Source: Streptomyces sp. NBC_00341 (GTDB lineage Bacteria; Actinomycetota; Actinomycetes; Streptomycetales; Streptomycetaceae). Taken from it: a stretch of DNA of 64,000 nt. The stretch covers positions 1,364,001 to 1,428,000 of the forward strand of contig NZ_CP108002.1 in NCBI RefSeq assembly GCF_041435055.1, given 5' to 3'. The number at the start of each line of letters is the position of its first letter. The stretch's first letter is position 1. Positions 1-64,000 of this stretch are shown piece by piece. Under the pieces are notes generated by a model. It ran no database searches, was not told the origin of the DNA, and worked only from the letters and a program-made list of their open reading frames with translations. The position numbers and the translations under genes are program-made.

Positions 1-620
1 TGCATGGTGGGCAGGAAGTTGGCCTCGGCCGAGTCGTAGTCGATGCCCGCCTCCTGGAGTGCGGTGCGGACCGCGACCATGTCGGTGGCCTCGCTGACGA
101 CCTCGTACGTCTCACCGAGGTCGTTGACCTCCTCTGCGCCCGCGTCGAGGACCGCGCCCAGCACGTCGTCCTCGGACAGCTCACCCTTGGGGACGATCAC
201 GACGCCCTTGCGGTTGAACAGGTAGGAGACCGAGCCCGGGTCGGCCATCGAGCCGCCGTTGCGCGTCATGGCGACACGCACGTCGGACGCGGCACGGTTG
301 CGGTTGTCGGTGAGGCACTCGATGAGCACCGCGACGCCGTTCGGGCCGTAACCCTCGTACATGATCGTCTGATAGTCGACGCCGCCCGCTTCGAGACCGC
401 CACCGCGCTTGACCGCGGAGTCGATGTTCTTGTTCGGGACCGAGCTCTTCTTCGCCTTCTGGATCGCGTCCACAAGGGTCGGGTTGCCCTCGGGGTCCAC
501 ACCGCCGGTGCGGGCCGCGACCTCGATGTTCTTGATCAGCTTCGCGAAGAGCTTGCCGCGCTTGGCGTCAATCACGGCCTTCTTGTGCTTCGTCGTAGCC
601 CATTTAGAGTGGCCGGACAT
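1..620 (-). CDS. yebC: YebC/PmpR-family DNA-binding regulator, C-terminus cut by window edge
   Basis: The start ATG is at 620 and the reading frame runs off the left edge after about 206 residues. The N-terminus [14 protein letters not shown] and the block [10 protein letters not shown] are the usual signatures of the YebC/PmpR/TACO1 family. Members bind DNA as regulators or help ribosomes through difficult stretches; the role here is inferred from family only. It lies 61 bases downstream of pdxT in the same direction and is probably the last gene of a pdxS-pdxT-yebC transcript. In other actinomycetes it is followed by ruvC-ruvA-ruvB, which would lie outside this window. Confidence 0.95.
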
Positions 621-681
621 CTGCCTTCTCCTTCGCGTCACCAAATTCCGTACGAACCCGAGAGATCCTACCGGGATCGAG

Positions 682-1314
682 TCAGCCCGATGCGCGCACC
701 ATGTCGACGAAGTACGCGTGGAGCCGGTGGTCACCGGTCAGTTCCGGATGGAATGACGTGGCAAGGGCGTTTCCCTGCCGTACCCCCACGATATGGCCGC
801 CGTGCTCCGCCACGACCTGGGCCCGCGCCCCCACGGATTCGACCCAGGGGGCCCGGATGAAGACGCCCTCGACCGGTCCGCCCTCGATCCCGGCGACGTC
901 GACGGCCGCCTCGAACGACTCGTTCTGCCGCCCGAAAGCGTTACGGCGCACGATCATGTCGATGCCGCCGATGGTCTCCTGGCCCGAAATGGGGTATCCC
1001 CTGCTCGAACGGAGTTGAGAGCTTGGGGAAGGGTCGAGGATCTTGTCCGCGAGCAGGATCATCCCGGCGCAGGTGCCGTAGACCGGCATCCCCGCGGCGA
1101 CCCGCTCGCGCAGTGGTTCCAGCATCCCGAACAGGACGGCCAGTTTGGACATCGTGGTGGACTCGCCGCCGGGGACGACCAGTCCGTCGACCTCGGCGAG
1201 TTCCTCGGGCCGCCGGACCGGCCTGGCCAGGGCGTCCGCCGAGGCCAGGGCGATCAGGTGTTCCCGTACGTCGCCCTGGAGAGCCAGGACTCCGATCACA
1301 GGGGTGTCGCTCAT
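682..1314 (-). CDS. pdxT: PdxT, glutaminase subunit of pyridoxal 5'-phosphate synthase
   Basis: The 210-residue protein is a class I glutamine amidotransferase. It hydrolyses glutamine and passes ammonia to PdxS for direct synthesis of pyridoxal 5'-phosphate in the cytoplasm. Visible motifs are the N-terminal [13 protein letters not shown], the nucleophile loop VYGTCAGMI (Cys near residue 80) and the His-Glu pair in [10 protein letters not shown] near the C-terminus. Length matches the family (about 190-215). It starts 6 bases after the pdxS stop codon, so the two subunits are almost certainly co-translated from one mRNA. Confidence 0.97.
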
Positions 1315-1320
1315 CAGTGA

Positions 1321-2241
1321 CTACCAGCCGCGGTTGGCGTAGCGCTCGGTCTCGGGCAGCGTGTCGCAGTTGATGCCGACCATGGCCTCGCCCAGGTTGC
1401 GGGAGGCATCCGCGATGATCTTCGGCTCGTCGAAGAACGTGGTGGCCTTCACGATGGCGGCGGCGCGCTTGGCCGGGTCGCCGGACTTGAAGATGCCGGA
1501 GCCGACGAAGACGCCCTCGGCGCCCAGCTGGCGCATCAGCGCGGCGTCGGCGGGGGTGGCGACGCCGCCCGCGGAGAACAGGACGACGGGCAGCTTGCCG
1601 AGCTCCGCGACCTCCTTGACCAGCTCGTACGGGGCACGGAGGTCCTTGGCGGCGGCGTACAGCTCGTTGTTGTCGTAGCCGCGCAGCCGGGCGATCTCGT
1701 TCTTGATCTGGCGCAGGTGGCGCACCGCCTCGACGACGTTGCCGGTGCCGGCCTCGCCCTTCGAGCGGATCATGGCCGCACCCTCGGCGATGCGGCGCAG
1801 GGCCTCGCCCAGGTTGGTGGCGCCGCAGACGAACGGGGTGGTGAAGGCGAACTTGTCGCTGTGGTTGACCTCGTCGGCCGGGGTGAGCACCTCGGACTCG
1901 TCGATGTAGTCGACGCCGAGGGACTGCAGCACCTGGGCCTCGACGAAGTGTCCGATACGGGACTTCGCCATGACCGGGATGGAGACGGCCTCGATGATCT
2001 CCTCGATCATGTTCGGGTCGGACATCCGGGCCACGCCGCCGTCCTTGCGGATGTCGGCGGGCACCCGTTCCAGGGCCATGACGGCCACGGCGCCGGCGTC
2101 CTCGGCGATCTTCGCCTGCTCGGCGTTGACGACGTCCATGATCACGCCGCCCTTGAGCTGCTCGGCCATGCCGCGCTTGACACGGGCGGTGCCGGTCGCC
2201 GGGGTGTCAGCGGACTGCGGGGTGGTGGGAAGCGTGGACAC
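1321..2241 (-). CDS. pdxS: PdxS, PLP synthase lyase subunit
   Basis: The 306-residue TIM-barrel protein condenses ribose 5-phosphate, glyceraldehyde 3-phosphate and ammonia (from PdxT) into pyridoxal 5'-phosphate. The two catalytic lysines are visible in VMAKSRIGH and in [12 protein letters not shown], and the phosphate loop in [12 protein letters not shown]. The start is GTG at 2241, preceded by a GAGG ribosome-binding site 7 bases upstream. It is the first gene of the pdxS-pdxT(-yebC) unit. The 168 bases upstream, to the next gene, hold its promoter; no riboswitch is apparent there. Confidence 0.97.
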
Positions 2242-2409
2242 GGATCGACCTCACTGGGAGAAGGGGCGCTGAGCGTGCGGGGGTGACGCACTGCTGAGCA
2301 AACTCTCCGGAGCCGGTCCACAGCAAGGGCCAATAGCAGGCCGGTGGATCGTTTTGGCCCCGCCGACGCCCCGCCGACGGCCGCGTCGCGGGGCCTGAGT
2401 GCGCGGGTG

Positions 2410-2955
2410 TCAGCTGACCGGACGGGCGGCGAGGGCGACCGGCGGCTCGTCGTCCATCTCGAAGGCGAGCGGGAAGGGGGCGTGACCGGCCAGCCGGAAC
2501 CAGCGCACCGTACGGTGGCGGCGCAGCGCGCGGGCGGCCCGCACCGCGTCGTTGTGGAACCGGCGCGCCATCGGGACCCGACGGACGGCGGCGGCCAGTT
2601 CGGACGCGGCCTCCTCACCGCCCGGGACCTCCTGCACCGCCGCCACCTGCGCCGGCTCACCGAACACCGCGCGCAGGGCGGTGCTCAGTTCGCTCTCGGC
2701 GACCTCGCGATGCTCCTCCTCCGCCTGACGGGCGGCGTGCGCGGCCTCGTACAGGACGATGGACGCGGCCGGGTCGAGGACTCCGGACGTGGCGAGTTCC
2801 TGGGTGACCGAGGCACGGCGCAGCAGTTGCGCGTCGAGCGCGGCGCGGGCCGCGTCGATGCGGGTGTGCAGCCGGTCGAGCCGGCCGGCGGTCCAGCTGA
2901 GGTAGAGGCCGATCGCGACGAGCACGACGACGGTCCAGATGAGGGATTCGGTCAC
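2410..2955 (-). CDS. LemA-like single-pass membrane protein
   Basis: I start this at GTG 2955, which gives 181 residues beginning with the membrane segment SLIWTVVVLVAIGLYLSW (about residues 4-21). An upstream in-frame start would put an unlikely Arg-rich tail before the helix. After the helix comes a long helical cytoplasmic region with many Arg, Glu and Ala residues, resembling LemA-family proteins (one N-terminal helix, then a helical bundle). Function is unknown. The gene sits between pdxS and an accessory MFS gene on the same strand, with about 84 bases of spacing to the latter. Confidence 0.75.
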   Translation of the reverse strand: MTESLIWTVVVLVAIGLYLSWTAGRLDRLHTRIDAARAALDAQLLRRASVTQELATSGVLDPAASIVLYEAAHAARQAEEEHREVAESELSTALRAVFGEPAQVAAVQEVPGGEEAASELAAAVRRVPMARRFHNDAVRAARALRRHRTVRWFRLAGHAPFPLAFEMDDEPPVALAARPVS

Positions 2956-3039
2956 GGGCCGAAGGCTACCGGTGACCGGGCACCGTCCGGCCCCGGTCAC
3001 CCGCGTCGGCGTGGACAGCCGGACACGGCGTTCCACACT

Positions 3040-4212
3040 TCAGGAGCGTGTCCGTGGCCGGACCGCTCCCGCACCGAGGACGCCGAGCGCCGCGCACGCG
3101 AGAAACGCGAACGCGGTGCCCATGCGGTCGGCGAGCGCGCCGACGGCGGGGGAAGCCACGGCCTGTCCCGCGGAGATCATGAGGAAGCCCAGTGCGACCG
3201 CGGCAGCGGTGGTCCCGGGGTGCATGCGGGTGATCCAGAAGAAGATCACGGTGGTGAGCGTGACGTACCCGGCCCCGAAGACAGCGATCCCGGCGAAGGA
3301 GGCGACGGGGAGGCCCGGCAGCAGTCCGATCACGGCGCTCGCTGTTCCCAGCAGGGCGAGGGCGACGGTCCAGACGCGGCGGAGTCCGTGGCGTTCGATC
3401 AGGTCACCGGCGGACAGGCCGACTAGTTCGGCCGCGCCCAGGACCACCCACAGCAGCACGGAGACAGTGGTACTCGCCCCTCCGGCGTCCATGACATGTT
3501 CCCGGCCGAAGCTCCAGGTGGCCGAGCTCGCCGCTCCGAACAGTGCCGCCGCGCCCAGCGCCGGCCAGGACCTGCGGTCACGCGCCACGGCTGCCAGTGC
3601 GCCGAGCGGACGCACCGCGTCGGTGTCCGCGCCGGAGGCACCTCTGCCCGGCAGCAGCAGAGTGACCCAACACGTCACCACGACAGCTGTTACGGCGAAG
3701 GCCGCCCACGCGATGCGCCAGTGCCCAAGGGCGGAGAGCGCCACGAAGCCGGAAGCCACGATGCCGGCGGCGGGACCCGCGTTGACGATGGCCTGGGCGC
3801 GATCGTGATGGTGTCGCGGACCCCAGCGCCCTATCGCCTCGGCCAGTGGCGGGGATGCCACCCCGGTGCTGGCTCCTGCTATCAGCACGCCCACGGCCAG
3901 CATGCCCGCGTCCGTCGCGGCAGCGACCAGCGCCATACCCGCTGCCGCGGTCAGTCCGGCGGCAGCGGCGACGGGGCGCGGCCCGAAGCGCGTGACGGCC
4001 GCGGCCGCGGCGACGACGGTGACGCAGTACGCCGCGAAGCTGCCGCCGGCGATCACGCCGGACAGCGTGCCGCCCAAGTGGAAGGCGTCCTTGAACGCGG
4101 GCAGGAACAGTCCGTAGGCGAAGCGCGCGAGCCCGTAGCAGACCGCGATCAGAGCCAGCCCCGAGACGGTCAGTCCCCACGGGCGTACCACCGTCGACGA
4201 TGGCGTCGCCAT
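3040..4212 (-). CDS. MFS transporter (YbfB/YjiJ-like)
   Basis: The 390-residue, strongly hydrophobic protein has about twelve predicted membrane helices in two blocks, with a polar loop around residues 185-210 (GRGASGADTDAVRP). The N-terminal GLARFAYGLFLPAF pattern is typical of YbfB/YjiJ-type major facilitator proteins. The substrate is unknown; the divergent TetR gene suggests a drug or metabolite exporter. The ATG at 4212 has a GAGGTGAGGG ribosome-binding region just upstream. The pair looks like an accessory insertion between two core blocks (pdx side and pim side); that is inference from gene order. Confidence 0.85.
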   Translation of the reverse strand: MATPSSTVVRPWGLTVSGLALIAVCYGLARFAYGLFLPAFKDAFHLGGTLSGVIAGGSFAAYCVTVVAAAAAVTRFGPRPVAAAAGLTAAAGMALVAAATDAGMLAVGVLIAGASTGVASPPLAEAIGRWGPRHHHDRAQAIVNAGPAAGIVASGFVALSALGHWRIAWAAFAVTAVVVTCWVTLLLPGRGASGADTDAVRPLGALAAVARDRRSWPALGAAALFGAASSATWSFGREHVMDAGGASTTVSVLLWVVLGAAELVGLSAGDLIERHGLRRVWTVALALLGTASAVIGLLPGLPVASFAGIAVFGAGYVTLTTVIFFWITRMHPGTTAAAVALGFLMISAGQAVASPAVGALADRMGTAFAFLACAALGVLGAGAVRPRTRS

Positions 4213-4229
4213 ACCCTCACCTCAAAGAG

Positions 4230-4269
4230 GTAGAACGGTCACTCTCATTTGTAGAACGGTTGGTATCGT
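4230..4269. promoter_or_regulatory. Direct-repeat operator and -10 box between MFS and TetR genes
   Basis: The 64-base divergent intergenic region has two exact copies of GTAGAACGGT at 4230-4239 and 4251-4260. Their starts are 21 bases apart, two helical turns. TATCGT at 4264-4269 fits a -10 box whose start point would fall on the GTG of the TetR gene, implying a leaderless mRNA. The repeats are the natural candidate for the TetR binding site controlling both genes. The repeat is seen directly; the binding is inferred. Confidence 0.55.
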
Positions 4270-4276
4270 AGCCGAT

Positions 4277-4885
4277 GTGGACAACGTGACGATCGACGGG
4301 CGCTCGGCCCGCAGCCGCCTCCTGGATGCCGCCGACCAACTGTTCTACGCCCACGGCATCAACGGCACGGGGGTGGACGCCGTCATCGAAGCGGCCAAGG
4401 TGGCCCGCATGACCTTCTACCGGCACTTCGGCGGGAAGGACGCCCTCGTTGCGGCCTACCTCCAGGCTCGCGATGCCCGCTGGCGGGCCACCGTGGAAGA
4501 GTCCGTCACCGCCGCCGGCGAGGACCCCGACGCCCGCCTCCTCGCCGTCTTCGACGCCCTGCGCACATGGCATGCGGACCCGCGCTTCCGCGGCTGCTCC
4601 TTCGCCAACGCCGCCGCCGAGCTCACCACGCCCGACCATCCGGCTCGCGCCGTCGTCACCGCCCACAAGCAGGCACTCCGCGTCCGCATCACCGAACTCG
4701 CCGGAGCCACCGCACATCCCGCACCCGACCGGCTGACCGATCAGCTGCTCCTCCTCATCGAGGGCGCCACCACGACCCAGGCCCTGGGCACTGTCAGCAA
4801 CGCGGTGGACGAGGCCCAAGCCATGGCCAAGGATCTGGTCGATGCCCACGCGGCGACGCCGCAGAACGCCGGGCCCCTGCGGTAG
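4277..4885 (+). CDS. TetR/AcrR-family transcriptional repressor
   Basis: The 202-residue protein has an N-terminal helix-turn-helix (RSRLLDAADQLFYAHG ... GVDAVIEAAKVARMTFYRHFGGKDAL, about residues 9-56) followed by an all-helical ligand domain. The family represses exporter genes and releases DNA when a ligand binds. It is divergent from the MFS gene at 3040-4212 and shares a 64-base control region containing direct repeats. The GTG start at 4277 lies about 7 bases from a possible -10 box, so translation may be leaderless. The ligand cannot be read from sequence. Confidence 0.9.
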   Translation: MDNVTIDGRSARSRLLDAADQLFYAHGINGTGVDAVIEAAKVARMTFYRHFGGKDALVAAYLQARDARWRATVEESVTAAGEDPDARLLAVFDALRTWHADPRFRGCSFANAAAELTTPDHPARAVVTAHKQALRVRITELAGATAHPAPDRLTDQLLLLIEGATTTQALGTVSNAVDEAQAMAKDLVDAHAATPQNAGPLR

Positions 4886-5174
4886 ACCCATGCGTTCACC
4901 TGCCCCTCAGCCGTGGCGCCGAGCGCGGTGGCGCGAACCGCGTCGGGAGCGGTACCTGGGGGTGGCGCGGGACGGCGTATCGCGCGGACACGGTCGAAGG
5001 GCGGCCTCTCCAGCCATCAGAACTCATTGGCCTAGACCTGTTGTGCGACCGGTGGGTGGCCGCTAGGTTCGTCCCGGCTGCGCAGCCGATATCACCGGAA
5101 AGGCCAGCACGACCCGTACATCACGCACCGACATGCTCTGCGTCGGAACTCCGACGCCTCTAGGAGGGCTTGCC

Positions 5175-5414
5175 ATGTACCGTCGTATCGCCGCAGCCGC
5201 CGCCACCGTAGTGGCCGCATCCGCGCTCGCACTCGGGGGCGCGGCCACCGCAGAAGCCGCCCCGCCCGGGTTCTACGCCCGCAGCCACCACGCCTCACTC
5301 GCCGAGTGCAACGCGGCAGGCCAGGCGGGTCACGATGTCTGGGGCGCCCTGTACTTCTGCGAGCCGTTCGGCCCCTCGCGTCCGGACGTCTACGTCCTGT
5401 GGGTCCGCCCCTGA
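5175..5414 (+). CDS. Small secreted protein of unknown function
   Basis: I start at ATG 5175 because a strong AGGAGGG ribosome-binding site lies at 5162-5168, 6 bases upstream. The 79-residue product begins MYRRIAAAAATVVAASALALGG and has a standard signal peptide cleaved near ATAEA/APPG. The mature part is about 50 residues with two cysteines (LAECNAAGQ and LYFCEPFG) that could form one disulphide. No family is recognised. The 289 bases before it hold only its leader and no other gene that I can support. Confidence 0.75.
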   Translation: MYRRIAAAAATVVAASALALGGAATAEAAPPGFYARSHHASLAECNAAGQAGHDVWGALYFCEPFGPSRPDVYVLWVRP

Positions 5415-5431
5415 CGTCCGACCCCGCGAGC

Positions 5432-5460
5432 GCCCGGAGTCCGCGAGGCGGGCTCCGGGC
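5432..5460. terminator. Hairpin between convergent genes
   Basis: GCCCGGAG at 5432-5439 pairs perfectly with CTCCGGGC at 5453-5460 across a 13-base loop. It lies between the small secreted gene and the end of pimA, which converge here, so it may stop transcription from both sides. There is no T-run, as is usual in this genus. Confidence 0.5.
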
Positions 5461-5490
5461 CCCGGACCGGGCGGTGACCGCCGAAAGGCC

Positions 5491-6651
5491 CTAGTCCCGC
5501 GCCAGCCCGAACCTGGCCCGCAGCCCCGTGCGTTCGTCCGCGGCCACCGATGCCGCGCCGTCCGCCACCGTCTCGTACACCGCGAGGATGTCCGCGCCCA
5601 CCGTCGACCAGTCGAAGCGCCGCACATGTGCGCTGCCGCGCTCCCGCAGTTCCGCGCGCCGCTCCGGGTCGCCCAGCAGCCGGACCGCCGCCTCCGCCAG
5701 CGCGTCCGCGTCCTCGTTGGCGAACAGTTCGCCGGCCGCCCCCAGGTCCAGGACCTGTGCGAACGCGTCCAGGTCGCTGGCCAGGACCGGTGCGCCCGCC
5801 GACATGGCCTCGACCAGGATGATGCCGAAGCTCTCGCCGCCGGTGTTGGGCGCGACGTACACGTCGACGCTGCGCAGCAACCGCGCCTTGTCCTCGTCGC
5901 TGACCATGCCGAGGAACTCGACGCGCTCGCGCATCTCCTTCGGCAGCGAGGCGACGGCCTCCTCCTCGTCGCCCCGCCCTGCCACCAGGAGCCTGGTGTC
6001 CGGGCGGGCGGCCAGGATCGCGGGCAGCGCCCGCATCAGGACGGGCAGGCCCTTGCGGGGCTCGTCGATGCGCCCGATGAAACCGATCGTGCCGCCCTGC
6101 CACTCGGGCCTGGGCTCGGCCGAGGCGAAGAAGTCCACGTCGACACCGTTGGGAATGACCACCGCGTCACCGCCCAGGTGTTCGACCAGGGTGCGGCGCG
6201 CGTACTCGCTCACCGCGATGCGCGCGCTGATCTTCTCCAGCGCCGGCTGGAGGATCGGGTACGCGGCGATCATCGCCCGGGAGCGCGGATTGGAGGTGTG
6301 GAAGGTGGCGACGATCGGCCCCTGCGCCGCCCAGCAGGTCAGCAGCCCGAGCGACGGCGAGGTCGGCTCGTGGATGTGGATCACGTCGAAGGTGCTGTCG
6401 TGCAGCCAGCGCCGCACCCGCGCCGCGGACAGGAACCCGAAGTTCAGCCGGGCCACCGAACCGTTGTACCGGACGGGCACGGCCCGGCCCGCGGAGACCA
6501 CGTACGAAGGGAGCGGCGTCTCGTCGTCCGCCGGGGCGAGCACGGACACCTGGTGGCCGAGCCGGATCAGGTGCTCGGCGAGATCGCGGATGTGGAACTG
6601 CACGCCGCCCGGGACGTCCCAGGAGTACGGGCAGACGATGCCGATTTTCAC
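5491..6651 (-). CDS. pimA: PimA-type phosphatidylinositol mannosyltransferase (GT4)
   Basis: The 386-residue GT-B enzyme adds the first mannose from GDP-mannose to phosphatidyl-myo-inositol at the inner face of the membrane. The N-terminus IGIVCPYSWDVPGGVQFH holds the GGVQ acceptor/donor loop, and the C-terminal half has the EX7E motif (ESFGIILVE) of GT4 enzymes. The GTG start at 6651 overlaps the stop of the acyltransferase gene by 4 bases (GTGA), showing tight translational coupling. It is the last gene of the pgsA-patA-pimA operon. In Streptomyces it makes the PIM lipids. Confidence 0.93.
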   Translation of the reverse strand: MKIGIVCPYSWDVPGGVQFHIRDLAEHLIRLGHQVSVLAPADDETPLPSYVVSAGRAVPVRYNGSVARLNFGFLSAARVRRWLHDSTFDVIHIHEPTSPSLGLLTCWAAQGPIVATFHTSNPRSRAMIAAYPILQPALEKISARIAVSEYARRTLVEHLGGDAVVIPNGVDVDFFASAEPRPEWQGGTIGFIGRIDEPRKGLPVLMRALPAILAARPDTRLLVAGRGDEEEAVASLPKEMRERVEFLGMVSDEDKARLLRSVDVYVAPNTGGESFGIILVEAMSAGAPVLASDLDAFAQVLDLGAAGELFANEDADALAEAAVRLLGDPERRAELRERGSAHVRRFDWSTVGADILAVYETVADGAASVAADERTGLRARFGLARD

Positions 6652-7583
6652 CCCTGGGCTCCAAGGGGTTCGAGGTCGGCGAGCCAGAGTCGTTGCAGCA
6701 TGTGCCAGTCCTCCGGGTGCTCGGCGATGCCCAGGGCGAACGCGTCTGCCAGGGCCTGTGTCATCACAGACGTCCTTTCCGCACGGTTGCCTGAGCCGGG
6801 AACCTCGACGGGCGGATGGATCCGCGCCCTCATCACCGGCGTGTCGTCGTAGTTGAGCGTGACCGGCAGCAGCAGCGCCCCGGTCTGCTGGGCGAGCAGC
6901 GCCGGTCCGGCGGGCATCCGGGCCGTGTCACCGAAGAACGAGACCTCGACGCCGGAGGCCGACAGATCGCGGTCCGCGACCAGGCAGACCAGGCCGCCCG
7001 CACGCAGCCGCTGGGCCAGCGTGCCGAAGGCGGTCCCACCGTTGTGCGCCAGGACCTCCATGCCCAGTCCCTCGCGGTACGCGACGAACCGGTCGTACAG
7101 CGACTCCGGCTTCAGCCGTTCCGCGACCGTGGTGAACGGGACCTTCAGATCCGTGGTGACCCAGGCGCCCGCCAGGTCCCAGTTCCCCAGGTGCGGCAGG
7201 GCGAGGATGACGCCGCGGCCGGCGTCGAGCCCCTCGGTCAGCCGGTGGGCGTCCGTCACGTCGATGGAGTCCTTGATCCGCCGCGCACTCCAGGTGGGCA
7301 GCCGGAACGACTCCATCCAGTACCGCATGTACGAGCGCATCCCGGCCTTGGACAGCGCGGCGAGGCGGGCGGGGCTCGCGTCCGGCACGACCCGCGCCAG
7401 GTTCGACTCCAGCCGCAGCACGCTCTTGCCGCGACGCTTCCACACCTGGTCGGCGATGGTGCGGAAGAGGGCCCGTGCGGCCGGTTCCGGAAGTGTCTTG
7501 ACCGCGGCCCAGCCGAGTCCGTACAGGGCGTCGCTGATCCGTTCCCCGGTGCCGGGCTTCGGGTCCCCGGTTGCGCGGCTCAC
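6648..7583 (-). CDS. Phosphatidylinositol mannoside acyltransferase (PatA-like)
   Basis: The 311-residue protein belongs to the LpxL/HtrB-like lysophospholipid acyltransferase family. The catalytic H-X4-D motif is in LPHLGNWDLAG (about residues 130-140). In actinomycetes this gene position acylates PimA's mannose product to give acylated PIM1. It starts at GTG 7583, sharing one base with the pgsA stop codon, and overlaps pimA by 4 bases. The three genes therefore form a single coupled operon that supplies, mannosylates and acylates phosphatidylinositol. Confidence 0.92.
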   Translation of the reverse strand: MSRATGDPKPGTGERISDALYGLGWAAVKTLPEPAARALFRTIADQVWKRRGKSVLRLESNLARVVPDASPARLAALSKAGMRSYMRYWMESFRLPTWSARRIKDSIDVTDAHRLTEGLDAGRGVILALPHLGNWDLAGAWVTTDLKVPFTTVAERLKPESLYDRFVAYREGLGMEVLAHNGGTAFGTLAQRLRAGGLVCLVADRDLSASGVEVSFFGDTARMPAGPALLAQQTGALLLPVTLNYDDTPVMRARIHPPVEVPGSGNRAERTSVMTQALADAFALGIAEHPEDWHMLQRLWLADLEPLGAQG

Positions 7584-8233
7584 TAGGCGGCCTCGCTCCC
7601 GGCCGCGTCGGCGGCCGCGGACTCGCGGCGCACCGTCACCACGCGCTGCACCAGCGTCACCAGGCTGCCCGCCGCGACGATCCAGAGCGCGATCGGCAGG
7701 AGCACCTGGATGCCGGGCACCCCGAACGTGTGCAGACCCGCCAGACCGGCCGCCACCAGCGAGATCACCAGCCGCTCCGCGCGCTCCACGAGCCCGTTGA
7801 CCGCGACCGGCAGACCGATCGACTCACCACGCGCCTTGGTGTACGAGACGACCTGGCCGCTCGCGAGGCAGAAGATCGCGACGGCGCACAGGACGTTGTT
7901 GTCGCCGCTGCCCGCGTACCAGAGGGCGAAGCCGGCGAAGATCGCGCCGTCGGCCACCCGGTCGAGCGTCGAGTCGAGGAACGCGCCCCACCGGCTGGAG
8001 ATGCCGGCCTGCCGCGCCATGTTCCCGTCGACGAGGTCGGAGAAGACGAAGATCGTGATGACGATCGTGCCCCAGAAGAACTCCCCCATCGGGAAGAAGA
8101 CCAGCGCACCTGCCATCACGCCGGCCGTGCCGATCAGAGTGACCGCGTCCGGGCTGACGCCGAGACGGAGCAGCAGTGCGGCGAACGGTGTGAGGACACG
8201 CGTGAAGAATGCACGCGCGTACTTGTTCAGCAT
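7583..8233 (-). CDS. pgsA: PgsA-type phosphatidylinositol phosphate synthase (CDP-alcohol phosphatidyltransferase)
   Basis: I start at ATG 8233 (216 residues), which begins MLNKYARAFFTRVLTP and has GGGAAGG-like Shine-Dalgarno bases just upstream; the longer open frame to 8464 has no coding character. The CDP-OH-P signature is complete: DLVDGNMAR, then G 12 residues on, then FLDSTLD. Around six membrane helices follow the usual pattern. The enzyme condenses CDP-diacylglycerol with inositol 1-phosphate. It heads the pgsA-patA-pimA operon and is divergent from the EF-G-like gene across 290 bases. Confidence 0.93.
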   Translation of the reverse strand: MLNKYARAFFTRVLTPFAALLLRLGVSPDAVTLIGTAGVMAGALVFFPMGEFFWGTIVITIFVFSDLVDGNMARQAGISSRWGAFLDSTLDRVADGAIFAGFALWYAGSGDNNVLCAVAIFCLASGQVVSYTKARGESIGLPVAVNGLVERAERLVISLVAAGLAGLHTFGVPGIQVLLPIALWIVAAGSLVTLVQRVVTVRRESAAADAAGSEAA

Positions 8234-8523
8234 GGCCTTCCCGAGGGTTCGGTGGGCCGAGCGGCCCCATCGGCCACCGGCTGACCCATCGTAGTCACGA
8301 CAGCCGCACTCCACCGTCCGGGCACCCCCGGCCTCCCGCGGCGGGCCGACCCGGTCGTGGAGCGGCGCGCGACGTATGGACGGGACCCCGACACAGTGGA
8401 AAGCTCGGAAGTACCGCGGGCGTCGCCGAAGCCGCCGCGGCGGCTCCCCTCTGCCCGTGCACACTCCCCACCCCGCGCCCGGCGGCTCTCCCGCCCCGCG
8501 CCATCACCTGGGAGGAACGCACC

Positions 8524-10749
8524 ATGGGCGACAAGACACACGCACACACCGGGGCCGCCGCAGGAGTACCGACGGCCGGCCACCCCTCCTCCATACGGAA
8601 CGTGGTGCTGGTCGGCCACAGCGGCTCCGGCAAGACCACCCTCGTCGAGGCCCTCGCACAGACCGCGGGCGCGGTCAACCGGGCGGGCCGGGTCGAGGAC
8701 GGCAGTACGGTCTCCGACCACGACGGGATCGAGCACCGCTCGCAACGCTCCGTACAGCTGTCCCTGGTCCCGGTCGAATGGGGCGGGGTCAGGATCAATC
8801 TGCTGGACACCCCGGGATACGCGGATTTCGTCGGGGAACTGAGGGCCGGTCTGCGGGCGGCGGACGCGGCCCTCTTCGTCGTCTCCGCGGCCCAGGAGGC
8901 CGACGCGGTGGCCGGGGCCACCCGCGCCGTCTGGGAGGAGTGCGCCGCCGTCGGCATGCCGCGCGCCATCGTCGTCACCCACCTCGACACCGCCCGCACC
9001 CCGTTCGACGCCATGACGCGGATCTGCGGCGAGACGTTCGGCGGCGATGACCCGGACGCCGTGCTCCCGCTCTACCTGCCCGTGCACGGGCCCGAGGGCC
9101 CCGACGGACACGCCCCGCTGACCGGACTGACCGGGCTGCTCTCCCAGCGGGTCCTGGACTACTCCGGCGGCGAACGCGCGGAGAACCCGCCCGCGCAGGA
9201 CCAGCGGGCCGCGCTCGCCGGCGCCCGCAACCGGCTCATCGAAGGGATCATCGCCGAGAGCGAGGACGAGACCCTGATGGACCGCTACCTCGCAGGCACG
9301 GACATCGACATCAGGACACTCGTCGACGACCTGGAGCGCGCCGTCGCACGCGGCACCTTCCACCCCGTCCTGACCGCCGCACCCGCCGCAGAGGGCGCCC
9401 GCCAGGGCATCGGCACCGTCGAACTCCTCGACCTGATCACCGGAGGCTTCCCGACCCCGCTCGAACACCCGCTGCCCGCCGTCACCACGTTGCACGGCGC
9501 CCCGCTCCCCGCCCTCGGCTGCGACGCCGGGGGCCCGCTGCTGGCCGAGGTCGTGAAGACGTCCTCCGACCCCTACGTCGGCCGGCTCTCCCTGGTCCGC
9601 GTGTTCTCCGGCACCCTGCGCGCCGACGACACCGTGCACGTGTTCGGCCACGGGCTCACCGGTCCCGGCCGCGAGGACCGCCCCTTCCACGAGGCCGAGG
9701 CCCGCGTCGGCGCGCTCTCCGCACCGTTCGGGAAGCAGCAGCGCCCCCTCACCGAGTGCATCGCCGGAGACCTCGCCTGCGTCGCCAGGCTGGGCACCGC
9801 GGAGACCGGCGACACCCTGTCGGACCCGGACCGCCCCCTGCTGATGGAACCCTGGACGATGCCCGATCCGCTGCTGCCGCTCGCCATCGAGGCACACGGC
9901 AAGGCGGACGAGGACAAGCTCTCCGAGGCCCTGGCCCGGCTCGTCGCCGAGGACCCCACGATGCGCCTGGAGCAGAACCCGGACACCCATCAGATGGTCC
10001 TGTGGTGCCTCGGGGAAGCCCATCTGGACGTGGCGCTGGACCGGCTGCGCAGCCGGTACGCGGTCCAGGTCGACGCCGTCCCGCACCGCGTCGCCCTGCG
10101 CGAGACGTTCGCGGGGCGCTCCACCGGACGCGGCCGGCACGTCAAGCAGTCCGGCGGCCACGGGCAGTACGCCATCTGCGAGATCGACGTCGAACCGCTG
10201 CCGCCGGGGTCCGGCATCGAGTTCGTCGACAAGGTGGTCGGCGGCTCCGTACCGCGCCAGTTCGTCCCGTCCGTCGAGAAGGGTGTCCGCGCGCAGGCCG
10301 CCCGGGGCGTCGCCACCGGTCACCCGCTGGTCGACCTGCGGGTCACCCTGCGGGACGGGAAGGCCCACTCCGTGGACTCCTCCGACGCCGCCTTCCAGAC
10401 CGCCGGCGCCCTGGCTCTGCGCGAGGCGGCCTCCGACACCCGCGTCCAGCTGCTCGAACCCGTCGCGGAGATCAGCGTCCTCGTCCCCGACGACTGCGTC
10501 GGCCCGGTGATGAGCGATCTGTCGGGCCGCCGCGGCCGGGTGGTCGGCACCGAGCAGTCCGGTCCCGGACGCACCCTCGTACGGGCGGAGGTACCGGAGC
10601 TGGAGATCGGCCGGTACGCGGTCGACCTGCGCTCCCTGTCGCACGGCACCGGCCGCTTCGACCGCGTGTACGCCCGCCACGAGGCCATGCCCGCACACCT
10701 GTCGGACCGGATGAGCGGGCAGCGGGACAACACCGCGGACGATACGTAG
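8524..10749 (+). CDS. EF-G-like GTPase (EF-G2 paralogue)
   Basis: The ATG at 8524 follows a GGAGGAA ribosome-binding site and gives 741 residues. The order of domains is that of elongation factor G: GTPase with P-loop GHSGSGKTT (residues 31-39) and DTPGYADF switch, then domains II-V. The guanine-specificity motif is VTHLD instead of NKxD, as seen in the EF-G2/FusA2 branch, so this is not the main translocase FusA. The role of EF-G2 is not settled; ribosome-linked stress or tetracycline-protection-like functions have been proposed. It stands alone, with its own promoter region shared with pgsA. Confidence 0.9.
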   Translation: MGDKTHAHTGAAAGVPTAGHPSSIRNVVLVGHSGSGKTTLVEALAQTAGAVNRAGRVEDGSTVSDHDGIEHRSQRSVQLSLVPVEWGGVRINLLDTPGYADFVGELRAGLRAADAALFVVSAAQEADAVAGATRAVWEECAAVGMPRAIVVTHLDTARTPFDAMTRICGETFGGDDPDAVLPLYLPVHGPEGPDGHAPLTGLTGLLSQRVLDYSGGERAENPPAQDQRAALAGARNRLIEGIIAESEDETLMDRYLAGTDIDIRTLVDDLERAVARGTFHPVLTAAPAAEGARQGIGTVELLDLITGGFPTPLEHPLPAVTTLHGAPLPALGCDAGGPLLAEVVKTSSDPYVGRLSLVRVFSGTLRADDTVHVFGHGLTGPGREDRPFHEAEARVGALSAPFGKQQRPLTECIAGDLACVARLGTAETGDTLSDPDRPLLMEPWTMPDPLLPLAIEAHGKADEDKLSEALARLVAEDPTMRLEQNPDTHQMVLWCLGEAHLDVALDRLRSRYAVQVDAVPHRVALRETFAGRSTGRGRHVKQSGGHGQYAICEIDVEPLPPGSGIEFVDKVVGGSVPRQFVPSVEKGVRAQAARGVATGHPLVDLRVTLRDGKAHSVDSSDAAFQTAGALALREAASDTRVQLLEPVAEISVLVPDDCVGPVMSDLSGRRGRVVGTEQSGPGRTLVRAEVPELEIGRYAVDLRSLSHGTGRFDRVYARHEAMPAHLSDRMSGQRDNTADDT

Positions 10750-10785
10750 CTCCCCGCCCCCACGGTTGTCCACAGGGCCGGACAC

Positions 10786-10806
10786 CGTATCGATCCGGAC
10801 GATACG
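10786..10806. repeat. Short perfect dyad between EF-G2 and the next gene
   Basis: CGTATCG at 10786-10792 and CGATACG at 10800-10806 form a perfect 7-base dyad with a 7-base spacer. A further copy of CGATACG closes the EF-G2 gene at 10739-10745. It could be a weak terminator for EF-G2 or an operator for the following membrane protein gene. Confidence 0.35.
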
Positions 10807-10894
10807 CTGTGGTTCCAGCTCAGAAAGTGTGCCGGGCACGGCAGTTGGGAAACAGCCGCAGGAGCGGTTTCTCGGCAGGCGAGTGGGGGCGACA

Positions 10895-12565
10895 GTGGCC
10901 AACGACGGATTCGATTTCTCTCCCGGAGCGCAGATTCCACTCCAGGGAGCTGCGGGAGCGGCGGTGGCGACCAACGCCCTCGCCTCCGCGGCGTACCGCG
11001 ATACTCCGGTGGACGAGATCCTCAAGGCCAACAGCGAGTGGCACAAGTCAGAGGTGAAGGCCGGCCGGTCCAAGTTCCTCAAGTCCGACTACTTCAAGCC
11101 CAACTTCGGCGAGGCCTTCTCCCGCGCCGTTCAGGAACGCACGCTGGGCGGCGCCCGCAAGGCTCTCATCCAGTCCTTCGGCAGCGATCCGCAGACCGTC
11201 GTCGAGCACTGCCTGTCCGCCTCGCGGCTCCGCAAGGCGCGCGACACCAAACTCACCGCCGTGACCGCCGTCTTCGGCTTCCTCTTCCTGCCCGGAATGC
11301 TGCTGTGGATCATCGCCTTCCGGCTGCGCGACATCCTCGCCAAGACCAAGGACAAGGCGCTCTCCGGCCTGGGCATGATCCTTTTGCCGGTCATCGGGAT
11401 CGCCGCCGTGTACTTCCTGATCAAGATGCCCCTCACCGGATTCCTGGGGCTCTACCTACGGGCGGCGGCCATCGCCCCGGTCATCGGGTGGCTGATCGCC
11501 AAGCGGATCGCGGAGACCTCCGCCCAGGACCTGCGCGTCCGCTGGGAAGGGCTCCTCTCCGGCGGCGGTGTCATCGCCAAGATCCCCGAGGCCGTGCCGA
11601 AGAACCCGAGCGAGACCGCCCGGGAGGCACTCCGCCAGGGCCTGGAGAAGCTCTCGGCCGAACAGCAGTCCAACTCCGTCTTCTACGCGGGCCCCAAGGG
11701 CATCCTCGGCATGGGCACCCGCTGGGGCAGCTGGCAGCTCGCCGAGGATCTGGTGGCCAAGGATCCCGGCAAGGAGTTCCACCAGTTCCGCAGCTGGGAC
11801 CTGATCCGCGTCATCCACGACCAGCTCAAGATGCTGGAGCGCGGCCCGCTGAACACCGGCGGCTTCCCGAAGCCCTCGGTCACCCACTGGATCGTGTCGC
11901 CCGTCGGTGAGAACGCCGACTCGGTCTCCCGCCCCGAGGGCGAGGACGTCGCCACCTTCCAGGTGAAGCCCCACGAGATACAGCGGATCTGCAACCACCA
12001 GCAGTTCGGCGGCGGCGACCGCCACTATCTCGGCGTCCAGTTCACCCTCTGGGACGGCCAGCTGGTCATCACCATGATGATCACCGTCACCGTGCTCTTC
12101 GAGACCCTGCGCATCGAGGTCACCGGACACGCCCTCGGACCGGTCCACTCGCTGTTCACCAGCAAGCCCTCCGCCAAGAAGAAGACGGTCAACAAGACCG
12201 TCAAGTTCTGGGAGACCCGCGACATCACGCTGGCGCTGGTCGAGTCCAGCGAGGTGGTCCGCCTCGCCCTGCGCGCCCCGTTCACCTGGTACCCGCCGCT
12301 GCTCGACTACCTCGGCGGCAAGATCGCGCTGCCGGAACCCTTCGGGCTCCGGCACGCCTGGGCCGAGAAGCCGTGGCGCCACCGCTTCATGGCGGACGAC
12401 GCGATGCGCGCGGCCACACCCGTCCTGCGCGTGGTGCACAGCGCCGTCATCAAGGTGCTCGACGAGAACGGCGTCGACACCGAACGCTTCGGCAACCGCT
12501 CCTCGATACTGAGCGGAATGGTCCAGGACCCCTCCCCGCGCAAGGCCGACCTGTACGACGCTTAG
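10895..12565 (+). CDS. Large conserved membrane protein of unknown function
   Basis: I choose GTG 10895 (VANDGFDFSPG), giving 556 residues; the frame is open upstream to 10766 but that part reads like non-coding sequence. Two clear membrane blocks lie around residues 105-200 (FGFLFLPGMLLWIIAF, ILLPVIGIAAVYFLI, and a third after it). The rest is soluble and rich in charged residues, including a His- and Trp-rich part near residues 310-350. No catalytic motif or family is recognised. It is a single gene flanked by a dyad upstream and a strong terminator downstream. Confidence 0.8.
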   Translation: MANDGFDFSPGAQIPLQGAAGAAVATNALASAAYRDTPVDEILKANSEWHKSEVKAGRSKFLKSDYFKPNFGEAFSRAVQERTLGGARKALIQSFGSDPQTVVEHCLSASRLRKARDTKLTAVTAVFGFLFLPGMLLWIIAFRLRDILAKTKDKALSGLGMILLPVIGIAAVYFLIKMPLTGFLGLYLRAAAIAPVIGWLIAKRIAETSAQDLRVRWEGLLSGGGVIAKIPEAVPKNPSETAREALRQGLEKLSAEQQSNSVFYAGPKGILGMGTRWGSWQLAEDLVAKDPGKEFHQFRSWDLIRVIHDQLKMLERGPLNTGGFPKPSVTHWIVSPVGENADSVSRPEGEDVATFQVKPHEIQRICNHQQFGGGDRHYLGVQFTLWDGQLVITMMITVTVLFETLRIEVTGHALGPVHSLFTSKPSAKKKTVNKTVKFWETRDITLALVESSEVVRLALRAPFTWYPPLLDYLGGKIALPEPFGLRHAWAEKPWRHRFMADDAMRAATPVLRVVHSAVIKVLDENGVDTERFGNRSSILSGMVQDPSPRKADLYDA

Positions 12566-12570
12566 CACAC

Positions 12571-12608
12571 GTGTGGGGCGCCCCGGATTCCCCCGGAGCG
12601 CCCCACAC
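12571..12608. terminator. Bidirectional terminator hairpin
   Basis: A 16-base arm at 12571-12586 pairs with 12593-12608 with one mismatch across a 6-base loop. It starts 6 bases after the membrane protein stop codon and lies before the end of the convergent HIT gene, so it can serve both. Confidence 0.8.
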
Positions 12609-12609
12609 G

Positions 12610-12654
12610 GATCAGACCGGCCACACGGATCAGACCGATCAGACCGATCAGACC
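12610..12654. repeat. GATCAGACC tandem repeat running into the HIT stop codon
   Basis: The 9-base unit GATCAGACC occurs at 12610-12618 and then three times in tandem at 12628-12636, 12637-12645 and 12646-12654. The last copy supplies the stop codon of the HIT gene (complement of TCA at 12648-12650). It looks like recent slippage next to a terminator. Confidence 0.8.
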
Positions 12655-13205
12655 GGCCAGGCGTCGGCCAGCATCTTCCGGGTGTCCGCCAGCAGCTGCG
12701 GCAGCACCTTGGTGTGGCCCACCACCGGCATGAAGTTGGTGTCACCGCCCCAGCGGGGCACCAGATGCTGGTGCAGGTGCGCGGCGATACCGGCACCGGC
12801 CACCGCGCCCTGGTTCATCCCGATGTTGAAGCCGTGCGCGCCGGACGCCGCACGCAGCGCGGTCATCGCCCGCTTGGTGAAGTCAGCGAGCTCGGCCGTC
12901 TCCGGACCGTCCAGCTCGGTGTAGTCCGCGACATGCCGGTACGGCACCACCATCAGGTGCCCGCCGGTGTACGGGTACAGATTCAGCACGGCGTAGACCT
13001 GCTCACCGCGCGCGACGACGAGCCCGTCCTCGTCCGACATCGGCGGAATGGCGCAGAACGGACAGCCGTCGCCGGCCTCCGGACCGGTCGGCTTGTTCTC
13101 ACCCTGGATGTACGCCATCCGGTGGGGCGTCCACAGGCGCTGGAACGCGTCGGGCGTCCCCACTCCGATCTGCTGCTCCGGCTCACTCGTCATGCCGATC
13201 AGCAT
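12648..13205 (-). CDS. HIT-family nucleotide hydrolase
   Basis: The histidine triad is HLHQHLV near residue 150, and an N-terminal CPFC pair hints at the zinc-binding HIT subgroup common in actinomycetes. Such enzymes hydrolyse dinucleoside polyphosphates or nucleoside phosphoramidates. I start at ATG 13205 because GGGG lies 8 bases upstream; ATG 13193 (MTSEPEQQ), 4 codons later, is the alternative and has no ribosome-binding site. The protein is 185 residues. It is divergent from the ion channel gene by only 66 bases. Confidence 0.9.
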   Translation of the reverse strand: MLIGMTSEPEQQIGVGTPDAFQRLWTPHRMAYIQGENKPTGPEAGDGCPFCAIPPMSDEDGLVVARGEQVYAVLNLYPYTGGHLMVVPYRHVADYTELDGPETAELADFTKRAMTALRAASGAHGFNIGMNQGAVAGAGIAAHLHQHLVPRWGGDTNFMPVVGHTKVLPQLLADTRKMLADAWPV

Positions 13206-13271
13206 ATTGCTTACCCCGCGCGGCGCGTGTCGCCGGGGCCGGACCGCTTCCCGCACCGCGATGCTTGGCCG

Positions 13272-13949
13272 ATGAGCGACCGCACCCGGGCCCAGGCCCC
13301 GCCCGCCCTGACCCGATGGGAGCAGCGCACCGAGGTACCGCTCTTCGCCGCGTCCCTGCTGTTCCTGCTCGGCTACGCGGTCCGTGTCCTCGCCCCGCAC
13401 GACGCCCAGCCGTGGCACGACATCTCCCTGGTCCTGGTGGGCGCCACGTGGCTGATCTTCGCCGTCGACTACGCCGTCCGCGTCCGGCTCAGCGGCCTCG
13501 GCCACCGCTTCGTCCGGGTGCGCTGGCTCGACACGGTCGTGCTCCTGCTGCCGCTGCTGCGACCGCTGCGCCTGGTGAAGGTCTACTCGGCCGTCCAGCA
13601 GCGCCGCGACGAACCCAGGCTGGGTCTGTACGCGCGCGTGATGACGTATGCGGGCCTGACGTCACTGCTGCTGGGCTTCTCGGCGTCGCTCGCCGTCTAC
13701 CGGGTGGAACGCGACGCGCCGGGCGCCTCGATCCGGACCTTCGGCGACGCGGTGTGGTGGGCGTGCGCCACGCTCACGACGGTGGGGTACGGGGACGCCG
13801 CACCGGTCACGCCGACCGGCCGGGTCGTGGCGGCGGGCCTGATGGCCTGCGGACTGGCCCTGCTGGGTGCGGTCACGGGTTCGTTCTCGTCCTGGCTGAT
13901 CCAGACGTTCCGCCGCGAGGGCGAGGAAGGGCCCCCGACGGGCCGATAG
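13272..13949 (+). CDS. Two-pore-helix potassium channel with S1-S4-like region
   Basis: The 225-residue protein has about six hydrophobic segments and the selectivity filter TLTTVGYGD near residue 175, which identifies a K+ channel. The region before the pore (VRVRWLDTVVLLLPLLRPLRLVKV, about residues 85-105) carries regularly spaced arginines as in an S4 helix, though fewer than in true voltage-gated channels. The start ATG 13272 follows the divergent HIT gene. There is no C-terminal RCK domain. It would act in the cell membrane in potential or osmotic balance. Confidence 0.88.
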   Translation: MSDRTRAQAPPALTRWEQRTEVPLFAASLLFLLGYAVRVLAPHDAQPWHDISLVLVGATWLIFAVDYAVRVRLSGLGHRFVRVRWLDTVVLLLPLLRPLRLVKVYSAVQQRRDEPRLGLYARVMTYAGLTSLLLGFSASLAVYRVERDAPGASIRTFGDAVWWACATLTTVGYGDAAPVTPTGRVVAAGLMACGLALLGAVTGSFSSWLIQTFRREGEEGPPTGR

Positions 13950-13963
13950 CTCACCGGGGGCCC
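13929..13963 (+). terminator. Terminator of the potassium channel gene
   Basis: GGGCCCCCG at 13929-13937 pairs with CGGGGGCCC at 13955-13963 and is followed by TTTGCT. The left arm lies inside the last codons of the channel gene. The T-run on the + strand makes this a more classical intrinsic terminator than most here. Confidence 0.65.
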
Positions 13964-13977
13964 TTTGCTCTGACCGG

Positions 13978-15954
13978 TCAGACCTGGACGCGGTCCTCGA
14001 CGACCTTCGCGATCTTGGCGATGGCGTCCTCGACGGGGATGCCGTTCTCCTGCGAACCGTCGCGGTAGCGGAAGGAGACGGCACCGTTGGCCATGTCCTC
14101 GTCACCAGCGATGATCATGAAGGGCACCTTGGCCTTCTGCTGGTTGCGGATCTTCTTCTGCATCCGGTCCGACGAGGCGTCCACGTCGACCCGCAGCCCC
14201 TGCTTACGGGCCTTGGCCGCGAACTCCTGGAGGTACGGGATGTGCGCGTCGCCGATCGGGATGCCGACCGCCTGGACGGGCGCCAGCCACACCGGGAAGG
14301 CACCCGCGTAGTGCTCCAGGAGCACCGCGAAGAAGCGCTCGATGGAGCCGAACAGGGCGCGGTGGATCATGACCGGGCGCTGCTTGGTGCCGTCGGGGCC
14401 GGTGTACTCCAGGTCGAAGCGCTCCGGCAGGTTGAAGTCGAGCTGCACGGTCGACATCTGCCAGGTCCGGCCGATGGCGTCCTTGCACTGCACGGAGATC
14501 TTCGGGCCGTAGAACGCGGCGCCGCCCGGGTCCGGGACCAGCGGCAGGCCCTGCTTCTCCGCGACCTGCTGCAGCGTCGCCGTGGCCTCTTCCCAGGCCT
14601 CGTCCGAGCCGACGAACTTCTCCGGGTCCTTTGTGGACAGCTCCAGGTAGAAGTCGGTCAGGCCGTAGTCGCGGAGCAGGTTCAGGACGAAGGTCAGCGT
14701 CCGGTCCAGCTCCTCGGCCATCTGCTCCTTGGTGCAGTAGATGTGCGCGTCGTCCTGCGTGAAGCCGCGCGAGCGGGTCAGACCGTGCACGACGCCCGAC
14801 TTCTCGTACCGGTACACCGTGCCGAACTCGAACAACCTCAAGGGCAGTTCACGGTAGGAGCGGCCGCGGGCGTCGAAGATCAGGTTGTGCATCGGGCAGT
14901 TCATCGGCTTGAGGTAGTAGTCCACCCCGTCGTCGAGCTGCATGGGCGGGTACATGCCGTCGGCGTACCAGTCCAGGTGGCCGGACTTCTCGAAGAGCTT
15001 GCCCTTGGTGGCGTGCGGCGAGTAGACGAACTCGTAGCCCTCCTCCTCGTGGCGGCGGCGCGAGTAGTCCTCCATGGCCCGGCGGATGACGCCTCCCTTG
15101 GGGTGGAAGACGGCGAGGCCGGGGCCGATCTCGTCCGGGAAGGAGAAGAGGTCCAGCTCGTTGCCGAGCTTTCGGTGGTCGCGCTTGGCGGCCTCCTCCA
15201 GGAACTCCAGGTGCGCCTTCAGCTCGTCCTTCGTCGGCCACGCGGTTCCGTAGATGCGCTGGAGCATGGGATTGCGCTCACTGCCCCGCCAGTACGCGGC
15301 CGCGTTGCGCATCAGCTTGAACGCCGGGATGAACCGGGTGGTCGGCAGGTGCGGGCCCCGGCAGAGGTCCTTCCAGCAGAGGTCCCCGGTCTTCGGGTCG
15401 AGGTTGTCGTAGATGGTCAGCTCGCCGCCGCCCACCTCGACGTCCGCGCCGTCGTCCGTGGAGGCGGAGCCCTTGATGCCGATGAGCTCCAGCTTGTACG
15501 GCTCGTCGGCCAGCTCCTCGCGGGCCGCCTCGTCCGTCACGACCCGGCGGGAGAACTTCTGGCCCCGCTTCTGGATCTCCTGCATCTTCTTCTCGATGGC
15601 CTTGAGGTCCTCGGGCGTGAACGGCTTCTCGACGTCGAAGTCGTAGTAGAAGCCGTCCTTGACCGGCGGGCCGATGCCGAGCTTGGCCTCGGGGTGGAGC
15701 TCCTGCACGGCCTGTGCCATGACGTGCGCGGTGGAGTGCCTGAGGATGTTGAGGCCGTCCTCGGACGAGATCAGGACGGGCTCGACGGTCTCGCCGTCCT
15801 TGAGCTCGTACGCGAGGTCCTTCAGTTCACCGGCGATGCGGGCGGCGACGACGGTGCGCTCGCCGGGGAAGAGCTCGGCTGCCGTAGTGCCCGTCGTCAC
15901 CACGCGCTCTTCCCGCTCGGAATCGCGTTGGATGGCCACACGGACGTCTGACAC
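13978..15954 (-). CDS. thrS: Threonyl-tRNA synthetase
   Basis: GTG 15954 follows a good CAGGAGA site and gives 658 residues, the normal Streptomyces length; the open frame upstream to 16848 belongs to another locus. Visible parts are the N-terminal TGS domain (to about residue 70), the editing domain HSTAHVMAQ, the zinc-binding [10 protein letters not shown], and class II motifs ending in [11 protein letters not shown]. It charges tRNA-Thr in the cytoplasm. Possible -10 bases (TACGAT) lie at 16009-16014 on the minus strand. I see no T-box leader. Confidence 0.97.
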
Positions 15955-16058
15955 CGGTCTCTCCTGACTCAGGGGGTGCGCCGCATTTCCATGGCGGACG
16001 CAAGGGGAATCGTACCGAGCCGACGGCCCCCATAGCGAAATGGGCCGACCGCGCCCCG

Positions 16059-16707
16059 CTACTCCCCCGTGCACGCCTCCTCGAAATAGTCGACGTTCTC
16101 CTGGAGCGACTTCATCAGCCGGTCCCGTTCCTCCTCGTCGACCTGCACCGGCACCACCTGCGAGGTCCTGGTCAGCCGCCGGAATCCGCCCCTGCTCTCC
16201 AGCCGTCCCTCCACCCGTACCGGCAGCCCCACCGGGTGGGCGTGGCCCGCGATCCGGTACGCCTCCTCGTCCAGCTCCAGCCGGACGTGGCGGCACCTCG
16301 GCGCCCGCCAGTACCCGCAGCCGTACGATTCCGGCGCCGCGCGGCCCCGAGCGGCGCATGCGGACGAGCGCGATGACGGCCTCGGCCAGCTCGCGGCTGA
16401 TGCCCGCCGCGACCGCACTGTCGAGCGCCTCCATGCCGCCGGTGGCCCATTGGCAGTCCACGGCCTCCCGGGCGGCGTGCAGGGCGTGGTGGGAGCACCC
16501 CGCCGCGGCCGCGACCGCGTGCAGGTAGCCCACCTGGAGGGTCTCCATGCAGGCGGTGGTGGCGAGTGTGCCGCGCAGCGGTGCGATCCGCCGGGGCAGC
16601 AGCCCACTCGGTTCGGGCTGCGCGAGTGCCGTGGCTCCGTGTGCCTTCCGGGCCGTGCCAATGGGATCGGGGACGCGGAGGTCTCTGCCAACTGCCTTCC
16701 CCGTCAT
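16059..16707 (-). pseudogene. Broken fusion: DUF4365-like N-terminus joined to a second protein, then frameshifted
   Basis: From about 16640 to 16492 the frame encodes [21 protein letters not shown] and [16 protein letters not shown], which I recognise as the conserved N-terminus of Streptomyces DUF4365 proteins (normally about 180 residues, continuing with a nuclease-like domain). After GCS the sequence changes abruptly to [19 protein letters not shown], which is not DUF4365. The frame then shifts near 16290-16300: the downstream coding sequence ([18 protein letters not shown] through [13 protein letters not shown], stop at 16059) is in another frame. So one end of each of two genes was joined by deletion and the product also lost frame. 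A sequencing error could explain the shift but not the join. Confidence 0.6.
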
Positions 16708-16823
16708 ATGTGTTGTCACCGCAGAGGACTGTCCGCAACGGCGTATCAGGCAAAGGGCGCGGGTATCAACGAACCGGGCAGAGGAATCACGCCATCTGCC
16801 GCTCGGGCGCGAGGAGTTCGGGG

Positions 16824-17549
16824 ATGACTCATTGGTACGAGGGGCCACTGGCCGCTTTTGACACCGAGACGACGGGAGTGGACGTGGAGGGGGACCGGAT
16901 CGTGTCGGCCGCCCTCGTCGTCCAGGACAGCGCCGGCGGGCGGACGCGCGTCACCCGCTGGCTGGTGAATCCGGGGGTGCCGGTGCCCGCGGGGGCGACG
17001 GAGATCCACGGTCTGACCGATGACCACCTCCAGCGCAACGGGCGGTGGCCCGCGCCGGTGGTGGAGGAGATAGCGAGGGCGCTGGCCGAGCAGAGTGCGG
17101 CGGGCCGGCCGCTGGTGGTGATGAACGCGCCGTTCGACCTGACGCTGCTGGACCGTGAGCTGAAGCGGCACCGGGCGTCGTCGCTGGCCGGGTACCTGGG
17201 GAACGCGTCGTTGTGCGTACTCGATCCCCGGGTGCTCGACAAGCACCTGGACCGCTACCGCAAGGGCCGGCGCACGCTCACGGACCTGTGCGAGCTGTAC
17301 GGGGTGGTGCTGGACGGCGCACATGACGCGACGGCCGACGCCTCGGCCTCGCTGGAGCTGGTCCGTGCGGTGGCGCGGCGGTTCGCCACCCGGCTGGAGC
17401 GGCTGACCCCGGCGGAGCTGCACACGCTTCAGGCCGGGTGGCACGCCGCCCAGGCGCGCGGCCTGCAGGCCTGGTTCACCAAGAGCGGCACGCCGGAGAC
17501 GGTGGACCCGGCATGGCCGTTGCGTCCGGAGCTGCGCGCGGCCGCGTGA
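16824..17549 (+). CDS. DEDDh-family 3'-5' exonuclease (DNA polymerase III epsilon-like)
   Basis: The 241-residue protein has all DEDDh exonuclease motifs: Exo [10 protein letters not shown] (residues 12-20), Exo II around [13 protein letters not shown], and Exo III with the His-Asp pair in [14 protein letters not shown] near residue 167. Such enzymes remove nucleotides 3' to 5' using two metal ions; this stand-alone form is probably a repair or RNA-degrading nuclease and not the polymerase subunit. ATG 16824 is preceded by GAGGAG. The gene is divergent from the broken fusion gene. Confidence 0.9.
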
Positions 17550-17572
17550 GCGGATCGGTCACGGACACGCGA

Positions 17573-17607
17573 AGGCCGGTCCGTCGGTGCTGCTGACGGA
17601 CCGGCCT
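17573..17607. terminator. Bidirectional terminator between exonuclease and tRNA-Val
   Basis: A perfect 13-base arm at 17573-17585 (AGGCCGGTCCGTC) pairs with 17595-17607 across a 9-base loop. It sits 23 bases after the exonuclease stop and 10 bases past the 3' end of the convergent tRNA. Confidence 0.85.
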
Positions 17608-17616
17608 CTCCCGGGG

Positions 17617-17688
17617 TGGGCGATACTGGGTTCGAACCAGTGACCTCTTCGGTGTGAACGAAGCGCTCTCCCACTGAGCTAATCGCCC
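17617..17688 (-). tRNA. tRNA-Val (CAC), copy 1
   Basis: Read on the minus strand the 72-base gene folds as a full cloverleaf: acceptor GGGCGAT/ATCGCCC, D arm AGCTCAGTGGGAGAGC, anticodon arm with loop TTCACAC (anticodon CAC, valine) and T arm GGTTCGAACC. CCA is not encoded. An identical copy lies at 22719-22790. Confidence 0.95.
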
Positions 17689-17727
17689 GGGAACGGGTTG
17701 AACCATACAGGGCCCTGCGGGTGCGGT

Positions 17728-18174
17728 TCAAACCGCTTCCAGCCGCGCCGCGAACCCGCGGCGCCCGGCCCGCATCATCAGCGCGTGATTGGCCCGGAAC
17801 ACCGGGCGTCCCGGCACCGCGAGCACCCGCAGCAGCCTCTTGCGCACCTCGACCTCCTGCTCGTACGTGGCCCGGCTCCCGGCGCCGTGCGGGGTGACGG
17901 TCCAGCGGGCCCAGCCTTCGAGGTCGCCGGTGATGGCCACTTCGAGGACCCCGGCGCGCGGATCGCGGCGCCGTTCGCGCACCGTGATGACGAGGTCGTA
18001 CGGGAGCAGGGAGCGGATCCGGGTGGTGCCGGAGGTGTCGTCGGCGGGGGTGACCTCGCGGACCTGCGGCCACCATCGCGGGTATTGATCGACCTGTTCC
18101 AGCAGCCGGTACACGGCGCCGGGCGGGGCGGCGAGGTCCCAGACACTGACAAATCGGTAGTGACTCCAGTCCAT
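17728..18174 (-). CDS. SRPBCC (START-like) lipid- or polyketide-binding protein
   Basis: The 148-residue protein has the SRPBCC pattern: an N-terminal strand (HYRFVSVWDLAAPPGAVYRLLEQVDQYPRWWPQV) followed by the WWPQV turn, an antiparallel sheet, and a long C-terminal helix. Members bind hydrophobic ligands or act as cyclases/aromatases; nothing here fixes the ligand. ATG 18174 is used. It is divergent from the large membrane protein at 18258 across 83 bases that contain an extended dyad. Confidence 0.8.
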   Translation of the reverse strand: MDWSHYRFVSVWDLAAPPGAVYRLLEQVDQYPRWWPQVREVTPADDTSGTTRIRSLLPYDLVITVRERRRDPRAGVLEVAITGDLEGWARWTVTPHGAGSRATYEQEVEVRKRLLRVLAVPGRPVFRANHALMMRAGRRGFAARLEAV

Positions 18175-18183
18175 GTGTCCAGG

Positions 18184-18223
18184 ATGCGCATACTCAGCCG
18201 GGGAACTGAGTACCCGTGCGCAT
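18184..18223. promoter_or_regulatory. Extended dyad in the divergent SRPBCC/membrane-protein promoter region
   Basis: Nested inverted repeats: ATGCGCA (18184-18190) with TGCGCAT (18217-18223), and TACTCAG (18191-18197) with CTGAGTA (18206-18212). The two arms together span 40 bases and fill the gap between the two divergent genes. This fits a binding site for a dimeric regulator; no regulator gene is adjacent. Confidence 0.5.
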
Positions 18224-18257
18224 GCCGCGACGCGTGAGCGTCACCACACTCGCATTC

Positions 18258-20753
18258 ATGGAACATCTGCCGCCGCCCGCCGAGGAATTGGCGCTCCTCG
18301 ACCGTGAGCTCGCCGGGCTGGACCTGCGCCGGTCCCAACTGCTGCACCGCCGCGCCTGGCTGCTGAACGCCCTGCGGACGCCGGGCCCGCCGATGACCGC
18401 ACCTCCCGCGCCCGCGTTCGCGGCGCCGTTCGCGGCTCCGGTCCGGCCGCCCGCCGTCGGGGTCCGCACCGGAGGTGCGCAGAACGTGCTGCTCACCCTC
18501 GGCGGACTGCTGCTGACGGTCGCGGCGATCGCGTTCACGCTGGTCAGCTGGGGTCAGATGGGGATCAGCGGCCGTACGGCGGTGCTGGCGACCGTGACGC
18601 TGGCGGCGCTGATCGCGCCCGCGGTGCTGCTGCGCCGGGGGCTGTCCTCGACGGCAGAGGCGCTCGCTGCCCTCGCGTCGGTGCTGATGGTGCTGGACGC
18701 CTTCGCACTGCACGAGCTGGCCGCGCCGGGGACGGGCGGTCTGGGCTTCGCCGCGACCGCTTCCGCGGTGCTGTCCGTGTTGTGGGCGGCGTACGGGCTG
18801 CTGCTCGGGGGGTTGCGGCTGCCGTTGCCCGCCTCGGTGCTCGGCGCGCAGTTGCCGTTGCTGCTGTGGGCGTGCGCGGAGCGGGCGGACGCCCTGGTCT
18901 TCTCCGCCGCGCTGCTGGCGACGGCGGCGCTGGACTGTGCGATCGCGGTGTGGAGCAAGGGAGTCGCGGTACGGGTGACGGCCTGCGCCGCGCTCTGTGC
19001 GACCGGTGGCGCGGGGCTGCTGATCGCGCTGGCGAGGTCGCTGGCGGCCGATGCCCCGTCAGGCGCGGTGCTGCCGGGGGCGCTGCTGCTGGCGGGGGCG
19101 GCGATCGCGCTGTCCGGGGCCCGCCGGGCGCCGGCGGCGGCTGCGGTGGCCGGGGGCCTGGTGGCCGGTCTGGCGGCGGTGGCCGCAGTCGGCGCGGTGG
19201 TGGCCGCGGGGGTGCCGGGTGGCTGGGTGGTGCCGGTGTATCTGCTGTGCGGGGGCGCGCTGTTGACGGGTGTACGGGCTCCGCTGGGGCGTCCGGCCGG
19301 GCAGGGTCTGGTGTGGGCGTCGGGGGCGGTGACGGCGGGCTCCGTGCTGTTCTCGCTGCCGCCGGTCGCGGTGTCGCTGGTGGGTCCGGTGTCGCAGCTG
19401 GGCCGGGTGTGGGCCGGTGCGCCGCAGGGCGGTGCCCGGGGTGCGGTGGGTGCGGCGGGGCTGCCGTGGACGGAGCTGGGCGCGGCCCCCGTCATCCTGC
19501 TCGTGATGGCCGGGGTGCTCGCGGCGGCGTACCGGTGGTGGGAGGCCGTGCTGCGGTGGGCGGGGCCCGTGCTCTCCCCCGGCCCCTCGGTGCGGGGCGC
19601 GGTCGGGGCCGGGGCTCCGGTGCTCGGCTGGGCGGGGATCACCGTGCTGCCCGCGGCGCTCGACGTCTCGTACGCGGTGGCTGTCACCGTACAACTGGTC
19701 CTGGTCGTAGGCGTGTTCGCGGTGGCGGTGGGCGGTCTGCGGCGCGGGACGACGGGTGTGGCGCTGACGGCTTCGGTGTGCGGGGCGGTCGGTGCGGTGG
19801 ACGTGGCGCTGCTCTCGCTCACCTCCGAGCCGGCCACCTACGCGGTGTTCGGAGCGCTGCTGGTGCTGTGCGCGGCTGCGGCGGTCGCGCTGGACGCTTC
19901 CGTGACACGGAGCCCCGGGCCGGACCGGGTGGTGGCGGCCGTGCGGGCGGTGGCTGCGTGCGCGGCGGTGGGCTGCGCCGTGGTGCTGACGGTCGCGTGC
20001 GGCGCCTCGCTGGGGCTGGCCGTGCACCGGGCGGCTCCGCTGGTGCTGGTGGTCCCCGCGTCGACCGTGCTGCTGGGCGCCCGGCTGAAGGCGCACGCGG
20101 TCGCGCTGCCGGTGGAGCTGGCCGGGGGCGCGGCGGCGGTACCGGCGGTCGGTATGGCGGCGGGCGATCTGCCGTCCCTCGCCCTGGTGCTGTCCCTGTG
20201 CGCGGTACTGGCGGCGGGCACGGCGTTGCGTCCGGAGCGGCGGCCGGTGGCCGGATATCTGGCGACGGCGTGGTTCCTGGCGGCCGCCTGGGTGCGGCTC
20301 TCGGCGTCCGGGGTGTCCTCCCCCGAGGCGTACACCCTGCCGGTGTCCGTCGCGGCGCTGGTGATCGGGGTGCTGCGTCGCCGCCGCGATCCCGCCGCGT
20401 CCTCGTGGACGGCGTACGGGGCCGGCCTGGCGGTGACGCTGGTGCCCTCGCTCGTCACCGCCTGGGCCGATCCGCACTGGCTGCGGCCACTGCTGCTCGG
20501 TGCGGCGGCCCTGGTGATCACGCTGGCGGGGGCGCGGTGGCGGCTCCAGGCGCTGCTGGTGCTGGGCGGTGCGGCGCTGGCGCTGGACGCGGTGCACGAG
20601 CTCGCGCCGTACGTGGTCCAGGTGGCCGGCGCGCTGCCGCGCTGGGTGGCTCCCGCACTGGCCGGGGTGGTGCTGCTGGCGGTCGGGGCGACGTACGAGA
20701 AGCGGCTGCGCGATGCCCGGCGGCTGCGGAACGCCCTGGGCCGGATGCGGTGA
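18258..20753 (+). CDS. Very large polytopic membrane protein of unknown function
   Basis: ATG 18258 (MEHLPPPAEELALLDREL) gives 831 residues. The first 55 residues form a short helical, Leu/Arg-rich cytoplasmic head (LDRELAGLDLRRSQLLHRRAWLL). A Pro/Ala-rich linker follows, and then the protein is almost wholly hydrophobic, with more than twenty predicted helices rich in Ala, Gly, Leu and Val. No transport motif is seen. Proteins of this layout are widespread in Streptomyces and uncharacterised. Its stop codon lies inside a perfect terminator hairpin. Confidence 0.85.
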   Translation: MEHLPPPAEELALLDRELAGLDLRRSQLLHRRAWLLNALRTPGPPMTAPPAPAFAAPFAAPVRPPAVGVRTGGAQNVLLTLGGLLLTVAAIAFTLVSWGQMGISGRTAVLATVTLAALIAPAVLLRRGLSSTAEALAALASVLMVLDAFALHELAAPGTGGLGFAATASAVLSVLWAAYGLLLGGLRLPLPASVLGAQLPLLLWACAERADALVFSAALLATAALDCAIAVWSKGVAVRVTACAALCATGGAGLLIALARSLAADAPSGAVLPGALLLAGAAIALSGARRAPAAAAVAGGLVAGLAAVAAVGAVVAAGVPGGWVVPVYLLCGGALLTGVRAPLGRPAGQGLVWASGAVTAGSVLFSLPPVAVSLVGPVSQLGRVWAGAPQGGARGAVGAAGLPWTELGAAPVILLVMAGVLAAAYRWWEAVLRWAGPVLSPGPSVRGAVGAGAPVLGWAGITVLPAALDVSYAVAVTVQLVLVVGVFAVAVGGLRRGTTGVALTASVCGAVGAVDVALLSLTSEPATYAVFGALLVLCAAAAVALDASVTRSPGPDRVVAAVRAVAACAAVGCAVVLTVACGASLGLAVHRAAPLVLVVPASTVLLGARLKAHAVALPVELAGGAAAVPAVGMAAGDLPSLALVLSLCAVLAAGTALRPERRPVAGYLATAWFLAAAWVRLSASGVSSPEAYTLPVSVAALVIGVLRRRRDPAASSWTAYGAGLAVTLVPSLVTAWADPHWLRPLLLGAAALVITLAGARWRLQALLVLGGAALALDAVHELAPYVVQVAGALPRWVAPALAGVVLLAVGATYEKRLRDARRLRNALGRMR

Positions 20754-20770
20754 CGTGACCGCATCCGGCC
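20739..20770 (+). terminator. Terminator overlapping the membrane protein stop codon
   Basis: GGCCGGATGCGGT (20739-20751) pairs perfectly with ACCGCATCCGGCC (20758-20770); the TGA stop is at 20751-20753 in the loop edge. A second short palindrome, GAGGCGTACGCCTC, follows at 20772-20785. Convergent to the next gene. Confidence 0.8.
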
Positions 20771-20819
20771 GGAGGCGTACGCCTCTCATCCGGGCGTGGG
20801 CCCCGACGCGCGGCAGGTC

Positions 20820-21848
20820 TCAGCCGCCGCGGTAGTGGTCGGCAACCGCGGCGAAGGCGGCCTTGGGCTCCCAGGGCAGATCCGGGTACGTGTCGCCGTG
20901 GCGGTCTTCGAGGATCTTGACGATGCCGAGACTGGCGAGGTCGAGGTCGTCGCGGGGATCGCCGTCAGGCCGGTGCGGCAGGTTGTAGAGAGCGAAGAGG
21001 AACACGAAGGCGCTGTCGACGCCCTCGGTCTCGAAGATCTCCAGCAGCTCGCTCAGGTACGCCGCCTGGCCGGCTTCGTCGCGCTCGTACTCCCCGTTCA
21101 GCCGGAGCGGAGCGCCGGTGGCTTCGTCGGTTTCGAGGATTTCCATGCTGCGGGGTGCGACGTCGCCCGCGCCGCGCCAGGTGGCGGTGCCGAAGCCGGT
21201 GATGGCGACCGGTTTGGGCTGTGCGACAAGGCTGCGCACGGCGTCCCGGAATCGGTCTGCCACCTCCGCGGACCGGATGAGTTCGAAGGTCGTGAAGTCG
21301 AACACGTCCCAGTCGACGGCTTCGAACTGGATGGCGGCGTACGTGACCTTGCCGTGGAAGCGCTCGCGGACCAGCGCCACGGCTTCGCGGAGGAAGGCGT
21401 TGAGGCGAGTGCCGACCGCGGCGAATCGCTCGGGCCTTCGGGCCGGGTCACTCAGGAGCCGGCTGATCCGCTCTTCGGTGCTGTCGCCTTCGAGGAAGCC
21501 ATGGTTCATGACGCTCAGCTCAGCGCCTGTGACGAACACGACCTCGGCTCCCTGCGCCCGGAGTTGCTCGGCCCGCTCTGCGCAGTCGGCGAGCAGGCCG
21601 AGGATCTCATCGGTCGTCAGCTCGAGCGGGTACGGCGAGAACCAGATCTCCAGGCCGAGTTCGGCGGCGTGGCGAGCGGCGAGGTCCAAGCGATCCGGGT
21701 CGCCGCCGGTGATGTGGACGGCGGTGCAGTGCAGATCGTCACGGATGATGGTCAGCTCCTTCTTGACCAGGTCGGGGTCGAAGCACTCCCGGGAGTTGCT
21801 GCCGTTGCGGATGAAGCCGGTGTCGTAACAGATGCCTTTGGCTCGCAT
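20820..21848 (-). CDS. TIM-barrel glycoside-hydrolase-like protein, function unknown
   Basis: The 342-residue soluble protein starts MRAKGICYDTGFIRNG at ATG 21848. Its alternating strand-helix pattern (AVHITGGD, GLEIWFSPYP, VVFVTGAEL, VTYAAIQFEAVDW, PVAITGFGTATWRG, SAFVFLFALYN) looks like a TIM barrel of the cellulase/GH superfamily. Related genes are sometimes annotated as abortive-infection proteins, without clear proof. It is divergent from a TetR regulator with two palindromic sites between them, so that regulator probably controls it. Substrate unknown. Confidence 0.75.
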   Translation of the reverse strand: MRAKGICYDTGFIRNGSNSRECFDPDLVKKELTIIRDDLHCTAVHITGGDPDRLDLAARHAAELGLEIWFSPYPLELTTDEILGLLADCAERAEQLRAQGAEVVFVTGAELSVMNHGFLEGDSTEERISRLLSDPARRPERFAAVGTRLNAFLREAVALVRERFHGKVTYAAIQFEAVDWDVFDFTTFELIRSAEVADRFRDAVRSLVAQPKPVAITGFGTATWRGAGDVAPRSMEILETDEATGAPLRLNGEYERDEAGQAAYLSELLEIFETEGVDSAFVFLFALYNLPHRPDGDPRDDLDLASLGIVKILEDRHGDTYPDLPWEPKAAFAAVADHYRGG

Positions 21849-21890
21849 GTGTCTGACCTCTCAGTAGGCGGCTGAGAGTAGAACGTAATA

Positions 21891-21920
21891 TTGCGTGCAC
21901 GCAAGTTTGCGTGCACGCAC
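21891..21920. promoter_or_regulatory. Twin palindromic TetR operator
   Basis: TTGCGTGCACGCAA at 21891-21904 is a perfect 14-base palindrome; TTGCGTGCACGCAC at 21907-21920 repeats it with one end base changed. The centres are 16 bases apart. They lie in the 93-base gap between the TIM-barrel gene and the TetR gene, 22 bases before the TetR GTG. Two TetR dimers binding side by side would block both promoters. Confidence 0.75.
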
Positions 21921-21941
21921 CTCAACTGGGATAGTGCGAGT

Positions 21942-22628
21942 GTGACAACAGGGCAGAACGGGCTGCGCGAGCAGAAGAAGCAGGCCACCCGGGTGGCATT
22001 GCGTGAGGCGGCACTGCGGCTGGCGCTCGCGCACGGGCCCGGCAACGTCCGCGTCGACGACATCGCCGAGGCGGCCGGGGTCTCGCCGAGGACCTACAAC
22101 AACTACTTCTCCAGTCGCGAACAGGCGATCGTCGCCGCCGTCACCGCGGAACGGGAATCGCGAGTCGTCGCGGCGATGGCAGCGGCGCCCGCCCACGTCC
22201 GCCTCGCCGACGCCCTGACCGAAGCGGTTCTGGAGCAGTACACCGAACCGCGTGACCGCGACGAGCTGCTGCTGATCATCGCCAGCCCCGCACTGCGCGA
22301 CACCTTCCTCGACACCACAGCGGCGATCGAACACCCCCTCGCCACCGCGATCGGCCGGCGTCTCGGCGACACCGACACGCCCACCGCCCGCGTGCTCGCG
22401 GCGAGCGTGGCCGCCGCTGTCCGGATCGCACTGCGGGAGTGGCTCCAGCCACCGGCCGCACCCCTCGCAGCCGGTGGGCTCGTCGTGCCGTCCAGCTCGC
22501 TGACCGAACTGCTCCGCTCCGCACTGGCCGTACTCGCACCCGCACTCGACGCCGCCGAGGAGGGGGTACAACCGGGCGCGCATCAGTCAACCCGTGCCAC
22601 TGATGACGCGGCTTCGACGTCGCAGTAG
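21942..22628 (+). CDS. TetR/AcrR-family transcriptional repressor
   Basis: GTG 21942 gives 228 residues. The helix-turn-helix is clear (REQKKQATRVALREAALRLA ... VDDIAEAAGVSPRTYNNYFSSREQAI, about residues 8-60); the NNYF variant is typical of TetR proteins controlling small operons. The C-terminal part is a helical ligand domain. It is divergent from the TIM-barrel gene and has twin palindromes directly upstream, which argues for control of both genes and of itself. Confidence 0.9.
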   Translation: MTTGQNGLREQKKQATRVALREAALRLALAHGPGNVRVDDIAEAAGVSPRTYNNYFSSREQAIVAAVTAERESRVVAAMAAAPAHVRLADALTEAVLEQYTEPRDRDELLLIIASPALRDTFLDTTAAIEHPLATAIGRRLGDTDTPTARVLAASVAAAVRIALREWLQPPAAPLAAGGLVVPSSSLTELLRSALAVLAPALDAAEEGVQPGAHQSTRATDDAASTSQ

Positions 22629-22673
22629 ATCCAGCACGAGGTGCGGGGCGCGGGCGGCGCACGCGAAAACGCC

Positions 22674-22709
22674 GACGGCCCGGAAGCTTCAGGAAGCTTC
22701 CGGGCCGTC
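22674..22709. terminator. Bidirectional terminator between TetR and tRNA-Val
   Basis: A perfect 16-base arm beginning GACGGCCCGGAAGCTT at 22674 pairs with 22694-22709 over a 4-base loop. It separates the TetR gene from the convergent tRNA-Val copy 2, in the same arrangement as at copy 1 though with an unrelated stem sequence. Confidence 0.88.
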
Positions 22710-22718
22710 GGTCCGGGG

Positions 22719-22790
22719 TGGGCGATACTGGGTTCGAACCAGTGACCTCTTCGGTGTGAACGAAGCGCTCTCCCACTGAGCTAATCGCCC
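22719..22790 (-). tRNA. tRNA-Val (CAC), copy 2
   Basis: The 72-base gene is identical to the copy at 17617-17688: acceptor GGGCGAT/ATCGCCC, loop TTCACAC with anticodon CAC, T arm GGTTCGAACC, no encoded CCA. The identity extends about six bases past the 3' end (CCGGGG on the + strand side). Confidence 0.95.
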
Positions 22791-22845
22791 CGGGCGCACG
22801 CCAAACATTACCCCATGTCAGCGGCGCCCCCCGACCAGCTCCGGG

Positions 22846-23337
22846 TCACTCGTGGATCTTCCACGGCATGACGATTCCGAACTTCCACACATAGACCCCC
22901 ACCAGCACCGCGACGATCACCAGCCCGATCACGGTGAGCGCGATGTTGCGCCGCCGGACCCTGGGATCGAGGGCCCGCTTGGCGGCCTCCGTGACCTTCC
23001 GCCGCGTCCAGCGCAGCACCAGCTGGGCCCAGACGAACTCGGTCGCCCAGATCGCCATGCCGCCGAAGATCACCAGCCAGCCGGGGCCGGGCAGCGGCAG
23101 CATAATGATGCCCGCCACCACCACGGCGAGGCCGACCAGGAACACGCCGACCTGCCAGCTCAGGTGCAGCGCCCTGGACGCCTTGATGAACCCGGGCGCC
23201 CTGGAGCCGAGCTCCGGACCCTCCTTCGATACATCCTGCGTGACGTCCCCCGTCACGTCTCCCGCCACGTCCCCCGTCGCGGGCGCCGGATCCGCCGGTG
23301 CGGCGACCCCGTCCCGCTCGTCACTCTCCGCATTCAT
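22846..23337 (-). CDS. TIGR02611-type PGPGW membrane protein
   Basis: ATG 23337 (MNAESDERDG) gives 163 residues. A disordered, Asp/Val-rich head (DVAGDVTGDVTQDV) of about 45 residues is followed by two helices around the diagnostic LPLPGPGWLVIFGG motif, a basic stretch (RWTRRKVTEAAKRALDPRVRRRN), and a third helix near the C-terminus. Proteins of this family are small inner-membrane proteins without known function. It is divergent from ssgB across 190 bases, an arrangement conserved in streptomycetes. Confidence 0.88.
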   Translation of the reverse strand: MNAESDERDGVAAPADPAPATGDVAGDVTGDVTQDVSKEGPELGSRAPGFIKASRALHLSWQVGVFLVGLAVVVAGIIMLPLPGPGWLVIFGGMAIWATEFVWAQLVLRWTRRKVTEAAKRALDPRVRRRNIALTVIGLVIVAVLVGVYVWKFGIVMPWKIHE

Positions 23338-23451
23338 GGTGGCCAACCTACCGGAACGGCTCCCGTCACTGGAATGGCCGCATAACCCAAAGTTACACAC
23401 CGCTGTACGAGCTACCTGAAGGATCACAAAACGGTCAGAGGGGTTTACAAC

Positions 23452-23466
23452 GCCACCGTAGGTGGC
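23452..23466. promoter_or_regulatory. Short dyad upstream of ssgB
   Basis: GCCACC at 23452-23457 and GGTGGC at 23461-23466 form a tight dyad around GTA, 62 bases before the ssgB start. ssgB is developmentally regulated, so this may be part of its promoter control; no clear -35/-10 pair could be assigned. Confidence 0.35.
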
Positions 23467-23527
23467 ATGTCGATTTCGCCGACGTGCGAATCCCCGAGCG
23501 CACACTGAGCGAAAGGCCCTGGCGCTT

Positions 23528-23941
23528 ATGAACACCACGGTCAGCTGCGAGCTGCACCTGCGCCTCGTTGTGTCGAGCGAGTCCTCACTGCCTGTACCCG
23601 CGGGCCTGCGGTATGACACGGCCGATCCGTATGCCGTGCACGCCACCTTCCACACCGGAGCGGAGGAAACGGTCGAGTGGGTTTTCGCCCGCGACCTCCT
23701 TGCCGAGGGGCTGCACAGGCCCACCGGCACCGGAGACGTCCGCGTCTGGCCATCCCGTAGTCACGGCCAGGGCGTCGTCTGTATCGCACTGAGCTCCCCA
23801 GAGGGCGAAGCCCTGCTGGAGGCCCCGGCACGGGCCCTGGAGTCGTTCCTGAAGAGGACCGACGCCGCGGTCCCGCCGGGTACCGAGCATCGTCACTTCG
23901 ATCTCGATACGGAGCTCTCACACATCCTGGCGGAAAGCTGA
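23528..23941 (+). CDS. ssgB: SsgB, SsgA-like sporulation cell-division activator
   Basis: The 137-residue protein matches SsgB along its whole length, including VSCELHLRLVVSSESSLPVP, the VHATFHTGAEETVEWVFARD core and the C-terminal SHILAES. SsgB is conserved in all morphologically complex actinomycetes and recruits FtsZ to future septum sites during sporulation of aerial hyphae. ATG 23528 has a GAAAGG site about 12 bases upstream. Terminator-like hairpins follow. Its presence is a strong marker for Streptomyces or a close relative. Confidence 0.98.
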   Translation: MNTTVSCELHLRLVVSSESSLPVPAGLRYDTADPYAVHATFHTGAEETVEWVFARDLLAEGLHRPTGTGDVRVWPSRSHGQGVVCIALSSPEGEALLEAPARALESFLKRTDAAVPPGTEHRHFDLDTELSHILAES

Positions 23942-23960
23942 GCCAGGCCGAGAACTGCAC

Positions 23961-23989
23961 GACGCCGTCCGACTCGGGGAGACGGCGTC
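23961..23989 (+). terminator. First ssgB terminator hairpin
   Basis: GACGCCGTC (23961-23969) pairs with GACGGCGTC (23981-23989) over an 11-base loop, 20 bases after the ssgB stop. Confidence 0.65.
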
Positions 23990-24014
23990 GCGCGGACAAC
24001 CTCATACGGCGGAA

Positions 24015-24058
24015 ACCGGCGCCGTCACCACGGAATCCACCGTGGTGACGGCGCCGGT
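24015..24058 (+). terminator. Second, stronger hairpin after ssgB
   Basis: A perfect 19-base arm at 24015-24033 pairs with 24040-24058 over a 6-base loop. Placed 74 bases after ssgB and 93 before the next gene, it insulates the two. Confidence 0.85.
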
Positions 24059-24150
24059 CCGCGTGCACGCCGCCGCACAGCACGGCCGTGCCAGTAGAGT
24101 CATCCGGCATCGGTGGGCGCCCCGCCCGCCGGAGGCCAGGGAGCGAATGC

Positions 24151-24726
24151 GTGCTGATCCCACACGACACCCGGATCGCCCTCGAAACGGTGGTCGCCCT
24201 GGTGAACACCGCGCCCGAGAGCGCGCAGCCGGAGCAGGGAGCGCCGGCCGACGGGCTCGCCGGCATCCCCGCACTTCACGCGTTCGCCGCCCGCCACCGC
24301 ATGAGCGGGGTGACCGAGCTCGACGAGAAGGACCTGCGGGCCGTGCACGACGTACGGGCCCGGTTCGCCGCGGTCTTCGCGGCGCCCGACGCCCGGACCG
24401 CCGCCTCGCTCGTCAACTCCCTGGTCGCCGCCGCGGGCACCACGCCGCAGCTCAGCGACCACGACGGCTACGACTGGCACGTGCACTACTTCGCGCCGGA
24501 CGCCTCGATCGCCGACCACCTGGCCGCCGACTGCGGGATGGCCCTCGCGTTCATCATCGTGGCGGGCGAGACGGAGCGGCTGCGGCGCTGCGAGGCGCCG
24601 GACTGCCGGCACGCCTTCGTCGACCTCTCCCGCAACCGTTCCCGCCGCTACTGCTCCAGCCGCACCTGCGGTAACCGCTTGCACGTCGCCGCGTACCGGG
24701 CGCGCCGCCGGGAAGCGGCCGACTGA
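24151..24726 (+). CDS. CGNR zinc-finger DNA-binding protein
   Basis: I use GTG 24151, preceded by GGAGG and GGGAG, giving 191 residues. The N-terminal part is the ABATE (stress-induced, putative RNA-binding) region; the C-terminus is a CGNR zinc finger: CEAPDCRHAFVDLSRNRSRR, YCSSRTCGNRLHVAAYR. Members are treated as transcription factors, but none near this locus has a known target. It follows ssgB, a position conserved in streptomycetes. Confidence 0.88.
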   Translation: MLIPHDTRIALETVVALVNTAPESAQPEQGAPADGLAGIPALHAFAARHRMSGVTELDEKDLRAVHDVRARFAAVFAAPDARTAASLVNSLVAAAGTTPQLSDHDGYDWHVHYFAPDASIADHLAADCGMALAFIIVAGETERLRRCEAPDCRHAFVDLSRNRSRRYCSSRTCGNRLHVAAYRARRREAAD

Positions 24727-24730
24727 CCGT

Positions 24731-24886
24731 TCACAGCACTAAGAGATCGTGCAACGCGGCCATCAGCAGCAGGCTGCCGATCACCGTGAGGAAGATCATC
24801 AGAGGGGGCTGGGAAAGCGCGAAGAGGCAGCCACGCGGCTCTTCGGCGGGGGGTGCGGGGGCGTCGCCCCGGGAGGTGTCCACCAT
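24731..24886 (-). CDS. Small single-helix membrane protein
   Basis: ATG 24886 gives 51 residues (MVDTSRGDAPAPPAEE), ending in one helix PPLMIFLTVIGSLLLMAALHDLLVL. The frame is open up to 24961, so a longer form starting there is possible; neither start has a convincing ribosome-binding site. It converges with the CGNR gene, 4 bases apart. No family known. Confidence 0.55.
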   Translation of the reverse strand: MVDTSRGDAPAPPAEEPRGCLFALSQPPLMIFLTVIGSLLLMAALHDLLVL

Positions 24887-25041
24887 CTCGGGACGATCAT
24901 GACGCAAGCCGGCCCCCTTGACGATCAACACTCGTCTTTGTGACGGGAGTTCACCCCTCACGTGGTGGCCGGAATCACTCGCTCGTCCGATCCTCCGTCA
25001 CACGTTCGGGACCGCCCGGCGCTCCCTCCGCCGCGTCGCCG

Positions 25042-26013
25042 TCAGCCCAGGTCCCGCAGCATGCGCAGCTGCACGGCCCGGTGGGGCGAGCCGCCGCCCT
25101 CGTGACCGTTCCAGGGGTAGACCTCGATCTGCTTCGGGCCGGCCCAGTGGTTGTAGGCGGCGAAGACGGTGGACGGCGGGCAGACGGCGTCCATCAGGGC
25201 CACCGAGTACAGCGCGGGCACCGTCGCACGAGCGGCGAAGCTGACGCCGTCGAAGTACGAGAGGGTCCGGAACACCTGCTCGGAGAAGCCGTTCTGGGCG
25301 GACAGGAAGCGGACGATCTCCTGGTACGGGTCCCGGTCCGTGAGCTCCACGGCGCGCCGGTAGTGCGTCAGGAACGGTACGTCGATGAGGGCAGCCCTGA
25401 CGTGGGGGCTGAGCCCCGCCACCGCCTGCGCGATGCCGCCGCCCTGACTGCCGCCGTGCACGACGATCCGCTCCGCGTCGACGGCCGGGTGGGTACGGGC
25501 CACCTCGACGGCGCGCACCGCGTCGGTGAACACCCGGCGGTAGTAGTACTCGTCGGGGTCGAGGATGCCCCGGGTCATGAAGCCGGGCGACTGCGGGTTG
25601 CCGCCGCCGTGCGGGTCCGCGGTGGAGCCCGGCGAGTTGTTGTTGACGGCGCCCTGCCCCCGGGTGTCCACGAGCAGGGTGGCCCATCCGGCGGCGGGCC
25701 ACACCAGGTGGTCGTGCGGCAGCCCGCGCCCGCCGCCGTATCCCAGGTAGTGGACGACGGTGGGCAGGGGGCCCTCGGCGCCGGCGGGCACGTTCAGCCA
25801 GGCGCGTATGCGGTGGCCGCCCCAGCCGGCGAACGACACGTCATGGGTCACCACGTTGCTCAACGCCGCGTCGTACACGGTGAATTCGGCGTCCAGCGGG
25901 TGGACGGCCGCCTCTTCGAGGGTGCGCCGCCAGAAGGCATCGAAGTCGTCGGGTTCAGCGACCTCGGGACGGTAGGAGCGGAGTTGGTCCAGGGGCAGGT
26001 CGAACAGGGGCAC
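25042..26013 (-). CDS. Acetylxylan-esterase-like alpha/beta hydrolase (CE7 family)
   Basis: GTG 26013 (VPLFDLPLDQLRSYRPEV) follows GGAG and gives 323 residues, the CE7 length. Diagnostic CE7 motifs are present: VDTRGQG, the nucleophile GGSQGGG, the acid in SVALMDAVCPPST and the base in GHEGGG. The family removes acetyl groups from xylo-oligosaccharides and cephalosporin C, inside the cell when, as here, there is no signal peptide. A LacI regulator follows on the same strand upstream, with its own operators, suggesting sugar control. Confidence 0.9.
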   Translation of the reverse strand: MPLFDLPLDQLRSYRPEVAEPDDFDAFWRRTLEEAAVHPLDAEFTVYDAALSNVVTHDVSFAGWGGHRIRAWLNVPAGAEGPLPTVVHYLGYGGGRGLPHDHLVWPAAGWATLLVDTRGQGAVNNNSPGSTADPHGGGNPQSPGFMTRGILDPDEYYYRRVFTDAVRAVEVARTHPAVDAERIVVHGGSQGGGIAQAVAGLSPHVRAALIDVPFLTHYRRAVELTDRDPYQEIVRFLSAQNGFSEQVFRTLSYFDGVSFAARATVPALYSVALMDAVCPPSTVFAAYNHWAGPKQIEVYPWNGHEGGGSPHRAVQLRMLRDLG

Positions 26014-26052
26014 GGCGTCTCCGTTTCGGGCCGGCCGAGAAAACGGCACAGG

Positions 26053-26077
26053 TGAATGACACAGCTGAATGACACAG
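26053..26077. repeat. TGAATGACACAG direct repeat before the esterase start
   Basis: TGAATGACACAG occurs at 26053-26064 and 26066-26077, 13 bases apart, with a partial third copy (TGAACGG) after it. It lies 40-64 bases upstream of the esterase GTG, in the place expected for a promoter or operator. It does not resemble the LacI-type operators at 27215-27289. Confidence 0.5.
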
Positions 26078-26126
26078 GTGAACGGATCAAGGAAACAACA
26101 CCGGGCGCGACGGGCCGCGCGGGGGC

Positions 26127-27143
26127 TCAGCGCGGGGTGGAGCTCGACGCGCGTACGACGAGTTCCGGCTGGAGCACCACGCTGCGGTGCTCATGGCGGC
26201 CGTCGTCGTCCGCCTCCTCCAACAGGAGTTCGGCGGCCATCCGGCCCATCACGACGGCGGGCTGGCGGACCGAGGTGAGCGGCACGGCAGCGGCGGCGGC
26301 GAACTCGATGTCGTCGTATCCGACGATGGCGATGTCCTGCGGGACCCGCACCCCGGCCGCGTAGAGGGCCTGCAGCACACCGAGGGCGAGCAGGTCGTTG
26401 GCGCAGAACACGGCGGTGGGGCGCGGCACCAGGCCGAGCAGCCGGGCTCCGGCGTCGCGTCCCGCTGCCACGTCGAGCCGGTCGGAGGGGATCTCGACCA
26501 GGGCCTCGGGCTCCAGCCCGGCCTCGGCCAGGGCGGACAGCGCGCCGGTGCGGCGGTCCCTGATCTGGTGCAGGTCGCCCGGTCCGCTGACGTAGGCCAC
26601 CGAGCGGTGCCCGGCCGAGAGCAGATGCCCGACGGCCAGGGCGCCGCCCCGCACGTCGTCGACGGAGACCGCGCAGGTCCCGGTGCCGGACGCGACCCGG
26701 TCCACCAGGACGTAGGGAATCCGGTGCCGGCTGAAGGACTCGAGGTTGCGGCCCGTCGCGTCGGCCGGTGTGACCAGGACGCCGCAGACCCGCTGCTCCG
26801 CGAAGAGTCCGAGGTATTCGGCCTCTTCCGCGGGGCTCTGGCCGCTGTTGCAGACCATCACGCCGAGGCCCGCCTGCCGGGCGGCGCGCTCGGCCCCTCG
26901 GGCGACGTCGACGAAGAAGGGGTTGCCCATGTCCAGGACGAGGAGGGCCATGATCCGGCTGCGTCCCGCCCTGAGCTGACGGGCGGACTCGCTGCGGACG
27001 TAGCCGAGGTCCTTGATGGCCGCCAGCACCCGCGCCCGCGTCTCGGGGAGTACGGTCTCCGGCCGGTTGATCACATTGGAGACCGTGCCCACGGAGACCC
27101 CGGCCTGCCGGGCCACGTCCTTGATCCCTGCCACACGCGCCAC
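26127..27143 (-). CDS. LacI-family transcriptional regulator
   Basis: The 338-residue protein begins at GTG 27143 with a LacI helix-turn-helix and hinge (GIKDVARQAGVSVGTVSNVI, then RARVLAAIKDLGYVRSESARQLR) and continues with a periplasmic-binding-protein-like sugar domain. Such proteins repress sugar uptake and degradation genes until the sugar binds. The adjacent esterase gene is the likely target; twin palindromes upstream of the LacI gene point to autoregulation. Confidence 0.92.
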   Translation of the reverse strand: MARVAGIKDVARQAGVSVGTVSNVINRPETVLPETRARVLAAIKDLGYVRSESARQLRAGRSRIMALLVLDMGNPFFVDVARGAERAARQAGLGVMVCNSGQSPAEEAEYLGLFAEQRVCGVLVTPADATGRNLESFSRHRIPYVLVDRVASGTGTCAVSVDDVRGGALAVGHLLSAGHRSVAYVSGPGDLHQIRDRRTGALSALAEAGLEPEALVEIPSDRLDVAAGRDAGARLLGLVPRPTAVFCANDLLALGVLQALYAAGVRVPQDIAIVGYDDIEFAAAAAVPLTSVRQPAVVMGRMAAELLLEEADDDGRHEHRSVVLQPELVVRASSSTPR

Positions 27144-27214
27144 TTGTCCTGCCCCACTGGTGCCCTTGGCCGCACTGGTGCAGCGGCGTCACCCCATCGT
27201 ACGGACGGCGTGAG

Positions 27215-27289
27215 TGAATTGATTCAATCCGTTCGGGACGCTAGCCCTGATCCCAGAATACCGTCAAGGATCACGCGTGAATCGATTCA
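27215..27289. promoter_or_regulatory. Paired LacI-type operators upstream of the LacI gene
   Basis: TGAATTGATTCA (27215-27226) and the perfect palindrome TGAATCGATTCA (27278-27289) lie 63 bases apart, six helical turns, within the 207-base region upstream of the LacI gene. Both centre on a CG/TG step as LacI/PurR operators do. The in-phase spacing would allow a loop. Binding is inferred. Confidence 0.75.
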
Positions 27290-27350
27290 GGGGGCGCGGA
27301 ACACCGCGCACCGGGCGCCGCGCACCGAGCGGGGGCGGACGTGACGTGCC

Positions 27351-27812
27351 TCAGATGCCGTGCTTCTTCAGGATCGCCTCGATGTCACTGAAGTCCTCAC
27401 CCGATCCGCTCGCGGCGGACTGCTTCTTCGGCCTCTCCCGCTGCTGCGGCTGGGCCGCCGGGACACCCGCCCCCAGCGACGGCGCCGAGGCGGCCGGCTC
27501 CACCGCGCCGTCCCGCGCGGCACGGGCGGCGGCCTTGCGCTCCTTGCGGGTACCGCCTCCGCGCCGTTCGACCGCGCGGGTCGTGATGAACAGCAGCCAG
27601 GCCACTCCCAGCAGGCCGAAGCCCAGCCAGACGCTCGGCTTGAAGGCGATGTCCGTCACCCACTGGACGACACCGGTCAGCACCAGGCCGATCGGGACCA
27701 GGGAGTAGGCCGCGATCCTGGTCGCCGCGAGGAAGCGCTTCCGGTACGCGGTGACGGCGGCGATGCCCAGGCCCGCCGCGGACGCCGCGGTACAAATGGT
27801 CTCGGCAAGCAT
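27351..27812 (-). CDS. Conserved small membrane protein
   Basis: ATG 27812 follows CTGGAGG and gives 153 residues. Three hydrophobic segments (IAAYSLVPIGLVLTGVVQWV, PSVWLGFGLLGVAWLLFIT and an N-terminal one) precede a basic, disordered tail (KERKAAARAARDG) that ends with SDIEAILKKHGI. The tail pattern is shared by a set of conserved Streptomyces membrane proteins of unknown role. It is divergent from the DsbA-like gene. Confidence 0.8.
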   Translation of the reverse strand: MLAETICTAASAAGLGIAAVTAYRKRFLAATRIAAYSLVPIGLVLTGVVQWVTDIAFKPSVWLGFGLLGVAWLLFITTRAVERRGGGTRKERKAAARAARDGAVEPAASAPSLGAGVPAAQPQQRERPKKQSAASGSGEDFSDIEAILKKHGI

Positions 27813-28016
27813 CGGTGCCTCCAGGCGCAGGGGAAACGTCCCTTCCATCCTGCACCTGTCCATGGGCCCGGGGCCACGTCCGGAGCCCACCTCAGGGACA
27901 TATCAGGGCCGGGATCCTCCGCAGGTGCCGTGCGCACGGACAACCGGGGCCTTACCCGCCGATGCCGGTGCCGGTGCCGGTCCGGACTCTCCCCCGCACC
28001 CTGGGAGACTGGTCCC

Positions 28017-28532
28017 ATGAGTGATTCCACCCCCGCTGCGCCGGTCGTCCTCGACATCTGGTGCGAGCTCCAGTGCCCCGACTGCCACCACGCCCTCACC
28101 GATGTGCACGCCCTGCGGGCCCGGTACGGCGACCGGATCGAGGTGCGGCTGCGGCACTTCCCGCTGGAGAAGCACAAGCACGCCTACGCCGCCGCACAGG
28201 CCGCGGAGGAGGCCGCGGCGCAGGGCAAGGACTGGCCGTACATCGAGGCGGTCCTCGCCCGCACCGCAGAGCTCGGCCGGACCGGCGAGCCGCTGCTGAT
28301 CGAGGTGGCGGAGGAACTCGGTCTGGACGCGGAGGAGTTCGACACCGCCCTGATCGACGGCCGGCACCTGCTGATCGTCGACGCCGACCAGGCGGAGGGC
28401 AAGGCGATCGGGGTCACCGGCACCCCGACCTATGTGATCGGCGGAGAGCGGCTGGACGGCGGCAAGAGCCAGGAGGGTCTGCGCGAGCGGATCGAGGAGA
28501 TCGCCGACCGGCTGCTCGCCGGACAGGGCTGA
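28017..28532 (+). CDS. DsbA/FrnE-like thioredoxin-fold oxidoreductase
   Basis: The 171-residue protein has the thioredoxin-fold active site CPDC (LQCPDCHHAL, residues 21-24) and the cis-Pro TGTPTYVIGG near residue 140. Between them lies the helical insert of the DsbA family. There is no signal peptide, so it works in the cytoplasm, as FrnE-type proteins do. ATG 28017 follows GGGAG. A 30-base tandem repeat follows the stop codon. Confidence 0.85.
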   Translation: MSDSTPAAPVVLDIWCELQCPDCHHALTDVHALRARYGDRIEVRLRHFPLEKHKHAYAAAQAAEEAAAQGKDWPYIEAVLARTAELGRTGEPLLIEVAEELGLDAEEFDTALIDGRHLLIVDADQAEGKAIGVTGTPTYVIGGERLDGGKSQEGLRERIEEIADRLLAGQG

Positions 28533-28560
28533 GCCCCCGCGGGCCGCAGGACCCGGCAGA

Positions 28561-28620
28561 AGCCGCCGGGACCCGCAGGAGCCCGGCAGAAGCCGCCGGG
28601 ACCCGCAGGAGCCCGGCAGA
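28561..28620. repeat. 30-base tandem repeat, two exact copies plus partial edges
   Basis: The unit starting AGCCGCCGGGACCCGCAGGA occurs exactly at 28561-28590 and 28591-28620, with degenerate partial copies at 28543-28560 and from 28621. Each unit can form a short hairpin (CCCGGC with GCCGGG). It fills the gap between the convergent DsbA-like and GNAT genes and probably acts as a terminator block that has expanded by slippage. Confidence 0.85.
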
Positions 28621-28642
28621 AGCCGCAGGTCCCGGCGGGCGG

Positions 28643-29479
28643 CTACAGCTGCTTGGCCAGGTTGTACTGGGTCGGCCCGTAGCCCAGCGACTCGTACAGC
28701 CGGACCGCCGGGACGTTGGCCGTGACCACGTGCAGGCCCAGTCGCCCGTGCCCCGCCGCCAGTGCGATCCGCTCCGCCTGGAGCATCAGCGCCCGCCCGT
28801 ACCCCCTGCCCCGGAATTCCTCGTGCACCTCCACGTCGAACACGTAGCCGACGAGCACTCCGGGGTGCATCTCGAACCGGGCCACCCAGACGTACCCCAC
28901 GGTCCCGCCCTGGTGGATCAGGAGGTGCAGCTGGGCGCCCTCGGTCTCCAGACCGTCCGGAAGATGCCCGGCGTGGGAGGCGCGGGCGACACGCAGCGCG
29001 ACCTCCTCCGGCATTCCCCGGGTGACCAGGCTTTCCGCGTAGCCCGCGACGGCCCCTTCCTCCCACCGGGCGAACTCGCCGGGCGTCATCGGGCGTGCGG
29101 TCAGCCCGTCCGGCAGGGCCGGAGGAACCGTCGGCAGCGACTTGATCATGTTCCTGCTGCGCTCGGTGTACCCGAGTGCGGCGGTCAGCCGCTGCGCCGC
29201 GACGGCTCCGGCGTCGACCGACGTACGCACCTGGGTGCAGCCCCAGCCGCGCAGTACCTCTTCGGCCGCCAGCGCGGCGATGGTCCCGCGACCGCGCCTG
29301 CGGACGGGTTCGTCGATCCGCAGGGAGCGCAGGACGCCCGCCCCGCCGGCCGACCGCGGCTCGACGGCGATCTCGACGGCACCGACGGGGCGCCCGTTGT
29401 CGCACACGTCGTACGCGCGGTCCTGCGCGCCGTCGGCGCCTTGCTGTATCGGCCCGGAGGGCCGGAGTGTCGTGGTCAT
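28643..29479 (-). CDS. Tandem GNAT acetyltransferase
   Basis: ATG 29479 (MTTTLRPSG) gives 278 residues, enough for two GNAT domains. The second is the better one: VFDVEVHEEFRGRGYGRALM (acetyl-CoA loop) and ANVPAVRLYESLGYG. The first half (EPVRRRGRGTIAALA, AALGYTERSRNM) is a degenerate GNAT domain. Substrate is unknown. It sits downstream of the pab genes, separated by a strong terminator. Confidence 0.82.
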   Translation of the reverse strand: MTTTLRPSGPIQQGADGAQDRAYDVCDNGRPVGAVEIAVEPRSAGGAGVLRSLRIDEPVRRRGRGTIAALAAEEVLRGWGCTQVRTSVDAGAVAAQRLTAALGYTERSRNMIKSLPTVPPALPDGLTARPMTPGEFARWEEGAVAGYAESLVTRGMPEEVALRVARASHAGHLPDGLETEGAQLHLLIHQGGTVGYVWVARFEMHPGVLVGYVFDVEVHEEFRGRGYGRALMLQAERIALAAGHGRLGLHVVTANVPAVRLYESLGYGPTQYNLAKQL

Positions 29480-29540
29480 CAGGGGATTTCTATCCCCCGC
29501 AGACGATGCCGTCATCCGCTTTTACGGGCATCCCGGATAT

Positions 29541-29588
29541 TTTCACGGCTGCTTTCACGGCTCCCCGGCCGTGGAAGCAGCCGTGAAA
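29541..29588 (-). terminator. Strong hairpin after pabC
   Basis: A 21-base arm at 29541-29561 (starting TTTCACGGCTGCTTTCACGG) pairs with 29568-29588 with a single G-T pair; the loop is TCCCCG. It lies 19 bases beyond the pabC stop, so it terminates pabB-pabC transcription before the GNAT gene. Confidence 0.85.
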
Positions 29589-29606
29589 CACGCCGGCACG
29601 CACCGG

Positions 29607-30428
29607 CTACGGGTCCAGGTCGTCGCCGGCCCGCTCGCCGAAGACGCTCATGGCCTTGGCGGTCACCGGGCCGGGGCCGGCGGGCAGTTCCCTGCCGTCG
29701 ACCCGGTGGACCGCCTGGATGTCGCGGAGTGTGGAGGTGAGGAAGATCTCCTCGGCCCGCTCCAGTACGTCGAAGGGCAGTTCGGTCTCCTGCGCCCCCG
29801 TCCACTCCACCGCCAGGGCCCGGGTGATCCCGGCCAGGCAGCCCGAGGCGACCGGCGGGGTGTGCAACTGCCCGTCGAGCACGACGAAGACGTTGGACCC
29901 GGTGCCCTCGCAGAGCTGCCCGACGGTGTTGGCGAAGAGCGCCTCTGTGGCGCCACTCTCGTGGGCGCGGGCGAGCGCGACGACGTTCTCGGCGTACGAG
30001 GTGGTCTTGAGCCCGGTGAGCGCGCCGCGTTCGTTGCGCGTCCAGGGGACGGTGATGACCGCCGTGGTGTCCGGTCGGCGCTTCACCTCCCCGAGCGCGA
30101 CGACCAGACCGGGTCCGGCGGTGCCCCGGTCGGAGCCGAGCGGCGAGATGCCTCCGGTGTACGTGATCCGGAGCCGGCCGAGGACGGCGGGGTTGGCGTC
30201 GATGACGGCGGCGCAGGCCCGGCGCACCTCGTCCAGGTCGGGCGCCGGCAGGCCGAGGCCGCGGGCGGAGCGGGCCAGCCGGTCGAGGTGCCGGGTGAGC
30301 GCGAAGGGCCTGGCGCCGGTCGTCCTGACCGTCTCGAAGACGCCGTCGCCCACGGTGAGCCCGTGGTCGAGCACGGACACCCGTGCGTCATCGGCGTCGC
30401 GCAGTTCGCCGTTGACCCAGATCCTCAT
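29607..30428 (-). CDS. pabC: 4-amino-4-deoxychorismate lyase
   Basis: The 273-residue fold type IV PLP enzyme turns aminodeoxychorismate into p-aminobenzoate and pyruvate. Typical motifs are FETVRTTGARPFALTRHLDRL near the N-terminus and the PLP lysine in LKTTSYAENVVALARAH (about residue 140). Its start ATG at 30428 overlaps the pabB stop by 4 bases (ATGA). With pabB it supplies p-aminobenzoate for folate, or for a secondary metabolite. Fold-IV aminotransferases of amino acids look alike, so the assignment leans on the pabB neighbour. Confidence 0.9.
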   Translation of the reverse strand: MRIWVNGELRDADDARVSVLDHGLTVGDGVFETVRTTGARPFALTRHLDRLARSARGLGLPAPDLDEVRRACAAVIDANPAVLGRLRITYTGGISPLGSDRGTAGPGLVVALGEVKRRPDTTAVITVPWTRNERGALTGLKTTSYAENVVALARAHESGATEALFANTVGQLCEGTGSNVFVVLDGQLHTPPVASGCLAGITRALAVEWTGAQETELPFDVLERAEEIFLTSTLRDIQAVHRVDGRELPAGPGPVTAKAMSVFGERAGDDLDP

Positions 30429-31480
30429 GGTGCGGTCCTTCCGGTTGCTTCGTATGCGCCCGACGCTACCGCGAGCAGCCTGGACGCCTTGAGTTCGGTC
30501 TCGTCCCATTCCCGTTCCGGATCCGATCCCCAGGTGATGCCGGCGCCGGTGCCGAAGCGCAGGACGGGGGCGGCCCCGGTGCGGTCGGTCCAGAAGGTGC
30601 GGATGCCCACGGCGAGCGACGCGGTGGCGCGGTCGGCGTCCACCCAGCCGATGCCGCCGCAGTACGGGCCGCGCGGGGCGGTCTCCAGTTCGCCGATGAT
30701 CCTCAGCGCACTGGTCTTGGGGGCGCCGGTGACCGAACCGGGCGGGAAGGCCGCGGCGAGGATCTCCGGCCAGCCGGTCCCCTCCGCCAGCAGCCCGCGC
30801 ACCGTGGAGACCAGGTGGACGAGTCCCGGGTGCTCCTCGACCGCGCACAGATCGGGAACGGTGACCGATCCGGTGGCGCAGACCCGGCCGAGGTCGTTGC
30901 GGACCAGGTCGACGATCATCACGTTCTCCGCGTGGTCCTTCTCCAGCAGATCGTCCTCCGTGCGGCCGGTGCCCTTGATCGGTCCGGACTCCACGGTGCG
31001 GCCGTCCCTGCGGAGGAACAGTTCGGGGGAGGCGGTCGCGATCTCCACGCCGTGCGCGGGCAGCCGGATCGTTCCCGCGTACGGGGCGGGGTTGCCGCGC
31101 GCCAGCAGCGCGGTGAGGGCGTCCACGTCGGCTGCGGACGGGTCGGGCAGCCGGGCCGTCATCACCCGGCAGAGGTTGGCCTGGTAGACCTCCCCCTGCG
31201 CGATGTACGCCCGGATCCGGCGCACGGCGGCGATGTACGCGGCGCGGTCCAGCGACGAGTTCCAGTCACCGGCGGCGGGACCGCGCCAGCCGCCCGGTAC
31301 CGGGGCGGGCACGGCGGCGGTGCGTACGGTGGCGAAGCGGGCGCAGGTGAGCCGGCCCTCGAAATCGGCGGAGACGGCCCAGAAGCCGGACGAGTCGAGG
31401 GCTGCTGGGTCGCTGGTCACATCGCGCAGATCGGAGGCGACGAGGCCGCCGAAGCGGGCCATTGGGGCAAGGTCGTGCAC
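30425..31480 (-). CDS. pabB: Chorismate-binding aminodeoxychorismate synthase component I
   Basis: The 351-residue protein covers the catalytic half of the TrpE/PabB family: the conserved SGPIKGTGRT with the lysine, and PPGSVTGAPK followed by RIIGELE, plus a C-terminal WDETELKASRLL. The N-terminal tryptophan-binding lobe is short, which fits PabB better than TrpE. It aminates chorismate with ammonia from a separate glutaminase, not found in this window. The GTG at 31480 is used; ATG 31462 is possible. Confidence 0.85.
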   Translation of the reverse strand: MHDLAPMARFGGLVASDLRDVTSDPAALDSSGFWAVSADFEGRLTCARFATVRTAAVPAPVPGGWRGPAAGDWNSSLDRAAYIAAVRRIRAYIAQGEVYQANLCRVMTARLPDPSAADVDALTALLARGNPAPYAGTIRLPAHGVEIATASPELFLRRDGRTVESGPIKGTGRTEDDLLEKDHAENVMIVDLVRNDLGRVCATGSVTVPDLCAVEEHPGLVHLVSTVRGLLAEGTGWPEILAAAFPPGSVTGAPKTSALRIIGELETAPRGPYCGGIGWVDADRATASLAVGIRTFWTDRTGAAPVLRFGTGAGITWGSDPEREWDETELKASRLLAVASGAYEATGRTAP

Positions 31481-31555
31481 GTCGGTGAGTCTAGGACGGC
31501 CCGCGGTGACCTGCGCCGGGGCGAGTGCACCTCAGCACGCTGCACAAACGCGTTT

Positions 31556-31583
31556 TTGTGCTGGCCCCGGAATCCGCTAGAGT
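31556..31583 (+). promoter_or_regulatory. Promoter of the tRNA operon
   Basis: TTGTGC (31556-31561) and TAGAGT (31578-31583) with a 16-base spacer fit a housekeeping sigma-factor promoter and place transcription start about 35 bases before tRNA-Gly. The -35 box lies in a GCACAAA/TTTGTGC dyad. Confidence 0.7.
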
Positions 31584-31625
31584 TCATCACGTCGCCGGGA
31601 CGCGCAAGTGGACCGGAACCGACAA

Positions 31626-31698
31626 GCGGACGTAGCTCAGTTGGTAGAGCGCAACCTTGCCAAGGTTGAGGTCGCCAGTTCGAACCTGGTCGTCCGCT
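31626..31698 (+). tRNA. tRNA-Gly (GCC)
   Basis: 73 bases. Acceptor GCGGACG/CGTCCGC, anticodon arm CAACC-TTGCCAA-GGTTG (anticodon GCC), T arm CCAGTTCGAACCTGG. First gene of the tRNA operon. No CCA encoded. Confidence 0.96.
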
Positions 31699-31735
31699 CG
31701 CAGAAGGTGGGGGATCTTCCCGACCCCCCATCCCT

Positions 31736-31806
31736 GGTGGAGTGGCCGAGAGGCGAGGCAACGGCCTGCAAAGCCGTCTACACGGGTTCAAATCCCGTCT
31801 CCACCT
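31736..31806 (+). tRNA. tRNA-Cys (GCA)
   Basis: 71 bases. Acceptor GGTGGAG/CTCCACC, anticodon arm ACGGC-CTGCAAA-GCCGT (anticodon GCA), T arm CGGGTTCAAATCCCG. Unlike the other tRNAs here it is followed by an encoded CCA (31807-31809). Confidence 0.96.
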
Positions 31807-31810
31807 CCAA

Positions 31811-31882
31811 GGACGATTAGCTCAGCGGGAGAGCACTTCCCTGACACGGAAGGGGTCACTGGTTCAATCCCAGTATCGTCCA
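31811..31882 (+). tRNA. tRNA-Val (GAC), copy 1, divergent acceptor stem
   Basis: 72 bases. Acceptor GGACGAT/ATCGTCC; anticodon loop CTGACAC (GAC). The body is nearly the same as the two following copies but the acceptor stem is different and compensated on both sides, and one D/anticodon pair is changed (GCACTTCC). Confidence 0.96.
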
Positions 31883-31901
31883 CCGGTCCGCATGGACCCC
31901 C

Positions 31902-31973
31902 GCGCGATTAGCTCAGCGGGAGAGCGCTTCCCTGACACGGAAGAGGTCACTGGTTCAATCCCAGTATCGCGCA
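31902..31973 (+). tRNA. tRNA-Val (GAC), copy 2
   Basis: 72 bases. Acceptor GCGCGAT/ATCGCGC, anticodon loop CTGACAC (GAC). Identical to copy 3. Confidence 0.96.
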
Positions 31974-31996
31974 CGCAGTACACGCAGGGTCACCCT

Positions 31997-32068
31997 GCGC
32001 GATTAGCTCAGCGGGAGAGCGCTTCCCTGACACGGAAGAGGTCACTGGTTCAATCCCAGTATCGCGCA
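31997..32068 (+). tRNA. tRNA-Val (GAC), copy 3
   Basis: 72 bases, identical to copy 2. Copies 2 and 3 with the short spacer form a tandem duplication of about 95 bases. Confidence 0.96.
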
Positions 32069-32074
32069 CAGCCC

Positions 32075-32106
32075 GAAGCCCCGGTCGTCTCGACGACCGG
32101 GGCTTC
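32075..32106. terminator. Terminator of the tRNA operon
   Basis: A perfect 14-base stem (GAAGCCCCGGTCGT at 32075-32088 with 32093-32106) capped by CTCG, 7 bases after the last tRNA. Confidence 0.9.
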
Positions 32107-32123
32107 GTCGTTGCCGTACGGGG

Positions 32124-32166
32124 CCGCGCCGTGGCCCGGACGGATGCCGTACGGGCCACGGCGCGG
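32124..32166. terminator. Terminator of the zinc-ribbon gene
   Basis: CCGCGCCGTGGCCCG (32124-32138) pairs perfectly with CGGGCCACGGCGCGG (32152-32166), 12 bases beyond the stop codon of the gene at 32178. Confidence 0.8.
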
Positions 32167-32177
32167 GGTGAGCCGGG

Positions 32178-32471
32178 TCAGGACGAGAAGAGCATCCGGC
32201 CGAAGCTCTTCTGCCGGTAGTGGCCGTGGTGACCGCCGCCGTGGTGCTGCTGGTGCTGCGGGGCGCCCCAGGCGGGTGCGGGGGCGGCCGGGTAGGCCTG
32301 CGGTGCGGACGGCGGGGGCGGAGCCTGCTGCGTCCACTGCGCTTCCATGCGGGTCAGGGACTCCAGCTCGCCGTAGTCCAGGAATATCCCCCGGCAGCCG
32401 CTGCACTGCTCGATCTGAATACCGTTGCGGTTGTACGTGTGCATCGGTGCGTGGCACTTGGGACACTGCAT
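32178..32471 (-). CDS. TFIIB-type zinc-ribbon protein
   Basis: I start at ATG 32471; a GTG four codons earlier would sit directly on the GAGGAG site and so cannot be the start. The 97-residue protein is MQCPKCHAPMHTYNRNGIQIEQCSGCRGIFLDYGELESLTRM: two C-X2-C knuckles of the zf-TFIIB family. A Pro/Ala/Gln- and His-rich tail follows (HHGGGHHGHYRQ). Function unknown; members are probable nucleic-acid- or metal-binding proteins. Confidence 0.88.
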   Translation of the reverse strand: MQCPKCHAPMHTYNRNGIQIEQCSGCRGIFLDYGELESLTRMEAQWTQQAPPPPSAPQAYPAAPAPAWGAPQHQQHHGGGHHGHYRQKSFGRMLFSS

Positions 32472-32539
32472 GTTCGGGCTCACTCCTCGCCGTCGGTCAG
32501 CCGTCGCCGGAATCCGTGCCCGCCGACGGTCGGTTCACC

Positions 32540-33619
32540 CTACGACGCGTTTCCGGTGGCCAACTCGGGTGGGAGAGTAGCAATTCGGGCACAGCTCCCG
32601 ATCATCATCTGTTCCACCTCATCCGGATCCCGGCCCTCCGCCGCGGACTTGGCGAGGGCCAGTGCCGCGGTCTGTACGGTCAGGGCGCGGGCGGCGACGT
32701 CCAACTCCGGCCAGGGGTCGCCGTCTGCGGGCAGCGCGGGCCCGCCGGCGGCCCGGTAGGCGCCCAGGAAACGGAACCAGACCTCTGGCGGCAGCAGCCC
32801 GGCCGCGTACCAGGCGGCGGGCCTGGCCAGGTCCCAGGTGGCGTCACCGATGCCCGCGTCGTCGACGTCGATCAGCAGCCAGCGGCCGCGCGGAGCGGGA
32901 TGCCGGACGAGCTGGCCCAGGTGCAGATCTCCGTGGCAGAGGAAGCGGGCGCGGTCCGCGGGGGCGGGGGTCTCGTCTCGCGCCCAGCCGGGCAGCCGCT
33001 GCCAGGCCGCGAGCACCGGCACGGTGGACGGGTCACCGGGACGCGCCGCCCGCATCCGGTCCACGGCCAGCGCCGCCTTCGCGGGCCCCCGCATGACCGG
33101 GAGCGCGGGAGCCGGGAGACCCGGAACCGGGAGCGCGGGAGCCGGAAGTGCGGGAGGTACCGGAAGCCCCGGAGCCGGATACGCGGAACGGTGGAGGCGG
33201 GCCAGGAGCGCGGCGGCCTCCTCCCACGGCGCCGCGTCCGGGTCACCCGGGTCCACGGGCTCCCCGTAGGGCCACAGGGTGACCGGACGGCCGTGGAGCT
33301 CGGTGAGGTACGACGACGGCCGGGCGGGACGCTCCGCGGCCGTCACGGGGGCTGTCGGCGGCTGTGCGGGCACGGGGAGGGGCGCGAGCAGGACGTCCGC
33401 CAGGGCGGGGCGGGCCGACAGCCAAAGGCGCGCCGCCAGGGCGGCGGTGTCCGTTCCGGGAGCATGGGCCTTGGCGACGACCGCACCACTGCGGACCACG
33501 GTGCCGTCCGCCCGGTCCGCGAGCACGACGGGCGGCGGGCAGTCGCAGCCGGCCGGGGCGGGGGTGTGGGCCGCGTCGTGGGCGAGGGCGCCCAGCGCGC
33601 GTATGACTGCGGTGGTCAC
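32540..33619 (-). CDS. Aminoglycoside-phosphotransferase-family kinase
   Basis: The 359-residue protein has the APH catalytic sequence FLCHGDLHLGQLVRHP and the metal-binding LIDVDDAGIGDATWDLA. N-terminal residues 35-50 carry the nucleotide-binding strand GAVVAKAHAPG. Around residues 146-175 there is a low-complexity insert of Pro-Ala-Leu repeats (PALPAPALPVPGLPAPALPV) not seen in other APH proteins. The family includes antibiotic kinases, but most Streptomyces members act on small metabolites; no target can be assigned. Confidence 0.85.
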   Translation of the reverse strand: MTTAVIRALGALAHDAAHTPAPAGCDCPPPVVLADRADGTVVRSGAVVAKAHAPGTDTAALAARLWLSARPALADVLLAPLPVPAQPPTAPVTAAERPARPSSYLTELHGRPVTLWPYGEPVDPGDPDAAPWEEAAALLARLHRSAYPAPGLPVPPALPAPALPVPGLPAPALPVMRGPAKAALAVDRMRAARPGDPSTVPVLAAWQRLPGWARDETPAPADRARFLCHGDLHLGQLVRHPAPRGRWLLIDVDDAGIGDATWDLARPAAWYAAGLLPPEVWFRFLGAYRAAGGPALPADGDPWPELDVAARALTVQTAALALAKSAAEGRDPDEVEQMMIGSCARIATLPPELATGNAS

Positions 33620-33799
33620 GGTCTCCCCCGGTGGCGCAGGATCTGCGGGTCCGGCCGGCGCCGCACCCGCCGAGGAGCGTACGCGGGCCGCCCTGACCGG
33701 TCACGTCCCGGGCTCCGCCCCATGTGAGGAGCCCGGTGGCTCGAAGACCGCGGCCCCTGCTCGACGACCGCGGCCCCTGAAGGGCCCCGGACAGCGCGA

Positions 33800-33829
33800 T
33801 GTCCGGTCAGCTCCCCAGCTGACCGGACA
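33800..33829. terminator. Hairpin in the 298-base gap after the APH gene
   Basis: TGTCCGGTCAGCT (33800-33812) pairs perfectly with AGCTGACCGGACA (33817-33829), loop CCCC. It lies 89 bases past the end of the small membrane gene (33918) and probably terminates it. Nothing else in the 33620-33917 gap is recognised. Confidence 0.8.
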
Positions 33830-33917
33830 AACGCTGCCGTCCGCCGCACCCCCGTCCCCACGGGGTTGTTGGCCGGATGTCCCGGTCCGAACCGCTCTTC
33901 CGGACCCGGGGCGCCGC

Positions 33918-34127
33918 TCAGCGCCCCAGCATCACGCCCACGGACGACGCCTGTGTGACCACCGCGTCCCAGCCGCCGAAGACGACTACGAGCAGGGCCG
34001 CCAGAGGAAGAACCATGGCTGTCGCCACCAGCGGGTGGCGCTTGCCGGACGACGGACGGCTGCCGAACGAGGCGTACGCCTTGCGTCCCTGCGTGCGGAT
34101 CATGGTCCGCGCTGCCGTGTCCGCCAT
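33918..34127 (-). CDS. Small membrane protein
   Basis: ATG 34127 follows AGGAGAGG and gives 69 residues: a basic head (MADTAARTMIRTQGRKAYAS ... SSGKRHPL) and one helix (VATAMVLPLAALLVVVFGGW). No family is recognised. The strong ribosome-binding site supports it as real. Confidence 0.72.
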   Translation of the reverse strand: MADTAARTMIRTQGRKAYASFGSRPSSGKRHPLVATAMVLPLAALLVVVFGGWDAVVTQASSVGVMLGR

Positions 34128-34288
34128 GGTTCCTCTCCTGACCTGATGTGGAGCGGCGGGCGTGTGGCCTCGGGGGACGAGTGCGACGCCCGCCGCACAA
34201 CTTCAACATTAGGGATTCGGCCGACGGGCGGCGTCATGCCCGCGTACCGAATGCCGGGCCTCCCGGAGGATGAGCCGGCGGTGGTCGG

Positions 34289-34573
34289 CTACTCCCCTGG
34301 GTGGAGACCGGCCCGGCGGACCTTGGGGTCATCCCCGAGGGGACGCTCGGAAGCCTCCTCCCTGGGTACCGGTTGTTCGACCAGGGCGAGCACCCTGGTC
34401 GCCATGAAGCGGGCGGTGCGCACCACTGATCCGCTCCTGGTGACTTCACTCACTTCGACCACCCCCCGACGGACCGCTGTCTCCACCCGGCGACCCGCTC
34501 TGGAGGCCACTACTTCGTAGGTACGGGTGGTGTCCCCCGCGTCCACGACTATCTCGACTCGATCGCCCTTCAC
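34289..34573 (-). CDS. Small conserved protein divergent from the Ser/Thr kinase
   Basis: GTG 34573 (VKGDRVEIVVDAGDTTRTYEVV) follows GGGGG and gives 94 residues: a strand-rich N-terminal half with alternating Val and charged residues, then a basic tail. No family is recognised. It shares a 205-base control region with the kinase gene at 34779, which suggests a functional link. Confidence 0.7.
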   Translation of the reverse strand: MKGDRVEIVVDAGDTTRTYEVVASRAGRRVETAVRRGVVEVSEVTRSGSVVRTARFMATRVLALVEQPVPREEASERPLGDDPKVRRAGLHPGE

Positions 34574-34778
34574 TGATCCAATCCCCCTTCTGCGACGGAC
34601 CTTTGAGATCTCGCACGGGCCGGGCAGCCTGGATCCGCGGCTCCCTGACCACTCCTCAAGTTTCCCATCCGGCACTGACAATCGATTCGACGGCGAGGGC
34701 GCGGCCTCTGAGCACCCCGGGCGGCGGGTACGTAAGCTGTGCCTCGTCAGGCGGACCAGGCAGCGGGGATGGGCAGAC

Positions 34779-36074
34779 ATGGCGATGATGCGGCTCCGGC
34801 GCGAGGACCCGCGTGTCGTCGGTTCGTTCAGGCTGCACCGGCGGCTCGGGGCGGGCGGCATGGGTGTCGTCTACCTCGGTTCCGACCGGCGCGGCCAGCG
34901 GGTGGCGCTGAAGGTGATCCGCCCGGATCTGGCGGAGGACCAGGAGTTCCGCTCGCGGTTCGCCCGTGAGGTGTCCGCCGCCCGGCGGATCCGCGGCGGC
35001 TGTACGGCCCGGCTGGTGGCCGCCGATCTGGAGGCGGAGCGCCCGTGGTTCGCCACGCAGTACGTCCCGGGGCCCTCGCTGCACGACAAGGTGGCGGAGG
35101 AGGGCCCCCTGTCGGCCGCGGAGGTGGCCTCGATCGGGGCGGCGCTCTCCGAGGGGCTGGTGGCCGTGCACGAGGCGGGGGTCGTCCACCGTGACCTCAA
35201 GCCGTCGAACATCCTCCTCTCCCCCAAGGGCCCGCGGATCATCGACTTCGGGATCGCCTGGTCGACCGGCGCCTCCACCCTCACGCACGTCGGCACGGCG
35301 GTCGGATCGCCCGGCTTCCTCGCCCCGGAGCAGGTGCGGGGCGCGGCGGTGACTCCCGCGACGGACGTCTTCTCGCTCGGCGCCACGCTGGCGTACGCGG
35401 CGATGGCCGACTCACCGTTCGGGCACGGTAGTTCCGAGGTGATGCTCTACCGCGTGGTGCACGAGGAACCGCAGTTGTACGACGTGCACGACGCGCTCGC
35501 CCCGCTGGTGAGCGCCTGTCTGGCGAAGGACCCGGAGGAGCGGCCGAGCACGCTCCAACTCTCCATGCGGCTCAAGGAGATCGCCGCGCGGGAGGCGCAG
35601 GGTCTGCACGAGAGCCGGCCCCCGGCCCAGCGCTCCGCCCAGGAGGCGGACCGGCCGACCGGCCGGCTCGACGGCCCGTACACCGAGCAGCAGACCCGCC
35701 GCGCACCCGGCCCCGCCCCGGCTTCGCGCCCGCAAAACCGGCAGAGCGCGCCGGCGCGTCCCTCCTCGCCGCGCACCGGGGGTTCGCGCCCGGAGCGGCA
35801 GCCGCGCAGCACGACGGGTTCCGGCAAGCGGTCGCAGGGCGCGAACGGGACGAAGGGCAGGCAGGGCACCCGGCCGGGGACGCGTACGACCTCGACCGGA
35901 CGGCGTCCGGCCAATCCCCGGCTGCTGCGGCAGCGGCTCGTGGTCTTCGTCGTGGTGACGCTGCTGGTGGCGCTGGGCATCGCGGCGGCCCAGGGCTGCC
36001 AGGGACCGGCGCGCGGCCTCGGAGCGGGCCAGAGCCAGAACCCGGGCCAGAGCCAGGGCCTGAGCGAGCAGTAG
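34779..36074 (+). CDS. Membrane-anchored Ser/Thr protein kinase
   Basis: The 431-residue protein has a complete Hanks kinase domain: glycine loop LGAGGMGVVYLG (residues 23-34), catalytic lysine VALKVI (Lys45), HRDLKPSNILL (136-146), DFGIA and APEQV. The domain ends near residue 270. A basic, Pro/Gln/Arg-rich linker follows, then one membrane helix (LVVFVVVTLLVALGIAAAQG, about 386-405) and a short Gln/Ser/Gly-rich outer tail with no PASTA or other sensor domain. So it is an inside-facing kinase with little extracellular sensing. It is divergent from the small protein at 34289. Confidence 0.93.
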   Translation: MAMMRLRREDPRVVGSFRLHRRLGAGGMGVVYLGSDRRGQRVALKVIRPDLAEDQEFRSRFAREVSAARRIRGGCTARLVAADLEAERPWFATQYVPGPSLHDKVAEEGPLSAAEVASIGAALSEGLVAVHEAGVVHRDLKPSNILLSPKGPRIIDFGIAWSTGASTLTHVGTAVGSPGFLAPEQVRGAAVTPATDVFSLGATLAYAAMADSPFGHGSSEVMLYRVVHEEPQLYDVHDALAPLVSACLAKDPEERPSTLQLSMRLKEIAAREAQGLHESRPPAQRSAQEADRPTGRLDGPYTEQQTRRAPGPAPASRPQNRQSAPARPSSPRTGGSRPERQPRSTTGSGKRSQGANGTKGRQGTRPGTRTTSTGRRPANPRLLRQRLVVFVVVTLLVALGIAAAQGCQGPARGLGAGQSQNPGQSQGLSEQ

Positions 36075-36090
36075 TAGCCGCTGGAGCCCT

Positions 36091-36909
36091 TTAGCTCTCG
36101 GGGCGGCCGGTGGCCACCGCGTAGAAGGCGACCGCTGCCGCCGCGCCCACGTTCAGCGAATCGACGCCGTGGGCCATCGGGATCCGTACCCATTCGTCGG
36201 CGGCGACGAGGGCCTGGGTGGACAGTCCGTCCCCCTCGGCCCCGAGCATCAGGGCCACCTGGTCCATCCGGTGCGGCGCCGCCTCCTCGATGCTGCTGGC
36301 CTTCTCGTCGGGCGTCAGGGCGAGCAGCTTGAAGCCCGCCTCCCGTACGGTCTCCAGCGCCTTGGGCCAGGTGTCGAGCCGGGCGTACGGGACGGAGAAG
36401 ACCGCGCCCATCGAGACCTTGACGGAGCGCCGGTACAGCGGGTCGGCGCAGTCCGGTGAGAGCAGGACGGCGTCCATGCCGAGGGCGGCGGCGCTGCGGA
36501 AGATCGCCCCGATGTTCGTGTGGTCGTTGACGGCCTCCATGACGACCACGCGGCGGGTGGTGCGCAGCAGTTCGTCGGCGGCCGGCAGCGGTTTGCGCTG
36601 CATGGAGGCCAGGGCGCCCCGGTGCACGTGGTAGCCGGTGACGCGCTCGGCCAGCTCCGGGCTGACCGCGTACACGGGGGCCGGTACCTCGTCGATGACG
36701 TCGCGCATCAGGTCGACCCACTTCGCCGAGAGCAGCATGGACCGCATCTCGTACCCGGCCTGCCTGGCGCGTCTGATCACCTTCTCGCCCTCGGCGATGA
36801 AGAGGCCCTCCGCGGGCTCTCGCCTGCGCCGGAGCTCGACGTCTGTCAGGCCGGTGTAGTCGCGCAGTCGGGGGTCGTCGGGGTCGTCGACGGTGATGAG
36901 ATCAGCCAC
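36091..36909 (-). CDS. SpoU/TrmH-family RNA 2'-O-methyltransferase
   Basis: The 272-residue enzyme has an N-terminal substrate-binding part and a C-terminal SPOUT knot. Motif 1 is NDHTNIGAIFRSA, motif 2 LMLGAEGDGLS, motif 3 IPMAHGVDSLNVGAAAAV. It methylates a ribose in rRNA or tRNA with S-adenosylmethionine; the exact nucleotide is not fixed by sequence. It converges with the kinase gene and runs with the cob genes. Confidence 0.92.
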   Translation of the reverse strand: MADLITVDDPDDPRLRDYTGLTDVELRRRREPAEGLFIAEGEKVIRRARQAGYEMRSMLLSAKWVDLMRDVIDEVPAPVYAVSPELAERVTGYHVHRGALASMQRKPLPAADELLRTTRRVVVMEAVNDHTNIGAIFRSAAALGMDAVLLSPDCADPLYRRSVKVSMGAVFSVPYARLDTWPKALETVREAGFKLLALTPDEKASSIEEAAPHRMDQVALMLGAEGDGLSTQALVAADEWVRIPMAHGVDSLNVGAAAAVAFYAVATGRPES

Positions 36910-36973
36910 AGGTTGATACTGCCTTGTCCGGTGTGTGGTGCCAACGGTCTGGAGGAAGATCCGTTACCGATGG

Positions 36974-38230
36974 TTACTCGGCGGGACTTCCGGTGCCGGC
37001 CGTCCCGACGGCGACGACGTCACCGATGACGATGACAGCAGGCGGGCGCACATCCTCCGCCTCGGCCCGCTCGCCGACGGTCGCGAGTGTCGCGTCGACG
37101 CGGCGCTGGGCGGCCGTGGTCCCTTCCTGGACCAGCGCGACCGGGGTCTCGGGGTCCTTGCCGTGTGCGATGAGCGCGCGGGCGATGGCGCCGATCTTGT
37201 CGACGGCCATCAGGAGGACCAGGGTGCCGCGCAGCCGGGCGACGGCCGCCCAGTCGACCAGCGAGCGCTCGTCGTCGGGGGCGACGTGGCCGCTGACCAC
37301 GGTGAACTCATGGGCGACCCCTCGGTGCGTGACCGGGATACCGGCCGCGCCCGGCACCGAAATCGAGCTGGAGATGCCGGGGACGACGGTGCAGGCGATG
37401 CCCTCCGCGGCGAGCGCCTGGGCCTCCTCCATGCCGCGCCCGAAGACGAACGGGTCGCCGCCCTTGAGCCGGACGACCGCCTTTCCGGCCTTCGCGTGCT
37501 CGATCAGCGCGTTGTTGATCGCTTCCTGCGCCATGTAGCGGCCGTACGGGATCTTGGCGGCGTCGATCACCTCGACGTGCGGGGGGAGTTCGTCCAGCAG
37601 GTCGCGCGGGCCGAGCCGGTCCGCGATGACGACGTCGGCCTCGGCCAGCAGTCGGCGGCCTCTGACGGTGATCAGGTCGGGGTCGCCGGGACCGCCGCCG
37701 ACCAGGGCGACGCCGGGGGTCCGGGTGCGGTGGTGGGGCGCGGCGAGGGTGCCGTCGCGCAGGCCCTCGACGATGGCGTCGCGGACGGCGGCGGAGTGGC
37801 GCGGGTCGCGGCCGCCCTGCCCGTCGGTGGTGAGCACGGCGACGGTGATGTCCTCGCTGCGGCCGGTGGCGGGGGTCCAGGCGGTGGCGGCGTCCGCGTC
37901 GTCGCTGCGGACGCACCAGGTGCGGGTGCGCTCGGCCTCTGCGGAGGCGGCGTCGTTGGCCGCGGTGTCGTCGGACGCGACGAGCGCGTACCAGGTGTCC
38001 GTCAGGTCCCCGTCGGCGTATGCCCGGCGCTCCCAGCGGATCTCGCCCGCGTCCGCCATCGCCTCGACGGACGCGGTGGCGGACGGCGACACGAGGACGA
38101 TGTCCGCGCCGGCCGCGATGAGGGCGGGGAGGCGGCGCTGAGCGACCTGGCCGCCACCGACGACGACTACGCGGCGCCCGCTCAGGCGCAGTCCGACGGG
38201 GTACGCGGGGTGAACGGCGTGCTCGGCCAT
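36974..38230 (-). CDS. Bifunctional siroheme/corrin enzyme: precorrin-2 dehydrogenase plus uroporphyrinogen-III methyltransferase
   Basis: ATG 38230 follows GAGGAG and gives 418 residues. Residues 1-155 hold the NAD-binding CysG-N/Met8 domain (GLRLSGRRVVVVGGGQVAQRR), and residues 165-410 the SUMT methyltransferase (LVGGGPGDPDLITVRG, VRLKGGDPFVFGRG, PVTHRG). It methylates uroporphyrinogen III at C2 and C7 to precorrin-2, and oxidises it to sirohydrochlorin. It thus feeds both siroheme and cobalamin. It sits in the same-strand block as bluB-cobT and cobL. Confidence 0.92.
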   Translation of the reverse strand: MAEHAVHPAYPVGLRLSGRRVVVVGGGQVAQRRLPALIAAGADIVLVSPSATASVEAMADAGEIRWERRAYADGDLTDTWYALVASDDTAANDAASAEAERTRTWCVRSDDADAATAWTPATGRSEDITVAVLTTDGQGGRDPRHSAAVRDAIVEGLRDGTLAAPHHRTRTPGVALVGGGPGDPDLITVRGRRLLAEADVVIADRLGPRDLLDELPPHVEVIDAAKIPYGRYMAQEAINNALIEHAKAGKAVVRLKGGDPFVFGRGMEEAQALAAEGIACTVVPGISSSISVPGAAGIPVTHRGVAHEFTVVSGHVAPDDERSLVDWAAVARLRGTLVLLMAVDKIGAIARALIAHGKDPETPVALVQEGTTAAQRRVDATLATVGERAEAEDVRPPAVIVIGDVVAVGTAGTGSPAE

Positions 38231-38380
38231 GGCGGTGCGGGCTCCTCGTGCGGTGCGGTGTGCGGGCCGCTGCGGCGGTGGAGCGGCTGTGACGTGCGGG
38301 TTCACGATACGGGGTGGGGTGCGGGGGTGGGCGGGTGCGCCTGCGGCGGGCCTGTTCCCCGCCCCGCCCCTTCCCGTAAC

Positions 38381-38480
38381 CGGGGCTCCGCCCCGGGCCC
38401 CGCTCCTCAAACGCCGGCGAGGCTGGGTATTGAAGCCCCTCCGGCGATCGAGGAGCGGGGGTCCGGGGGCAGCGCCCCCG
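38381..38480. repeat. Cluster of three hairpins with a dispersed Streptomyces intergenic repeat
   Basis: In the 270-base gap between cobT and cysG-like genes: CGGGGC/GCCCCG at 38381-38395; CCCCGCTCCTC (38398-38408) with GAGGAGCGGGG (38450-38460), carrying inside the GCCGGCGAGG motif; and CGGGGGC/GCCCCCG at 38464-38480. The middle one belongs to a family of near-identical inverted repeats that occurs many times between genes in Streptomyces genomes (recognised from memory). Confidence 0.8.
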
Positions 38481-38500
38481 AAACCCCCGCGGGCAGCGTC

Positions 38501-41500
38501 CTACTTCTCCGTGACGCCCGCCGAGTCGAACGTCGCCACCTCGTGCATCGCGCGGGCCGCGCTCTGCACGATCGGCAGCGCCAGCAGTGCGCCCGTTCCC
38601 TCGCCGAGGCGGAGGTCCAGGTCGACCAGCGGGCGCAGGCCCAGCTTGTTGAGCGCGGCGACGTGGCCGGGCTCGGCGCTGCGGTGGCCCGCGATGCAGG
38701 CGGCCAGGGCCTCCGGCGCGATGGCACGGGCCACCAGGGCCGCGGCGCCCGCGCTGACGCCGTCGAGGATGACCGGCGTACGGAGCGAGGCCCCGCCCAG
38801 GAGGAACCCGGCCATCGCCGCGTGCTCCAGGCCGCCGACGGCCGCGAGCACGCCGATCGGATCGGCCGGGTCGGGCCGGTGCAGGTCGAGCGCGCGGCGG
38901 ACCACGTCGACCTTGCGGGCGTGCATCTCGTCGTTGATGCCGGTGCCGCGACCGGTCACCTCTGCCGCGTCCATCCCGGTGTACACGCAGATCAGGGCGG
39001 CCGACGCCGTCGTGTTGGCGATGCCCATCTCACCGGTGAGCAGGCCCTTGTTGCCGGCCGCGACCAGATCGCGTGCGGTCTCGATACCGACCTCGATCGC
39101 CGCGAGGACCTCCTCGCGGGTGAGCGCGGGGCCGGTGGTGAAGTCGGCCGTCCCGGCGCGCACCTTGCGGGGCAGCAGTCCGGGCGTCGCGGGCAGTTCC
39201 GCGGCCACGCCGACGTCGACCACGCACACCTCTGCGCCGACCTGGGCCGCGAAGGCGTTGCAGACCGCGCCGCCGCCGAGGAAGTTGGCGACCATCTGGC
39301 CGGTCACCTCCTGGGGCCACGCCGTGACGCCCTGGGCGTGCACCCCGTGGTCACCGGCGAAGATCGCGACGGCGGCGGGCTCCGGGATCGGCGGCGGGCA
39401 CATCCGGGAGAGCCCGGACAGCTGCGCCGAGATGATCTCCAGCATGCCGAGCGCACCGGCCGGCTTGGTCATCCGCTTCTGGCGTTCCCAGGCCTCGCCG
39501 AGCGCCTTGGCGTCGAGCGGCCGGATGTTGGAGATGGTCTCCTGCAGCAGGTCGTGCGGCTCCTCGCCGGGCAGGGCGCGGCGGCCGTACGTCTCCTCGT
39601 GGACGACCCACGAGAGCGGGCGGCGCTTGGACCAGCCCGCCTGCATCAGCTCGGGCTCCTCCGGGAACTCGTCCACGTAACCGACACAGAGGTACGCGAC
39701 GACTTCGAGGTGCTCGGGCAGGCCGAGGGAGCGGACCATCTCGCGCTCGTCGAAGAAGCTGACCCAGCCGACGCCGAGCCCCTCGGCCCGTGCGGCGAGC
39801 CACAGGTTCTCGACGGCGAGCGCCGAGGAGTAGGGGGCCATCTGCGGCTGGGTGTGCCGGCCCAGGGTGTGGCGGCCGCCACGCGTCGGGTCGGCGGTGA
39901 CGACGATGTTGACCGGGGTTTCGAGGATCGCCTCGATCTTCAGTTCCTTGAACTGCTTCGCCCTGGCCTTGGGGAGCGACTTGGCGTACGCGTCGCGCTG
40001 GCGCTGCGCCAGTTCGTGCATGGAACGGCGGGTCTCCGCGGAACGGATGACGACGAAGTCCCAGGGCTGCGAGTGTCCGACGCTGGGCGCGGTGTGCGCG
40101 GCCTCCAGGACGCGCAGCAGGACCTCGTGCGGGACCGGGTCGCTGCGGAAGCCGTTGCGGATGTCGCGGCGCTCGCGCATGACGCGCAGGACTGCCTCGC
40201 GCTCGGCGTCGTCGTAACCGGGCGCGGGGGGCGAGGTGACGGGCGCCGCCTCGGTCTCAGTCTCGACCTTCGTCTCGGCCTCGGCCTCCGGAAGAACCTC
40301 GGGTGCTTCGGGCGCGTCCGCGGTCTGGATGTCGTCCACCGGCTCCGGCTGAACGGGCTCCGGCTGTACCGGCTCCAGCTGAACGGGCTCCGGGGCGTTC
40401 TGCGGTACGACCGGCTCGGGCTGTTCGGCGACGGGCTCGGCCTCCGGCGCCTGCACAGGCGCGGCTTCCGTGCTGTCCGTCAGGTCCGGGGTCTCGATGA
40501 CCTCGGGACCCGTCTCGGCCTCCGGCGCGGGCTCCGCCTCGGCCGTCACGGCGGGCTCTGCCACCTCTGGGACCTCTACCGCCTCGACCGGCACGGGCTC
40601 CATGGCGAACGTCCGGACCTCGGGCGCGGCCTCCACAACCGCCTCGGGCTCGGCCGGCTCTTCGACGACGGGCGTCCGGTCCGGGTGCGGGGCGGTCGGC
40701 AGCGAGCCCACCGCGACGAACCGGCCCAGCGAGGCACCGTCCGGCACGGGCTCCACAGACGGCGCGTCCACCGGCGTCGCGTCGACCGGAGCGATGTCGG
40801 CCGGAGCCGCATCGGCCGCAGCCACGTCGATGGGCGCCACGTCGGCGGCTGCCGCGTCCACGGGTGCTGCCTCGACCGGTGCCGCCTCAGCGGGCGGCGC
40901 GTCGACCACAGCCTCGACCGGTGCCGGTACGGACACGGCCTCGGGCTCCGGCTCGTTCTCCGGCTCCGGCAGGGCCTCGACCGGGAGCTCCGCCGGGACC
41001 TCTGCCACCACCGGAGCGGCGGCGGGCTCCTCGGCCACGACCGGTGCGGGCGAGGGTACTGGTGCGGCTTCGACCGGCCGGGCGGCCGGTACGGGCTCTG
41101 CGGCCGCCTCCGGGACGACCGTTTCTGCTTCTGGCTGCGGCTCCTGGGCCACCGCCGGCTCTGCTTCCACGGCGACCGGCGCGGCGGCCTGCTGCGGCGC
41201 CTGGGCCGCCCACTGGTTCCCCTGCGGCGGGATCTCGCCGAGCTGCGGGCCCGGCAGCGCGGCCGATTCCTCGGCCGTCATCTCGAAGTACTCGGGTTCG
41301 GCGGTGACCGGTCCGGCGTGCCGTGCGGGCGCGGGAGCCGGAGCGGGCGCCCGGGTCTGGGCCTGCGGCGCGCCCGCCGGGCCCCGATCCGCGAGCGAAC
41401 GGACCACGCCGCCGCCCGACGTGCCGCCGTAGCCCGGCTCGGGCGAGGCCGGTCCGCGGTGCAGCGGCCGGCGCACGGGTGCCTGGGTCTGGGTCTGGGC

Positions 41501-41974
41501 CACCGGTACCTGGGCCTGGGCCGGCGAGGGAACGGGCGACGGGATACGGACGCCGCTGAGGTCGACGGAGCCCGAATCGCGGCCACCGGACTCGTGGGTC
41601 CCCTGGCCGGTCCGCGGCAGCGGCTCTGCGGGAGCGTGCATCGCGTACGCGGGCACCTGGACCTGCGCCTGCTCCTGAAGCTGCACGGGGCCCTGGGTCT
41701 GCACGGGGCCCTGAGCCGGCGCCGGGCCCTGGTTCTGCGCCGGACGGTCGTCGCCCGGCGCACGCGACGGATAACCGCCCTGCTCGGGCAGGGCGGCCTG
41801 CGGCTCGCTCCAGGCGCCCTGGGGGCTGGGCATCAGCAGAAGGTCGTCGTCCTCTGGCGCTTGCTCGGAGGGATCGAGGAAGGTGTAGCCGTCCGGGGCG
41901 GGGACGCCCGGCTGCTCCACCATGCCTGCGTTCTCCGGCAGTCCCTCGCCCGGGATCTGGCCGGTGTCACTCAT
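38501..41974 (-). CDS. cobT: BluB-CobT fusion with a ~580-residue disordered N-terminus
   Basis: ATG 41974 follows GAGGGG and gives 1157 residues. Residues 1 to about 580 are low-complexity, rich in Ala, Pro, Glu, Val and Gln, with runs such as PVQPEPVQPEPV and AAAADVAPIDVAAADAAPAD. Residues 585-800 match BluB, the flavin enzyme that makes 5,6-dimethylbenzimidazole (RRDIRNGF, HSQPWDFVVI, GWVSFF). Residues 810-1157 match CobT, which attaches phosphoribose to it (GALGMLEIISAQLSG, GDHGVHAQGVT, GGASLRTPVILDG). One chain thus makes and activates the lower ligand of cobalamin. Longer than either family alone (220 and 350). Confidence 0.93.
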   Translation of the reverse strand: MSDTGQIPGEGLPENAGMVEQPGVPAPDGYTFLDPSEQAPEDDDLLLMPSPQGAWSEPQAALPEQGGYPSRAPGDDRPAQNQGPAPAQGPVQTQGPVQLQEQAQVQVPAYAMHAPAEPLPRTGQGTHESGGRDSGSVDLSGVRIPSPVPSPAQAQVPVAQTQTQAPVRRPLHRGPASPEPGYGGTSGGGVVRSLADRGPAGAPQAQTRAPAPAPAPARHAGPVTAEPEYFEMTAEESAALPGPQLGEIPPQGNQWAAQAPQQAAAPVAVEAEPAVAQEPQPEAETVVPEAAAEPVPAARPVEAAPVPSPAPVVAEEPAAAPVVAEVPAELPVEALPEPENEPEPEAVSVPAPVEAVVDAPPAEAAPVEAAPVDAAAADVAPIDVAAADAAPADIAPVDATPVDAPSVEPVPDGASLGRFVAVGSLPTAPHPDRTPVVEEPAEPEAVVEAAPEVRTFAMEPVPVEAVEVPEVAEPAVTAEAEPAPEAETGPEVIETPDLTDSTEAAPVQAPEAEPVAEQPEPVVPQNAPEPVQLEPVQPEPVQPEPVDDIQTADAPEAPEVLPEAEAETKVETETEAAPVTSPPAPGYDDAEREAVLRVMRERRDIRNGFRSDPVPHEVLLRVLEAAHTAPSVGHSQPWDFVVIRSAETRRSMHELAQRQRDAYAKSLPKARAKQFKELKIEAILETPVNIVVTADPTRGGRHTLGRHTQPQMAPYSSALAVENLWLAARAEGLGVGWVSFFDEREMVRSLGLPEHLEVVAYLCVGYVDEFPEEPELMQAGWSKRRPLSWVVHEETYGRRALPGEEPHDLLQETISNIRPLDAKALGEAWERQKRMTKPAGALGMLEIISAQLSGLSRMCPPPIPEPAAVAIFAGDHGVHAQGVTAWPQEVTGQMVANFLGGGAVCNAFAAQVGAEVCVVDVGVAAELPATPGLLPRKVRAGTADFTTGPALTREEVLAAIEVGIETARDLVAAGNKGLLTGEMGIANTTASAALICVYTGMDAAEVTGRGTGINDEMHARKVDVVRRALDLHRPDPADPIGVLAAVGGLEHAAMAGFLLGGASLRTPVILDGVSAGAAALVARAIAPEALAACIAGHRSAEPGHVAALNKLGLRPLVDLDLRLGEGTGALLALPIVQSAARAMHEVATFDSAGVTEK

Positions 41975-42308
41975 GCGTACCCCTCGCCCATCGTCAGTGC
42001 TCCTTCGGCCCTTCGCCCGGGTCGCCCGAACACGGCACACAGGCGCTCGTCCAGTGGAACGAGCCGGCGCGCCGCGCGGCACGAAACGGTCGCGGACATA
42101 CTGCATTCTCGCGGTCGTTCGCCGCCGCGGCAGCTCATTTCGCCCCGGCTCGCTGTGGACTGCGCCACGTTGCGCGTCCCCCCGGTTCCGCCGTACCACA
42201 ACGGGGGCCAAAACGGTCCCCTTTTCCGGACATTGACGAACGAAGCGACGATGATCCGGGCGCGGTGCAACGATCGGCCAGCCTACCTCCCACCGTGTGC
42301 CGACAGGG
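41975..42308 (-). other. 334-base gap upstream of bluB-cobT holding a possible small coupled ORF
   Basis: A 99-codon frame (ATG 42270 to TGA 41971) ends in an ATGA overlap with the bluB-cobT start; internal ATG 42096 would give 41 residues (MSATVSCRAARRLVPLDERL). Codon use is only moderately Streptomyces-like, and no family is recognised. A cobalamin riboswitch was looked for and not found: no B12-box-like GCCACTG in the right setting. Treat as leader sequence with a possible uORF. Confidence 0.3.
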
Positions 42309-43547
42309 TCAGGGGGCGAGATCCGAACGCAGTGCGGACAGCAGGAAGACGACCGAGCGTTCGCGCTCCGACCATGCGGACGTGTCGAGTTCGACGGACT
42401 GCAGGAGCGAGCAGGCGACCGTGTATCCGTTCTCGGTGAGGGCGGCGCCCAGCGCCTCCGCCTCGTCCCGGGTCGAGGCATGGGTGACGATCCGCTCCGG
42501 CCTGCGGTCCGCGACAGCGGTGACGACGGGGACGCCGCCGCCCCCGATCCGCACGACGTCGGGCTCGGGCAGCCTTTCCAGCACGTGCGGGGCGCGGCCC
42601 TCGACCACCTGGAGCTGGACTCCGAAGGCCCGCGCCGCCGCCGCGGTGCGGTCGCATGCCTCCCGGTCGCTGTCCACGGCGAGGACCGCGGCGCCGAACC
42701 TGGCCGCCTCCACCGCCAGGGCGCCGCTGCCCGAGCCGATGTCCCAGACCAGGTCGCCGGTCCGGGGGCCGAGGTGGGCGAGCTGGGCGGCGCGCAGTCC
42801 GGGGGTCTCGCCCTCGCCGCTCTCCTCCACGGGTTCCGCGCCCTCGCTCCGGTAGGCGCCGGCGGGCAGCGCCCAGCCGCGTACGCCCTGGGGGTAGGCG
42901 GGGTGGCGGCCGGCGATCCACGCTCCGTCGGCCCGCTGTTCGGGGCCGCCGCCGATGACGATGACGACGTTGGGGTCGCGCCAGACGTGGTCGGCGGCCT
43001 TCTCCGAGGTGACGACGGTGACCTGTTCGCGGGCGGTGCCGAGCTCCTCGCAGATGACGAACGTGCGGTGGACGCCTTCGAGCAGCAGGGCCAGTTCGGC
43101 GGGGCCCGCGCCGGGCGAGGTGAGGACGGCGACCTTGTGGTGGGCGCGGCACACGTTCACCGCGCGGCGCAGGGTGCGGGGGTGCGCGACGACGGTCTGG
43201 GCGTCCTCCCACGGCATACCGGCGCGGGCGAAGGCGGTGGCGACGGCGGAGACGGCGGGCACCACCTCGACTTCGAGGCCGTGTTCGGGCGCGCGCAGGC
43301 TGCGTACGACTCCGAAGAACCCCGGGTCGCCGTCGGCGAGGACCACGGCGCTGCCGCGGTGGCCTGCGATCCGCCGGGCGGCCAGGTCGATCGAGCCGAG
43401 CCGGATCCGTTCCGCGCCGTGCGGCACTTCGGGCAGTGCGAGGTGGTGGGCGGCTCCGGCGACGAGCGTGGCGGCCGAGAGCGCGGCGGTGGCCGCTCGG
43501 TTGAGTGGTGAGCCGTCCCAGCCGATCACTGTGACCCGGTCGGCCAT
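42309..43547 (-). CDS. cobL: CobL, precorrin-6Y C5,15-methyltransferase (decarboxylating)
   Basis: The 412-residue protein is the CbiE-CbiT fusion. The N-terminal half is a tetrapyrrole methylase (VTVIGWDGSPL, LADGDPGFFG, AVATAFARAGMPWEDA); the C-terminal half is a class I methyltransferase (VWDIGSGSGALAVEAARFG, DVVRIGGGG). It methylates C5 and C15 of the corrin ring and removes the acetate group. It belongs to the same-strand corrin block with bluB-cobT and the cysG-like gene. Confidence 0.94.
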   Translation of the reverse strand: MADRVTVIGWDGSPLNRAATAALSAATLVAGAAHHLALPEVPHGAERIRLGSIDLAARRIAGHRGSAVVLADGDPGFFGVVRSLRAPEHGLEVEVVPAVSAVATAFARAGMPWEDAQTVVAHPRTLRRAVNVCRAHHKVAVLTSPGAGPAELALLLEGVHRTFVICEELGTAREQVTVVTSEKAADHVWRDPNVVIVIGGGPEQRADGAWIAGRHPAYPQGVRGWALPAGAYRSEGAEPVEESGEGETPGLRAAQLAHLGPRTGDLVWDIGSGSGALAVEAARFGAAVLAVDSDREACDRTAAAARAFGVQLQVVEGRAPHVLERLPEPDVVRIGGGGVPVVTAVADRRPERIVTHASTRDEAEALGAALTENGYTVACSLLQSVELDTSAWSERERSVVFLLSALRSDLAP

Positions 43548-43653
43548 CTGTCGTCAGTCTCCTGGAATCGGTGCAGGCAGGGGATGGTCGCCCAGGGGCG
43601 GGCACGACGGGATCACCCGGTCTGTGCCGGTGCGGCGCCGAGCCGGGGTGGGG

Positions 43654-44292
43654 TCAGTTCCAGTCGTTGTACGTACCGTATCCACCGGCGTCGGCGAGCT
43701 GCTCGGCGACTCCCTCCAGATCCTCGGGGAGCAGGCCCCAGACGATCAGGTCGGTCCTGATGTCGGCCCATCCGCCGTCCTCGGTCTGCGAGCGGGCTAT
43801 CCGGGCGTTGCGCAGGATCCCCTCGCTGATGCAGCCGAGTTTCTGGGCGACCTGCTGGGAGGCGGTGTTGTCGGCGGCGGTGCGCAGTTCTATCCGCTCG
43901 AAGCCCTGGTCGCGGAAGAGCCACTGGGCGAGGGCCAGCACGGATTCGGTGGCGTAGCCCTCGCCGCGTGCCCAGGGTGCGGTGATGTAGGCGGCCTCCG
44001 TGGCCAGCGTCCGCCAGTCGGTGTTGTGCAGCCGGACGGAGCCGACGAGGCGCTGGGTGAGGAACTCGGTGACGGCGAAGACGATGCCGTCGCCCTTGGT
44101 GCGCTGCGCCGGGGCGATCCTGCGGACCCAGCGTTCCGCGTCGACCTGGGTGTAGGGGTGGGGCGCCTCGGTCCAGGCCGTGACGAGTTCGTCGTTCATC
44201 ATCTCGATGTACGCGGGGACGTCAGCCATGTCGAAGGGGCGCAGCACCAACCGATCCGTGCTGATGGAGATGTCCGGAAAGGTGGAAGTCAT
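43654..44292 (-). CDS. RimJ/RimL-type GNAT acetyltransferase
   Basis: ATG 44292 is used because GGAG lies 6 bases upstream; the ATG 4 codons earlier has none. The 212-residue protein shows STDRLVLRPF at its start, YITAPWARGEGYATES (acetyl-CoA loop) and NTASQQVAQKLGC, which mark the RimJ/RimL group acting on protein N-termini or small amines. Target unknown. It lies between cobL and the met transporter genes on the same strand. Confidence 0.88.
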   Translation of the reverse strand: MTSTFPDISISTDRLVLRPFDMADVPAYIEMMNDELVTAWTEAPHPYTQVDAERWVRRIAPAQRTKGDGIVFAVTEFLTQRLVGSVRLHNTDWRTLATEAAYITAPWARGEGYATESVLALAQWLFRDQGFERIELRTAADNTASQQVAQKLGCISEGILRNARIARSQTEDGGWADIRTDLIVWGLLPEDLEGVAEQLADAGGYGTYNDWN

Positions 44293-44374
44293 GCGCAGCT
44301 CCATGCCGAAGACCGTGTAAAGGCACAGCATGCAGCATCGGGCCGGGCCTGTGCATGGGCGGGTCCGCACGGCG

Positions 44375-44409
44375 GAGCCCCGCACACCCGGGCGGGGTGT
44401 GCGGGGCTC
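44375..44409 (-). terminator. Terminator of metNIQ
   Basis: GAGCCCCGCACACCC (44375-44389) pairs perfectly with GGGTGTGCGGGGCTC (44395-44409) over a 5-base loop, 24 bases past the metQ stop. Confidence 0.9.
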
Positions 44410-44432
44410 GTCGGGCAAATGCCGCGCGGGGG

Positions 44433-45299
44433 TCAGGACTTGGCCGCGGACCCGAAGGCCGGGATGACCGAGCCCTGGTAGCTGTCCTCGATGAACTTCT
44501 TGACCTCGTCGGAGTGCAGGAGCTTCACGAGCTTCTGGACGCGGGCGTCCTTCTCGTTGCCCTTCTTCACGGCGACGATGTTGGCGTACGGGTTGCCGTC
44601 GGCCTTCTCGATCGCGAGGGCGTCGGTGGCGGGCTTGAGCTTGGCCTCGATGGCGTAGTTGCCGTTGATGACGGCGGCGTCCACGTCGTTCAGGGCGCGG
44701 GGGACGGTCGCGGCCTCCAGCTCCTTGAACTTGAGGCCCTTCTTGTCGGTGATGTCGCTCAGCTTGGCGCTGGTGCCGACGCCGTCCTTGAGGGTGATCA
44801 GGCCGTTCTCGGCGAGCAGCTGGAGCGCGCGGCCCTCGTTGGTGGTGTCGTTCGGTACGGCGACGGTCTGGCCGGACTTGATGCCGTCCAGGTCCTTGAC
44901 CTTGTGGGAGTAGAGGCCGAGGGGCTCCAGGTGAACGGTGCCGACGGAGACCAGGTGGGTGTTGTTCTTCTTGTTGAAGTCGTCGAGGTAGGGCTGGTGC
45001 TGGAAGAAGTTGGCGTCGACCTGGCCGGTCTCGGTGGCGGTGTTCGGCAGGACGTAGTCCGTGAACTCCTTGACCTCCAGCTTGAGGCCGGCCTTGGCCG
45101 CCAGGTTCTTCTTGACGAAGTTCAGGATGTCGGCGTGCGGCGTCGGGGACGCGGCGACGACGAGGGCCTTGGAGGTGTCGGCCTTGGCGCCGGTCTCGCT
45201 CTTGGACGCCGGGTCGGAGTCCGTGCCGCAGGCGGTGAGGCCGAAGGCGAGGGCGGCGGTGGCGGCGGCAGCTGCGGTGATCTTGATGTTCTTGCGCAC
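44433..45299 (-). CDS. metQ: MetQ, methionine-binding lipoprotein
   Basis: GTG 45299 follows GAGG and gives 288 residues. The signal peptide VRKNIKITAAAAATAALAFG ends in the lipobox LTAC, so the mature protein is anchored by lipid outside the membrane. NlpA/MetQ motifs follow (VVAASPTPHADIL, FFQHQPYLDDFN, VPNDTTNEGRALQLL, NGNYAIEA). It delivers methionine to MetI-MetN. Last gene of the metN-metI-metQ operon. Confidence 0.95.
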   Translation of the reverse strand: MRKNIKITAAAAATAALAFGLTACGTDSDPASKSETGAKADTSKALVVAASPTPHADILNFVKKNLAAKAGLKLEVKEFTDYVLPNTATETGQVDANFFQHQPYLDDFNKKNNTHLVSVGTVHLEPLGLYSHKVKDLDGIKSGQTVAVPNDTTNEGRALQLLAENGLITLKDGVGTSAKLSDITDKKGLKFKELEAATVPRALNDVDAAVINGNYAIEAKLKPATDALAIEKADGNPYANIVAVKKGNEKDARVQKLVKLLHSDEVKKFIEDSYQGSVIPAFGSAAKS

Positions 45300-45370
45300 G
45301 AAGAGTGCCTCTTTCAGGTGGTGATGGTGGTACGCCCGGACAAGGAGTGCGGGCTCGGAGGAGAGAAGTC

Positions 45371-46042
45371 TCAGGAGGTGGTGCGGCCCCGGCGGGCCAG
45401 CAGGCGTACGGCGGTGTCGCCGATCAGCTGGATCACGGTCACGATGACGATCAGGAGCGCGACGGTGATGAGCATGAACTGGTTGTCGAAGCGCTGGAAT
45501 CCGTAGGTGACGGCCTTGGAGCCGAGTCCTTCGCCGCCGACCGCGCCGGCCATCGCGGAGTAGCCGATGAGCACGATGACGGTGGTGGTGACACCGGAGA
45601 CGAGGGAGGGCAGGGCCTGCGGCAGGAGGACCTTGCGGACGATCGTCGGGATGGATCCGCCCATGGACTGGACGGCCTCGACGAGCCCGTGGTCGACCTC
45701 GCGGACCGCCGTCTCGACGAGCCTCGCGAAGAACGGGATGGCACCGACGGCCAGCGGCACGATCATCGCGGTCGGGCCGATGAAGGTGCCGACGACCCAG
45801 GTGGTGAAGGGGATCAGGGCGATCAGCAGGATGATGAACGGCAGTGAGCGTCCGATGTTCACGATCACGCCGATGACCTTGTTCACCGGGGTGTTCCGCA
45901 GCAGTCCGCCCTTGTCGGTGAGGACGAGCAGGACGCCGAGCGGCAGTCCGACCAGGACGGTGACGACCGCCGACCACAGGACCATGTAGAGGGTGTCGAC
46001 GGTGCCCTGCGTCAGCAGCGGCTGCATTTCGGACCAGGTCAC
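45371..46042 (-). CDS. metI: MetI, methionine ABC transporter permease
   Basis: The 223-residue protein has about five membrane helices and the permease EAA loop (HGLVEAVQSMGGSIPTIVRKVLLPQALP) that contacts the ATPase. Its GTG start overlaps the metN stop by 4 bases, coupling the two. It forms the channel of the methionine importer. Confidence 0.95.
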   Translation of the reverse strand: MTWSEMQPLLTQGTVDTLYMVLWSAVVTVLVGLPLGVLLVLTDKGGLLRNTPVNKVIGVIVNIGRSLPFIILLIALIPFTTWVVGTFIGPTAMIVPLAVGAIPFFARLVETAVREVDHGLVEAVQSMGGSIPTIVRKVLLPQALPSLVSGVTTTVIVLIGYSAMAGAVGGEGLGSKAVTYGFQRFDNQFMLITVALLIVIVTVIQLIGDTAVRLLARRGRTTS

Positions 46043-47112
46043 TTCGCCACCTCCTTGGTGAGCGGTGCGGGAATCGTTGCGGGTTCGGCGTCCGTGTTCT
46101 CGACGACCTCGGCCTGCAGGCCCTGCTCGCGCAGGAAGCCGATGGGCACGACGTTCTCCTCGAACCGGCCGGGCAGCTCGATGCGCATCCGGCCGACCTG
46201 CCGGCCGCCGACGGTGTCCATCGCGGCGCCCAGGATCGATATGTCGATGTTGTATGTACGGGAGAGCTGCGAGATCACCGGCCGGGCGGCGGCATCGCCG
46301 TGGAAGGTGACGTCGACGACCGTGCTGCCGGGTCCGGAGGCGCTGCCGCCGACCGGGAACAGCTCGTGGGCGAGTTCGGAGCCGGGGGTCGCGAGCAGTT
46401 CGCCCACGGTGCCGGACTCGACGATGCGGCCCCCGCGCATCAGCGCGGCGGAGTCGCAGGCGGTCTTGACGACGTCCATCTCGTGCGTGATGAGCAGGAC
46501 GGTGAGGCCGAGCTGCTGGTTGAGGTCGCGCAGCAGCTGGAGGATGGAGCGGGTGGTCTCGGGGTCGAGGGCAGAGGTCGCCTCGTCGGAGAGCAGCACC
46601 TTGGGGTCGCCGGCCAGTGCGCGGGCGATGCCGACGCGCTGCTTCTGGCCGCCGGAGAGCTGGCCGGGGTAGGCCTTGGCCTTGTCGGAGAGGCCGACGA
46701 GGTCGAGGAGTTCGAGGGCCTTGCGGGTGCGTTCGCGGCCGGTGACGCCGAGAATCTCCAGCGGGAGTTCGACGTTGTCCCGCACGGTGCGGGAGGCCAG
46801 CAGGTTGAAGTGCTGGAAGACCATCCCGATGCGGCTGCGCGCCTCGCGCAGTTCCCTGCCCGCCCGGCGGCCCCGTCCCGCGAGGGCGGTCAGGTCCTGG
46901 CCGGCCACGGTGACGGTGCCGGAGGTGGGGCGCTCCAGCAGGTTGACGCAGCGGATGAGGGACGATTTCCCGGCGCCGCTCTGTCCGATGACGCCGTACA
47001 CCTCGCCCTCGCGGACATGGAGGTCGACGCCGTCCAGAGCGGTGACCTCACGGTCGCGCGACTGGTAGACCTTCGTGAGGCCCGTAGTGGTGATCACAGG
47101 GGTTTCCGTCAC
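46039..47112 (-). CDS. metN: MetN, methionine ABC transporter ATPase
   Basis: GTG 47112 gives 357 residues; the longer open frame to 47382 reads like non-coding DNA. Walker A GQSGAGKSS, signature LSGGQKQRVGIARAL, Walker B VLLSDEATSALDP and the H-loop THEMDVV are all present. The C-terminal ~80 residues are the NIL/ACT-like domain (FHGDAAARPVISQLSRTYN) that senses methionine and inhibits import. It heads metN-metI-metQ. A 28-codon Cys/Met-ended leader ORF lies 209 bases upstream. Confidence 0.95.
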   Translation of the reverse strand: MTETPVITTTGLTKVYQSRDREVTALDGVDLHVREGEVYGVIGQSGAGKSSLIRCVNLLERPTSGTVTVAGQDLTALAGRGRRAGRELREARSRIGMVFQHFNLLASRTVRDNVELPLEILGVTGRERTRKALELLDLVGLSDKAKAYPGQLSGGQKQRVGIARALAGDPKVLLSDEATSALDPETTRSILQLLRDLNQQLGLTVLLITHEMDVVKTACDSAALMRGGRIVESGTVGELLATPGSELAHELFPVGGSASGPGSTVVDVTFHGDAAARPVISQLSRTYNIDISILGAAMDTVGGRQVGRMRIELPGRFEENVVPIGFLREQGLQAEVVENTDAEPATIPAPLTKEVAK

Positions 47113-47320
47113 TGTCGAGTGCGCGGCGCGGTGTCCGCCGGGCACGGGGCATTCGTCCGGTGGGGCTGTCCGGACTTCGATCGGACGTTTCGAGCGGGGT
47201 CTCGGCACGGCCCGGCGCGGTGGTGACCGCGGGGCGACGTGCCGGAGCAGGCTCGTTCCGCTGGGTGCGGACGGCTCGGGCTCGGTCTCGCTTCGGGGCG
47301 CGAGGCTCAGGCGGGGGCCC

Positions 47321-47407
47321 TCAGAAGGCGCGCATTCGACACATACAACGAGCACCGGGCGTCGTGATCGCCTCGGTCGCAAGGGTGCGGCTGCTCGTCG
47401 TGGTCAT
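47321..47407 (-). CDS. Candidate leader peptide with Cys-Met codons upstream of metNIQ
   Basis: ATG 47407 opens a 28-residue frame ending ...GARCMCRMRAF before TGA. The last ten codons include two Cys and two Met codons, as expected for an attenuation peptide that senses sulphur amino acids. It lies 209 bases upstream of metN on the same strand. GGGA directly precedes ATG, so the mRNA may be nearly leaderless. Cys-rich and short sulphur-related leader peptides are known in actinomycetes; this one is inferred from position and composition. The remaining 264 bases upstream, to 47671, hold no gene I can support. Confidence 0.6.
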   Translation of the reverse strand: MTTTSSRTLATEAITTPGARCMCRMRAF

Positions 47408-47671
47408 GTCCCAAGTAAAACAGACGTAACGGTCCACCCCGACCGGATGTCCGAATAGCGGACGGCCGTGGATGGCGCACGGGCCGCGCCGCGTCAGCCG
47501 TCTCGATTTCCCGCCGCACCGCTGTGACCTGCACTGATATGGGGATGGGACCCTCGGTGACGCGATCGGCCACCGGGACGGCCCGGTCCTGTCCTGTGGC
47601 CAAGGCCACGATCGCCGTGCGGGTACGGGGGCGCACGCGGCGGGCGGCCCGGCCCGTAATACCCTCGGCTC

Positions 47672-48031
47672 ATGCTTGACGCCCTGACGATCGCGGTCGG
47701 CGTGGCCGCCCTGGCCCTCGCCGCCTGGTGCGGATTCGCCGCCTACCGGGACCAGCCGACCAAGGACTGGCACTTCATCGGGATGGCCGTTGTCTCGGTG
47801 CTCGCGCTGGCCCAGCTGGTGGTGGGGATCGTGCAGCTGGCCCGCGGCGAGCGGCCGGAGCAGGGCATGACCATCTTCATCGCGTACCTGGTCGGGGCCT
47901 TCCTCGCGGTACCGGCGGCTGGATTCCTGTCGCTGAGCGAGCGGACCCGGTGGGGTTCGGTGACGGTGGCGGCGGGCGCGGTCGTACTGGCCGTTCTCGA
48001 AGTACGGCTCTACGACATCTGGGGAAACTGA
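47672..48031 (+). CDS. Small polytopic membrane protein
   Basis: The 119-residue protein has four hydrophobic segments (for example LTIAVGVAALALAAWCGF and MAVVSVLALAQLVVGIVQ) with short polar turns. No motif is recognised. The next gene starts 2 bases after its stop, so the two are co-translated and probably work together. Confidence 0.8.
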   Translation: MLDALTIAVGVAALALAAWCGFAAYRDQPTKDWHFIGMAVVSVLALAQLVVGIVQLARGERPEQGMTIFIAYLVGAFLAVPAAGFLSLSERTRWGSVTVAAGAVVLAVLEVRLYDIWGN

Positions 48032-48033
48032 CC

Positions 48034-48471
48034 GTGACCGACACCGATAGCACCCCTGCGGCGGACACCGGCGAGAAGAAGCCCTTCGACCTGGGCACCG
48101 GTCCGGGCCGGGTACTGGTCTGGTTCTACGGCGTGTTCACCGTTGCGGCGGCGTCCCGTTCGATCGTCCAGATGATCCTGGACTTCGGCAGGGCCCCGCT
48201 GGCCTACGTGCTGTCGGCGGTCGCCGCGCTCGTCTACGGCTTCATCACGTATTCACTGGTCCGCGGCGGGGAGCGGGCGCGCAGGACGGCGCTGGTGTGC
48301 TGCGCCGCCGAGCTCGCCGGGGTGCTGATCGTGGGTACGTGGACGCTGGCGGAGCCGTCCGCGTTCGCGGATGCCACCGTCTGGTCGGACTTCGGCGCGG
48401 GCTACCTGCTCATCCCGGTGATCCTGCCGGTCACCGGGATGATCTGGCTGCGCCGCGCGAGGACCGCGTAA
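48034..48471 (+). CDS. Integral membrane protein coupled to the previous gene
   Basis: GTG 48034 gives 145 residues with a disordered 25-residue head (VTDTDSTPAADTGEKKPFDL) and four helices (VLVWFYGVFTVAAA, LAYVLSAVAALVYGF, ALVCCAAELAGVLIV, GAGYLLIPVILPVTGMIWL). Unknown function. Its stop codon lies inside the 25-base duplication described at 48468. Confidence 0.82.
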   Translation: MTDTDSTPAADTGEKKPFDLGTGPGRVLVWFYGVFTVAAASRSIVQMILDFGRAPLAYVLSAVAALVYGFITYSLVRGGERARRTALVCCAAELAGVLIVGTWTLAEPSAFADATVWSDFGAGYLLIPVILPVTGMIWLRRARTA

Positions 48472-48517
48472 CCGCCGGACGGGTCAGGCGCTGTAACCGC
48501 AGGACGGGTCAGGCGCT
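48468..48517. repeat. 25-base tandem duplication carrying the stop codons of two convergent genes
   Basis: The unit at 48468-48492 is repeated at 48493-48517 with one base change. Each copy contains TAA (+ strand stop context) and TCA (minus-strand TGA). The first copy stops the membrane protein, the second stops the convergent GNAT gene, so the duplication added 25 bases between them without harm. Confidence 0.85.
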
Positions 48518-49012
48518 GGTCACGTACGCGGCGGCCGAGGCCTCCTTCTCCAGCAGGATCATCCGGACGCCGTCGTGGCCGGTGGCGTTGCCCACGGGGG
48601 CGTAACCGGCCCGGCGGTAGAGCCGCAGGTTGCCCTCGCTGAGGTGCCCGGTGTGCAGCTGGAAGCGGGTGGCCGAGCGCTGGTCCGCGAGGCCGGATTC
48701 CGCGGCCCGCAGCAGCCGGGCGCCGAGGCCGTGTCCCTGGAGCCTGGGGTGGACGCAGAGCCGTCCGATCAGCCCGGTGCCGTCCTGGTCCGCGGAGCCG
48801 CGTACCGTACCGACGACTTCCTCACCGAGCCGGGCCACGAACACCAGGTCCGTGGAGATTTCGGCGCGCAGTGAGTCGAGGGTCTGGACGAGTGGGTCGA
48901 TCCGGTAGTTCCCGTACAGCTCCGCCTCGCTCTGAAAGCTGAGGTATTGGAGCTTCAAGATCTGTTCGGCGTCCTGTGTGCCCGCCGCCGAGATGATCAC
49001 GCTCATGCCCAT
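48509..49012 (-). CDS. GNAT acetyltransferase
   Basis: ATG 49012 is preferred: GGGAGG lies 9 bases upstream. The 167-residue protein has LCVHPRLQGHGLGARLLRAAE (acetyl-CoA loop) and NLRLYRRAGYAPVG. The substrate is unknown. It converges with the membrane protein pair and precedes a sigma factor gene on the same strand. Confidence 0.88.
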   Translation of the reverse strand: MGMSVIISAAGTQDAEQILKLQYLSFQSEAELYGNYRIDPLVQTLDSLRAEISTDLVFVARLGEEVVGTVRGSADQDGTGLIGRLCVHPRLQGHGLGARLLRAAESGLADQRSATRFQLHTGHLSEGNLRLYRRAGYAPVGNATGHDGVRMILLEKEASAAAYVTSA

Positions 49013-49049
49013 CCGCGCACGCCTCCCGCTCATCTGATCCGCCGGTTGT

Positions 49050-49616
49050 CTACCGCTCCTTTCCCCGCGGTTCAGGAGCTACAACCTCCGCCGCCAGCAT
49101 TCTGCGCAGACATCCAAGGCATCGGGAACGGATCGGACCCAAACTCCCCTGTGACATAGCCAACTCCCCTGCGATCTCCCGGTAGGTGGGATCGTTCGGG
49201 GCCAGCAGCGCAGTCAGCAGGCGGGCGCAGCGGGCCGGGAGCCGGTCGACCGCCGCACGCAGTAACCGGCGCTGGTCGGCGCCGGCGAAGGCCCGTTCCG
49301 GGCAGCCGGCCGGGTCGGGGGCCGTCTCGTCACGGTAGGGCCGTTCGTTGCGGACGGTGCGGCGGGCCCGGCGGGCCTCCCCGCGCACGGTGTCCCGGAC
49401 CCAGCGGGCGGCGTCCTTCGGCGGTCCCTGCTCTGGCAGCCGTTCCAGCAGGCGCAGCCAGACGGACTGTTCGAGATCGGCGCGGTCGACGGCGGCGCCG
49501 GTGGCAGAGGCCGCCGCCTCGGCCCCGGCCTCGGCGCTGACCAGCGGGTACAAGGTCCGGACGACGGCTGCCGGGGCGGGCCGGGACGGCGTCGCGGAAA
49601 GATCGAGAAGCGTCAT
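49050..49616 (-). CDS. RNA polymerase sigma-70-family factor (ECF-like)
   Basis: ATG 49616 gives 188 residues. Region 2 is recognisable but diverged (DLEQSVWLRLLERLPEQGPPKDAARWVRDTVRGEARRA), and region 4 is clear (LPARCARLLTALLAPNDPTYREIAGELAMSQGSLGPIRSRCLGCLRRML), ending close to the C-terminus. No anti-sigma gene is next to it. Targets are unknown. It is followed on the same strand by the GNAT gene. Confidence 0.82.
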   Translation of the reverse strand: MTLLDLSATPSRPAPAAVVRTLYPLVSAEAGAEAAASATGAAVDRADLEQSVWLRLLERLPEQGPPKDAARWVRDTVRGEARRARRTVRNERPYRDETAPDPAGCPERAFAGADQRRLLRAAVDRLPARCARLLTALLAPNDPTYREIAGELAMSQGSLGPIRSRCLGCLRRMLAAEVVAPEPRGKER

Positions 49617-49737
49617 GCACCCACCCGACGCGGGTCCGTGGCGTCCGGTTGCCGAACCGGCCCCGCACCACCCGACCGGGGCACACCCCGGCCGGGTGCT
49701 GACGGGCCCGCGCCCCGCCGGATCCAAACGAAAGACC

Positions 49738-50910
49738 CTACTTCCCCGTGAAGTCCGCCGCCGCGAGCAGCGCCGTGTCCGGGTTGTCGGAGAAGATCCC
49801 GTCGATGCCCGTCGCGAAGTACGCGGCGAAGGCGCCGAACGCGTCGCCGTACGCGTTGGGGTCGCTGCCGCGCCGGAAGTCCGCGGGCAGGAAGGTGTTC
49901 TCGTTGCGCATCGTGTAGGGGTGCAGGATCAGCCCCTGGGCGTGCGCGTCGCGCACCAGGGTGGTGGGCTCCGCGAGCCTGCCGGACGCGTCCTTGGGAA
50001 TGATCAGGTCCAGGGTCGGCCCGATGCCCTGGGCGAAGGACGCCATCCACTTCAGGCCCGCGGGCTTCACCAGGTCGTCGGTGGTGCGCGGGTCCCCGGT
50101 CGCCGTGAAGTCCCAGGGCTGGGTGCCGGTGCCGGAGAGCAGGACGACGCGCGGAGTGGCGACGAGCTTCGCCAGCCGCTGGATGCTGCTGGGCTCGAAG
50201 GACTGGAGGATGAGCGGCGACTGGGCGCGGTGGCGGTCGTAGCGGCGCAGCAGCTTGACGAGGCGTTCCTCGAGACCGAGGCCGAGGCCGCGGAAGTAGG
50301 TGGGGTGCTTGGTCTCGACGTACAGCCAGACCGGCTTCCCGCGCCTGCGGCCCTCGCGGTCGGCCCAGCGCAGGACCTCCTCGAAGGTGGGGATCTCCCA
50401 GCGGCCGTCGTACAGCGTGTTCTTCTGGCGGTTGCCCGGGATGCGTTCCTTGGCCCGCAGTGTCTTCAGTTCGGCGAGGGTGAAGTCCTCGGTGAACCAT
50501 CCGGTGAGCGGGATGCCGTCGACGGTCTTGGTGGTCTTGCGGCTCGCGAACTCGGGGTGCGCGGAGACGTCGGTGGTGGCGGTGATGTCGTTCTCGTGGC
50601 GGCAGACGAGGTGCCCGTCCCGGGTCGGCACCAGGTCCTGCTCGATGACGTGGGCGCCCATGTCGAGGGCCAGCTGGTAGGAGCCGATGGTGTGTTCCGG
50701 GCGGTATCCGCTGGTGCCCCGGTGCCCGATGACGGTCGGCACCGGCAGGTCGAGGCGGTGTCCGGAGCCGCCGTGGCCGCCGGAGCGTTCGGCGGTGTTC
50801 CCGGCGGCCCGCGCCGTCCCGGAGAGGCCGACGGCCGCGGTCCCGAGTACGGCGGCTCCCACACCCATGACGGTCCGTCGTCCGGGTGTGGCGTGCGCAC
50901 GCTCTGTCAT
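49738..50910 (-). CDS. glpQ: Secreted glycerophosphodiester phosphodiesterase
   Basis: ATG 50910 follows GAGGAG and gives 390 residues. A twin-arginine-type signal (PGRRTVMGVGAAVLGTAAVG) ends near GTARA, so export in folded form through Tat is likely. The catalytic GDPD motifs are VIGHRGTSGYRPEHT, EQDLVPTRDGHLVCRHE and the C-terminal GIDGIFSDNPD. It hydrolyses glycerophosphodiesters to glycerol 3-phosphate outside the cell, and is often phosphate-controlled; no PHO box was identified. Confidence 0.93.
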   Translation of the reverse strand: MTERAHATPGRRTVMGVGAAVLGTAAVGLSGTARAAGNTAERSGGHGGSGHRLDLPVPTVIGHRGTSGYRPEHTIGSYQLALDMGAHVIEQDLVPTRDGHLVCRHENDITATTDVSAHPEFASRKTTKTVDGIPLTGWFTEDFTLAELKTLRAKERIPGNRQKNTLYDGRWEIPTFEEVLRWADREGRRRGKPVWLYVETKHPTYFRGLGLGLEERLVKLLRRYDRHRAQSPLILQSFEPSSIQRLAKLVATPRVVLLSGTGTQPWDFTATGDPRTTDDLVKPAGLKWMASFAQGIGPTLDLIIPKDASGRLAEPTTLVRDAHAQGLILHPYTMRNENTFLPADFRRGSDPNAYGDAFGAFAAYFATGIDGIFSDNPDTALLAAADFTGK

Positions 50911-51142
50911 GAGTGCTCCTCGCATATGATGTCCGGCATCTGTCGAGCGGGGCCCGAGCGTAGGCAGCTCGGCCGTCCGGACGGCGGCATCCGGGCCAAC
51001 GTGGCGCAAACACACGTCAACACTGCGTATCCACTGCGTGAACCCGATGTGCGATCAGCGGGTACCCGCGAGTATCGTCCTCACCTGCATGGACCGCTCA
51101 ATCCGTCGCTCGGCCGGCCCGGCCACTACACCGGAGGAACCG

Positions 51143-51814
51143 TTGTCCCGACACGCACTCATCAAGGCAGTGCTCGGACCGATCCTGCGCCTGATGTTCC
51201 GGCCGCGGGTGGAAGGCATCGAGAGCATTCCGGGAACCGGGCCGGTGATCCTGGCGGGAAACCACCTCACGTTCATCGACTCGATGATCATGCCGGTCTG
51301 CTGCGAACGGCCGGTGTACTTCATCGGCAAGGACGAGTACGTCACGGGCAAGGGCCTCAAGGGCCGCCTGATGGCCTGGTTCTTCACGGGCGTCGGCATG
51401 ATCCCGGTGGACCGGGACGGCGGCCGCGGCGGTGTCGCGGCGCTGATGACCGGGCGCCGGGTGCTGGACGAGGGCAAGGCCTTCGCGATCTACCCGGAGG
51501 GGACCCGCTCCCCCGACGGCCGCCTCTACCGGGGCCGGACGGGCATCGCGCGGCTGACGCTGATGACGGGTGCGCCGGTCGTGCCGTTCGCGATGATCGG
51601 TACGGACAAGCTCCAGCCGGGCGGCTCGGGCCTGCCCCGGCCGGGCAAGGTCACGGTGCGCTTCGGTGAGCCGATGGAGTTCTCCCGCTACGAGGGCATG
51701 GACCGCGACCGCTATGTGCTGCGGGCGGTGACGGACTCCGTGATGGCCGAGGTGATGCGGCTGTCCGGTCAGGAGTACGTCGACATCTACGCGACGAAGG
51801 CGAAGGCCGCCTGA
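51143..51814 (+). CDS. 1-acylglycerol-3-phosphate acyltransferase (PlsC family)
   Basis: I use TTG 51143 because GGAGGA lies at 51133-51138; ATG 51092 is an alternative with no such site. The product is 223 residues. Motif I is GNHLTFIDSMI with the catalytic H-X4-D; motif III is YPEGTRSPDG. It acylates lysophosphatidate in phospholipid synthesis. It is divergent from glpQ and ends at a large terminator. Confidence 0.9.
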   Translation: MSRHALIKAVLGPILRLMFRPRVEGIESIPGTGPVILAGNHLTFIDSMIMPVCCERPVYFIGKDEYVTGKGLKGRLMAWFFTGVGMIPVDRDGGRGGVAALMTGRRVLDEGKAFAIYPEGTRSPDGRLYRGRTGIARLTLMTGAPVVPFAMIGTDKLQPGGSGLPRPGKVTVRFGEPMEFSRYEGMDRDRYVLRAVTDSVMAEVMRLSGQEYVDIYATKAKAA

Positions 51815-51828
51815 GCCGGCTCAGTCCT

Positions 51829-51871
51829 GCGGAAGGGTCCGTACCCCGGTCGGGGGTACGGACCCTTCCGC
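51829..51871. terminator. Very strong bidirectional terminator
   Basis: A perfect 19-base stem (left arm 51829-51847, right 51853-51871) with a 5-base loop lies 15 bases after the acyltransferase stop and converges on the MFS gene. Confidence 0.95.
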
Positions 51872-51945
51872 GTACCGGTTCCACCCGCCCGGCCCAGGGG
51901 CCGTTCAGGGCCCGACCGCGGCCTCCGGGGATCACCGGGCGGCCG

Positions 51946-53490
51946 TCAGTCGTGCACGATGCCTTCCTCCAGCTCCTGGCCGCGCAGCAGGAACCAGGCC
52001 GCGACCGCCGTCGCCAGCAGGACGACAGCGCCCACGGCGGAGGCGAGCCGCAGCCCGTCGACGAACGCGTCCTGGGCCGCGGAGACCAGGTCCGCCCCCT
52101 GCTGCCCCGTGAGGGTCTTGGCCGCCTCGACGGCGCCGCCCAGTGATTCGTGGGCGGCGGACGAGGTGGCGGCCGGTACCCCCGCCGGAGTGGCGAAGCC
52201 CTGGTAGACCCCGGTGACGACGGAGCCGAGCAGGGCGATGCCGAGCGCCGCGCCCAGTTCGTACGCCGTCTCGGAGACCGCGGACGCGGAGCCCGCGTGC
52301 TCCTTGGGGACGCTGGAGAGGATCACGTCGGAGGTCACGGTGAAGGCGAAGCCCGCGCCCACGCCCACGACCAGCAGCAGGGCGCCGATCAGCGGGTACC
52401 CGGTCTCCTTGTGGATCGCGGCGACCGCGGCCAGCGACAGGCCGATGGCCCCGAGGCCCCCGGACACCACGGACCGCACCGAGAAGCGGCGGGCGGTGGT
52501 CCCGGCCAGCAGGCCCGCGGTGACCGCGCCGACGGCGGCGGGCAGTTCGGCCAGCCCCGCCTCCAGCGGTCCCCGGCCCTGGACCAGTTGCAGGAACTGC
52601 GAGAGGAAGAAGACCAGCCCGGACAGGCCGAGGATGGTCAGCAGATCCGCGAGGACGGCGCCGGAGAAGCCCCGGTGGTGGAAGAGCCGCATGTCCAGCA
52701 GCGGCGCGGGGAGGCGGAACTGCCGGCGTACGAACCAGAAGAGCGCGGCCGCGCCGCCGACGCCCGCGAGGGCGACCGGCCAGCTGCCGCCGTGCGCCGC
52801 CAGCTCCTTGATGGCGTACACGACGCCGATCATGCCGACCAGCGAGAGGCCGACGCTGATCACGTCCCACGGTCCGGGCGCGGGGTTCTTCGACTCGGGG
52901 ATGAGCTTGATCCCGACGACGACGAGCACCGCCATGACCGGCAGGTTGATGAGGAAGACCGAGCCCCACCAGAAGTGCTCCAGGAGGAATCCGCCGACGA
53001 CCGGGCCGACCGCCGCACCGGCCGAGGCCGCTGCCCCCCAGATGCCGATGGCGAGGCTCCGCTCGCGGGCGTCGTGGAAGATGTTGCGGATCAGCGCGAG
53101 GGTGGACGGCATCAGGGTGGCTCCGGCGACCCCCAGCAGGGCACGCGCCAGGATCATCATCTCCGGCGTCATCGCGTAGGCGTTGAGCACCGAGACCGCG
53201 CCGAAGGCGGTGGCTCCGCAGAGCAGCAGCTTCTTGCGTCCGATGCGGTCACCGAGGCTGCCCATGGAGACCAGGAGTCCGGCGATGACGAAGGAGTAGA
53301 CGTCACCGATCCAGAGCAGCTGGGTGCCGGTGGGCTCCAGGTCCTCGCTGAGGAACGGGGTCGCCAGGCCGAGCACGGTCGCGTCGACGGCGACCAGCAG
53401 CACGGCGAGCACGAGCACGGACAGCGCGATCCACCGCCCGGGGCGGCGCAGCTCGGTCGGGGGCTCCGGGTGCTGTTCGATGCTGCTCAT
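51946..53490 (-). CDS. DHA2-type drug:H+ antiporter (14 helices)
   Basis: The 514-residue protein has about fourteen helices and DHA2 motifs: LLVAVDATVLGLATP in helix 1, GSLGDRIGRKKLL (motif A), and LARALLGVAGATLMPSTLALIRN. Such proteins export drugs and are usually under TetR control. Its ATG overlaps the stop of the TetR gene by 4 bases (ATGA), so repressor and pump are co-transcribed. Substrate unknown. Confidence 0.92.
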   Translation of the reverse strand: MSSIEQHPEPPTELRRPGRWIALSVLVLAVLLVAVDATVLGLATPFLSEDLEPTGTQLLWIGDVYSFVIAGLLVSMGSLGDRIGRKKLLLCGATAFGAVSVLNAYAMTPEMMILARALLGVAGATLMPSTLALIRNIFHDARERSLAIGIWGAAASAGAAVGPVVGGFLLEHFWWGSVFLINLPVMAVLVVVGIKLIPESKNPAPGPWDVISVGLSLVGMIGVVYAIKELAAHGGSWPVALAGVGGAAALFWFVRRQFRLPAPLLDMRLFHHRGFSGAVLADLLTILGLSGLVFFLSQFLQLVQGRGPLEAGLAELPAAVGAVTAGLLAGTTARRFSVRSVVSGGLGAIGLSLAAVAAIHKETGYPLIGALLLVVGVGAGFAFTVTSDVILSSVPKEHAGSASAVSETAYELGAALGIALLGSVVTGVYQGFATPAGVPAATSSAAHESLGGAVEAAKTLTGQQGADLVSAAQDAFVDGLRLASAVGAVVLLATAVAAWFLLRGQELEEGIVHD

Positions 53491-54038
53491 TGCTCCACGC
53501 TCCGGCGTGCGCCGCCGAGCAGCAACTCGACGATCATGTACTGGAAGTCCTGCGCGGCCACCCGTCCCACCTGGACGGCCCAGGCGCCGGTGCCGATGAG
53601 CCCGTAGAGGGCCTCGGTCAGCCAGGCGGGGGTCAGGTCGATGCGGATCTCGCCACGCTCCTGGCCGCGCCGGAAGAAGGCGGAGACCCGTGCGTCCAGC
53701 CGGTCCCAGCCCTCGTTCACCTCGCCGCCCTCGAAGAGCTGGTTCTCGGTGACGAGGAAGGAGAGCAGTCCGGCGCTCGGCTCGACGGCCGCGACGAACC
53801 GGCGCAGCGCCTCCTCCGAGGTGCCTTCGTCGAGCCCGGCCCGGTCGAGCGCCGCCCCGAACTCCTGGATCCCCAGCTCTTCCAGGGCCCTGACCAGAGC
53901 GTCCCGCCCGGCGAAGTGCCGGTGCAGGGTGGCACGTCCGATGCCGGCGGCCTTGGCGACCTCGTCCATGGTGGCGGTCGATTTACGGGTCAGCAGGGCG
54001 GCGGCGCTGCGCAGCACCTGCTCACGATCGAGAGTCAT
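53487..54038 (-). CDS. TetR/AcrR-family repressor of the MFS pump
   Basis: The 183-residue protein has a helix-turn-helix near its N-terminus (VAKAAGIGRATLHRHFAGRDAL) and a helical ligand domain. It precedes the pump gene and overlaps it by 4 bases, an autoregulated repressor-exporter arrangement. There is no good ribosome-binding site before ATG 54038, which suggests a leaderless start. A GAGAC/GTCTC dyad lies 21 bases upstream. Confidence 0.9.
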   Translation of the reverse strand: MTLDREQVLRSAAALLTRKSTATMDEVAKAAGIGRATLHRHFAGRDALVRALEELGIQEFGAALDRAGLDEGTSEEALRRFVAAVEPSAGLLSFLVTENQLFEGGEVNEGWDRLDARVSAFFRRGQERGEIRIDLTPAWLTEALYGLIGTGAWAVQVGRVAAQDFQYMIVELLLGGARRSVEQ

Positions 54039-54058
54039 GAGACGAGATTAGCCCACGC

Positions 54059-54074
54059 GAGACGACGATGTCTC
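54059..54074. promoter_or_regulatory. GAGAC-N6-GTCTC operator upstream of TetR-MFS
   Basis: GAGAC (54059-54063) and GTCTC (54070-54074) form a perfect dyad. A further GAGAC lies at 54039-54043, next to the TetR start. The position fits autoregulation of the TetR-MFS operon. Confidence 0.6.
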
Positions 54075-54299
54075 ATTCGGGTGCCGCACGGCGCCGTCAT
54101 CCGGGCGCGGCCCGGGCGCACGAGGCGGCTGGTGCGGTGAGTGATCCTGGTGTCCGTCATCCGGCCATCGAGCCGGGTGGTGAGGAAGAGCGGGCAACGG
54201 GCCCGTATCGTGGTGACCGGCCACGGAAGTGCCGGGCTCCGGCCGGAGGGTCGTGAGCACGAACCCACTCCTTGCCACTTTTAACTTATAGCGCATGAG

Positions 54300-54319
54300 G
54301 GGGCTTGCCACAAGGCCCC
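54300..54319 (+). promoter_or_regulatory. Rifamycin-associated element (RAE)
   Basis: GGGGCTTGCCACAAGGCCCC at 54300-54319 is an inverted repeat closely matching the rifamycin-associated element found before rifamycin-inactivation genes and helR in actinomycetes (established knowledge; consensus quoted from memory). It lies 210 bases upstream of helR, just after an AT-rich stretch ending TTAACTTATAG that could be the promoter's -10 region. Confidence 0.75.
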
Positions 54320-54368
54320 GGTCATGGCGCAGAATCATCGGCCGAAGACCAGTATTTCGCGGAGACGG

Positions 54369-54533
54369 GTGAGTCACGAAGTGCGTGTGCTGTTGTCGGC
54401 CTGCGGGTCGCGCGGTGATACCGAACCGCTGACAGAACTCGTCCCGTCATGGCCACCAGGTACACCGCGCCGGTCCAGGCGCCCCGCCGCACGCACCGGC
54501 TGCGAGCGGCCCAGTTCGGAGCTGATGACGTGA
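54369..54533 (+). pseudogene. Stub resembling the start of a rifamycin glycosyltransferase
   Basis: After GGAG, a GTG at 54369 opens VSHEVRVLLSACGSRGDTEP. The VRVLLS...GSRGD pattern is the N-terminus of UGT-type glycosyltransferases, including the rifampin glycosyltransferase Rgt that is also RAE-controlled. After about 22 codons the similarity ends and the frame closes at TGA 54531-54533, overlapping the helR GTG by 4 bases. Most likely a glycosyltransferase gene was deleted between RAE and helR, leaving its start. Alternatively a short coupled leader ORF. Similarity was judged by eye. Confidence 0.5.
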
Positions 54534-56677
54534 ACCCCCTGACCACCAGCGCGTTCGACCTTCCCGACCGCCTCTCCCCCAAGGCCGATCCGGCCCTGAT
54601 CGCCGGCGACGAGGAGCACTTCGCGGCCATCGCCGAGTGCCTCGACGAGTCGATCTCCGAACTCACCGAGCGCCTCGCCGCGGAGCGCAGGACGCCCGGC
54701 GGCGCGGGCCGGCAGGCGATGGACCGGGACGTGGAGATCCACCGGCTGACCGCCCGCCTGCGCGCGCTGCGCCGCTTCGGCCTCGACCTGTGCCTGGGGC
54801 ACATGGTCGCGGCGGACGACGGCGAGCCGCTGTTCATCGGACGGCTCGGCCTCACCGACAGCTCGGGCCGCCGGCTGCTCATCGACTGGCGCTCCCCCGC
54901 GGCCGAGCCGTTCTTCGGCGCCACCCACGCCAACCCGATGGGACTGGCGAGCCGCCGCAGGTACCGCTGGACCCGCGGCCGGATCAGCGACTACTGGGAC
55001 GAGGTGTTCACCGCGGAGGGGTTCGCCGGGCACGCCGCGCTCGACGACCAGTCCGCGTTCATCGCCAGCCTGGGCAGCAACCGCTCGGCCCGGATGCGGG
55101 ACGTGCTGGGCACCATCCAGGCCGACCAGGACGCCATCATCCGCGCGGGCTCGCGCGGCGCGCTCGTCGTCGACGGAGGCCCCGGTACCGGTAAGACGGT
55201 CGTCGCCCTGCACCGTTCCGCCTACCTCCTCTACTCCGACCCCCGGCTCGGCCACCGCCGGGGCGGCGTGCTGTTCGTCGGCCCGCACCAGCCCTACCTG
55301 GGCTACGTCGCCGACGTGCTGCCCAGCCTCGGTGAGGAGGGCGTGCAGACGTGCACCCTGCGCGACCTGGTGACCGAGGGAGCCGCCGCGGGGCCGGAGG
55401 CCGACCCGGAGGTGGCCCGCCTGAAGTCCTCCGGGAAGCTGGTGGCGGCGGTCGACGCGGCCGCCAGGTTCTACGAGGAGCCGCCCGCCAAGGGGATGAC
55501 GGTCACCACCCACTGGTCGGACATCCAGCTGACCGCCGCCGACTGGGCCGTGGCGTTCGACGCGGCGGAACCCGGCACCCCGCACAACGAGGCGCGCGAC
55601 CAGGTCCGCGACGAGCTGCTCACCATCCTGGTCGAGAAGCACGAGGGCGACGTCACGGACGCCGTACTGCGCAAGTCGCTGCTGAAGAACCGGGAGCTGC
55701 TCACCACCTTCGACCGCGCCTGGCCGCTGCTGGAGGCGGCCGACGTCGTCGGGGACCTCTGGTCGGTCCCCGCCTACCTGCGCAGATGTGCTCCCTGGCT
55801 CAGCCGCGACGAGGTGTCCCGGCTCCAGCGGGAGGACGCCCAGGCCTGGACGGTGTCCGACCTGCCGTTCCTGGACGCGGCCCGGCAGCGGCTGGGCGAC
55901 CCGGAGGCGTCCCGCCGCAGCCGCCGGCACCAAGCGGCGCTCGCCGCCGACCGCGAGCACATGGACAAGGTCATCGACACCCTGCTCCAGGCGGACGACG
56001 ACGGTGAGGGCGCCGTGACGATGCTGCACGGGAAGGACCTCCAGGAGGCCCTGGTCGACGACAGCGGCGCGCCCGGCACCGAACCGGACGAGCTCGCCGG
56101 ACCGTTCGCACACGTCGTCGTGGACGAGGCCCAGGAACTGACCGACGCGGAGTGGCAGATGCTGCTGCTCCGGTGCCCGTCCGGCAGCTTCACCATCGTC
56201 GGGGACCGCGCCCAGGCCCGCCACGGCTTCACCGAGTCGTGGCAGGAGCGGCTGAGGCGGGTCGGGCTGGACCGGATCAACCTGGCTTCCCTGAGCATCA
56301 ACTACCGGACGCCGGAGGAGATCATGGCGGAGGCCGAGCCGGTCATCCGGGCCGTGCTCCCGGACGCCAACGTGCCGGCCTCCGTCCGCAGCAGCGGGCT
56401 CCCCGTCACGCACGGCTCCACGGCGGACCTGGGCCCGGTCCTCGACACCTGGCTCGCCGCCAACGCCGACGGGATCGCCTGCGTCGTGGGCGATCCCGGG
56501 TTCAGGCCGACGGCCCGCGTCCGGTCGCTGGCCCCGGAGCTGACCAAGGGGCTCGAATTCGACCTGGTCGTCCTCATCGACCCGCAGACGTTCGGCGAGG
56601 GCATCGAGGGAGCCGTCGACCGCTATGTCGCGATGACCCGGGCGACCCGGCAGCTCGTCATCCTCACGAGCCCCTGA
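54530..56677 (+). CDS. helR: HelR, RNA polymerase-recycling HelD-class ATPase (rifamycin tolerance)
   Basis: GTG 54530 (VNPLTTSAFDLPDRLSPKAD) has GGAG 8 bases upstream and gives 715 residues; ATG 54449 is an alternative. An N-terminal helical coiled region (to about 110) precedes superfamily 1 motor motifs: Walker A GGPGTGKT (about 216), VVVDEAQE (about 530), IVGDRAQ, INYRT, ELTKGLEFD and VAMTRAT. The length, N-terminus and upstream RAE identify HelR, which removes rifamycins and recycles stalled RNA polymerase. Confidence 0.85.
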   Translation: MNPLTTSAFDLPDRLSPKADPALIAGDEEHFAAIAECLDESISELTERLAAERRTPGGAGRQAMDRDVEIHRLTARLRALRRFGLDLCLGHMVAADDGEPLFIGRLGLTDSSGRRLLIDWRSPAAEPFFGATHANPMGLASRRRYRWTRGRISDYWDEVFTAEGFAGHAALDDQSAFIASLGSNRSARMRDVLGTIQADQDAIIRAGSRGALVVDGGPGTGKTVVALHRSAYLLYSDPRLGHRRGGVLFVGPHQPYLGYVADVLPSLGEEGVQTCTLRDLVTEGAAAGPEADPEVARLKSSGKLVAAVDAAARFYEEPPAKGMTVTTHWSDIQLTAADWAVAFDAAEPGTPHNEARDQVRDELLTILVEKHEGDVTDAVLRKSLLKNRELLTTFDRAWPLLEAADVVGDLWSVPAYLRRCAPWLSRDEVSRLQREDAQAWTVSDLPFLDAARQRLGDPEASRRSRRHQAALAADREHMDKVIDTLLQADDDGEGAVTMLHGKDLQEALVDDSGAPGTEPDELAGPFAHVVVDEAQELTDAEWQMLLLRCPSGSFTIVGDRAQARHGFTESWQERLRRVGLDRINLASLSINYRTPEEIMAEAEPVIRAVLPDANVPASVRSSGLPVTHGSTADLGPVLDTWLAANADGIACVVGDPGFRPTARVRSLAPELTKGLEFDLVVLIDPQTFGEGIEGAVDRYVAMTRATRQLVILTSP

Positions 56678-56725
56678 CACCGGAGGGCGGGCGCCCGCTC
56701 CCGGTGGCAGGCCGGCCGCGCCGCC

Positions 56726-57616
56726 TCACTCGTCCAGGAGGACCAGATCGCGGCCGGCCAGCCCGGCCGGGTCGGTGATGACGAACAGTTCGACGACCTT
56801 CCCGCGCTCGATCGTGAACCGCATGACGGAGAAGCCCTCTCCCTCGCGCGCCGCGATGACCGCGGGGGCGCCGTCGAGCAGCGCGAACCGCACCGACCTG
56901 GCGTACGGCGCGAACATGATCGCCCGCCGCGCCACGTTCGCGGCCCCGCGCACCACCGTGGGGGCCTCGACGGCGCTGCCGCCGGACCGGGACACGACAT
57001 CGGGGTCGAGCACGGCGACGAGCGCCTCGAAGTCCCCGCCGCGCGCGGCCGCCAGGAAGGCGTCCACGACCTCGCGGCGGACCGCCCCGGGGCCCGGCTC
57101 GGGCGCGACGCCCCGCACCCGGCGGCGGGCCCGGCTGGCGAGCTGCCGGGCGGCGGCCGGGGTGCGGTCCACGATGCGGGCGATCTCGTCGAACGGCACC
57201 GCGAACATGTCGTGCAGTACGAAGGCGAGCCGCTCGGCCGGGTCGAGCGTTTCGAGGACCACCAGCAGCGCGAGACCCACCGAGTCGGCGGTCAGCGCCT
57301 GCTGCTCCGGGTCCCCGCCGGGCTCGGGGACGGGCGCCGGACCGGGCTCGGGCGCCTCGGACGCCCCCGCTTCCAGGGGCTCCTCGCGGCGGACGCGGCG
57401 CGAACGGAGCATGTCCAGGCAGACCCGTCCGACCACGGTCGTCAGCCAGCCGCCCAGGTTCTCGATCGCCGCGCTGTCCGACCGGGAGAGCCGGATCCAG
57501 GCCTCCTGGACCGCGTCCTCCGCTTCGTTCGACGAGCCGAGCATCCGATGGGCCACGGCCTTCAGATGGGTGCGGTTCTCCTCGAACCGTGCCGCCAGGA
57601 ACTCGATCTCGTCCAC
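56726..57616 (-). CDS. ECF41 sigma factor with C-terminal SnoaL-like domain (SigJ type)
   Basis: GTG 57616 follows GGAGG and gives 296 residues. Region 2 (FEENRTHLKAVAHRMLGSSNEAEDAVQEAWIRL) and region 4 (LDPAERLAFVLHDMFAVPFDEIARIVDRT) are followed by a SnoaL-like extension of about 110 residues that in ECF41 factors replaces an anti-sigma partner. The ECF41 promoter sequence lies 37-63 bases upstream on the same strand, so it drives its own transcription. Converges with helR. Confidence 0.93.
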   Translation of the reverse strand: MDEIEFLAARFEENRTHLKAVAHRMLGSSNEAEDAVQEAWIRLSRSDSAAIENLGGWLTTVVGRVCLDMLRSRRVRREEPLEAGASEAPEPGPAPVPEPGGDPEQQALTADSVGLALLVVLETLDPAERLAFVLHDMFAVPFDEIARIVDRTPAAARQLASRARRRVRGVAPEPGPGAVRREVVDAFLAAARGGDFEALVAVLDPDVVSRSGGSAVEAPTVVRGAANVARRAIMFAPYARSVRFALLDGAPAVIAAREGEGFSVMRFTIERGKVVELFVITDPAGLAGRDLVLLDE

Positions 57617-57652
57617 AGCCGTCCTCCCCGTGTCAGGTGTTCTCACCACGTT

Positions 57653-57679
57653 GACGTGGCAGCCCCGCCGGATGTGACC
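57653..57679 (-). promoter_or_regulatory. ECF41-type autoregulatory promoter
   Basis: On the minus strand GGTCACA (57673-57679) and CGTC (57653-57656) are separated by 16 bases. The established ECF41 consensus is TGTCACA-N16/17-CGTC; only the first base differs. It lies 37 bases upstream of the sigma factor's own start. CCACGT/ACGTGG (57646-57659) forms a dyad overlapping the -10 element. Confidence 0.82.
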
Positions 57680-57728
57680 ACCGTGCCCGGAGCCGTCGTG
57701 CGGGAAGCTGTCGTGCGGGGCGGACGGC

Positions 57729-58700
57729 TCAGCTCCACGGCAGCGACGCGCGGTGGCGCCAGTACGCCTCCGGCTCCTCCACCAGCGCGTCCAGCCGGGC
57801 GCGCCGCTCCTCGTCGAGGTCGAGGACGGCCGCGTGGAGGTTGCCGGCGAGCTGGGTGACGGTCGCGGCGCCGGAGAGCACGACCCCGGCCCACGGCTGG
57901 TGCAGCACCAGCGCCAGGGCCACCGCGTCGCTGCCCAGCCCCTCCTCCGTGGCGATCTCCCGCACCACGGCCGGGGCCTCCGTGCCCGCCAGCCGGCCGT
58001 TGGCCATGGCCTCCTTGACGATCACGGTGAGTCCGGCGGCGTGCGCGTCGGCCAGCGCCGGTCCGGCCGAGGTCTCCAGTGCGTTGTAGGTGGCCTGGAC
58101 CGTACGGAAGAGGGGCTCGCCGTCGACCGTGACGGCGAGGGCGGCCCGGATGGCCTCGGCCTGCGCGGGCCCGCTGGTGGAGAGGCCGACGCTGACGCCT
58201 TCCGCGGCGAGCGCGGCGAGGCGGGCGTGCAGCTCCTTGTCCGTCAGGGCCGGGCTGTCCGCGGTGACGGAGTGGATCTGGTAGAGGTCGAGCCGGTCAC
58301 CGAGCAGTTCGGCGGTCTCGGCGCGCTGACGCTCGTACGTGGCGAGGCTGTGGTCCTTGACCTCGTGCGCCTCGGCGTCGACATTCCAGTCGGCTGTGTA
58401 GGTGTAGCCCCACTTGCTCCCGATGACGACGTCGCGCACCTCGGGCCGGGCCGTCAGCCACTCGCCGAGGAACTCCTCGGAGCGGCCGTAGGAGCGGGCC
58501 GCGTCGAAGTAGCGGACGCCCTGGGCGTAGGCGGCGTCGAGCAGTTCGTGGGTGCGGGCGCGCAGCGCGTCGGCGGTGCGCTCGTCCGGCAGGTCGCGGT
58601 CACGGTGGAGATTGATGTAGCCGGGCCTGCCGACCGCTGCCAGGCCGAGTCCGATGTGGGCGGTCGGGGTGGTGGTGCCGGCCAGTCGGGCGAAGGGCAT
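57729..58700 (-). CDS. Aldo/keto reductase
   Basis: ATG 58700 follows GAGGAG and gives 323 residues. The catalytic set is visible: the Asp/Tyr pair in VRYFDAARSYGRSEEFLGEW, the Lys in DVVIGSKWGYTY and the His in LDLYQIHSVTADSP. It reduces carbonyls with NADPH; it resembles the uncharacterised group next to MocA-like enzymes. It is upstream of the ECF41 gene on the same strand, separated by the sigma factor promoter. Confidence 0.9.
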   Translation of the reverse strand: MPFARLAGTTTPTAHIGLGLAAVGRPGYINLHRDRDLPDERTADALRARTHELLDAAYAQGVRYFDAARSYGRSEEFLGEWLTARPEVRDVVIGSKWGYTYTADWNVDAEAHEVKDHSLATYERQRAETAELLGDRLDLYQIHSVTADSPALTDKELHARLAALAAEGVSVGLSTSGPAQAEAIRAALAVTVDGEPLFRTVQATYNALETSAGPALADAHAAGLTVIVKEAMANGRLAGTEAPAVVREIATEEGLGSDAVALALVLHQPWAGVVLSGAATVTQLAGNLHAAVLDLDEERRARLDALVEEPEAYWRHRASLPWS

Positions 58701-58841
58701 CGCGGGCTCCTCGTGTTCGGTGGGGCAACGCGGCCGGGGCCGTCCTGCCCCGGCCTGCCGCACAGGTCATGGGTGTTCACCTGCCCGGACCCGGCCCGGA
58801 CAGGCCCCACCCGACCAACGTAGCCCGCGATGCCCGTCCGG

Positions 58842-61557
<2,716 letters not shown>

Positions 61558-61593
61558 GGGTTTCTCCTCACGGTGCGCTCACTGACAGGTATA

Positions 61594-61622
61594 ACTATGC
61601 GTTCCTCCGTATGGTTTGTCAA
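61594..61622 (-). promoter_or_regulatory. argG promoter
   Basis: On the minus strand TTGACA (61617-61622) and CATAGT (61594-61599) are separated by 17 bases; the -35 box is consensus. The flanking ACCATACGG...CGCATAGT is AT-rich for this genome and could hold an ArgR site, but it matches the ARG-box consensus only loosely. Confidence 0.65.
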
Positions 61623-61733
61623 AGTTGCAGGTGAGGGGCGCCCCGAAAGCCCTCCTGGCATCGATATTCGCTGGTCGGCTGCCGCCGTCCCGCCTAGCAT
61701 CGGCACCCGGCACACAGCAGGGGGCGGGCAGCC

Positions 61734-62975
61734 ATGGCAACGGACTGGGCGGCGGCGGAACGACTGGCCCGCGGACTTCCGCTGCCGGAGGCCCTGGACG
61801 TCTCCTGCGCGCGGTCGTGGGTGACCCTCGACCTCGGGGTGCGCATCCTGGCGTGGGAGTTGCCGCACCTGCTTCCGGCGCACGCCTGGGCGGACGGGCG
61901 GCGGCTGCGGTGGGACCGGGACGCGCCCCTGCCGTCCGTCCGCCTGCGCGACCACCCCCCGTCCGAGAGCGAGCTGGCCCTCGCGCTGTGCCACCCGGAC
62001 GGCAGGATCCGGGAGGCCGCCCTCGGCCGGGCGGCCGGGTCCGGGTCCCTGCTGCCCCTGGTGATCGTCCGGTGCGCGGACTGGGCGCAGCCGGTACGCG
62101 AACGGGCCAGGACCCTGCTGTCACGGGAGCCCGCGACCGCCCTCGTGCGGTGGGCCGGGCTGGTGCTGCTGCTCTCCGGGCGCACCCAGGGCCGATTCGC
62201 GCTGGACCTGCTCGGACGGGCGCTGAGCGAGGGGCCCGCCGCGTCGGTGGAGGCGGTGCTCGGCAGCGGCGACCGCGCCACCCGCCGGTTCGCCCACCGC
62301 ATCGCGCTCGGCCGCGGGCTCCTCGCACCGGACAGGCTGGCCCGCATCGCGGCGAGCACCGACGACACGCCCCTCCAGGACCTGTGCGCGGACGAGGCGG
62401 TCGCCTCCATGGGTGAGGAGGACCAGGACGCCGTGGTGAACACGCTCCTGGCGGCCAGGGCCCCGCGCGTGCGCGCCGCGGGCGTCACCGCGCTGCGCCG
62501 CACCGGGCGGCACGGCGAGGCCCGCGACTTCCTCGCGGACCGGTCGGGCCCCGTCAGGGCCTGTGCCCGCTACGTGCTGCGGCAGGGCGGGGTGGACCCG
62601 CTGCCCCTGTACCGCGCGCTGTGCGCGGCTCCGGCCGAGCGCCCCGGGGCCTGCGCGGGGCTGGGCGAGTGCGGGGTGCCCGGCGACGCCGAGACGCTGT
62701 GGCCGCTGCTGGAGCATCCGCTGCCCGCCGTCCGCCTCCACACCGTCGCCGGTCTACGGGCCCTCGACGCCGTGACCCGCCAGCGGCTGACTCCCCTGCT
62801 CGACGACCCGTCATCCGCGGTCGTCCGCGCGGCCACCCGGGCGCTGCTGCCGGACGCGGCCGGCTTCTCCCGGGAGTGGCTGTACGACCGGGCGGCGGCG
62901 GGCCGGCCGCGTCCGGTGCGGGTGGCGGCGCTTCGGCTGCTGCGTGCGGCAGGCTACTCAGGTCCCACCGGCTGA
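61734..62975 (+). CDS. HEAT-repeat protein
   Basis: The 413-residue protein is divergent from argG. From about residue 80 it is built of helical HEAT/PBS-lyase-type repeats (for example VRERARTLLSREPATALVRW, VRAAGVTALRRTGRHGEARDFL, VRLHTVAGLRALDAVTRQRL, PSSAVVRAATRALLPDA). Such scaffolds bind other proteins or nucleic acids. No catalytic motif is present and the N-terminal 80 residues are unknown. Confidence 0.85.
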   Translation: MATDWAAAERLARGLPLPEALDVSCARSWVTLDLGVRILAWELPHLLPAHAWADGRRLRWDRDAPLPSVRLRDHPPSESELALALCHPDGRIREAALGRAAGSGSLLPLVIVRCADWAQPVRERARTLLSREPATALVRWAGLVLLLSGRTQGRFALDLLGRALSEGPAASVEAVLGSGDRATRRFAHRIALGRGLLAPDRLARIAASTDDTPLQDLCADEAVASMGEEDQDAVVNTLLAARAPRVRAAGVTALRRTGRHGEARDFLADRSGPVRACARYVLRQGGVDPLPLYRALCAAPAERPGACAGLGECGVPGDAETLWPLLEHPLPAVRLHTVAGLRALDAVTRQRLTPLLDDPSSAVVRAATRALLPDAAGFSREWLYDRAAAGRPRPVRVAALRLLRAAGYSGPTG

Positions 62976-63018
62976 AATCTCCCTGCCCGCGCGGGGCCCG
63001 GGGAAGATAATCGAACGC

Positions 63019-63612
63019 ATGGGAAAGACATACGAACGCATCGACGGGCGGCTGCGGACCTTCATCGAGGAGCAGCACATCTTCTTCACGGCGACCGCGC
63101 CGCTGGACGGTGACGGCACGGTCAACCTCTCCCCCAAGGGCGTCAGCGGCTCCTTCGTGGTGCTGGACGAACAGCGCGTGGCGTACCTGGACTTCGCCGG
63201 GAGCAATGCGGAGACCGTGGCCCATCTGCGCGAGAACGGCCGGATCACCCTGATGTGGTGCGCCTTCCAGGGGCCGCCGACCATCGTGCGGGTGCACGGC
63301 AGAGGTGAGCCGGTCTTCCGCGACGACGACCGCTTCCCGGGTCTGCTCGGGAGGTTCGACGGGGTGGACGCCTCCCGGCACGGGCTGCGGGCGATCATCG
63401 TGGTGACCGCCGAGCTGATCCGGGACAGCTGCGGATACGCGGTCCCCTTCATGTCGTACAACGAGGACCGGCCGCTGCACGCCAAACGCTTCTCGCGTGA
63501 CGACGACGACTCGCTCAGCGCCTACTTCGCCAAGAAGGACCACATCGCCACCAGCATCGACGGGCTGCCGGGACTGCCGCTCCCGCTGCCCGCCATGCCG
63601 CCCGCGCAGTGA
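63019..63612 (+). CDS. Pyridoxamine 5'-phosphate oxidase-fold protein
   Basis: ATG 63019 gives 197 residues starting MGKTYERIDGRLRTFIEEQHIFFTATAPL. The split-barrel core (TVNLSPKGVSGSFVVLDEQRVAYLDF, GRITLMWCAFQGPPTIVRVHGRGE) is that of the PNPOx-like flavin- or F420-binding family; it lacks the terminal signature of true PdxH. Substrate unknown. It follows the HEAT-repeat gene by 43 bases. Confidence 0.85.
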   Translation: MGKTYERIDGRLRTFIEEQHIFFTATAPLDGDGTVNLSPKGVSGSFVVLDEQRVAYLDFAGSNAETVAHLRENGRITLMWCAFQGPPTIVRVHGRGEPVFRDDDRFPGLLGRFDGVDASRHGLRAIIVVTAELIRDSCGYAVPFMSYNEDRPLHAKRFSRDDDDSLSAYFAKKDHIATSIDGLPGLPLPLPAMPPAQ

Positions 63613-63676
63613 GCGGTTGGGCCGTACGGAGCAGGCGCGCGGGTGGTGGCGCTCCGGCCGGTCTACGGTCCGGGAC

Positions 63677-64000
63677 ATGCGCAGATGTCTGGTCGCCGCT
63701 TCGGCACTCCTCGCCCTCACCGCCCTCGTCGGGGCCCGGCCGCCGGCGGACCCGCCGCTGCCCGGACGGCTGGCCGACACGGGCGGCGGCTCCCAGCTGA
63801 TCACCGCGGAGGCCTCCGCCACCGGGGCCACCACGGGCACGGTCACCTGGTGGAGCAGGCGCTCCGGGCAGTGGGTGGCGGCCGGTTCCGCACCCGCCCG
63901 CTTCGGGGCCAACGGGCTGGCCGAGGGCGCCACGCGCAAGCAGGGCACGAACACCACGCCCACCGGGCTCTACGGACTGCCGTACGCCTTCGGGGTGGCG
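63677..64000 (+). CDS. L,D-transpeptidase-family secreted protein, cut by right edge
   Basis: ATG 63677 begins a signal peptide (MRRCLVAASALLALTALVG) and the frame runs off the window after 108 codons. The visible mature part has the start of a YkuD-like domain: RFGANGLAEGATRKQGTNTT followed by PTGLYGLPYAFG. These enzymes cross-link peptidoglycan or modify its ends. The catalytic cysteine lies beyond the window, so activity cannot be judged. Confidence 0.75.
   Translation, partial: MRRCLVAASALLALTALVGARPPADPPLPGRLADTGGGSQLITAEASATGATTGTVTWWSRRSGQWVAAGSAPARFGANGLAEGATRKQGTNTTPTGLYGLPYAFGVA

Follow-up and report, generated by a model that had tools for sequence, protein, structure and literature searches.

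A probable rgt remnant between the rifamycin-associated element and helR of a Streptomyces chromosome, in a slot whose enzyme gene varies among relatives

Introduction

A short open reading frame separates a rifamycin-associated element (RAE) from helR in the chromosome of Streptomyces sp. NBC_00341, and the question that it raises is whether it is what remains of a lost resistance gene or a leader with a role of its own. Spanogiannopoulos et al. 2014 and Surette et al. 2022 reportedly described rgt, rph, rox and helR as rifamycin resistance genes under RAE control. A first-pass annotation of the DNA studied here had read the frame as the N-terminus of an Rgt glycosyltransferase, left over from a former RAE-rgt-helR operon in which the inactivating enzyme was deleted and only HelR was kept. 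In other species, HelR is described in passages of PMC10719064 as displacing rifamycin from RNA polymerase, and the RAE as being required for rifamycin induction, a role on which passages of PMC10194278 and PMC12802891 concur. By analogy with this published work, the RAE would presumably still induce helR in the strain considered here.

Results

The window, that is the whole stretch of DNA analysed (64,000 nucleotides, positions 1364001-1428000 of contig C1 in the 9.06-Mb genome G000), carries helR at 54530..56677 (+). Its 715-aa product is a HelD-family ATPase and predicted RNA polymerase protector, which scores 1284.6 bits against the NCBIfam model NF041254 (motor_HelR, cut-off 750), placing it in the class II HelD family, and its nearest solved chain is HelD 6yxu_H (E 1.4e-99). 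The GGAG at 54518..54521 (+), kept in the type C alignment, is the likely helR ribosome-binding site as read from the sequence. Beyond the helR 3′-end, a gene for a SigJ-like ECF sigma factor (window 56726-57649, minus strand) adjoins convergently, and relatives of this factor were found at only 5/80 named helR loci.

Upstream of this rifamycin resistance gene, the 19-base palindrome GGGGCTTGCCACAAGGCCC at 54300..54318 (+) was called an RAE by comparison with the RAE consensus. Agreement extends to 17/17 positions outside the central dinucleotide; the central two bases depart from this consensus, and the RAE copy before rph matches it exactly. The whole genome holds two mismatch-free RAE sites, the one before helR and one other at C1:5885703. 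Among 171 sampled distinct helR loci, an upstream site with at most one mismatch is present in 158, and with at most two in 167, and none was found in four, and the control DNA, made up of helR bodies and downstream regions, gave a single site (at most one mismatch) in 541,415 bases. Therefore the RAE before helR is not due to chance, and the element that had been placed at 54300 stands, with a length of 19 bases. Scanning of 54150-54560 for sigma-70-type promoters and terminators detected neither, so that no promoter is claimed.

The frame named in the first-pass annotation spans 54369..54533 (+), and the open frame upstream of helR can be read from 54324 (the first ATG) or from 54369. As had been stated, it stops at the helR start, its TGA at 54531-54533 overlapping the helR GTG at 54530 as GTGA. 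The exactness of this overlap is uninformative, because the conserved GGAGCTGATGACRTGA before helR places stops in two of the three frames at the helR start, and the overlap was dropped as a meaningful feature, being part of the conserved helR start region. A likeness to the start of an rgt-like gene is found at 54381..54431 (+), about 17 codons with the GTG start retained, as judged from nhmmer, from the heads of intact rgt genes and from the alignment with genome G166. Bases 1-61 of the rgt profile match the window leader (nhmmer E 9e-10), and the GTG at 54381, homologous to the start of the intact genes, lies 81 bases from the RAE start, within the 76-82 bases that separate the two in 53/55 intact loci. 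The second part of the frame, 54432..54529 (+), aligns to the rgt-helR spacer of G166. The reading of the short frame as an Rgt N-terminus thus holds for about 17 codons, and the rest is former spacer in a chance frame. Elsewhere in the same genome no further rgt was found at E 1e-80, the best other hit having 31% identity over 111 residues.

The content of the space between RAE and helR was then compared across relatives. A DNA search of the genus gave matches in 264/295 genomes, and the 100 best-scoring ones covering the helR start, among the matches listed, were taken, a choice that favours loci resembling that of the window; the named set consisted of the best 80 of 565 relatives from the species-genome scan, nearest first. 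Removal of a partial helR hit (L116) and eight duplicates from these 180 loci left the 171 distinct ones. The genus matches showed three patterns, in which the leader was matched whole, split by about 240 bases or split by about 1.3 kb, and the last are intact Rgt-like genes of about 400 codons. Intact rgt occupies the slot in 52 of the 171 sampled loci (35 of 99 genus loci and 17 of 72 named loci), a detectable rgt remnant in 54 (30 and 24), rox in two (one and one), and none of these in 63 (33 and 30), so the whole gene envisaged at the helR position does exist in relatives. Outside Streptomyces, the 29 named loci comprise three with intact rgt (Actinomadura craniellae, Actinomadura macrotermitis and Nonomuraea sp. 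MG754425), 12 with remnants and 14 without, and the rgt head and/or tail pieces before helR (54/171 loci) span several genera. Remnants were detected in 54/119 leaders lacking an intact gene, against 0/1190 shuffled and 0/119 reverse-complemented controls, and this count is low rather than high, because at least five of the 63 loci scored as having none (L049, L066, L093, L074 and L178) display an rgt head by alignment or eye.

The intact proteins are called Rgt-like here, because the 11/11 scanned score 500-689 bits against NCBIfam NF000354, below its cut-off of 800. No other NCBIfam family appeared at 1e-20 or 1e-100, the thresholds applied; this one was matched over nearly its full length, and the nearest solved chain is GtfB 1iir.

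The manner of loss is indicated by the surviving pieces. Every intact-length rgt has an open reading frame of at least 380 codons (52/52), and since no shorter frame of intact length occurs, the losses in this sample are deletions and not point-mutated copies. Head and tail pieces with the middle gone are found in L059, L069, L150, L155, L193 and L207, which imply an earlier whole gene and are explained only by deletion. Among the 31 remnant loci outside the clade with an older stub, described below, the deletion end points vary widely. Recurrent breakpoints or tandem duplication occur at CAPPD codons 36-38 of rgt (L035, L041, L142, L155 and the 26-species stub), and these GC-rich codons are perhaps a deletion hotspot. 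Two further arrangements were observed. In L154 (S. colonosanans) and L092 the rgt head continues in frame into helR, and an N-terminally extended HelR may result. At L044/L135 (genome G157; the same locus as L162 of Streptomyces sp. PKU-EA00015) an old-type stub precedes helR, and an intact rgt on the opposite strand, 90% identical to the query and with its own RAE-like site, adjoins the stub.

The path taken by the window's own lineage could be read from its two nearest relatives. The window, G166 and G204 form one clade of the HelR tree (support 100), in which the window groups with G166 (support 99). G166 and G204 carry one common remnant, with RAE-to-helR distances of 478 and 479 bases, aligned throughout, and there the frame from the same start stops 191-192 bases before helR. 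Compared with G166, the window is missing a single 248-base block between GAACCGCTGCC on the left and CCACCGCAGAC on the right, at a common ACCGC, and this 5-base microhomology stands at the window's deletion junction at 54425..54429 (+). Since both nearest relatives carry the longer common remnant and the window is without a further 248 bases, the window stub is, by alignment of these sequences, no leader peptide of old standing but a relic of a second, later deletion. An internal deletion had already shortened rgt in the ancestor that the three strains share; the window line then lost 248 bases between the two ACCGC copies, and the alignment shows that this joined rgt codon 17 to the spacer, about 98 bases before helR. 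Because RAE and helR were retained and rgt was lost, helR is now directly under the RAE.

Based on these results, the short frame at 54369-54533 is very probably the remainder of a gene for an Rgt-like glycosyltransferase, formerly located between RAE and helR. The former RAE-rgt-helR operon, with the enzyme lost and helR kept, is borne out by the intact operons, by the head and tail remnants and by the longer remnant in G166 and G204. The further claim that only HelR was kept is correct for this locus and not for the genome, which also keeps rph (NCBIfam 1598.8 bits, cut-off 999) under the second RAE (C1:5885703; L134:1501-1690). Between that element and rph lie about 24 codons of an rgt head whose start codon is lost. 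In the genus, rph occurs in 39/121 genomes. An RAE-like site is located 63-358 bases upstream of it in 30/30 loci, an rgt head precedes it in 11/30 (10 above 14 bits; shuffled control 0/300), and intact rgt precedes it in 0/30.

A short frame in front of helR could also be a leader ORF kept for its translation to the helR start, by coupling or by protecting the leader RNA from early termination, and we consider this possible but less likely than not; the frame tests concern an older stub in another clade. Of 31 loci with leaders of 205-250 bases, 26 were retained for frame tests after removal by hand of the window (L034), of L053, L190 and L191, which lie outside the clade, and of L178, which lies inside it with a different rgt head. 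These 26 species of one HelR clade have a common stub, in which about 38 rgt codons are joined to the spacer. The GTG start is kept in 25/26, no other three consecutive columns among 117 being equally conserved; premature stops are found in 0/26, the other two frames being stopped in 6/26 and 21/26; and in 24/26 the end of the frame falls 4 or 1 bases short of helR or 4 bases inside it. Neutral simulation on the helR tree (3000 runs) rarely or never reproduces this, with all 26 frames open in a fraction of 0.0017 or 0, by substitution spectrum, and at least 25 GTG starts in 0/3000 runs, and a star model gives 0.0004-0.0014. Among loci that carry indels, those whose net length breaks the frame are also rarer in the stub (5/16) than in the 5′ UTR (8/9; p 0.011).

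Several observations weigh against such a selected frame. The star model at half the divergence gives 0.017, and the codon-position signal is absent from the stub, where mean differences at codon positions 1/2/3 are 0.30/0.31/0.22 (the 18 of 26 loci that are in frame, those with frame-changing indels being left out), compared with 0.15/0.10/0.30 in intact rgt heads and 0.10/0.07/0.21 in helR. Open reading frames of at least 12 codons that end at helR occur in 16/28 and 10/29 leaders without a detected remnant, and they are common because two of the frames are closed by the helR start region itself. A stub is lacking altogether at many loci, and where one occurs in G166, G204 and others, its frame ends about 150-190 bases before helR. 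Folding did not indicate that the ribosome site of helR has to be opened (predicted unpaired values 0.41 against 0.39), and a structure-gated ribosome site was rejected, since predicted accessibility does not differ with or without the leader. In the 26-species clade, it may be translation through to the helR start, and not the stub peptide, that is under selection; the window's own stub is young by comparison.

For the window, then, the frame is best regarded as an rgt relic, and its wider history was traced on the HelR tree. Parsimony gives at least 27 changes between intact and not-intact states, a count that is rough and directionless because 71/168 inner branches are weakly supported; the direction is read from the remnants, above all from the six loci with head and tail pieces. 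Recent rgt losses separate two close pairs, S. diastatochromogenes from S. olivochromogenes (the contig of the former ends 381 bases upstream of helR, so that the stretch in which an RAE would be sought is missing) and L207 from L123. A 48-row clade of the HelR tree (support 98), in which the old stub is the usual state, also contains six intact rgt genes, and the proteins of these six are scattered on the Rgt tree. The helR genes of L084 and L073 belong to different clades, and the Rgt proteins of the two loci share 94% identity. Over a tract of about 1.4 kb that begins shortly upstream of the RAE and runs to the helR start, 100-base bins are mostly 90-96% identical between them (lowest bins 85 and 89%), helR itself being mostly 80-93%. 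Some lineages appear to have regained intact rgt through recombination, the case being strong for L084 only.

The enzyme in the slot can also be a different one. In Streptomyces anulatus and its kin (L204, L209 and L217), helR stands between the same neighbours as in the window, with identities of 89-91% for TetR, 81-84% for the aldo-keto reductase, 94-95% for ArgH and about 80% for HelR, and of 84-85% for the MFS neighbour, present in two of the three. Two of these loci have the RAE 96-97 bases before helR without rgt, and S. anulatus B-2873 (L209) has the order RAE-rox-helR at the window's chromosomal site (rox L209:961-2391), the same order being found in G005 (L121; rox L121:539-1975). The two rox products score 830 bits (L209) and 815 bits (L121), with a cut-off of 800 for the NCBIfam rifampin monooxygenase. 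The idea that the resistance set is rebuilt by deletion is therefore accurate as to the stepwise loss of rgt, and incomplete in that the slot is also refilled by rgt or occupied by rox.

The opposite order of events would have rgt arriving in an RAE-helR unit that already existed, with the stub as the earlier state. In its favour, loci without intact rgt are the majority (119/171), and some intact rgt genes look re-acquired. Of 30 rgt loci, helR follows directly in 16; of the remaining 14, 9 (9/30 overall) have their own RAE, so that an RAE-rgt unit exists that could have been inserted. The deletion reading is itself limited by the shortness of the rgt piece in the window, at some 51-61 bases, and the 63 loci with neither rgt nor rox and the S. 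anulatus group without rgt at the window's site imply that rgt need not be ancestral everywhere. For the window, however, insertion is very unlikely, as the stub is homologous base for base to the start of rgt, from the 5′ UTR onward, the head and tail remnants demand an earlier whole gene, and the window's relatives hold more rgt, not less; in other lineages rgt may have been inserted. Remnants of helR beside stand-alone rgt were found in 0/14 loci, so the reverse loss, with rgt kept and helR lost in place, is not seen in that sample. Five rgt-like loci (L257, L258, L262, L264 and L269) have neither an RAE within 300 bases nor a downstream helR, and are possibly glycosyltransferases of another role.

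A conserved regulatory leader peptide with no link to gene loss is a highly improbable reading of the frame. It had been allowed at the outset that the same short ORF in many species would speak for such a peptide, and a similar frame is indeed found at the same place in 26 other species, but that frame goes back to a separate, older deletion and shows no amino-acid conservation, so that it too is a relic. The first codons are rgt codons, the window's frame is not common to G166 and G204, where it stops well short of helR, and the leader peptide was rejected on the codon-position differences given above. Finally, a chance likeness of a GC-rich leader to the Rgt N-terminus, for which only the shortness of the window's rgt piece might speak, is a negligible prospect and is excluded by the empty shuffled and reversed controls set against the window's E of 9e-10.

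Discussion

This work points to a locus in which an exchangeable gene for an inactivating enzyme lies between RAE and helR; the polymerase protector stays, and the enzyme gene comes and goes. We tentatively propose, as a possibility that is still doubtful, that the space is an exchange slot, from which rgt or rox is lost by deletion between short repeats and to which it comes back by recombination through the conserved flanks, while a stranded rgt head is adopted as a translated ORF coupled to helR, with its start and frame selected and its peptide free; some rph RAEs were perhaps acquired likewise, on a piece carrying an rgt head.

As with the known RAE-controlled genes, the same palindrome lies upstream of helR, rgt, rph and rox, and the genes belong to the same families. 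What differs here is that a truncated rgt head is attached to the RAE at helR and, in part, at rph, and that the interval from RAE to helR varies by species, with rgt, rox, a relic or no such gene in it. A literature search over titles and the beginnings of abstracts returned no rgt remnant and no RAE-rgt-helR operon; Spanogiannopoulos 2014 and Surette 2022 lay outside its scope, and an earlier mention is possible.

Microhomology-mediated deletion leaves gene remnants in the general reduction of bacterial genomes, and the present series resembles these in the short repeat at the junction, the stepwise shrinkage and the end points that differ by species. It is unlike them in that many lineages are affected at a single slot, flanked by a control element and a gene that both stay fixed, and in that one clade has preserved the relic's start codon and frame. 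Short upstream ORFs, in turn, can couple translation to the next gene, and the stub of the 26-species clade shares with them a start, an open frame, a stop at the next gene and a peptide that is not conserved. Unlike known coupling ORFs, this putative one would be a fragment of a lost resistance gene put to new use, as the sequence statistics suggest. With the class II HelD proteins HelR of Streptomyces venezuelae and Mycobacterium abscessus, the window's HelR shares the family and the upstream RAE; the difference is the former rgt deleted between RAE and helR, which is absent from the cited passages of PMC10719064.

In conclusion, the series of loci provides dated intermediates, from a whole enzyme gene through fragments to a bare leader, in an environmental resistance set, and the role of the RAE-helR leader becomes open to direct reporter assay. 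For annotators, short ORFs after RAEs are mostly rgt relics, and an rph RAE can carry one too. In this sample the drug-altering part is lost and the target-protecting part stays, and the resistance set of a soil bacterium is worn down, and in places refilled, step by step.
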